Virus record (IMG/VR): IMGVR_UViG_3300032245_000466
Coordinates: 1-26,214 of that record
Origin: a virus
DNA: 26,214 bases
Reading direction: 5' to 3' (one strand)
The stretch's first letter is position 1. Each line of letters starts with the position of its first letter. Under the pieces are notes generated by a model. It was not told the origin of the DNA and ran no database searches. It saw only the letters and a program-made list of their open reading frames with translations. Both the position numbers and the translations under genes were made by a program. Below, in pieces: positions 1-26,214 of the stretch.

Positions 1-26
1 AAAGCCGCGGATTGTTTGTCAGCCAT
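1..26 (-). CDS. Start of a CDS cut by the left edge
   Basis: The minus strand reads ATG at 26-24 followed by codons for MADKQSAA, open to the window edge. A GAGG motif lies 8 bases upstream, which favours this ATG over the one two codons earlier (MPMADK), whose spacing would be only 2 bases. It lies about 30 bases downstream of the zinc-ribbon gene in the same direction. Its position after the terminase in a packaging-to-head order would suit a portal or another head gene, but eight codons cannot show this. Confidence 0.4.
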
Positions 27-58
27 AGGCATGCCCTCGAATGCGAAGGATTATGCCC

Positions 59-355
59 TCACTCACGGCGGCGGTCTATCCATTCCTGTACCGCCTCCAG
101 CAAGGCCTCGGCCTGCCAGTCAGCAATGTCTCCGGGGGCCAGGATCTCAAACCGGCCCTGACATTGACGCACAGTCACGGAGGGCACATCAGGGGCGACC
201 GTGACATCCCACAGCTCAACCAGTCCGTTCATTGGCATAGGAACCTCCCCGAGCTTCATTATTTCATACCGCCCGCAAGAGGTACAAGACCACCTGACCC
301 TTGCGCCAGTCAGATCTGCCTGAGAGAGTAATCCGCCACATTGACACTGCCTCAT
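59..355 (-). CDS. Small zinc-ribbon protein, 98 aa
   Basis: The protein begins MRQCQCGG and has a second knuckle CTSCG around residues 24-28, giving C4, C6, C24 and C27: a likely zinc ribbon. The remainder is a short beta-rich stretch and a helical, charged C-terminus (EALLEAVQEWIDRRRE). I chose the ATG at 355 over the in-frame GTG at 373 because AAAGGGG sits 5-6 bases ahead of the ATG. The gene follows a ~530-base stretch without convincing genes. Function is unknown; zinc ribbons in small phage proteins often mediate nucleic-acid or protein contacts, which is inference here. Confidence 0.7.
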   Translation of the reverse strand: MRQCQCGGLLSQADLTGARVRWSCTSCGRYEIMKLGEVPMPMNGLVELWDVTVAPDVPSVTVRQCQGRFEILAPGDIADWQAEALLEAVQEWIDRRRE

Positions 356-373
356 CGCGCCCCCTTTACACAC

Positions 374-756
374 TGGTGGTGGGAATCAGGCTCGGCTGGG
401 CAAAGAACTGCCTTCAGACACCCGAAGGTGCCATCCGGCACATTCCCACACTGTATGGAGCCAACCGAGTGTTCCGTATGGGAGCCGCCTCACTGCGTGT
501 TGAGCGACCCTCAAGGCTTTCCGGCACATCGCGCCGTCTTGCACAGCCCTTGATCCTGCCCCGCTACCCGGTGGACTTACACCCCCGGACAGGTCAGGAA
601 GACCCCTGTTTGCGCCTGCATCTTCTGTGCGCTCTCGCCCCAGATCAGAACGTTGTAGGCCCGGTGGACTGCGCCCTACGCCTTGCGGCTTCCTGCGCTT
701 CCCTCATGCCGGCCCATAACCCGATAGACCCCTAGGACAAGGTTGCGGCCACAAAG
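374..756 (-). other. Gene-free, highly structured region; possible extension of the ncRNA
   Basis: I see no convincing gene here. The minus strand contains a run of stable stem-loops: GCGC/GCGC enclosing GCC-GCAA-GGC (GNRA loop, about 701-676); TCTG/CAGA enclosing GC-GAGA-GC; GGTG/CACC with loop TAAGTC; TCAAGG/CCTTGA enclosing CGGCGC-GAT-GTGCCG; TCCC plus ACACT paired with AGTGT plus GGGA; GGCACC-TTCG-GGTGTC (UUCG loop); and GGCA/TGCC just before the zinc-ribbon gene. So many hairpins capped by classical tetraloops suggest a functional RNA. It may be read through from the promoter at 912-939 or be an independent element. Confidence 0.5.
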
Positions 757-858
757 CAAAAAACCCATTGGTGAACGAGCTTTAGGCTTGGTTGCCGCAT
801 ACAGGCCCGAAGGCACCGGAATCCTGTAGCTTTGACGAAGCCCGCTCACCAATGGGTT
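757..858 (-). terminator. Long-stem terminator-like element of the candidate RNA
   Basis: Bases 838-858 and 762-782 pair perfectly over 21 bp on the minus strand, allowing two G-U wobbles. TTTTTT follows directly at 763-758. The loop is unusually large (about 55 nt) but itself folded. It may terminate transcription, or the stem may be an internal helix of a longer RNA continuing to about 374. Confidence 0.55.
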
Positions 859-905
859 CGCGAGTGCGTTGTGCCTTAACTACGACGGGTTACCAATCCG
901 TCGAT
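757..905 (-). ncRNA. Candidate structured small RNA, about 150 nt
   Basis: The transcript is inferred from a strong promoter whose start should fall near 905 and an intrinsic-terminator-like T-run ending near 758. The 5' part forms CGACGG-ATTGGTAAC-CCGTCG. The body is closed by a 21-bp stem (838-858 with 762-782, two G-U pairs). Its large loop carries a second hairpin, TACAG/CTGTA with an inner GCC-TTCG-GGC. The 5' loop ATTGGT could also pair with ACCAAT in the terminator's 3' arm, so two folds compete. There is no significant reading frame and no tRNA cloverleaf. I cannot assign an Rfam family; large phage RNAs such as GOLLD are a candidate to test. Confidence 0.6.
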
Positions 906-911
906 GGCTGG

Positions 912-939
912 ATTATACGTCCTTGCAGTGCTGTGTCAA
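912..939 (-). promoter_or_regulatory. Near-consensus sigma70 promoter
   Basis: On the minus strand TTGACA (939-934) is followed by a 16-base spacer and a perfect TATAAT (917-912). The predicted start is around 905. It is the best promoter match I found in the window and points into the structured gene-free region rather than at a protein gene. The direct repeat GTGTTGA occurs just upstream and overlaps the -35. Confidence 0.75.
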
Positions 940-1037
940 CACCCATCAGCACATATCAACACCGACTATGCATATCGGCCCGACCTGTCTAATTTCGGGC
1001 GTTTTCTGTACAGGTCAGCTTCTTGAGATCGACTGTG

Positions 1038-1244
1038 TCATTCAGCCACCCAAACAGCTTTCCCGCCCGTTGGTTCAACGTCCTCGAACTTGAGGCGAAT
1101 GTATTGCTGACCGGGCACGCCTGCGGACTGGACGTAGCCCATGACGCCCCATTCTTTTGGCTCAGTGACAACAACGATGCAGCCTCCGAAAGTTTCGACA
1201 GACGGATTGACCTGCACCAAGTCGCCAAAGTTGTAGTTGCTCAT
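1038..1244 (-). CDS. Small beta-rich phage protein, 68 aa
   Basis: Starts MSNYNFGDLVQV with AGAAGG five bases ahead of the ATG. The alternating hydrophobic pattern (GGCIVVVTEPKEWGVMGYVQ, QQYIRLKFEDVE) predicts a compact beta barrel, and the -GDLVQV- opening resembles SH3-like phage proteins. It lies 33 bases after terL in the same direction. Function unknown. The 130 bases between it and the ncRNA start hold the promoter and two weak inverted repeats (GACCTGT 982-988 with ACAGGTC 1010-1016; CCGA/TCGG 962-978). Confidence 0.7.
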   Translation of the reverse strand: MSNYNFGDLVQVNPSVETFGGCIVVVTEPKEWGVMGYVQSAGVPGQQYIRLKFEDVEPTGGKAVWVAE

Positions 1245-1277
1245 AGGCCTTCTACTTTAACAGATTGGAAAAGACGA

Positions 1278-2699
1278 TCAGATGGCGTAGGGGTTCTCGC
1301 GCTTCCTGCCCCCGGCGTCGATCACATCGTCCTCGTCATAGTCGTCCGGGGCTGGGCCGTCAATGTCGATGAAGCCAGCATCCCGCAGGAACCGCAGGGC
1401 CTGGGTCGTGGCATCCACAAAGTCATCGTGGGTCGTGTCGGGGAAGGCGCAGAGCTGCGAGACCAGGGGCTCGGCCCAGTCCCGCACATAGCCTGGGCGC
1501 TGGCTGGACTCGGGTATCCAGACGCGGCCTCGAGCAAAGAGGGAGGACACGATGTTCAGGCGCTGCATCTTGTCGGCCTTGCCTGGGTTGTAGGCCCGCA
1601 CCGGCATATGCGCCCGCTGGAGGTCCTGGATCAGGCTGATGCCCGCGGACTTGTCCTCGATCAGGATCAGGTCCACGCGCTTTCTGTCCCGGCCTTCCCC
1701 GTAGACCACCTCGTACTCGTCCTGAACCTTGGGGCGCAGATCCGGATACTGGAGGCGATCCTGCCAGCAGTCCAGCAGCAGGGCAGACATCGGGCCGTCC
1801 ATGGGCTTGAAGACGCCCCAGGTCGTAGCCGCGGTGGGATCGTTGATGGTCTTCTCGCTGGTGGCGCAGTCGTAGGACTGGAGGATGTACTCAAACTTGG
1901 GGAACGGCTTGTCCACCGGCCAGAGCTTGAGCATGTCCCGCTTGACGATGCCAGCCTCCTCCGGATCAATGATCTCAGCGTAGATCTCCTGCCTGCCCAG
2001 CTTCGTCCCCTCGTACTGCAAGATTTGCTTTTGGAAGCTCGGGGCGAGGTTGGCAAGGTTGGCGTAGGTCGAGGCCGTGGTTAGGTGGACATCGTCGCCC
2101 TCCCGCCCCACCAGATCCACGATGAGGTCTTTCGGTTTAGGCGTGGTGGTGCAGAGGATGCGGGTTCTCTTGCCCAGGCGCACGCCGAACATGATCTGGT
2201 CCCAGGCGTCTTGCAGATAGTCCCAGGCGGCCAGCTCGTCGCACCAAGCCCCGTGAAACTGCGGCCCTCGGAAGCGCTCAGGCTCCGACGCAGGAATCCC
2301 CTTGATCAGGCTCCCGTTGATCAGCTTGAGCTCGTGGTAGGCCTTGTTGTAGTCCTCGATCAGGGCCTGGGGGATGATGTTGATCAGCCCCGAGTCACCC
2401 TCAAAGCAGGTGGCCCGAACGTCAGCAGAGGTAGGGGCAGCAACAAGCCAGCGGGTCCCTGGCTCCTTCCAAGCCCACCAGCCTACCTGCTCGGCAGCGG
2501 TTCGGGTCTTACCGGCGCCGCGGCCAGCAAGAAGCAGCCAGATCGTCCACCAGTCGCCGGAGGGCAGGATCTGGTGGTCGTGGGCTGTGGCAAGCCACTT
2601 GGAGCGCCACTCGAAGGCGGCACGCTCCTCAGCAGGAAGCAGGGCGTACTGGCGGCGGGTCTTTTCATCGCGCAGCAGCTCGAGCAGCGGGTCGCTCAT
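1278..2699 (-). CDS. terL: Terminase large subunit
   Basis: Motor and nuclease of DNA packaging, 473 aa. It translocates phage DNA into the prohead through the portal and cuts at headful or site. Walker A GRGAGKT is at residues 59-65, Walker B AWCDELA at 151-157 (D154, E155), and the coupling motif CTTTPKP at 183-189. The C-terminal RNase H-like nuclease shows QSYDCA with its acidic residue, LILIEDKSAG, and DFVDATTQALRF near the end. Length and motif order fit the Terminase_6-type family. The ATG overlaps the terS stop by four bases, so the two are translationally coupled. Confidence 0.95.
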   Translation of the reverse strand: MSDPLLELLRDEKTRRQYALLPAEERAAFEWRSKWLATAHDHQILPSGDWWTIWLLLAGRGAGKTRTAAEQVGWWAWKEPGTRWLVAAPTSADVRATCFEGDSGLINIIPQALIEDYNKAYHELKLINGSLIKGIPASEPERFRGPQFHGAWCDELAAWDYLQDAWDQIMFGVRLGKRTRILCTTTPKPKDLIVDLVGREGDDVHLTTASTYANLANLAPSFQKQILQYEGTKLGRQEIYAEIIDPEEAGIVKRDMLKLWPVDKPFPKFEYILQSYDCATSEKTINDPTAATTWGVFKPMDGPMSALLLDCWQDRLQYPDLRPKVQDEYEVVYGEGRDRKRVDLILIEDKSAGISLIQDLQRAHMPVRAYNPGKADKMQRLNIVSSLFARGRVWIPESSQRPGYVRDWAEPLVSQLCAFPDTTHDDFVDATTQALRFLRDAGFIDIDGPAPDDYDEDDVIDAGGRKRENPYAI

Positions 2700-3292
2700 T
2701 CCTTGGCCTGACGGCGGGTCTCGAGCGTGGTCAGCAGGGTGTCGAACAGGCTGATGTCTACCTGCGTCTTCAGGGGGTTCTCAGCATCCCCAGCCAGTTG
2801 CACCCGGTCGCCGTACCGCTTGGGGTTCCACTTGGCCAGCAGCTTGAGCTTGATGTCAGCCCTGGCCTTGATGAGCTGGACATAGCCAGAGTCCACCCGG
2901 CCACCCCCCTCGGACAGGATGCGCTCAGGCTCCAGGCAGGTCTCGATGTAGATCTCCTCAGCAATGGCGTCCTGGCCCATTTCACGAGCGCGTGCGATGG
3001 CTACGGAAAGACCGACCCCGGCATCCCCCAAAGCATCGTCCCTTGTCATCCAGTCGTAGATCGTCTGCCATGCTGGCATATCGTCGTCACGGCATATCTG
3101 GCGCAGTGGCTCCCCGTCAGCAAGACGCTCACAGATCTCTTGAGCGATCTCAGGGGTGTACTTAGATGGGCGTCCGGTCTTTTTGCGCGGCGCGTCCTTT
3201 GCAGACTCGGCAGCTTTGGCAATGGCCTCAGAAGCCACCTTTTCGGGCTTTTGGGGCGCTTTCTTGCGGCGGGAAGGGTTGGTGTCGGCCAT
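2696..3292 (-). CDS. terS: Terminase small subunit
   Basis: Recognises phage DNA and loads TerL, 198 aa. A lysine/alanine-rich N-terminus (1-38) precedes GRPSKYTPEIAQEICERLAD (about 40-59) and a helix-turn-helix (EPLRQICRDDDMPAWQTIYDWM). This is the signature of the Sf6-type terminase small subunit family. A helical oligomerisation region and a KWNPKRYGDRV motif follow. An AAAGGAG motif lies about 12 bases upstream of the start. It sits directly before terL with an ATGA overlap. Confidence 0.92.
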   Translation of the reverse strand: MADTNPSRRKKAPQKPEKVASEAIAKAAESAKDAPRKKTGRPSKYTPEIAQEICERLADGEPLRQICRDDDMPAWQTIYDWMTRDDALGDAGVGLSVAIARAREMGQDAIAEEIYIETCLEPERILSEGGGRVDSGYVQLIKARADIKLKLLAKWNPKRYGDRVQLAGDAENPLKTQVDISLFDTLLTTLETRRQAKE

Positions 3293-3308
3293 GGGTCAAA
3301 CGGCTCCT

Positions 3309-3476
3309 TTACGGGGAGTTTATAGCCTCCCCAGCTTTCTGGCAAAGAGTGCGGGCTAACTGACGCACCCTTTTGACCTCCGCCTCTGGCACCCACACCT
3401 CCAGCCGCACCAGCCCCAGCTTCTTTCGGCGCTCGCGTAGGGCTTGCTGGCGCTCTTTGAGTGTCTTGTCTGTCAT
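3309..3476 (-). CDS. 55-aa helical protein, possible ribbon-helix-helix
   Basis: A short gene ahead of terS, starting MTDKTLKERQQALRERRKK and ending AGEAINSP before TAA at 3311-3309. The N-terminus is a strongly basic amphipathic helix; the middle LGLVRLEVWVPEAEVKRVRQLA reads like a beta strand followed by helices, as in Arc/MetJ-type ribbon-helix-helix proteins. It lies 5 bases after the preceding CDS and 17 bases before terS. The coding frame uses ordinary codons throughout and fits a gap that would otherwise be empty. A DNA-binding role is inference. Confidence 0.7.
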   Translation of the reverse strand: MTDKTLKERQQALRERRKKLGLVRLEVWVPEAEVKRVRQLARTLCQKAGEAINSP

Positions 3477-3480
3477 AGTG

Positions 3481-4161
3481 TTAAATTTTAGCTGGCTGTT
3501 GGATCTTGTAGTCGTGAAAGACGGCGCCCTTGGTTTTGTCCCCTACTTCGCAGTTGGTGACCCAGACCTTCTTGCCGGACTTTTTCATCGTCCTCCAGTG
3601 CCCGCGGCGCTCATGCCACCTGGGGCTGGCGTGCGTACCCCCCAGGTCCGGGCCTCGAGGCTTTGCTGGCGCAATGGTGATGGTCGTCCAGTCGTAGGTC
3701 GGCACCTTGCCCTGGCGGAGCTTCTTCTCCCAGTTGGCCCGCTTGACCGGCAGGTACCCGGTGGCAGGAGTGGTCTCCAGGGACTCGAGGAAAGCCGCCA
3801 CGAAGGCCAGGACGCCGGTTGCGTGGCTGGTGCGGTAGTCAAAGGGACTGCCGTCCTTGTGCCGGACTTTGACTCCCCCCTCGTCCACTTTGTAGAAGAA
3901 CCCTGGGATGTCGTGGATCTTGGTCTTGTCCCACTGAAGCCCAGCCACCACGGTGAGCTCATCAACGCGGGAGACAAACAGCAGGACCTTCTTGTCCTCG
4001 TAGGCGCATACCAGCGCCGTCTGGGGGAAGGGCAGATCCCTGGATAGCACCTCGGCGTTGATGGCTTGCTCTCGCTTGTACGCGGCGCTCATGTCGAACC
4101 AGTGGTTCTCGACCGCGGCCTCCACGTTCATGGAGACCATCTCTTGGATGAGGGGGGTCAC
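3481..4161 (-). CDS. Conserved phage protein with histidine/arginine-rich C-terminus, 226 aa
   Basis: The N-terminal half is mixed alpha/beta (QTALVCAYEDKKVLLFVSRVDELTVV). The C-terminus has a distinctive stretch around residues 176-205: GGTHASPRWHERRGHWRTMK, then SGKKVWVTNCEVGDKTKG. The HASPR-H-RRGHWR motif recurs in uncharacterised phage proteins and looks like a nucleic-acid or metal-binding module; its role is unknown. The gene overlaps the upstream 85-aa gene by ATGA, showing tight translational coupling. Confidence 0.8.
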   Translation of the reverse strand: MTPLIQEMVSMNVEAAVENHWFDMSAAYKREQAINAEVLSRDLPFPQTALVCAYEDKKVLLFVSRVDELTVVAGLQWDKTKIHDIPGFFYKVDEGGVKVRHKDGSPFDYRTSHATGVLAFVAAFLESLETTPATGYLPVKRANWEKKLRQGKVPTYDWTTITIAPAKPRGPDLGGTHASPRWHERRGHWRTMKKSGKKVWVTNCEVGDKTKGAVFHDYKIQQPAKI

Positions 4162-4415
4162 AACATGCGCTCCTGATGTTTATCCATGTAGTCCTTCTTA
4201 AGCCACTCAATCCCGCCAACGAACTCGTAGACGTTGTGATGGGGGGAGAAACACGACATCCGGGTGCCGTCCGCGGCAAAGCCCATGCCGACAAAGCTGC
4301 GAAGGTTCCCGCTCTTGGCGTCCTCCAGCACAACCTCGAGCATCTTGACCAGCCCCTCGATGGGCTCTTGCTCGTGGAAGGGAACCTGCCCCGGGAGGGT
4401 TTTGATGTTGCTCAT
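4158..4415 (-). CDS. Hypothetical protein, 85 aa
   Basis: Starts MSNIKTLPGQVPFHEQEP; contains a helix (EGLVKMLEVVLEDAKSG), a glycine/phenylalanine strand region (RSFVGMGFAADGTRMSCFSP) and a charged C-terminus (EWLKKDYMDKHQERML). ATGA overlaps on both sides place it in the accessory operon. No recognised domain. Confidence 0.75.
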   Translation of the reverse strand: MSNIKTLPGQVPFHEQEPIEGLVKMLEVVLEDAKSGNLRSFVGMGFAADGTRMSCFSPHHNVYEFVGGIEWLKKDYMDKHQERML

Positions 4416-4720
4416 GCTTGCCCCCTAGCTCGGATGGCGGCAATACACTCGTCCGCGCCAACAAGATCCACGGCGTCGCAGGCTTTAATGCAGGCCTCGC
4501 GTTCGGCTGCCGCCCCTGCAATTACGCCTTCCATGTAGGCCTGCTCAAACTCGGCCTGAAGCTCCTCCCGCATATCCTTGGCAATTCCTACCACTCGCTT
4601 GCGCTCGGATGTGACAACTAGGGCGGCAAAGCGCTCGAGTTCCTGAACTGTTCGTTCAAACCCATCAGGCTTCCAACCGTTGGCCTTCTCGTACAAGCGA
4701 AGTATGTCGTCTCGGTTCAT
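4412..4720 (-). CDS. Small helical 'EREAC/AIRARG' family protein, 102 aa (copy 1)
   Basis: The start at MNRDDILRLYEKANGW matches the MxRDDI start of its paralogues; a longer upstream frame is low complexity and unlikely. The protein is nearly all helix, with ERFAAL, AAEREACIKACDAV and a C-terminal CIAAIRARGQA. The same segments recur at 5719-6087 and 6084-6305, so it is one of an in-window paralogue set. Its 3' end carries the nucleotide repeat CCCCCTAGCxCGGATGGCGG. Function unknown. ATGA overlap with the 85-aa gene. Confidence 0.78.
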   Translation of the reverse strand: MNRDDILRLYEKANGWKPDGFERTVQELERFAALVVTSERKRVVGIAKDMREELQAEFEQAYMEGVIAGAAAEREACIKACDAVDLVGADECIAAIRARGQA

Positions 4721-4721
4721 C

Positions 4722-4985
4722 TCAGGCCTCCGGGTTGAATTCAGGATCGACCAGCATGCCAGCCCCACGCAGGGCGTGGACCACCTTGGCGGGCAGATAG
4801 TCGCCGGTGCCGTCGTAGTCCGACAGGGCGAGCTTGCCGCCGTACTCAACGAACCAAAGGCCGCCGCCCTCGACGCCGTTCTTGTGCTCCCAGTAGCCGT
4901 ACTTGGCCGCGGGGTCCACCCCGACAACCCCCAGATCAGGGCCGTCACCGTAGGGCTTGAGGTTGATGGTGTAGTTGTATTTCAT
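4722..4985 (-). CDS. Hypothetical protein, 87 aa
   Basis: Starts MKYNYTINLKPYGDGPDLGV with GGAG nine bases upstream, which sets the start against longer in-frame alternatives that run into low-complexity sequence. Aromatic, glycine-rich strands (KYGYWEHKNGVEGGGLWFVE, YGGKLALSDYDGTGDYLP) suggest a small beta fold. It ends 1 base before the next start. No known family. Confidence 0.72.
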   Translation of the reverse strand: MKYNYTINLKPYGDGPDLGVVGVDPAAKYGYWEHKNGVEGGGLWFVEYGGKLALSDYDGTGDYLPAKVVHALRGAGMLVDPEFNPEA

Positions 4986-5002
4986 GGTGGTTCTCCAGAT
5001 GA

Positions 5003-5016
5003 GGCCCCGAAGGGCC
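5003..5016 (-). promoter_or_regulatory. UUCG-capped intercistronic hairpin
   Basis: In the 37-base gap between two minus-strand genes the RNA forms GGCCC-UUCG-GGGCC, a very stable 5-bp hairpin. It lies directly before the GGAG ribosome binding site of the 87-aa gene. There is no T-run, so it is more likely to affect mRNA stability or translation than to terminate. Confidence 0.5.
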
Positions 5017-5022
5017 GGTTGA

Positions 5023-5331
5023 TTAAGCGGGGCAGCCAGCCATCCACCAGCGACCGACGCGGATCGCTTTAACGCGGGCTTCAGAGCAGGTGCCGAACAG
5101 ATCGCAAAACACGCGGTCGCCATCGACGAACACGGCAGCTTCTGCGTCATAGCCAAAGTCGGTGACCTTCAGAACCACACGCTGACCGGCGCCATTGGTC
5201 ATGCGGCCAACGATGATCTCGTTCACTTCCGGCTGTTCTTCGCGGCCAAGATCGCCACGATCAAAACCATCCCAACGGCTGTTGTCGGGCTGGCTGGCGA
5301 GGTGCTCTTCGTATTGGTTGGCGTAGGTCAT
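5023..5331 (-). CDS. Hypothetical protein, 102 aa
   Basis: Acidic N-terminus (MTYANQYEEHLASQPDNSRW), then a strand-rich domain (NEIIVGRMTNGAGQRVVLKV, AEAAVFVDGDRVFCDLFGTC) and a basic, tryptophan-containing end (KAIRVGRWWMAGCPA). GGAG lies nine bases before the ATG. It is the first gene after the candidate promoter at 5361-5389. No recognised family. Confidence 0.75.
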   Translation of the reverse strand: MTYANQYEEHLASQPDNSRWDGFDRGDLGREEQPEVNEIIVGRMTNGAGQRVVLKVTDFGYDAEAAVFVDGDRVFCDLFGTCSEARVKAIRVGRWWMAGCPA

Positions 5332-5360
5332 TTGCGTTTGCTCCGGTTGGTTGATGGCTC

Positions 5361-5389
5361 TATTCTGCCACTGTTACCGGTAACGTCAA
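5361..5389 (-). promoter_or_regulatory. Candidate promoter with embedded 12-bp palindrome
   Basis: On the minus strand TTGACG (5389-5384) and AGAATA (5366-5361) are 17 bases apart. The -10 is weak. The perfect palindrome GTTACCGGTAAC (5373-5384) fills much of the spacer, a classical repressor position. It lies about 30 bases upstream of the 102-aa gene, in the 95-base gap 5332-5426, which otherwise holds no gene. Confidence 0.45.
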
Positions 5390-5426
5390 CAAAAAGATGT
5401 TTATGGCCCAGCGGGGACCGATAGGC

Positions 5427-5624
5427 TCAATCTATAGGTCGTTTGAGGCGATCCCAGTGGACAGCCAGGACCACTCGGTTGGTGATGCCGGTGCGCTCCC
5501 TGATCCTGAACAGGATCTTCTCTAGGGCGCGGATGTCGATGTCGATGGCTCGGGAGATCGCCTTGTTGCAGCCGTGCTCGCACAGGGCGTCCAGCACCTG
5601 GGCCTGCCTCTTGGTGACCCTCAT
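5427..5624 (-). CDS. LuxR/GerE-type helix-turn-helix protein, 65 aa
   Basis: MRVTKRQAQVLDALCEHGCN followed by KAISRAIDIDIRALEKILFR and IRERTGITNRVVLAVHWDRL matches the four-helix LuxR C-terminal DNA-binding domain, where the scaffold is T-xRExxVL... G-xxNKxIAxxLxIS-xxTVxxHLxxIxxKLxVxNRxxAV. It is essentially the bare domain without a sensor part, so it may act constitutively or in complex. The ATG overlaps the stop of the 33-aa membrane gene (ATGA), so it depends on coupling rather than its own ribosome site. Probable phage transcription regulator. Confidence 0.8.
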   Translation of the reverse strand: MRVTKRQAQVLDALCEHGCNKAISRAIDIDIRALEKILFRIRERTGITNRVVLAVHWDRLKRPID

Positions 5625-5722
5625 AGGATGAATGGCAGGAACATGACGGTCAGGATGGACATCAGCAGGGGTATCAGGATCAGGATCATCATCAGTCTCT
5701 TACTCAGGTGGGGTTCGCTCAT
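5621..5722 (-). CDS. 33-aa single-span membrane protein
   Basis: Reads MSEPHLSKR, then an unbroken hydrophobic segment rich in Leu, Ile and Met to the C-terminus (LMMILILIPLLMSILTVMFL, PFIL). The start overlaps the upstream stop (ATGA at 5719-5722) and its stop overlaps the next start (ATGA at 5621-5624), strong evidence that it is translated. A small integral membrane protein; a lysis-timing or membrane-modulating role is possible but unproven. Confidence 0.72.
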   Translation of the reverse strand: MSEPHLSKRLMMILILIPLLMSILTVMFLPFIL

Positions 5723-6087
5723 TTTGCCCCCCTAGCGCGGATGGCGGTGGCGCATGTGTTTGCCGCTTCCTTCGCGTCAGCGTAACCAACGCGTTTAGAA
5801 AACGTTTCGCACACCTTCGCACACGCCTCGCGCTCGGCTGCGACTGCCGCTTGCATTTCTTCAAGTGTCTCTAGCACTCCGTGGTAGTCGTCCAGCAGGG
5901 CGTTGAAACGCTCGCGCTCGGCCAGGATTGGATCAGGCGGAGCCTCATATACGGTAGCGTGCTCGTCATTCCTGCCTTGCGTATAGGCAGCCACAATGAG
6001 CTTTTCAAAGCAGACCTCATAAAACTCAGGGAGCCGCTTGGGAAACCCAGCCTCCCGCGCCATGCGGATGATGTCGTCGCGGGTCAT
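5719..6087 (-). CDS. 'EREAC/AIRARG' family protein, 122 aa (copy 2)
   Basis: Starts MTRDDIIRMAREAGFPKRLP, continues with FYEVCFEKLIVAAYTQGRND, a coiled-coil-like helix (AERERFNALLDDYHGVLETL) and AAEREACAKVCETF ... CATAIRARGAK. The insert between the shared ends makes it the longest of the set. The start is set by homology to its neighbours and the ATGA overlap with 6084-6305. Function unknown. Confidence 0.8.
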   Translation of the reverse strand: MTRDDIIRMAREAGFPKRLPEFYEVCFEKLIVAAYTQGRNDEHATVYEAPPDPILAERERFNALLDDYHGVLETLEEMQAAVAAEREACAKVCETFSKRVGYADAKEAANTCATAIRARGAK

Positions 6088-6305
6088 TGCTGCCCCCTTG
6101 CGCGGATGGCGGCGGCAACGCCCAGTCCGTCCAGTCCCGCATCTGCCGCAGCACCTCCTGCAATCGCACACGCCTCGCGCTCGGCTGCGGCGACAAGGGC
6201 GGCAAAACGTTCAAGTGCGTCCGCAAACTTTGTGTAGTCTGTGCCAAGTCCGTACACATCAATGTGGGATTGATGCGCCAGCTTGATGATGTCGTCGCGG
6301 TTCAT
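6084..6305 (-). CDS. 'EREAC/AIRARG' family protein, 73 aa (copy 3)
   Basis: MNRDDIIKLAHQSHIDVYGL, then ALERFAALVAAAEREACAIA and a C-terminal AAAIRARGQQ. It is a minimal version of the family: shared N-terminus, central ERFAALVAAAEREAC and tail with little between. ATGA overlaps on both sides. Function unknown. Confidence 0.78.
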   Translation of the reverse strand: MNRDDIIKLAHQSHIDVYGLGTDYTKFADALERFAALVAAAEREACAIAGGAAADAGLDGLGVAAAIRARGQQ

Positions 6306-6604
6306 GCTTCTCCCTTCGCTGCGGCGATAGCGGCGCGGGCTTTCTGGCTCATGCCGTATTGAGCGTAGTCCTCCAGCGCCTCCAGCAGTTGCGCGTTGAT
6401 GGCTTGCAGCTTGTCGCAGCGGGCCACCTCCACATCTGCGATGTCCGACCAGCGTTTCTCTCGGGCGAGAAGTTCTTCGTTCAGTTCGTGCAGGCGGCGC
6501 AGTTCGGCGGCGGCTTGCTCATGCAACACAGCCACCGGAAATTGCCACTTGGTTTCATCAAGGTAATCAGCCAGCCGCAGGGCTTCGGGTTGTTGGGTGG
6601 TCAT
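6302..6604 (-). CDS. Ea22-like helical phage protein, 100 aa
   Basis: MTTQQPEALRLADYLDETKW, then HEQAAAELRRLHELNEELLA and a C-terminal QKARAAIAAAKGEA. Long amphipathic helices with heptad-like leucines predict a coiled coil. The PEALRLAD...AAAELRRLHE pattern is typical of small phage proteins annotated Ea22-like in Burkholderiales phages; the biochemical role is unknown. ATGA overlaps on both sides. Confidence 0.75.
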   Translation of the reverse strand: MTTQQPEALRLADYLDETKWQFPVAVLHEQAAAELRRLHELNEELLAREKRWSDIADVEVARCDKLQAINAQLLEALEDYAQYGMSQKARAAIAAAKGEA

Positions 6605-6729
6605 TTTTGCTCCTCAATGTGGCACTCGCCCGGCCCCTTGATGCAGACGTAGTAGTCAATCACATTTAACGCGCCGAGTACGAACAACATCAAGTGAAAG
6701 CAGCCGACGACGGCAAAAAACTCTTTCAT
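6601..6729 (-). CDS. 42-aa membrane protein
   Basis: MKEFFAVVGCFHLMLFVLGA gives a short basic/acidic start and one hydrophobic span, followed by a soluble tail (LNVIDYYVCIKGPGECHIEE) with two cysteines. Purine-rich GGTGGGGA precedes the ATG, the start overlaps the 22-aa gene's stop, and the stop overlaps the next start (ATGA). A small single-span protein of unknown role. Confidence 0.65.
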   Translation of the reverse strand: MKEFFAVVGCFHLMLFVLGALNVIDYYVCIKGPGECHIEEQK

Positions 6730-6794
6730 TCCCCACCCCCGATCCCGTGCTTGCGTTCACGGCGCAGCACTTCTGCGAATGGCTTCAGTCCCAT
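6726..6794 (-). CDS. 22-aa micro-ORF
   Basis: MGLKPFAEVLRRERKHG with a glycine-rich end. GGAG lies five bases before the ATG, it overlaps the upstream gene's end by 10 bases, and its stop forms ATGA with the next start. Those three signals make translation plausible despite the size. It could be a short regulatory peptide or only a coupling leader for the 42-aa membrane protein. Confidence 0.45.
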   Translation of the reverse strand: MGLKPFAEVLRRERKHGIGGGE

Positions 6795-6889
6795 ATCAGC
6801 TCCACGATCTCATTGATCACCACCACGGCAACAGCCACGGCAGACCAGAACTTGAGGTTGAACATCACATCATCCCAGTCGTCTTTCAT
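6785..6889 (-). CDS. 34-aa membrane protein
   Basis: MKDDWDDVMFNLKFWSAVAV continues into a valine-rich hydrophobic span (AVAVAVVVINEIVEL) and ends IWD. The very acidic N-terminus and single span resemble other phage micro-membrane proteins. Its ATG overlaps the stop of the Rap1a-like gene (ATGA at 6886-6889). Role unknown. Confidence 0.62.
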   Translation of the reverse strand: MKDDWDDVMFNLKFWSAVAVAVVVINEIVELIWD

Positions 6890-7215
6890 AGCGGCCTCCC
6901 AGCGGGGCGATCAGGACAGGGCCAAGTGGCCTTGAGCACACGATTGATCAAGATGTCCGCAGACTGATGCCTCTGCGCTGGGACATTGATCAGGTAGTTC
7001 CTGACCATGTCTTGCAACTGCCCCGCGGTGACATTGGGAGGGGCGCAATGCAGTATGCCAAGGCCCGTGTCAGCCACACCCATGATGTAGCCCATCGCTG
7101 CTCCCTGCTCGTAATACGATGAGGAGTTATCAATCCGCGACAGCAGTTTGTTGCCATCAACGAACTCAGCGTGAGCAGGGCCAACAAAGGCAAGAGTCAG
7201 CAGGAGTCGTTTCAT
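6886..7215 (-). CDS. Rap1a/Tai immunity-family secreted protein
   Basis: 109 aa with a signal peptide (MKRLLLTLAFVGPAHA, cleavage after AHA). The mature part shows the Rap1a/Tai pattern: FVDGNKLLSRI, YIMGVADTGLGILHCAPPN, VTAGQLQDMVRNYLINVPAQ, RHQSADILINRVL and a terminal WPCP. The two cysteines probably form the family's disulfide. Family members in bacteria neutralise type VI amidase effectors in the periplasm; phage copies are of unknown use, perhaps protecting the cell wall or blocking competitors. ATGA overlaps on both sides. Confidence 0.78.
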   Translation of the reverse strand: MKRLLLTLAFVGPAHAEFVDGNKLLSRIDNSSSYYEQGAAMGYIMGVADTGLGILHCAPPNVTAGQLQDMVRNYLINVPAQRHQSADILINRVLKATWPCPDRPAGRPL

Positions 7216-7415
7216 TTGCGGGCCTCCAGCATGGCGTCTGCATATTCATAGGACACTTTCGCTGCTTCCCATGGGCTGTAGTCCTCACAAGCCGTAGCCA
7301 GTACTTTGGCGGCAAAGTAGTCGCGCAGGGTCATGCCTTGGCTGTGCCCGCTGGGGCTGATGCCGTTGGCGTATTGATTGGTCGGGTAGGCGGGGCCTCC
7401 AGTTTTGTCAGTCAT
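7212..7415 (-). CDS. Small 'MTLRDYFAAK' phage protein, 67 aa
   Basis: MTDKTGGPAYPTNQYANGIS, a GMTLRDYFAAKVLATACEDY core and a final AYEYADAMLEARK-like helix (VSYEYADAMLEARK). This architecture (GGxAYP...GMTLRDYFAAKAL...A..DAMLxAR) is very common in phages of Proteobacteria and has no established function. ATGA overlap with both neighbours. Confidence 0.82.
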   Translation of the reverse strand: MTDKTGGPAYPTNQYANGISPSGHSQGMTLRDYFAAKVLATACEDYSPWEAAKVSYEYADAMLEARK

Positions 7416-7612
7416 AGAACCTCCACAGTAATTCGATACGCCTTGCCGTATCGGTCTTCAACATCAATCGTCTGGCGACCCGTCATCTGCTCGCCGTCGC
7501 GCTCCCATTTGGCGCGGGAGACGCTGGACAAGATCTTCTCGTAGTCCAGCGTCTTGATGTCGCCAACGATTAGGTTGGCGATGTAGTTGGTGTAGCCAAG
7601 GAACTCAAACAT
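7412..7612 (-). CDS. Hypothetical protein, 66 aa
   Basis: Starts MFEFLGYTNYIANLIVGDIK; a helical middle (DYEKILSSVSRAKWERDGEQ) and a strand-rich end (RQTIDVEDRYGKAYRITVEV). I chose 7612 over the in-frame ATG at 7645 because the 59-aa gene upstream already occupies 7613-7645 in another frame, and starts here overlap by only 8 bases. No known family. Confidence 0.65.
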   Translation of the reverse strand: MFEFLGYTNYIANLIVGDIKTLDYEKILSSVSRAKWERDGEQMTGRQTIDVEDRYGKAYRITVEVL

Positions 7613-7784
7613 CGCTGGTCTCAACCAACTTGCTAAGTTGGTCAATCAGCAACTGCGCCTGCTCCTTGGTGAGGATCACATTAGCGCCCCCGTTTTGCAG
7701 TTGGATCGACAACCAGATGTCCTCATCAAAGGTTGAGACATAGACATGGTCGTAGGGCTTGGTGGTGGAGATGGTGGTGTTCAT
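7605..7784 (-). CDS. Hypothetical protein, 59 aa
   Basis: MNTTISTTKPYDHVYVSTFD, a strand (EDIWLSIQLQNGGANVILTK) and an amphipathic helix (EQAQLLIDQLSKLVETSDV). It fills the gap between 7612 and 7787 without any other reading frame. The DNA encoding QLSKLV contains a perfect 8-bp inverted repeat (ACCAACTT-GCT-AAGTTGGT, about 7624-7642), which may be chance. Function unknown. Confidence 0.7.
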   Translation of the reverse strand: MNTTISTTKPYDHVYVSTFDEDIWLSIQLQNGGANVILTKEQAQLLIDQLSKLVETSDV

Positions 7785-7786
7785 GA

Positions 7787-8080
7787 TTAGCGAGAGGTGG
7801 TTTTGACGCTGAACACGGCAGAGATGCTGGTGTTCTCAATGATCACATCCTCGGGGATGTTGCAGACCTTGGCGATGGCCTTCCAGTCAGTCACGCGGCG
7901 GTGGGCCTCAACCACGGTAGCCTTGAAGAGGTTGCCCTCGACCACCTTTGCGCCGCCAGCGGTAGCGGCATCTTTGATGGCATCCTTGATTGCGTCAGCC
8001 TTGGCGGTCAGCTCGGCGATCTGAGCCAGCAGCATGCCCAGTTGATCAACTTGGGTCAGGGCGATGTCGTTTGCGTTCAT
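7787..8080 (-). CDS. Coiled-coil phage protein, 97 aa
   Basis: MNANDIALTQVDQLGMLLAQ begins a long helix (IAELTAKADAIKDAIKDAAT) followed by AGGAKVVEGNLFKATVVEAH and RRVTDWKAIAKVCNIPEDVI, then a strand-rich end. The 'EG..FKATVVEAHRRVTDWK.IA' part is frequent in phage proteins of unknown function. GGAG lies nine bases before the start. First gene downstream of the promoter/operator at 8121-8150, so probably the head of the leftward accessory operon. Confidence 0.8.
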   Translation of the reverse strand: MNANDIALTQVDQLGMLLAQIAELTAKADAIKDAIKDAATAGGAKVVEGNLFKATVVEAHRRVTDWKAIAKVCNIPEDVIIENTSISAVFSVKTTSR

Positions 8081-8120
8081 GTGAATTCTCCGTATCGGTC
8101 CTGCGGATTGCAGTGAGGGA

Positions 8121-8150
8121 ATTCTAACGCTAAGTTAAAGAACAATGCAA
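8121..8150 (-). promoter_or_regulatory. Promoter with TAAC-N5-GTTA operator
   Basis: On the minus strand TTGCAT (8150-8145), an 18-base spacer and TAGAAT (8126-8121) predict a start near 8114, 34 bases before the 97-aa gene. TAACGCTAAGTTA (8125-8137 on the plus strand) covers the edge of the -10 and half the spacer. The same operator/-10 arrangement occurs at 11534-11563. Nothing else is seen in the 95-base gap 8081-8175. Confidence 0.6.
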
Positions 8151-8175
8151 TAACCCTACAAAAATGTGGGGGATT

Positions 8176-8469
8176 TTACGATGTTTCTCCTTTTAGCAAC
8201 GCCTTGGTGTCCTCCAGCAGGTCGGCCTCAGTAAAGCCCCAATGCTTCGGGAAGCCCTTGGTTCCCAGGCCATGGGCCCCCGTCTTGCCCCTGTGATGCT
8301 CAGGGCACAAGGGGATCACATCCCAGTTGCTCGAGCGCCTAGCGCCCCCCACCCCAGCCCTAGGGTGATGCAGCTCCGCTGGGGTGCCTTCGTAGCCCAT
8401 ACGCCGGCAGACGGCGCAGCCCAGCTCTGCCACCGCGTTCATGTGTTTGCGCTCTGCAATTGTGGTCAC
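8176..8469 (-). CDS. HNH nuclease, Ref-like (RecA-dependent)
   Basis: 97 aa. CAVCRRMG (residues 18-25), ELHHPR (around 32-37), WDVIPLCPEHHRGKTGAHGL (around 49-68) form a zinc-binding HNH fold with the second Cys pair incomplete (LCPEHH). The GLGTKGFPKHWGFTEADLL end matches the P1 Ref family, RecA-dependent nucleases that cut in displacement loops. Next to RusA and the initiator it fits recombination or D-loop processing. It overlaps the upstream gene by ATGA. A generic HNH endonuclease is the alternative. Confidence 0.82.
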   Translation of the reverse strand: MTTIAERKHMNAVAELGCAVCRRMGYEGTPAELHHPRAGVGGARRSSNWDVIPLCPEHHRGKTGAHGLGTKGFPKHWGFTEADLLEDTKALLKGETS

Positions 8470-8810
8470 ACTGTCATCCTGTGCTCGGTGCGCTTGGAGG
8501 CCTCCTGTGAGCGCCAGACCTCGATCCTGGCCTCCGCGGCAATCAGCATCCAGCGCAGCTTCTCCTCGGCCTCTACAGCCTGCCGCAGGGCCTCGAGGTG
8601 CTGCTTGTAGCTGGGGTGGGAGTACGCCTCCCTCTCCTGGGCGTTGGCAGCCTCATAGCCCCCGACTAGGGCATCTTTCATGAGCTGGGACTTCAGGCTC
8701 TTGCGGTACTCCTCGAGGTAGATCCTGTTGGCCTTGGCCTGGGCGTACTCGCTGGCCTTGGCGATCATGTAGTCAACCGCGGCTTGCGGGTCGATCATCT
8801 TGTCACTCAT
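8466..8810 (-). CDS. Helical conserved phage protein, 114 aa
   Basis: MSDKMIDPQAAVDYMIAKAS, EYAQAKANRIYLEEYRKSLK, SQLMKDAL, HPSYKQHLEALRQAVEAEEK and LRWMLIAAEARIEVWRSQEA describe three to four long helices. This sequence type travels with RusA and SSB genes in many phages, suggesting a part in replication or recombination, but no function is established. The start at 8810 is preferred because it overlaps the end of rusA by only 8 bases. Confidence 0.72.
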   Translation of the reverse strand: MSDKMIDPQAAVDYMIAKASEYAQAKANRIYLEEYRKSLKSQLMKDALVGGYEAANAQEREAYSHPSYKQHLEALRQAVEAEEKLRWMLIAAEARIEVWRSQEASKRTEHRMTV

Positions 8811-9165
8811 ACGAAATCTCCAGATCAACCACCAGCATCGGCGGGTCACACTTGTAGACCCGGCGAATGGTGATGGGCTCAAAAATCTTGTCGTTCACCC
8901 CCAGAGCCATCGCCATGGCATCCAAGCCTGCTTTGCTCGCAGCCAGCAGGTTGTCCGCGTCCCGATGGCGCCCGTCAGGCATCCGGTAGGTCAGGGTCAG
9001 GGCAATGGACTTGGGGTTTTGCAAGCGCTGCTTGACCTGATCAATGGTCAAGATCCCGCAGATGTGCTTGTAGTCCATCTTCTTTTTGTAGACGGAACCC
9101 CAGTGCTTGCCCGCAGCCCGATTGGGGAACAGCTCTGCCGGCGGGAAGTCCAGCTCAATCCTCAT
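8803..9165 (-). CDS. rusA: RusA-like Holliday junction resolvase
   Basis: 120 aa. The N-terminal LDFPPAELFPNRAAGKHWGS (residues 5-24) and the catalytic stretch RHRDADNLLAASKAGLDAMA (about 66-85) followed by ALGVNDKIFEPITIRRVY match RusA. The acidic triad would be supplied by the Asp residues of DADN, GLDA and GVNDK. RusA dimers cut four-way junctions produced during replication and recombination, clearing DNA for packaging. ATGA overlap with 9162-9449. Confidence 0.85.
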   Translation of the reverse strand: MRIELDFPPAELFPNRAAGKHWGSVYKKKMDYKHICGILTIDQVKQRLQNPKSIALTLTYRMPDGRHRDADNLLAASKAGLDAMAMALGVNDKIFEPITIRRVYKCDPPMLVVDLEISYE

Positions 9166-9449
9166 TGGCGCTGGCTCGGGATGCGGTTAAGGATGGCCTC
9201 TGCGGCGTTTTTGAGGGCGGTATGGAACTCACCCTCTTCCTCCTCTGCCGCGAGCGCTAGCACGATCTCAGCGCAGGCCTGACGCTCAATCATCACAGCT
9301 TGGCGGCTGGTCTCAATCGCCACCGCCATGATCTCGGCCTTCGCCTGGGCCATGGTCTCCATGAACTCCTTCTCAGTGAACAGCGTCTGCCCAGCACCGG
9401 CGCCCAGCAGGAAGCGCTTTTGAAAATCACTTAGTTCCACTTTTGACAT
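9162..9449 (-). CDS. Helical protein distantly like the EREAC family, 95 aa
   Basis: MSKVELSDFQKRFLLGAGAG, then TEKEFMETMAQAKAEIMAVA and IERQACAEIVLALAAEEEEG with NAAEAILNR at the end. The ERQACAEIV...AAEAILNR arrangement echoes the ER-AC...AIRARG proteins elsewhere in the window. GGAG is eight bases before the start. It overlaps the upstream gene by 23 bases. Function unknown. Confidence 0.7.
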   Translation of the reverse strand: MSKVELSDFQKRFLLGAGAGQTLFTEKEFMETMAQAKAEIMAVAIETSRQAVMIERQACAEIVLALAAEEEEGEFHTALKNAAEAILNRIPSQRQ

Positions 9450-9723
9450 TTGCTCTCTCCTTGTTCATCCTGTTAATCAAGTCTTGCAGGGCATCATCCC
9501 CCCGCTTCTTTCCGATGTCACTCTTTACTTTTTCCCACCATGACTGCGCGAGCGCGGACCCAACCTCGCCAGTCTTCGCTCGGTGGCGGGCTATCCACTC
9601 TCTGGCTTCGCAGTCCCTCATGTGCTCCCAAGTCTCCGGTGACATGGAGGGCACGGAAGATGGAGGACGAGCCAACATCACGCCCTTCACGGGCGGCGTC
9701 GAGGATCGCTTTGGCTTGCTCAT
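9427..9723 (-). CDS. Tryptophan-rich conserved phage protein, 98 aa
   Basis: A proline-rich, probably disordered N-terminus (MSKPKRSSTPPVKGVMLARP) precedes ETWEHMRDCEAREWIARHRA and a WWEKVKSDIGKKRGDDALQD ... MNKER tail. The 'CEAREWI-RxRAK...WWE...I...RG...L...MNxER' pattern is a recurrent small phage family (DUF7696-like, from memory). Its function is not known. Start overlaps the zinc-finger gene's stop (ATGA). Confidence 0.75.
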   Translation of the reverse strand: MSKPKRSSTPPVKGVMLARPPSSVPSMSPETWEHMRDCEAREWIARHRAKTGEVGSALAQSWWEKVKSDIGKKRGDDALQDLINRMNKERANVKSGTK

Positions 9724-10028
9724 GATTCATGCTTGATCCCCAGGGCATCCCGCGCCAGCTTGCCGGCATAGATGCTGACCGGATCGCCCCGCTTTTGCTT
9801 GTCGATGATCCGCTTGGCCCAGGCCAAGGGGTCGTTGGGGTAGTCCTTGCGGATCTCGTAGTGCGGAGCGGCTTTGCAGTAGGCCTGATAGCACCCGAAG
9901 CACATCGCCCCATAGGCGCCTAGAGCCTCCCTGGAGGTCTGAGACTGGCATCTGTTGCACCGCAGGACTTCAGACCCGACCTCGAGCTTCTCGGACTCGT
10001 AGTTGCGCTTGGCAGTTTGGTAGCTCAT
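9720..10028 (-). CDS. CxxC zinc-finger phage protein, 102 aa
   Basis: After a basic helix (MSYQTAKRNYESEKLEVGSE), CNRCQSQTSREALGAYGAMC with FGCYQAYC gives a Cys4-type finger (CxxC ... CxxC). The C-terminal half is helical and basic (AWAKRIIDKQKRGDPVSIYA). It lies 1 base after the initiator's stop codon. Likely nucleic-acid binding or a replication accessory; that is inference from the finger and location. Confidence 0.75.
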   Translation of the reverse strand: MSYQTAKRNYESEKLEVGSEVLRCNRCQSQTSREALGAYGAMCFGCYQAYCKAAPHYEIRKDYPNDPLAWAKRIIDKQKRGDPVSIYAGKLARDALGIKHES

Positions 10029-10029
10029 C

Positions 10030-10812
10030 TCATTGATCCTTATGGTAGAAGCCCTCGATCACACGAGGGAACTTGCTGGGGTTGAACAAAAAGTCGATGT
10101 CGGCCTTCCAGTCCTTGGCCTTACCGGTCAGGAACTTGGACTGGCTGACCATGTCGAAGTACCACGCGAAGAACTCAAGGCCCTTTTCGCGGTCGAGCTT
10201 GTCAGCAGTAACAACCTCCCTCCAACGCGCAGAAATGGCCCTCTTACGGCTTTCGTTGACCACCGAGACCCTAGGTAGCATCGGCAGCTTCTCGTTGTAC
10301 AGAGCCACGATTTCCTCAGTCGGAGTAGCGGGGGTCAACGTCTCGCGTTGACGAGTACCGTTAGGTACTTCTATAGAAGAAGAAGATGAAGATGAAGATG
10401 AAGGGGTTGGATTTTGCTTATCCTCTTGGGCAACCTTGAGGTTAACCTTCCCCCCAACCAAGGAGGGGTTGCCACCCAGCTTTCCACCCTCTGCGCGAGC
10501 ATTTCTAATGCTTTCGTCCCTAATCATGCGCCTGGAGCACATGACCCCATCTTCGGTCACATCAAAGACTTTGGCCTGCCGCAACTCATCCAACCAACCT
10601 TCCACTTCTTCTAAGGTTGACCCAACCATGGATGCAAGGTTGATTGGAAGGATAACCTTGTTGCCAACCTTTAGATGGCCGTAGGGCGTGCCTTCGTGCA
10701 TGAAGCAGATCATGTCCATCCACAGACCTCTGGCTCCGATAGAGCAGGTGCGTAGAGCTGTATCCCGTAGCCAGTCGGACGGATAGAACTGAAAAGATGG
10801 GCGCTTCATCAT
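10030..10812 (-). CDS. Phage replication initiator-like protein
   Basis: 260 aa. The N-terminus (KRPSFQFYPSDWLRDTALRT, then ARGLWMDMICFMHEG) is the DUF1376/DnaD-like winged-helix start of phage replication proteins. Residues 40-80 continue the domain (NLASMVGSTLEEVEGWLDEL). A linker with nine consecutive serines (about 140-150) separates it from a helical C-terminus (WREVVTADKLDREKGLEFFA) that may bind the helicase or loader. The gene carries a cluster of AAGGTT hexamers and a purine tract, as lambda O carries its origin. ATG at 10812 or 10809; ATGA overlap upstream. Confidence 0.75.
   Translation of the reverse strand: MMKRPSFQFYPSDWLRDTALRTCSIGARGLWMDMICFMHEGTPYGHLKVGNKVILPINLASMVGSTLEEVEGWLDELRQAKVFDVTEDGVMCSRRMIRDESIRNARAEGGKLGGNPSLVGGKVNLKVAQEDKQNPTPSSSSSSSSSIEVPNGTRQRETLTPATPTEEIVALYNEKLPMLPRVSVVNESRKRAISARWREVVTADKLDREKGLEFFAWYFDMVSQSKFLTGKAKDWKADIDFLFNPSKFPRVIEGFYHKDQ
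10375..10671. repeat. Candidate replication origin: AAGGTT/AACCTT hexamers and purine tract
   Basis: Exact hexamers occur at 10432-10437, 10444-10449, 10596-10601, 10613-10618, 10636-10641, 10654-10659 and 10666-10671, in both orientations and in more than one reading frame. Next to them, 10375-10408 is a plus-strand purine tract built on GAAGAT repeats. The arrangement resembles lambda ori (iterons plus asymmetric tract inside gene O). Whether the initiator binds the hexamer is untested. Confidence 0.5.
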
Positions 10813-11042
10813 TGACCCCAGTCGAAGGAGTCAAGGACCTGCAAAACAAGGAAGCGCTCGCCGCCGGTGCTCTCAGACAGCCTGCGGGCCTCGCTAACAG
10901 CTACGTCACGAGATGGGTGGATGTAGGTGAACCGGAAGGCCTTCTGGTTGCGCGACTGGCGCATCACAACAAACTGGCCGGATAGATTTTCCAGGGGCGC
11001 AGCGCCTATAGGCCTGGACTTTTTGAGCGAAAGAGTCGCCAT
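10809..11042 (-). CDS. Hypothetical protein, 77 aa
   Basis: A basic start (MATLSLKKSRPIGAAPLENL), strands (SGQFVVMRQSRNQKAFRFTY) and a helix with SRDVAVSEARRLSEST, closing with ERFLVLQVLDSFDWGQ. GAGG lies seven bases before the ATG. The stop overlaps the initiator start, so they are coupled. No recognised family. Upstream, 11043-11142 has no gene; it holds several GTTAC/GTAAC half-sites (11052, 11067, 11097 areas). Confidence 0.72.
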   Translation of the reverse strand: MATLSLKKSRPIGAAPLENLSGQFVVMRQSRNQKAFRFTYIHPSRDVAVSEARRLSESTGGERFLVLQVLDSFDWGQ

Positions 11043-11141
11043 TTGAACCTCACGTTATCGGTCGCCGTTACAGGGAAAAGGATTGCGGCAGGACGGTAAC
11101 GAATCGTCTCTTCGGGAGCTACCCTAGCCGGTCCTAAAATT

Positions 11142-11168
11142 ATTATGCCAACTGCCTCGGATCGTCAA
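11142..11168 (-). promoter_or_regulatory. Weak candidate promoter for the replication operon
   Basis: On the minus strand TTGACG (11168-11163) and CATAAT (11147-11142) are good hexamers, but the spacer is only 15 bases. It lies at the end of the repressor gene and would drive the 77-aa gene and the initiator. Spacing makes it doubtful. Confidence 0.3.
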
Positions 11169-11364
11169 CAAAAATGTCTGGGCGCAGCTCTGCGCGGGTC
11201 ACAAGCCCCTGGGTGGCCTGCTCGATCTTGACCGCCATCTGAGGGCTGGGGCGCCGCTGGGCGTGGATCAGGAGGCTCATGTAGGTGGCGGTGATGCCAA
11301 GGTACTGAGCCATCTCAATCTTGGAGCCCCGCGGCTCCGTGGAGAAGTACTCTTCAAGCGTCAT
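11143..11364 (-). CDS. YdaS/Cro-like helix-turn-helix regulator
   Basis: 73 aa, starting MTLEEYFSTEPRGSKIEMAQ; YLGITATYMSLLIHAQRRPS is a helix-turn-helix and QMAVKIEQATQGLVTRAELR PD matches the conserved end of YdaS/Cro proteins (A..IE.AT.G.VTR.eLRPD). The start at 11364 is set by family length; a longer frame adds unrelated residues. It overlaps the leaderless gene by 11 bases. Being next to a divergent promoter with a palindromic operator, it probably represses one or both directions. Confidence 0.82.
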   Translation of the reverse strand: MTLEEYFSTEPRGSKIEMAQYLGITATYMSLLIHAQRRPSPQMAVKIEQATQGLVTRAELRPDIFVDDPRQLA

Positions 11365-11527
11365 TTTTTTTCCGTGCGTTCTCAATTGCCACCAGGGCGT
11401 CAGCAACGTGCTGGAGGGCCTCTTTTGCCTCTCTGATCGCCTTCTCATAGCGGCGCTCGAGCATCGCGTCGTGCAGGTTCTTGAGGGCCCTCTCGGCCAT
11501 CATCGTGGGATGAGCGTAATCAATCAT
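11354..11527 (-). CDS. 57-aa helical protein, probably translated leaderless
   Basis: MIDYAHPTMMAERALKNLHD, AMLERRYEKAIREAKEALQH, then VADALVAIENARKKNDA: two long amphipathic helices. There is no Shine-Dalgarno sequence before the ATG at 11527. The -10 hexamer TATAGT ends seven bases upstream, so transcription should begin at the A of ATG. It precedes the repressor gene in the same transcript. Function unknown; small helical proteins at this position may modulate the repressor, which is only a guess. Confidence 0.7.
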   Translation of the reverse strand: MIDYAHPTMMAERALKNLHDAMLERRYEKAIREAKEALQHVADALVAIENARKKNDA

Positions 11528-11533
11528 GGCCCG

Positions 11534-11563
11534 ACTATAACATGATGTTAAAAAGCAACACAA
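11534..11563 (-). promoter_or_regulatory. Leftward promoter for the repressor transcript
   Basis: TTGTGT (11563-11558), an 18-base spacer and TATAGT (11539-11534). The predicted +1 coincides with the ATG at 11527, giving a leaderless mRNA. The operator palindrome 11538-11550 overlaps the -10 edge, so occupancy would block it. Confidence 0.6.
11538..11550. promoter_or_regulatory. Operator palindrome TAACATGATGTTA
   Basis: A perfect 13-bp inverted repeat (TAACAT-G-ATGTTA) between the divergent promoters. It shares the TAAC-N5-GTTA form, and its place against the -10, with the site at 8125-8137. Probable binding site of the YdaS/Cro-like protein. Confidence 0.6.
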
Positions 11564-11572
11564 GAGAAATCT

Positions 11573-11602
11573 TTGTACACGCAGTTAAATTTGTGCTCTA
11601 AT
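11573..11602 (+). promoter_or_regulatory. Rightward early promoter
   Basis: TTGTAC (11573-11578), an 18-base spacer and TCTAAT (11597-11602) with an extended -10 TG at 11594-11595. Start expected near 11609, about 31 bases before the first rightward gene, which has AAGGA six bases ahead of its ATG. Confidence 0.55.
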
Positions 11603-11639
11603 GCTCCTGCGTCGATAGCACGCTTATGAAAGGAACGAT

Positions 11640-11858
11640 ATGAAGTACGAAGCACTTCCCCTGACGACTCGGTCGGGGGTTCGGATTGGCGGATCCTACA
11701 CACCGCCCCCCAAGGACTACAACTCCAGCGAGGATGTCTACTGGCAAGGCATCCTGCTCAACATTGAACCCACGTTCAGCGAGCGCAAAGTCCTTGGCTG
11801 GACTGCCTACATCCTCTTTTTGATTGCCGTGTTCGCCCTGCTCGGGAGGTTCGCATGA
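11640..11858 (+). CDS. First early gene: 72-aa protein with C-terminal membrane anchor
   Basis: A soluble, proline/glycine-containing N-terminus (MKYEALPLTTRSGVRIGGSY TPPPKDYN) is followed by a C-terminal hydrophobic span (GWTAYILFLIAVFALLGRFA). AAAGGA six bases before ATG is a strong ribosome site. A tail-anchored early membrane protein; superinfection exclusion is a possible role but nothing shows it. A five-codon frame (11626-11643) overlaps the start and may be chance. Confidence 0.72.
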   Translation: MKYEALPLTTRSGVRIGGSYTPPPKDYNSSEDVYWQGILLNIEPTFSERKVLGWTAYILFLIAVFALLGRFA

Positions 11859-11941
11859 CCCCCGCAGAGCGCGTAGAGCGCGTTGTCTTTCTCATCGGCG
11901 TCATTGTTGTCCTGCTGGACGTTCTGGTCTGGAGGCCGTGA
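11855..11941 (+). CDS. 28-aa single-span membrane protein
   Basis: MTPAERVERVVFLIGVIVVL then LDVLVWRP. Its ATG overlaps the preceding stop (ATGA) and its TGA shares a base with the next ATG. A single hydrophobic span with charged ends. Probably translated by coupling; role unknown. Confidence 0.6.
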   Translation: MTPAERVERVVFLIGVIVVLLDVLVWRP

Positions 11942-12159
11942 TGGAACAGTTTGTCTTTAAGGATGCGTTCTTTGATGAGCAGCAAAACGGGCGGCTGGTG
12001 TTCGTCATGACCCTTGAGCCCGTCTCCGAGCAGATGCGCTTCTTCGTCGGCATCGGGCAAGGCCTCAACGATGCAATTGATGTGAACAACGCAATCGCCC
12101 ACGGCATGACCCTGCCAGCAGAGGCGGGTATCGCCATCTTCTTCGGGAGTGCTCAATGA
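11941..12159 (+). CDS. Hypothetical protein, 72 aa
   Basis: MEQFVFKDAFFDEQQNGRLV, FVMTLEPVSEQMRFFVGIGQ, then a helical and alanine-rich end. GGAGG lies six bases before the ATG at 11941, which fixes the start. Strand-rich with hydrophobic repeats. TGATG junction upstream, ATGA overlap downstream. No known family. Confidence 0.72.
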   Translation: MEQFVFKDAFFDEQQNGRLVFVMTLEPVSEQMRFFVGIGQGLNDAIDVNNAIAHGMTLPAEAGIAIFFGSAQ

Positions 12160-12338
12160 CCCTTGAAGAACAAGAGTACGAACAGTGGCTCAACGACCCC
12201 GTCGCGCAAGCCGAGTATCAGCAATGGAGAGCAGACCAAGACCAGAAACGAGCCCAACTTCCAGACCCTTTCACGACAGATCCCCAGTCCTTCCTCAATC
12301 AATTCAATCGGATATTCAAAAATGAGCCTCTACGCTGA
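12156..12338 (+). CDS. Acidic helical protein, 60 aa
   Basis: MTLEEQEYEQWLNDPVAQAE, YQQWRADQDQKRAQLPDPFT, then TDPQSFLNQFNRIFKNEPLR. Rich in Glu, Gln and Asp, mostly helical. ATGA overlap upstream, and the SSB-like gene starts inside its last codons. No recognised family. Confidence 0.68.
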   Translation: MTLEEQEYEQWLNDPVAQAEYQQWRADQDQKRAQLPDPFTTDPQSFLNQFNRIFKNEPLR

Positions 12339-12966
12339 AAACAACTCTGGCGGCAACTTCAAGCCCGTCCCCGCCGGCATGCACCTCGCACGCTGCTACC
12401 GCATCATCGACCTCGGAACCCAGAAGTCCGAGTTTGAGGGCAATGTCAAGTTCATCCGCAAGATCAAGTTCGTCTGGGAAGTCCACGGCACAGATGACTC
12501 CGGAGAGCCCATCGTCACCGACAAGGGCGAGCCCTTCGTCATCACCAAGGACTACACCCTGAGCTGGGGCGAGAAGGCCAACCTTCGCAAAGACCTCGAG
12601 GCGTGGCGCGGCAAGCCCTTCTCCGCAGAGGAGCAGCGCCGCTTTGACATCAAGAACGTGCTGGATAAGTTCTGCATGATCAATGTGCAGCACAAGCCCA
12701 AGCGCACCGGTGATGGCGTATACGCCAACATCGTCAATGTCACTCCAGTTCCATCGGCGCTCAAGGGGTCCATGCCCGCTGGCTTTAACAAGGCTCAGAT
12801 GTTCACACTGGGTGAGCCGGACATGGAGATGTTTGAAACCTTCAGCGACTACCTGAAGACTCAGATCAAAGAGAGCCCCGAGTGGAAGGCCTTGTTCTCC
12901 ACGACCCCGAAGAGCAACTCAAAAGGAGCCGATGATGACTTTGGCGACGACGAGATCCCCTTCTGA
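12322..12966 (+). CDS. Phage single-stranded-DNA-binding-like protein
   Basis: 214 aa, starting MSLYAENNSGGNFKPVPAGM. The core (ARCYRIIDLGTQKSEFEGNV, KFIRKIKFVWEV, NLRKDLEAWRGKPFSAEEQR, FDIKNVLDKFCMINVQHKPK) is strand-rich and common in phages next to exonuclease genes. It ends DDDFGDDEIPF, the acidic amphipathic tip that bacterial SSBs use to recruit partners. That tip and its neighbours support an ssDNA-binding replication/recombination role. The start is chosen because the AENNSGGNFKPVPAG opening is family-typical; its ribosome site is weak. Confidence 0.75.
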   Translation: MSLYAENNSGGNFKPVPAGMHLARCYRIIDLGTQKSEFEGNVKFIRKIKFVWEVHGTDDSGEPIVTDKGEPFVITKDYTLSWGEKANLRKDLEAWRGKPFSAEEQRRFDIKNVLDKFCMINVQHKPKRTGDGVYANIVNVTPVPSALKGSMPAGFNKAQMFTLGEPDMEMFETFSDYLKTQIKESPEWKALFSTTPKSNSKGADDDFGDDEIPF

Positions 12967-12973
12967 GGCCAGC

Positions 12974-13279
12974 ATGACCCTGCACCTGTTTGACTTCCCG
13001 ACAGGTGAGCAGCTTCGGGATGCCGGGGTGGCTAAGGTCTACAAGCACCACTCTGGCTGGGTCGATAAGGCCCGGTCCACCGCCAAGGCCATTGCGGCTT
13101 GGAGGGGTTCTGTTTCCATCGACGAGGTGCTGGAGGCTTGCCCCCGGCCCGAGTCGGTTCACCCCAACGCCACCGGCAGCATCTTTCGGGAGAAGTGCTG
13201 GAAGCGCGTCGGCTACACCCAGTCTAAGTCCCCCGCGGCGCACGCTCGCGTGGTGGGCATCTACGAGCTAATCAAATGA
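12974..13279 (+). CDS. Winged-helix-like phage protein, 101 aa
   Basis: MTLHLFDFPTGEQLRDAGVA, then KHHSGWVDKARSTAKAIAAW, a helix-turn-helix-like SIDEVLEAC and NATGSIFREKCWKRVGYTQS with KSPAAHARVVGIYELIK. This is the phage pattern of a small domain with a winged C-terminus (aGsiFr...GY..S..paaHaR.v.vyel). GAGG six bases upstream sets the start at 12974. It overlaps the exonuclease start (ATGA), so it is coupled; a role in replication or recombination is likely. Confidence 0.72.
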   Translation: MTLHLFDFPTGEQLRDAGVAKVYKHHSGWVDKARSTAKAIAAWRGSVSIDEVLEACPRPESVHPNATGSIFREKCWKRVGYTQSKSPAAHARVVGIYELIK

Positions 13280-14034
13280 GCATCATCGTTCGCGCATCGG
13301 AATCCCTGCACTGGTACCGCAGGGACGGCACCCCCCAGTACTCGGTTGAGGCCGCCAAGGGAGGCATGAGGGCCACAACCCTCAGAGACGCCCGCAAGAT
13401 GAATCTGGTGCCCTCGGTCACCACCATCCTCAAAAGCGCCGCCAGCCCCGGTCTGGAGGCCTGGAAGCTCAATCAGATGCTTCTGGCGGCTCTTACCCTT
13501 CCTAGGGTGGATGGCGAGTCTGAGGAGTCGTTTGTTACCCGTGTGGTGGCTGACTCCAAGGAGCACGCCAAGATGGCCGCGGAGCGGGGAACTCGAGTCC
13601 ACGCCGCGGTCGAGAAGCACTACGAGGGGGTGGTCGATGAGGAGATGTCCGACTACCAGCTCGGCGTGAGCAAGTCGATCCGAGAGGCCTTTGGTGATCT
13701 CGCGTTCCTGCCTGAGAAGGCCTTTGCCCACGAGCTGGGCTTTGGTGGAAAGGTGGACCTGCACGCCCCTGGGGTGGTGCTGGACATCAAGTCCAAGGAG
13801 TTCACCAGCAAGACCCTGGACAAGGTCGAGGCCTATGACGAGCACATGATGCAGCTTGCTGCGTATCGGGTGGGTCTGGGAATGCCAGAGGCCCGCTGCG
13901 CCAACGTGTTTGCCTCAGTTACCGAGCCGGGGCTTTGCAAGGTCGTTGAGTGGTCTCAAGAGGATCTGTCTCGCGGCTGGACAATGTTTGAGTCTTTGCT
14001 CAAGTACTGGCAAGCCAAAAACCAGCACAAGTGA
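13276..14034 (+). CDS. PD-(D/E)XK exonuclease (RecB/Cas4-like)
   Basis: 252 aa. A helical N-terminal part has PSVTTILKSAASPGLEAWKL; GTRVHAAVEKHY (105-116) contributes the conserved His; FGGKVDLHAPGVVLDIKSKE (156-175) carries catalytic D161, D170 and K172; QLAAYRVGLG (193-202) is the QxxxY motif. Together these define the PD-(D/E)XK nuclease fold of the PDDEXK_1/RecB C-terminal type. It likely resects ends for recombination with the SSB-like protein upstream. No four-cysteine iron-sulfur cluster of true Cas4 is visible. Confidence 0.88.
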   Translation: MSIIVRASESLHWYRRDGTPQYSVEAAKGGMRATTLRDARKMNLVPSVTTILKSAASPGLEAWKLNQMLLAALTLPRVDGESEESFVTRVVADSKEHAKMAAERGTRVHAAVEKHYEGVVDEEMSDYQLGVSKSIREAFGDLAFLPEKAFAHELGFGGKVDLHAPGVVLDIKSKEFTSKTLDKVEAYDEHMMQLAAYRVGLGMPEARCANVFASVTEPGLCKVVEWSQEDLSRGWTMFESLLKYWQAKNQHK

Positions 14035-14074
14035 CGACAATTTGTTAGTGTGTTATTTTTTTAAGGAGTCTTTC

Positions 14075-14203
14075 ATGAAGAAATCAATCGCTGCCATCGT
14101 TCTGGCTATCGTCTCGTTCTCCGCCTTCGCGGCTTGCCCCGCGTTGACCCGCTATCAGTGCTTCTCGACCCCGAGCGGCAAGATGCAGTGCGGATGCTAC
14201 TAA
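14075..14203 (+). CDS. 42-aa secreted or lipoprotein cysteine-rich peptide
   Basis: MKKSIAAIVLAIVSFSAFAA is a textbook signal peptide; the mature 22 residues have four cysteines (C21, C29, C39, C41). FAAC could be a weak lipobox, making it a lipoprotein; otherwise signal peptidase I cuts after AFA. AAGGAG six bases ahead of the ATG. It lies 40 bases after the exonuclease. A periplasmic disulfide-bonded micro-protein of unknown role. Confidence 0.7.
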   Translation: MKKSIAAIVLAIVSFSAFAACPALTRYQCFSTPSGKMQCGCY

Positions 14204-14211
14204 TCTGAATC

Positions 14212-14292
14212 GGGGCCGAAAGCGGATGCTGTGGTGTTGTCGTACCCAATCGACGCACAAAGCGGAACCGCACAGTGCAGCGAGTAGGCCCC
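14212..14292 (+). promoter_or_regulatory. Structured leader upstream of the Gp49-like gene
   Basis: GGGGCC (14212-14217) pairs with GGCCCC (14287-14292), enclosing CTGTG/CACAG, GTCG/CGAC and GCG-GAAC-CGC stems: a junction-like fold in the 109-base gap before 14313. The 9-base direct repeat GCGGATGCT (14190-14198 and 14222-14230) lies at its start. No gene is seen in the gap. Possible cis-regulatory RNA. Confidence 0.4.
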
Positions 14293-14312
14293 ACCTTAAA
14301 ACTGGAACAACC

Positions 14313-14702
14313 ATGATCAAAGAAGAACACCTCAAAGCAAAAATCAAAGACGCCGTGTATGTAGTGATGCCTGATGGCCGCACCACCATCTGCCAGATCC
14401 AAACCATCAGCGGCTTCTCCGTGATCGGCACCTCTTCTTGCCTCGACAAAAAGAATTTCAGCCTTGATGTTGGCCGCGATATTGCCTACGAGGACGCATT
14501 CTCAAAGCTCTGGGAACTTGAGGCATACCTAGTGATGAACAAACTCATCGGACTGCCTGTCGTGGACCCGATGAAAAAACCCCGCAAGTACAAGTACGGC
14601 GTCAAGGCCGACGGCACCCCTCGCAAGAAGCCCGGTCGCAAGCCGGCAAAAAAGGCGCCCGCTCCCGAGGCTCCCGTGCTGACTGAGGTGGTGGAGGCAT
14701 GA
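14313..14702 (+). CDS. Phage Gp49/Sf6 gp66-family protein with basic tail
   Basis: 129 aa. MIKEEHLKAKIKDAVYVVMP through CQIQTISGFSVIGTSSCLDK, NFSLDVGRDIAYEDAFSKLW and LEAYLVMNKLIG matches the N4 Gp49/Sf6 gp66 domain (GFSV.G.S.C.D..NFd...G..iAYe.Af.kLW.LEgYLl). After residue ~85 it adds a lysine/proline tail (KKPRKYKYGVKADGTPRKKP GRKPAKKAPAPEAP) resembling histone-tail or AT-hook sequence. The tail suggests DNA binding. The start at 14313 is family-typical. ATGA overlap downstream. Confidence 0.82.
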   Translation: MIKEEHLKAKIKDAVYVVMPDGRTTICQIQTISGFSVIGTSSCLDKKNFSLDVGRDIAYEDAFSKLWELEAYLVMNKLIGLPVVDPMKKPRKYKYGVKADGTPRKKPGRKPAKKAPAPEAPVLTEVVEA

Positions 14703-14926
14703 ACCCCTACATGGACATCAACGAGATCAAGGAAGTGTTCTTCAAGTGCCACTTGAAGGAGAACCACAACTTCCTTGAGGAAGACCTCCAGACGCTGGCA
14801 GACGCGCTCATCATGGCCGCCATGCCAGAGATCGTCCGCACGGAGCGCAAGGCCTGTATCAGCTTTGTGCGAACCCTCAATACCTTGGTGGCTGAGAAGC
14901 TCGAAGAGTACAGAGGGCCGCTGTGA
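14699..14926 (+). CDS. ER-AC helical phage protein, 75 aa
   Basis: MNPYMDINEIKEVFFKCHLK, LADALIMAAMPEIVRTERKA, CISFVRTLNTLVAEKLEEYR. The 'A-PEIVRTERKACI-FVRSLN..VA..LEE.RG' pattern recurs in phages and shares ER-AC with the leftward family. ATGA overlap upstream; its stop overlaps a GTG start. Function unknown. Confidence 0.75.
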   Translation: MNPYMDINEIKEVFFKCHLKENHNFLEEDLQTLADALIMAAMPEIVRTERKACISFVRTLNTLVAEKLEEYRGPL

Positions 14927-15144
14927 CGCCTACTGAGTTCATCACCGCGCTTTTTGGAGAAGGGTGGACTGAGTCCCAGCTACCCGTCTTTGCGATCATG
15001 ATCTCGGCTATGCAGGATGACGCCAAGCGGTACCACGAAATCAAAGAGGTTCTTTGCAAGGGTACTGACTGGGTGGCCGCCCGCGCCGACCTCATGATGG
15101 CCGATGAACAGATCGACAACGCCCGGCGTGCTGGGCTGCTATAA
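14923..15144 (+). CDS. Hypothetical protein with GTG start, 73 aa
   Basis: Starts GTG in a GTGA overlap (14923-14926) with AGAGGG upstream; reads MTPTEFITALFGEGWTESQL, then PVFAIMISAMQDDAKRYHEI and a helical end. Its TAA (15142-15144) lies in the A-run that forms the T-run of the minus-strand terminator, so convergent transcripts meet there. Last gene of the rightward early operon. No known family. Confidence 0.7.
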   Translation: MTPTEFITALFGEGWTESQLPVFAIMISAMQDDAKRYHEIKEVLCKGTDWVAARADLMMADEQIDNARRAGLL

Positions 15145-15168
15145 AAAACCCCGGCGCTAAGGCCGGGG
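15143..15168 (-). terminator. Intrinsic terminator of the virion operon
   Basis: On the minus strand GCCGGGG... pairs as CCCCGGC (15149-15155) with GCCGGGG (15162-15168), loop GCTAAG on the plus strand, followed by TTTTTT at 15148-15143. It lies 50 bases after the transglycosylase gene. Inverted repeats CTCTTG/CAAGAG (15175-15180, 15195-15200) and GTAAC/GTTAC (15200-15215) precede it; there is no T-run for the plus direction. Confidence 0.85.
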
Positions 15169-15218
15169 CAAAGACTCTTGAGATCTGGCAACTGCAAGAG
15201 TAACCAGCGAGTTACTGG

Positions 15219-16418
15219 TCAGGGTTGAGCATAGCGGAAGGCTGGCTGCTTTGCCTCTTCCATTTCACCCGCAGTTGCCGGCGGCATAGGAGGCTCGGCG
15301 CGGATCTTCCGTGCCCGGTCCAGCACCGCCAGAGCCAGGGGAGAAGCACCCGCCATACCGCCACCCAAGGCAAGAATGGCCGGGTTACGCGACATCATCA
15401 TGGCGCTTCCCAGGCCGCCGGTGGCCGTCAGAACCTGACCGGGCACATCCTCTTGCTGGCGGCGGGTCATGAACTCCTGCGCGTTACCAGCAACTCCAGC
15501 CCCTGCTAGGCCGTATCGACCGACAGGGCTCTGAAGGATGGGGGCGACAGCGGCAGCAGCACGAGCCAAGGGGCCGGCGGCAGGAGGGGGAACGGGTTGC
15601 CCATGGATGGACAGGGAGCCGGGGCCAATGAATCCCTTCTTTGCGAGCGGTCCAGAGACCTTGCCTCCAGGCATGGCGCGCTGATAGGACTGAGCAGCCT
15701 CCACAACAGTGTCAGCGCCAGGGCGCATCACACCGGTGACCTTAGAGGCCCACTTCTGGCCGGGGCTGGTGGGGCCACCAGGAGTACGCGATCCGCCGGC
15801 TCCAGCGGCGCCTTCGCCCCCAAACAGCGCCTGAGCGGCCATCTGGCTAGTGCCAAGGGTTGCCCCGCCAAGACCACCCATGATGGCTGCCGCGGCGGTG
15901 CGGTTGTCGGACTCAGGGGCTGGCTCGGCAGCAGTAGCTGTTCCGGTTTCTTCAGTAGTCTCTTCTTGCGTCTCAGGCTCGGCAAACCCGCCATACGCTC
16001 TGATACGATTAACGTAATCGACCGACTGCGCCGGAGGGTCTCCTTTACCCAAGAAAAACGGGTGGTCAGGGCCGGCGTTGTATCCCACGGCACCCAGCAC
16101 CGGATCGCCGAACTTATCAATCGACTGGCGCAGATACCGCATACCAGCATCAATGTTGGCATCCGGGTCCATGAGCTGCGTGGCATTGAACCCAAGCAAC
16201 TTGCCGGTGGCCGGCTTGATCTGCATGATGCCGATCTCACCAGAAGATCCACGCAAGACCTTGTCGCCCTGCATCTGACGCAGTTGGCTCTCGGTGAACG
16301 CCAGAGCCGCCGCTAGGCGAGGATTGACACCATGCCGGTTGGCAGCATCAATCACACGGGCAAGGTTGGCCCGCTGCTCTTCGTCAAGCGTATCAATGAA
16401 TTTCAGGTCTTGATCCAT
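15219..16418 (-). CDS. Virion-associated lytic transglycosylase / ejection protein
   Basis: 399 aa. The N-terminal SLT domain has ALAFTESQLRQM with catalytic Glu43, GIMQIKPAT (63-71), VGYNAGPDHP (111-120) and SVDYVNRIRAYGG near 132-144: the lysozyme-like goose-type fold of soluble lytic transglycosylases. The rest is Gly/Ala/Pro-rich with hydrophobic stretches (MGGLGGATLGTSQMAAQALF), like internal virion proteins that form a channel. It would digest peptidoglycan during DNA entry. Its start shares bases with the upstream stop (TAATG). Last gene of the virion operon, before the terminator. Confidence 0.85.
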   Translation of the reverse strand: MDQDLKFIDTLDEEQRANLARVIDAANRHGVNPRLAAALAFTESQLRQMQGDKVLRGSSGEIGIMQIKPATGKLLGFNATQLMDPDANIDAGMRYLRQSIDKFGDPVLGAVGYNAGPDHPFFLGKGDPPAQSVDYVNRIRAYGGFAEPETQEETTEETGTATAAEPAPESDNRTAAAAIMGGLGGATLGTSQMAAQALFGGEGAAGAGGSRTPGGPTSPGQKWASKVTGVMRPGADTVVEAAQSYQRAMPGGKVSGPLAKKGFIGPGSLSIHGQPVPPPAAGPLARAAAAVAPILQSPVGRYGLAGAGVAGNAQEFMTRRQQEDVPGQVLTATGGLGSAMMMSRNPAILALGGGMAGASPLALAVLDRARKIRAEPPMPPATAGEMEEAKQPAFRYAQP

Positions 16419-18181
16419 TACGGATTGCTCCTCTGACGAAGTCTGTTCCTGAGTTCTTCAGCGGTGATCGGCTGACTTGCAGCGCCAGCAGCCGCAGAGG
16501 CAGCAGGACGCGCAGGCCGTGCTGCTCCGCTAGTTGTGCCGCCAGGGTAGACGATGTTTGTCACGCGGTTGCGGTACTCGGTGAACATCTTCTCAAATTC
16601 AGGCGTGTCCTCAAACTCTTCATACTGCTTCTTGCTCACGCGCAGCGCCTTTGCCAACTCAGACTCAAACCGAGCCTTCTCGCGCAAGAACCCGAGCTTC
16701 TGCTTGAACGAGCGCAGGGTGTCCGTCATGTTCGGGCCCATGGCGTTGACCATCTGCTGTTCAAAGTTTGAGACAGAGGTGCCAGAGCCTAGGCCCTTGC
16801 GCTGCTCAAACTGAGTGATTGCCAAGAGCTGACCCAAGTTGGCAGCTTGGTCGATAAGCTCTTGAGGAGCGCCAGAATTAGTCAGAATCTTTCGCACAGC
16901 AGGGATGCCAACGCTGAAGTTGCCAACACGGATGGCTTCTTCAACCAAGTTGCCCAGTGCGCTTTGAATGTCGCCGCGCTCCAAGACGCCCATCACTTTG
17001 TCGATGCCGGGGGTCTTGAGGATTTGCTCCATCCGGTCATAGATCGGCAGCAAGCCTAGGGAGGCCTTGCCTGCGGTTCTGACTTCGCCGGTTGCCTTCA
17101 ACTGCTGCGTAGCTTCGCCAACAGCAAGCGTCTCACGAACCTTTTGATCGACCTCGGCAGCAGCTCTTGCCTCGCTGGGAGTCCGAGCAGCAACGCCAGG
17201 AGGAGTCCTCACGGGGGCTTCATCTCCAGGCCGCACAGTGCCAACCGCCAACTGACCAGCGCCAGCAGCGGGGGCTGCGGGGGCTGCGGGGGCGGCAGAA
17301 GGAGCGGCGCCGGGTGCAGGAGCGGCGGGAGCTGCGCCTGCGGCGGGTGCCGGAGCGCCCGGACGAGCCGGAGCCTTGGTGTACATATCGACAATTCGAT
17401 AGAACGTCTCTGAGTCACCGTTGCGTCGAGCCCGATCAAGCGCAATAGCATCCTCTTCAGGAAGCTCCAGCGTCATGGCCTTCTGATTGGTGGCGGGGTC
17501 TCCGGGGATGAAGCGCGTGACAGGAGCCTTGCCGCCGAACGGCACGTACTCACCGGTGGTCTTGATGACATATCCGCCGGGCTGCACAGCAATCGACTCC
17601 ATGGTGAGCTTGTATTGGCTCTCGAGGGCCTTGCCAAGCTCAGGGTCGGAGTAGCTGATCTGCGCGATCAGGGCTGGGGTGATTTGGCGGCCATTGATCA
17701 CAACGCCCAGACCAGACCTGTCGCCCTGCGTCACAGTCTTTGCGGCGGTAGGAGTGGCGGCGGCAGCGGGGGCACCGGCAGGAGCGCCGGCAGGAGCGGC
17801 TCCTTCTGCGGTAGCGCCTTCAGGACGGGGCTCCGTAGCGCCGGTCAAGAACTGCAAGCCGCGCTGTTTGCGGGCCATCTCGCGCTCGGCCTGGGCCATC
17901 TGCAACCGCAGGGCAGCGATGTCTTGGTTTTCTTTGACCTCTTTGTCTTCCGCCGCAAGCGTCATCTTTGCGGCGTTGCCGAGGCTTTCAAAGAAGCTAC
18001 CGGTCTGCGTAGGCGCAAGAAAGCCCTGCGACATCGCCAGCAGCGTCGGATCAAAGAGTCGGTTTTTGCGCTGATCCAGCGCATCCGTCATCTGCTTCAA
18101 GGCAGACTGATACCGCGCTTCGCTGGTCTCATCAGCGGGAAGCGAAGGCTTCAGAGCAGCAGCTAAAGGTGAAGTTGCCAT
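16418..18181 (-). CDS. Putative internal virion/ejection protein with Ala-Pro linkers
   Basis: 587 aa. MATSPLAAALKPSLPADETS starts an N-terminal helical part with RLFDPTLLAMSQGFLAPTQT and a coiled-coil-like stretch (IAALRLQMAQAEREMARKQR, about 87-106). Ala/Pro/Gly-rich low-complexity segments lie around residues 120-142 and 270-313. The C-terminal half is helical (VMGVLERGDIQSALGNLVEE, SNFEQQMVNAMGPNMTDTLR) and ends RLRQRSNP. Size, linkers and its place before the transglycosylase suit an ejection or inner-core protein; no enzyme domain is visible. Confidence 0.7.
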   Translation of the reverse strand: MATSPLAAALKPSLPADETSEARYQSALKQMTDALDQRKNRLFDPTLLAMSQGFLAPTQTGSFFESLGNAAKMTLAAEDKEVKENQDIAALRLQMAQAEREMARKQRGLQFLTGATEPRPEGATAEGAAPAGAPAGAPAAAATPTAAKTVTQGDRSGLGVVINGRQITPALIAQISYSDPELGKALESQYKLTMESIAVQPGGYVIKTTGEYVPFGGKAPVTRFIPGDPATNQKAMTLELPEEDAIALDRARRNGDSETFYRIVDMYTKAPARPGAPAPAAGAAPAAPAPGAAPSAAPAAPAAPAAGAGQLAVGTVRPGDEAPVRTPPGVAARTPSEARAAAEVDQKVRETLAVGEATQQLKATGEVRTAGKASLGLLPIYDRMEQILKTPGIDKVMGVLERGDIQSALGNLVEEAIRVGNFSVGIPAVRKILTNSGAPQELIDQAANLGQLLAITQFEQRKGLGSGTSVSNFEQQMVNAMGPNMTDTLRSFKQKLGFLREKARFESELAKALRVSKKQYEEFEDTPEFEKMFTEYRNRVTNIVYPGGTTSGAARPARPAASAAAGAASQPITAEELRNRLRQRSNP

Positions 18182-18200
18182 GGTTCAGTCTCTAGTAGCC

Positions 18201-19283
18201 TTAAAGGGGGCCGTAATCCACAGGAGTATTTTGATCACGCAGCGCGTAGTCCATGAAGTCTTGGCCTGCCGACGCGGAGTTATCCTGGAGATATTCCGGG
18301 ATGGAGGTGTCTTCGCCTCGCAGGAAGTTGCTCCAGAAGGCTTCGTTCTGGCCTTCAGTTTGAGCAGCCAAGACATCTTCTGCGGTGTACGAGCCGGCGG
18401 GGCCAGAGCCCTTGATGCCAAGAGATTTGAGAAGGCCAACAATTTGTTCGCCGCTCTTGCCTGCCGCGGAGCTGGCAAGGAAGGTGCTCAGGCCGGTGAC
18501 GTTTGCAAGATCAGAGGTTCTGTAAGAGCCGGCCTTCGGACCGGTGAAGGTCTGGAGGGTGCCCATCGGCACCTGCTGGCCCTGCATCAGCTTGGACACA
18601 GCGGTGGCGGTCTTAAGCGGGGCCTCAAGCCTTGCCTGCTCATAGGCCTGCTGCTCGGCGCCCGCAGTGGTCATGGCCTTGGCGCCCGCAAGACCGAGCT
18701 CCTGATCAATTTGCGCCTGACGGGCCTGCGTCTGCGCCACTTGGTTTTGTAGCTGCGCTTCAGAGGTTGCGGCATCAACGGCCTGCTTGTAGCCTGCGCT
18801 CAGGGCCCCGTACTGCTGGCCGGTCAGGTTGCGCTGGATGTCGGCCAAGGATTGGCCCGTTGCAGAAGCATAGCGCCGGCTACCCAGGTCACCACGGCCA
18901 ACAGCCGCAGCAGTCAGGCTAGGCATCACGTTGCGCCGGACATTTTGCTGGGCCAGACGCTCCATCTCCTCCACCACGTTCTGGGTGTATGGGTTCATGA
19001 AGCGCGAGACATCTTCAGGGCTGATGCCCGCGGCCTGCGCGGCGGTCTGCTGGGAGACGCCCAACTGAGGCTGATAGGAGGTAGCGGCCCCAGGAATCGC
19101 GGCGTAGCCTTGCTGTTGCAACGCGGTAAGAGGGGCAACTAGCTGGTCCGGCGTCTTGGCAAGCTGGGCGGTGCCAGCCTGGGACAGACCAGACAGATAG
19201 TCGGTGTAGTAACTAGGAGCCTCAGTGGTTTTTTGGGTCGTTTCCTTAATGTCAGGAAGCGGCGCACCTTGGAAAACTGCCAT
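18201..19283 (-). CDS. Putative internal virion protein, 360 aa
   Basis: MAVFQGAPLPDIKETTQKTT is followed by YYTDYLSGLSQAGTAQLAKT, a GISPEDVSRFMNPYTQNVVE EMERLAQQN stretch and glutamine/alanine-rich helices (LQNQVAQTQARQAQIDQELG). This 'F-NPYTQ-VV-EMxR' type is recurrent in podovirus-like virion operons, with no enzymatic motif. AGGAG eight bases before the ATG lies inside the end of the preceding gene. Likely an injected or core protein. Confidence 0.7.
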   Translation of the reverse strand: MAVFQGAPLPDIKETTQKTTEAPSYYTDYLSGLSQAGTAQLAKTPDQLVAPLTALQQQGYAAIPGAATSYQPQLGVSQQTAAQAAGISPEDVSRFMNPYTQNVVEEMERLAQQNVRRNVMPSLTAAAVGRGDLGSRRYASATGQSLADIQRNLTGQQYGALSAGYKQAVDAATSEAQLQNQVAQTQARQAQIDQELGLAGAKAMTTAGAEQQAYEQARLEAPLKTATAVSKLMQGQQVPMGTLQTFTGPKAGSYRTSDLANVTGLSTFLASSAAGKSGEQIVGLLKSLGIKGSGPAGSYTAEDVLAAQTEGQNEAFWSNFLRGEDTSIPEYLQDNSASAGQDFMDYALRDQNTPVDYGPL

Positions 19284-19285
19284 GA

Positions 19286-20851
19286 TTAACTCCTACGTTT
19301 CAGAAAGTCCAGCGGGGACTTGATTTCGGGCGGCAGGTCTTTGGGCTTTGCAGACCGTGCGTGTTTGCGAATGCTGTGCATCATGTCGTACAGCTTGTCC
19401 GATCCAGCCTTCGTAGATCCGTTGCCGATTGCAGCAACGACATCAGCGGGGAACACGAACTCGCCATCAGCGAGCATGGCGGGAATGTCATCAGACTGCC
19501 CATCTCCAGGGCCGGTCACTGCATCACCGCGGCGGAAGTCAACTCGAGGCTTACCACCGGCGGCCATGAGGGGCGTAGCCATGCCTCCAAGCGCGTATCG
19601 ACCGTAGCGGGTGCCAGTACCCATCAGAGGCGAGATCGCCCCACCAGAGGCGGCAAAAACACCGCCATCCTTGCCGGTGACTTGCTGATCGCCCCCAGTG
19701 TTCAGGATTTGATCAATGGGGGACTCTGATCCATAGTTAAAGTAGGGCTGCATAAACGCCGTCTCAGTCTTCTTATTGTCGGTCAAATTGGCATCGCCCT
19801 CAACCTTGGAGAGGAAGGGCGCCAAGAGGCTCTCAAACTCACCCTCGTCCTTCGGGGTTCCAATCTTGGCGACTTGGTGGATCAAATCAGGCGTCTGCCA
19901 CCATGCAGGCGTAGCAGCAGCGGCCAGCGCTCCGGCGGTTCCGTAGGTGCCGGGAGTGCTTTGCGATCCATTTTTCGCCAGCAACGCCCTCACCGCGGTC
20001 GGCGCAAGCCTTTGAGCGATGTCTAGGGCCGCTAGTTTGTTGTTTAGATCCTGCTCTGCTTGCAGGTTCATATCATCAGGCGATGCCTGCAAGATACTAG
20101 AGGAGGGCTCATAACCGACAACATTAGAAGAGTTGTCAATAGTCAGCGTGCTGCCGTCGTCATATGTATAGGTAAAGGTTCCGTCAGGATTGGCCTTATA
20201 GGCAGTCATGCCCGCTTTAAGACCATCACTAACCCCCGGCGGGGTTGCCGTATCAACAGTCGATCCATCGCTAGTTGCAGTGGTGTCTGCGGCATAAAAA
20301 GGTGTATCTACGTTGACCGGAACACCAAAGTCTTGGGGCGGGTAAATAGATGCGTTGGCAGGCTCTCCGGTCGCGGCCAGATAGTCAAACTCTTCGCCGT
20401 AGTTGGCTCCGTAGGGATCGGGGTTGATGCTGCCAAGGTACTCGTCTACCGCAGCGGTTCTTCCAGCATTGATGCCGGCGTTGATGCCGCCCATCAGGCC
20501 CGCCGTAAGCATGGCTTGCTCATCGCCGCCACTGGTTACCCCTGCCGCAGCCACATTGCCAGCAATCTGCCCCGCTGCCGAGCTTCCTGTGACCTCTGCA
20601 ACCGTCTCTCCGACGCCGGCAGCAATTGATCCACCCACGAAAGAGGTGACGCCTCCTACAACCGCCGCCTCTAGGACATCGCCGGCATCACCACCTTGGA
20701 CAGCCGTAATGCCGCCCGCAAGAACACCGGTACCAATTGCGGTGGCAACTGCCGTGCTAACGGTGCCAACCCCGATAGCTGTGGCAATGCCCGCGCCGAT
20801 GGCAGCCGAAGTGCCCGTTGCCGCCGCCAGAACTACTACTGCTGCTGGCAT
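19286..20851 (-). CDS. Gly/Ala-rich putative ejection protein, 521 aa
   Basis: The first ~130 residues are an unbroken small-residue hydrophobic region (MPAAVVVLAAATGTSAAIGA, GIATAIGVGTVSTAVATAIG, VVGGVTSFVGGSIAAGVGET) that could insert in a membrane. The C-terminus has GPGDGQSDDIPAMLADGEFV FPADVVAAIGNGSTKAGSDK and KSPLDFLKRRS, a conserved ending in podovirus-like virion proteins. Probably an internal protein that forms the DNA-translocating channel with the SLT protein. Starts 1 base after the GNAT-like gene's stop. Confidence 0.72.
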   Translation of the reverse strand: MPAAVVVLAAATGTSAAIGAGIATAIGVGTVSTAVATAIGTGVLAGGITAVQGGDAGDVLEAAVVGGVTSFVGGSIAAGVGETVAEVTGSSAAGQIAGNVAAAGVTSGGDEQAMLTAGLMGGINAGINAGRTAAVDEYLGSINPDPYGANYGEEFDYLAATGEPANASIYPPQDFGVPVNVDTPFYAADTTATSDGSTVDTATPPGVSDGLKAGMTAYKANPDGTFTYTYDDGSTLTIDNSSNVVGYEPSSSILQASPDDMNLQAEQDLNNKLAALDIAQRLAPTAVRALLAKNGSQSTPGTYGTAGALAAAATPAWWQTPDLIHQVAKIGTPKDEGEFESLLAPFLSKVEGDANLTDNKKTETAFMQPYFNYGSESPIDQILNTGGDQQVTGKDGGVFAASGGAISPLMGTGTRYGRYALGGMATPLMAAGGKPRVDFRRGDAVTGPGDGQSDDIPAMLADGEFVFPADVVAAIGNGSTKAGSDKLYDMMHSIRKHARSAKPKDLPPEIKSPLDFLKRRS

Positions 20852-20852
20852 A

Positions 20853-21260
20853 TCAGAACTCCATTATGTAGACATTGACAGGCTTGCCTTCAATAACAGT
20901 TTTTTGCTGTTTGACGGGCAAACCAGTCATCTTTGCAAGCCTTGCAAAGCGGTTATCTTCGCTGTAGGTGTAGGCAATCTTCACGCCTATCTTTTGCAAG
21001 TAGTTTGCAAGATTGACGAAGTTTTGGGCCAACATCCGGGGATTTGCCTCGGTGCCGATGGTATGAACCTCGACAATGCCTTCAGCCCGAACAAAGACTA
21101 GAAACAGGACATTGCCGATGTGAACCAGCTTTGAGCCCTCGTCCTGCACGATAGAGGCGAGCTTGCCAAGGGCCTCCTCAGCCTGCTGCTCAGAACCAGT
21201 TTCTTGCAGGAAGTACTCCCTTGCAATCCTGACTACCTCTTGCTGTTCTTGTTCATCCAT
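20853..21260 (-). CDS. GNAT-fold-like virion-operon protein, 135 aa
   Basis: Helical N-terminus (MDEQEQQEVVRIAREYFLQE), then KLVHIGNVLFLVFVRAEGIV EVHTIGTEANPR, NFVNLANYLQKIGVKIAYTY and LPVKQQKTVIEGKPVNVYIM. The strand-strand-helix-strand order recalls N-acetyltransferases, but the acetyl-CoA loop (Q/RxxGxG/A) is missing, so catalysis is doubtful. Similar acetyltransferase-like proteins occur in podovirus internal-protein clusters. Weak ribosome site; the start follows the upstream gene by 3 bases. Confidence 0.65.
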   Translation of the reverse strand: MDEQEQQEVVRIAREYFLQETGSEQQAEEALGKLASIVQDEGSKLVHIGNVLFLVFVRAEGIVEVHTIGTEANPRMLAQNFVNLANYLQKIGVKIAYTYSEDNRFARLAKMTGLPVKQQKTVIEGKPVNVYIMEF

Positions 21261-21263
21261 GAT

Positions 21264-21521
21264 TTAGCCCGTCTGTCTCGGATTGACTGCGCCCACCAGT
21301 GCTATGGCCCAGTCCATCCAGTTGTCAAAGTTTTCAGTCATCGGGATCGCCTCGTTGGCAAACACATCAATGGCGCGGATGCCGTTGCCCCAGAGCTTCC
21401 AGTCCGTAGTAGGGCCGGGGATCTCAAGCTGCTGGGGAGCGTACAGCTCGCACATGAGGCTCGCCCACGAGTCAAACGTGTGATACCGGGGGTCATAGAC
21501 CAGTGCAGGATTAAGAGCCAC
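21264..21521 (-). CDS. Hypothetical virion-operon protein, 85 aa
   Basis: MALNPALVYDPRYHTFDSWA, SLMCELYAPQQLEIPGPTTD, WKLWGNGIRAIDVFANEAIP, with a tryptophan-containing end (NFDNWMDWAIALVGAVNPRQ). It overlaps the end of the hub gene by 11 bases and is followed closely by the GNAT-like gene. A small structural or assembly protein is likely from location only. Confidence 0.7.
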   Translation of the reverse strand: MALNPALVYDPRYHTFDSWASLMCELYAPQQLEIPGPTTDWKLWGNGIRAIDVFANEAIPMTENFDNWMDWAIALVGAVNPRQTG

Positions 21522-23751
21522 CGTAGCCCCTCACATCGCCCACATCGGCGCTGACGATCACACGACCCATCTGGAAGTCGCCGCCCTGCACATCCGAGCG
21601 AAACTTCAGGCGCAACTCTCGGCGCTGCTCGCGCAGGTCAATCTTGCCGGTTCCGGGCAGGAAGGTATAGGGGCCCGTGGTCTTGTCTTCAACCTGGGCA
21701 TACGGGCGACCCGTGATGTACAGCTCCATCTCGCCTTCTTGCAGGAAGTCAGGCTCTAGGCGCTCAAGATCCAGCCAGTTGTTTTGACCGACCATGGCGG
21801 GCTCAGAGGGGCCGCCAGAGACCAGACCCAAGTCGTTGGTCTCAAAGTAAGACTCAATGGCGTTTTGGTTCTGGCCCTTGATCTCATCGGTGCCAATCTC
21901 ATGCTGCCACAGGCTAATCAACCCAGGCGTGGTGGTGAAGGAAACAGTCACCCCCGTATTGGTCGCCGTGGCGTTGTTAGACATGGTCAGGATCATGCCC
22001 CACAGGGAGGCTACTTTGATTGAGAACCCGGCTCCGGTGCCGCCAATGCTGGCCGCCGTGGCACTCAGCGTATCTCCAACCACATACCCCACGCCAGCAG
22101 AGACAAGCGTGACAGCGGTCACAACGCCGCCAGACACCGTGATGTTGGCGGTTGCAGAGAAGCCGGAGCCACCGGTCAGGGGGACGTTTGTGTAAGAGCC
22201 GTTGGTATAGGCGGAGCCGCCAACTAAGGTGTTCAAGGTCTTGGCGCCGCTAGTGCTGATCCCGACGATGCGAGTCCCATCAGGGATGCCAGTGCCCGTG
22301 ACCGTGCAGTTGAACACCACATCCCCGTCATACGTGGTGGCGTATAGAAGAGCGCTACCGTTGGTGATGTCATAGGTGCCGGAAGTCAGGGCCAGCGCTT
22401 CGCTGGTTTCCCATCCGGCATTGACCGGGTAGGCAAACACCTGGGAGAAGTACCCGGCAGAGCGGCGGGCGCCTATGGCTTGACCAGCGTCGTACCAAGT
22501 GTTCTCGCGCACGTTGTAGACAATCGCGTCGGTGCATTCGGTGGCATCGCCGCGGGGGTAGTACCACCAGATCTCCCCAAACCGAGGAACCTTCTGAGCC
22601 CAGACCTTCTGGCGCTGCTGGTAGTTCAGGTTGTCAAAGAACCAGTTCTGGTTCATGGCGTTGGGGATCTCTTTGACCACGCCGTTGTACATCAGGAAGC
22701 GGTCAACCCCACACCAGTAGTAGATGCCGTCGTACTCAATCACAGACTGGCTGGACATGATTGAGGTCTGGCTCGAGATAATGTCGTAGCGCCAGAAGGT
22801 AGGAGGCGCAAAGTTCTGGGTTCCTGCCACACCTAGGCTCTGGGGGGCGTAGGACACGCGGATCAGGCTGTCTAGGCTCCAAAACAGGCCGCTGGGGGAG
22901 TTAGAGCCGCCTCGCACGGGTAGGCCCTGGACGATCTTGCCGGAGGCCACGTTGACCTCGTTAGCGTCCTCAGAGACCCAGTCTTGAGCATTGCCAGCAG
23001 AGCAGTTGCGGAGCAGCCCGTTGTTGCCGTAGACAAAGACATAGGGGTGCAAAACCACCACCCCGCCCGAGACCGACACATTGTTGTCGATGGTCAGGGT
23101 AGAGGCGCCAGTAAGGGTCGCGGCAGCACTCAGCTCAAAGGTGGTCGTGTTGGTCACCGAGGCAACCGTGGCGCCCGAGGGGATGCCGGTGCCAGAGACC
23201 GATTGACCGGCGCCAATTTGCAAGGTGCTGGCGACCGTGACAGTCGTGGACGAGGCAAGCGTGGCGGAGATCGTGAAGACTCCGATGGGGGCCAGCGTCG
23301 TTCCTGTCACATCGCCGATCAGAACCGGCGTGTTTACAGTGCTGTCAATTTGGGTCAGATCCTGTCCAGGGTGGGCCACAATCGTTGCAACACCAGCTCC
23401 TGCAACATCGTAGAAGCCATCGAACTGCCACAGGTTATCAGGGCTGGGCGTGAAGCCGGTCAGCGTGAAGGTAGAGACGCCAGAGCCGATTCCGTTGTTG
23501 TCCACCGAGATGGCTTGAACGCCGTCCGAGTAACCGCTGAAGATCTTGGTGAAGCCGTTCTGGGGGGTCACCCAGATGCCCCTAGAGGGGCCGTCGAGCT
23601 GGTCCGAGATCTGTCGGTATCCGCCCATCTTGCGAGGCCGGCCACGCTGAAACCGCACCCATCGACCGTCGTTGTAGAACTGCTTGTCGAAAATGGTGCC
23701 GTCGCGCTGGATTCCAGGCTTCGTATCAAGAGCGAAAACCTTGGAGGACAT
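21511..23751 (-). CDS. Tail hub / packaged-DNA stabilisation-like protein
   Basis: 746 aa. The N-terminus KPGIQRDGTIFDKQFYNDGR WVRFQRGRPRKMGGYRQI and later WRYDIISSQTSIMSSQSVIE, YYWCGVDRFLMYNGVVKEIP, GEIWWYYPRGDATECTDAIV YNVRENTWYDAG fit the P22 gp10-like hub class, with propeller-like strand repeats. Two Ser/Thr/Gly-rich inserts (about 140-210 and 430-620) interrupt it; the second has VSGGVVTAVTLVSAGVGYVV GDTLSA, a repeat seen in tail and surface proteins. The C-terminus ends REQRRELRLKFRSDVQGGDF. Start shares a base with the fibre gene stop. Confidence 0.75.
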   Translation of the reverse strand: MSSKVFALDTKPGIQRDGTIFDKQFYNDGRWVRFQRGRPRKMGGYRQISDQLDGPSRGIWVTPQNGFTKIFSGYSDGVQAISVDNNGIGSGVSTFTLTGFTPSPDNLWQFDGFYDVAGAGVATIVAHPGQDLTQIDSTVNTPVLIGDVTGTTLAPIGVFTISATLASSTTVTVASTLQIGAGQSVSGTGIPSGATVASVTNTTTFELSAAATLTGASTLTIDNNVSVSGGVVVLHPYVFVYGNNGLLRNCSAGNAQDWVSEDANEVNVASGKIVQGLPVRGGSNSPSGLFWSLDSLIRVSYAPQSLGVAGTQNFAPPTFWRYDIISSQTSIMSSQSVIEYDGIYYWCGVDRFLMYNGVVKEIPNAMNQNWFFDNLNYQQRQKVWAQKVPRFGEIWWYYPRGDATECTDAIVYNVRENTWYDAGQAIGARRSAGYFSQVFAYPVNAGWETSEALALTSGTYDITNGSALLYATTYDGDVVFNCTVTGTGIPDGTRIVGISTSGAKTLNTLVGGSAYTNGSYTNVPLTGGSGFSATANITVSGGVVTAVTLVSAGVGYVVGDTLSATAASIGGTGAGFSIKVASLWGMILTMSNNATATNTGVTVSFTTTPGLISLWQHEIGTDEIKGQNQNAIESYFETNDLGLVSGGPSEPAMVGQNNWLDLERLEPDFLQEGEMELYITGRPYAQVEDKTTGPYTFLPGTGKIDLREQRRELRLKFRSDVQGGDFQMGRVIVSADVGDVRGYGGS

Positions 23752-24995
23752 TAGAACGTGCCCCCAAGAACGCCGCCAGTAAAGGTGCCCGTGCCGTTGA
23801 TAGTTAAGCCGGCAGAAAGAAGCGCGAACCGGTTCACACCCAGAATGGAGATGTCGAACTCGCCGGCGCCAGCGCGGTAGACACCAGTAGTGGGCTCAGA
23901 GCCAAAGTTCAAAGCCGGAGCGCCGACAGAGCCATCCACCAAGCTAATCGTAGAAGAGCCGGCAAGAATGGTGTTTGCGTTGAGCAGATTGACCGAGTCG
24001 CAGATCAAGGTTACCTGCTGGCCCGCAGGAATAGTGGCCGTCGCAGCGCCAGACACACCGGTAGACAGTGTGATCGTGTAGTTGCTGACCGTTCCATCCG
24101 TCGCGTTTTGGACGTAGTAGACCTGCACTGTCTCGGGAACAATCACCGTCACGTTGCCCGTCAGAGTCCCCGTGAACTTCATGATCACGTTGGACGCTTC
24201 GTTGCTGGTGAGCGTGTAGGTGCCGCTGACAACCGGGTAGGTCAACTGGGTGAAGTTGAACTGGGTCGTGCGGCCAAGGCCCACCGAGTAGAAAGCGTTG
24301 CCGGAGCACACGATCATGCAGGAGTCGCCCGCCTGCAAAGAAACCGTGGTGGAGCCGTTAAAGAGCTCTCCGCCCGTGGTTGCAACCGTCAAGGTTCCGC
24401 TGCCGGAGTTACGCAGGAACATGAACCAGTTGTTGCCCAGTGTGGCAGCAGAATCAAGGGTCAGGGTTCCAGCGCCGCCGGTCCACACATAGGTCTGGGC
24501 GCGGAAGGTGGTTGTGGCAGAGGTGTTGGAAGAGAACGTGGTGACCGGATGGCTGACGTTGAGCGTGTTGCTCACAGCCAAGAGGCCGTAGCCAGCTAGG
24601 GTTGCGGCATCGACGTTGCTCGTGCCAACACCGAAGGCAATCAGCCCCCAGGTTCCATAAACATCAGGATTGGTTCTGATGTAGATGTACTTGGCCTCAC
24701 CCGGCGCAATCGTGACGATGGCCCCGTTGTCATTAAACGTGCGGACATCAAACGAGTTAGAGCCGACGTTGCGGATCAGCGCATCGTTGCCGACGGAGGT
24801 TTGGTTTGCCGGCGGCATCCACAGCTCGAGGCTTGCGGCGGTCGCGGTGACATCCATGATCCGCGCAGCGTAGTCATCCGTAGCGTTGCCGTTGATCGGC
24901 CACTGGAGCTGCGTGTTTGCGGACAGAGTGACCGCACGATAAGAAACGTCCGTCGGCTGGATGACGTTTCCGGTGAATGGGCTGTTGTAGCTCAT
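23751..24995 (-). CDS. Tail-fibre-like protein
   Basis: 414 aa, beta-rich and rich in Thr, Ser, Asn and Gly. MSYNSPFTGNVIQPTDVSYR ... LWMPPANQTSVGNDALIRNV, several strand-turn repeats (TLTLDSAATLGNNWFMFLRN, SGTLTVATTGGELFNGSTTV), and a C-terminal SVGAPALNFGSEPTTGVYRA GAGEFDISILGVNRFALLS. The latter is the 'GSVS-P-Y-FxSD-NTGmYR' motif of phage tail fibres. Likely binds the host surface. Unusually it lies between the adaptor and hub genes. AAGGA eight bases before ATG. Confidence 0.75.
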   Translation of the reverse strand: MSYNSPFTGNVIQPTDVSYRAVTLSANTQLQWPINGNATDDYAARIMDVTATAASLELWMPPANQTSVGNDALIRNVGSNSFDVRTFNDNGAIVTIAPGEAKYIYIRTNPDVYGTWGLIAFGVGTSNVDAATLAGYGLLAVSNTLNVSHPVTTFSSNTSATTTFRAQTYVWTGGAGTLTLDSAATLGNNWFMFLRNSGSGTLTVATTGGELFNGSTTVSLQAGDSCMIVCSGNAFYSVGLGRTTQFNFTQLTYPVVSGTYTLTSNEASNVIMKFTGTLTGNVTVIVPETVQVYYVQNATDGTVSNYTITLSTGVSGAATATIPAGQQVTLICDSVNLLNANTILAGSSTISLVDGSVGAPALNFGSEPTTGVYRAGAGEFDISILGVNRFALLSAGLTINGTGTFTGGVLGGTF

Positions 24996-25006
24996 CTGGT
25001 GATCCT

Positions 25007-25642
25007 TTAACTATCGACCGCAATTGCTTGGCGGTCAGCCACGCGCAGTTTGTCCTCAGCGGTGAGAACATCCATGGCCTGCTTGTACATGGCCTGCCAC
25101 AGTTGCACGCGGCCATCGTTCTTCAAGAAAGGCATCGCTTGCAGCAGCGATCCGTACAGGAGGGCCTGCGGGGCGTATTGGGTGAACCAGTTGGTCTGGT
25201 TGCTCGAGTCCAGAGGCTGCACGCGCTCGTAGTACAGGACTTCAAAGTTGTAGGCGACATCAGGCGTCGGAGCAACCATCCAATGGGTGAAGTCGTAGTC
25301 GGTGTAGAACTTGGGCACATCCGTGGCGGTCGGATCGGGCCAGTACTCACGCAGGTACTCGTAGCGGCGCAGCAGCACGGGCTGGCGCTTGCCATCGACC
25401 GTGATGTTCATGGAGACAGTCTTGCGCCACCGGGCCGGCTTATCGACCACCGGATTGTCGGAGGTCATCTGACTGGTCTGGACAGTCAGGTTGCCAAGGA
25501 ACTTGATCTGGCTGGCAATGATTTGCTCTGCCAGCATCACGAACGTGGGGATCTTTTCCAGCGTGGCGACATCCGTGCGCTCTAGATACGTCGCAACGTC
25601 AGCCACCAAGCTGTCATACGTCATGACCGCAGCGGTTGCCAT
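25007..25642 (-). CDS. Head-tail adaptor (SU10-type / T7 gp11-like)
   Basis: 211 aa: an N-terminal helix pair (DSLVADVATYLERTDVATLE, LAEQIIASQIKFLGNL), a strand region (RWRKTVSMNITVDGKRQPVL LRRYEYLREYWPDPTATDVP), PKFYTDYDFTHWMVAPTPDV and a C-terminal helix (LLYGSLLQAMPFLKNDGRVQ). This order and the FYTDYDFTHWMVAPTP segment match the adaptor family of short-tailed phages. It connects portal to tail. It shares the TAATG junction with the preceding basic gene. Confidence 0.82.
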   Translation of the reverse strand: MATAAVMTYDSLVADVATYLERTDVATLEKIPTFVMLAEQIIASQIKFLGNLTVQTSQMTSDNPVVDKPARWRKTVSMNITVDGKRQPVLLRRYEYLREYWPDPTATDVPKFYTDYDFTHWMVAPTPDVAYNFEVLYYERVQPLDSSNQTNWFTQYAPQALLYGSLLQAMPFLKNDGRVQLWQAMYKQAMDVLTAEDKLRVADRQAIAVDS

Positions 25643-25815
25643 TAAAAGTTACCCCTCTTGGCCTTTGCGCCATGCATGTTGGCTACCAACGAAGGGTACG
25701 CCGTTCCAGTCTTTTTGGCGAAAGCCTTTGCGGCTTTCTTTTGATTGGACGACAGTTTCTTCGGCTCGCCAAGGTCTTTTGGACGCCGCTTTTCCCAAAC
25801 AGCTTTGGTTGCCAT
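25642..25815 (-). CDS. Basic 57-aa virion-operon protein
   Basis: MATKAVWEKRRPKDLGEPKK, LSSNQKKAAKAFAKKTGTAY, PSLVANMHGAKAKRGNF: lysine-rich and probably DNA- or capsid-binding. I prefer the ATG at 25815, which has GGAAC seven bases upstream; an in-frame ATG four codons earlier (25827) would place that sequence inside the gene. Located between the lysis gene and the adaptor. Function unknown. Confidence 0.65.
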   Translation of the reverse strand: MATKAVWEKRRPKDLGEPKKLSSNQKKAAKAFAKKTGTAYPSLVANMHGAKAKRGNF

Positions 25816-25845
25816 TTTATGTTCCATTTCTGCTTAAAACAAGCG

Positions 25846-26214
25846 TTATGCCAGCATCTTGATGGCGGCCTCTTGAGCCTCCGCCACCCGACGACCCCAG
25901 CCCTTGCCGAACGTGCCCCAGGTGGGCAGCGCCTGCAAGAACTCTAGGCGGATCTGCTGGTACTTTTCCACAATCTCCTGCGCCGGCATGTCCGACACAG
26001 CCTTAAGCGTTCCAGGGCCGATAGCGCCGTCAACATTGACCCCTACAGCCTGTTGGAGCCACTTGGCAGCTCGCCCAGGGCCGGAGTTGATGGCAGCGTC
26101 AAAAACCACGTAGTCCACCCCGTCCGGCAGGTCGTCGCCCTTCACCCGATCCCAGTACTTGGCCTTGTACAGCGGGGCTACTTTCTCGGGCGTCAGGCCG
26201 CGCATCTCCTTCTC
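25846..26214 (-). CDS. GH108-type N-acetylmuramidase endolysin, 5' end outside window
   Basis: The visible 122 residues begin EKEMRGLTPEKVAPLYKAKY WDRVKGDDLPDGVDYVVFDA AINSGPGRAAKWLQQAVGVN VDGAIGPGTLKAV. That is the second half of glycosyl hydrolase 108 followed by the PG_binding_3 region. The catalytic Glu (EGG motif) near the N-terminus lies beyond the window, so the reading frame is open at 26214. The methionine at 26205 is internal. It would cleave the glycan backbone of peptidoglycan at lysis; no holin is obvious nearby. Confidence 0.85.
   Translation of the reverse strand, partial: EKEMRGLTPEKVAPLYKAKYWDRVKGDDLPDGVDYVVFDAAINSGPGRAAKWLQQAVGVNVDGAIGPGTLKAVSDMPAQEIVEKYQQIRLEFLQALPTWGTFGKGWGRRVAEAQEAAIKMLA

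Follow-up and report, generated by a model that had tools for sequence, protein, structure and literature searches.

The 6S RNA of phage lambda at pR' combines a strong promoter, a short RNA, a terminator and further sequence downstream. GOLLD and ROOL, which occur in phages and in environmental sequence, are RNAs whose structures have been described (PMC12286853). The put RNA of phage HK022, a structured phage RNA near an early-gene promoter, acts in cis and suppresses termination (PMC9378689). Conserved structured RNAs common to many phages are few, and those that were studied revealed new biology. Here we describe RNA1, which is almost certainly a real conserved RNA gene, in a stretch of 26,214 nucleotides of viral DNA (IMG/VR record IMGVR_UViG_3300032245_000466, positions 1 to 26,214; hereafter the window), together with its partner element RNA2. 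All features of the window given below lie on the minus strand.

Promoter, extent and fold of RNA1

A sigma-70 promoter, TTGACA-16-TATAAT, was located at 912..939, as had been stated in the first-pass annotation. Its boxes (TTGACA at 939-934, TATAAT at 917-912, spacing 16) matched the consensus at 12 of 12 positions, and no other site in positions 1-5000 exceeded a score of 9. The promoter was retained in relatives of RNA1. At least 10 of 12 matches were found in 71% of the sequences of family A and 59% of those of family B (see below), compared with 1-3% of shuffled upstream sequences. The predicted transcript of about 148 nt spans 758..905, with the start placed from the -10 box and the end from the U-tract, while alignment A1 and model R1 of family A matched the window at 759-907 with 155.5 bits. 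The ORF listing gave no convincing reading frame filling 374-1037, in agreement with the annotation, and single-nucleotide indels distinguish the homologues (their arms are spaced 79, 80 or 81 apart), which disfavours a coding reading. Upstream of RNA1 lie an ORF of 68 aa (1038..1244, phrog_19062) and the gene for the terminase large subunit (1278..2699).

The fold of 166 nt had a free energy of -76.1 kcal/mol (z = -5.6), and none of 200 shuffled sequences folded as low. The sole inverted repeat of at least 12 nt found in 1-1300 has arms of 21 nt at 762-782 and 838-858, which are 90% complementary and 55 nt apart. Together with T6 at 763-758, two of which are also counted in the stem, it is the 21-bp stem ending in six T that had been annotated. 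The described order of a hairpin followed by a stem held for the first hairpin, P1, but no simple stem follows, since two more hairpins lie inside the long stem P2. The predicted architecture of RNA1 thus consists of P1, a pseudoknot PK1, the closing stem P2 running into U6 and doubling as a terminator, two inner hairpins (P3 and P4) and a loop-loop contact, PK2.

P1 (883..903) has six pairs, all with double changes among relatives, and 99.2% of its alignment cells are paired; its loop UUGGU (896-892) forms one side of PK2. The 5' strand of PK1, AAGGCAC (871..877), is complementary to GUGCCUU (816-810), and all six PK1 pairs are double-changed in the family. This 3' strand is the loop of P3 (800..828), a hairpin with 98.2% of cells paired and four of five pairs double-changed. 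P4 (785..796, GGC-AACCAA-GCC) is invariant in family A, and its loop ACCAA (792-788) supplies the second strand of PK2, which changes in concert between families. The 5' arm of P2 (838..858) is the inverted repeat already mentioned, of which the inner part was counted in family A, while P2 was counted in family B. The 3' arm (782-762) and the U-tract (763-758) make up a terminator-like element (758..782), and stem and U-tract are retained in both families.

Relatives and covariation in family A

Family A was collected from IMG/VR by searching with one stem arm, where many matches held a single arm, and then with the conserved inner sequence GTCAAAGCT...GGCAACCAAGCC. Of the 100 loci obtained, 82 were distinct. 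Filtering at 95% identity left 66 representatives in alignment A1. Beyond the search patterns, the members had the promoter, P1, the inner junction and the U-tract in common. The P2 arm read AACCCATTGGTGAGCG in some relatives and AACCCTTATTGAAGGAGCG, GAACGCCCTAATAAGGTGG or GAATCCCTACTGAGG in others, with the opposite arm matching. Despite differing letters, the 6-7 nt after P1 were complementary to the P3 loop in almost all sequences; L169 was the one clear exception. Overall, 95.9% of the cells were paired and 326 were double-changed, compared with 92 in shuffles, and pairing collapsed once the partner strands were slid. The proposed check for stem-compensating substitutions in homologous loci was thus borne out, with double changes far above the shuffled level. 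About 40 columns are invariant, many of them in P4 and the junction, and each of 20 phage records carried one copy of RNA1. The covariance model also found the diverged loci L064, L066 and L074, plus a weak match to L034; the E-values of such models are rough.

The annotation had proposed that the phage makes a dedicated RNA of about 150 nt, perhaps with a role in packaging or late expression. The first part, including a promoter and a terminator of its own, has strong support from the compensating changes in relatives; the pseudoknots, the sister families and RNA2 go beyond what was annotated. The packaging role had rested on the neighbouring terminase and found no support, as a large terminase was nearby in only 8 of the 82 distinct family-A loci.

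Families B and C and their exchange at one site

Some 180 distinct relatives of RNA1 were found in environmental phage sequences, 82 in family A and at least 98 in family B. Family B came to light in L015 and L075, where it follows the terminase, through a screen for a promoter combined with a long stem and a U-tract; a scan for the conserved P4 then gave at least 120 stretches, and parsing these left at least 98 distinct sequences. Its parts are P1, PK1 of mostly at least 9 bp, P2 running into a U-tract, P3, and P4 with the loop CGCCA. In alignment A2 of this family, 97.6% of the cells were paired and 321 double changes were counted against 97 in shuffles, a count that excludes P1, which is shifted by 1 nt between subgroups. 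The 3' arm of P1 in family B can also extend PK1 (columns 23-25 of A2 with 120-122), with covariation, a possible conformational switch. Family C consists of L034, L394 and L395, in which the superfamily features were judged by eye. The whole set of these features, namely promoter, P1, PK1, P2 into a U-tract, P3, P4 and PK2, was found in families A and B.

PK2 reads UUGGU:ACCAA in family A, UGGC:GCCA in family B and UGACG:CGUCA in family C. Within family B it does not vary, and within family A hardly at all, so that the support for PK2 comes from the change between families. MW202426.1 and L044 appear by eye to hold further RNA1 variants with another pairing of the PK2 kind.

L002-L005, L015, L034 and L075 have terminases with 76-100% identity to the one in the window, and behind these homologous genes RNA1 belongs to family A in L002-L005, to B in L015, to C in L034 and to B in L075. 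That the three families exchange at one genomic place points to a single function.

In close family-A pairs, PK1 differed at 53% of sites compared with 6.5% elsewhere, whereas in family B changes were found at 13% of PK1 sites and 48% of sites in the upstream spacer. Since family-B PK1 changes less than the spacer, its variation requires only that pairing is kept while the sequence is free. A fast-changing self-recognition code in PK1 was considered and rejected, as the family-B rates left no need for it and the set was also identity-filtered.

Genomic neighbourhood

Frequent neighbours of family A were early genes, including ParB-like, helicase, primase, exonuclease, Erf and RuvC genes, in a sample in which many loci are contig fragments. 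In six scanned relatives, tRNA genes lie close upstream of RNA1 (L124 3478-3552, L139 1419-1492, L220 2959-3033, L198 8106-8182, L225 2914-2990 and L174 167-243). MW202545.1 (L268 6050-6720, minus strand) has a run of tRNA genes behind a primase-like gene, and the same place in MW202426.1 is occupied by an RNA1-like element and RNA2. Because of these upstream tRNAs and the tRNA run replacing the RNA1-like element and RNA2, the position of RNA1 seems to be a site for stable RNAs. Another long stem, closed by T8 around a small inner domain and with no match to the RNA1 models, was seen on the plus strand of L249 at about 19568.

RNA2 and the gene behind it

Directly behind the U-tract of RNA1 lies a second structured non-coding element, RNA2 (377..754). 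In 13 sequences of the window's type, 31 of 58 predicted pairs showed compensatory changes. RNA2 followed RNA1 in the great majority of the loci examined, and promoter-like sites within it were found in 7 of 219 stretches. RNA2 occurs in several types, the heads of which are common to families A and B: GTACTCC was found in 16 family-A and 14 family-B loci, GTCAGGGC in 18 and 8, and ATGCGGTACG in 3 and 83, respectively.

A phage-specific repeat was associated with RNA2. In 64 of 75 distinct loci, the stretch after GGCTCC shared at least 7 nt with the sequence behind the RNA2 3' end (CACCA), compared with 11% of mismatched pairs. In the window this pattern was read as CAGTGTG inside RNA2 (447..453) and again just behind its 3' end (369..375); the script missed these two copies, having taken an earlier GGCTCC. 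A search for a complementary partner, or complementary third copy, of the 7-nt repeat found none, and a search for further copies of PK1 in RNA2 found no excess. The ORF behind RNA2 (59..355, start ATG at 355, in frame with ORF 59-373) encodes a small CxC/CxxC protein that looks zinc-ribbon-like by eye, and similar ORFs lie behind RNA2 in family-B loci.

Searches for known RNA families

Searches with Rfam 15, which cover GOLLD, ROOL, phage pRNA, 6S, tmRNA and other families, gave no match at gathering score in the window, none of note in 374-1000 at E up to 10, and, with E allowed up to 1, none to RNA1 or RNA2 in 23 relatives, so that the Rfam search suggested for this region ended without a known family at either element. 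A SymR-like match in L313 (1048-1118) reached 41.2 bits, under the gathering score of 61. ARAGORN found no tRNA or tmRNA in the window. By blastn against annotated phages, RNA1 was not found and RNA2 sequence was found in MW202426.1 only. The RNA1 models did not match any of about 700 bacterial genomes in a search run without a positive control, and five bacterial pattern matches, which lacked the RNA1 structure, were discarded as apparent chance. No description of RNA1 or RNA2 was recognised in the open literature, most subscription papers lying outside its coverage. RNA1 is a new family of structured phage RNAs absent from Rfam 15, a claim that rests mainly on Rfam because literature coverage was partial.

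Possible function of RNA1

Comparison among relatives demonstrates conservation of the predicted architecture, the promoter and the terminator-like end, and we infer from these sequences that RNA1 is transcribed and released as such. We give about an even chance to RNA1 being an independent, self-terminating phage RNA that acts in trans. RNA polymerase would start at the near-consensus sigma-70 promoter, and the RNA would fold during its synthesis. P1 would form first, followed by PK1, in which the P3 loop takes part, and finally by P4, together with the contact that it makes to the loop of P1. P2 and the U-tract would end transcription and a compact RNA of about 148 nt would be released. The free RNA would most likely bind a host or phage protein or ribonucleoprotein, with the near-invariant bases of the junction and of P4 making the contact. 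Action in trans is supported by covariation in two families with controls, by the promoter and terminator-like end kept in both, by the invariant columns, by the family exchange behind homologous terminases and by the single copy per record. It is weakened by the presence of RNA2 behind most copies of RNA1 with few promoter-like sites of its own, which fits a role in cis better. RNA1 might then be a leader, either a regulated terminator or a put-like element that gates polymerase into RNA2 and the gene behind, and we regard this as the main alternative, though a less likely one. The position of RNA2 directly behind the U-tract, the same RNA2 heads behind families A and B and the possible switch between P1 and PK1 in family B point in this direction as well; however, no antiterminator pairing that could replace P2 was seen, and P2, a long stem, was present in all the examples that were folded. 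The trans and cis readings could both hold in part.

A packaging RNA like the phi29 pRNA is very improbable. In the window and the relatives closest to it, RNA1 does follow the terminase, and loop-loop contacts could in principle join molecules, but few family-A loci have a large terminase nearby and Rfam gave no match. We equally consider it highly doubtful that RNA1 is a mere insulator, a promoter and terminator between transcription units with an RNA that has no function itself; P2 with its U-tract is well suited as a terminator, yet two pseudoknots and so many invariant columns would be superfluous for insulation. More speculatively, and on balance unlikely, RNA1 and RNA2 may form a widespread two-RNA phage system, in which the double-pseudoknot RNA1 with its exchangeable families gates or partners the larger RNA2, and RNA2, with a guide-like copy of 7-8 nt of its own 3' flank, acts as a guided device or a switch on this flank. 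The fold of RNA1 can be tested, its families substitute for one another at one place, and its partner RNA is unexplained. With the RNA1 models, such loci can be recognised in culturable phages, where function is directly testable.

Comparison with known RNAs

GOLLD and ROOL are both far larger than RNA1; they resemble it as structured RNAs of phages and environmental sequence but differ in size, and Rfam gave no match to RNA1 or RNA2. The phi29 pRNA, also from a phage, resembles RNA1 in size and in having loop-loop contacts, and RNA1 adjoins a terminase in the window, whereas RNA1 has no Rfam match and most of its relatives lie away from terminase. The HK022 put RNA and RNA1 are both structured phage RNAs close to a promoter, but RNA1 ends in its own terminator-like stem, and for it action in cis is only the alternative reading. 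The lambda 6S RNA is similar to the RNA1 locus in its strong promoter, short RNA, terminator and downstream sequence; in contrast, RNA1 has a conserved double-pseudoknot fold and stands here without an identified antiterminator protein.
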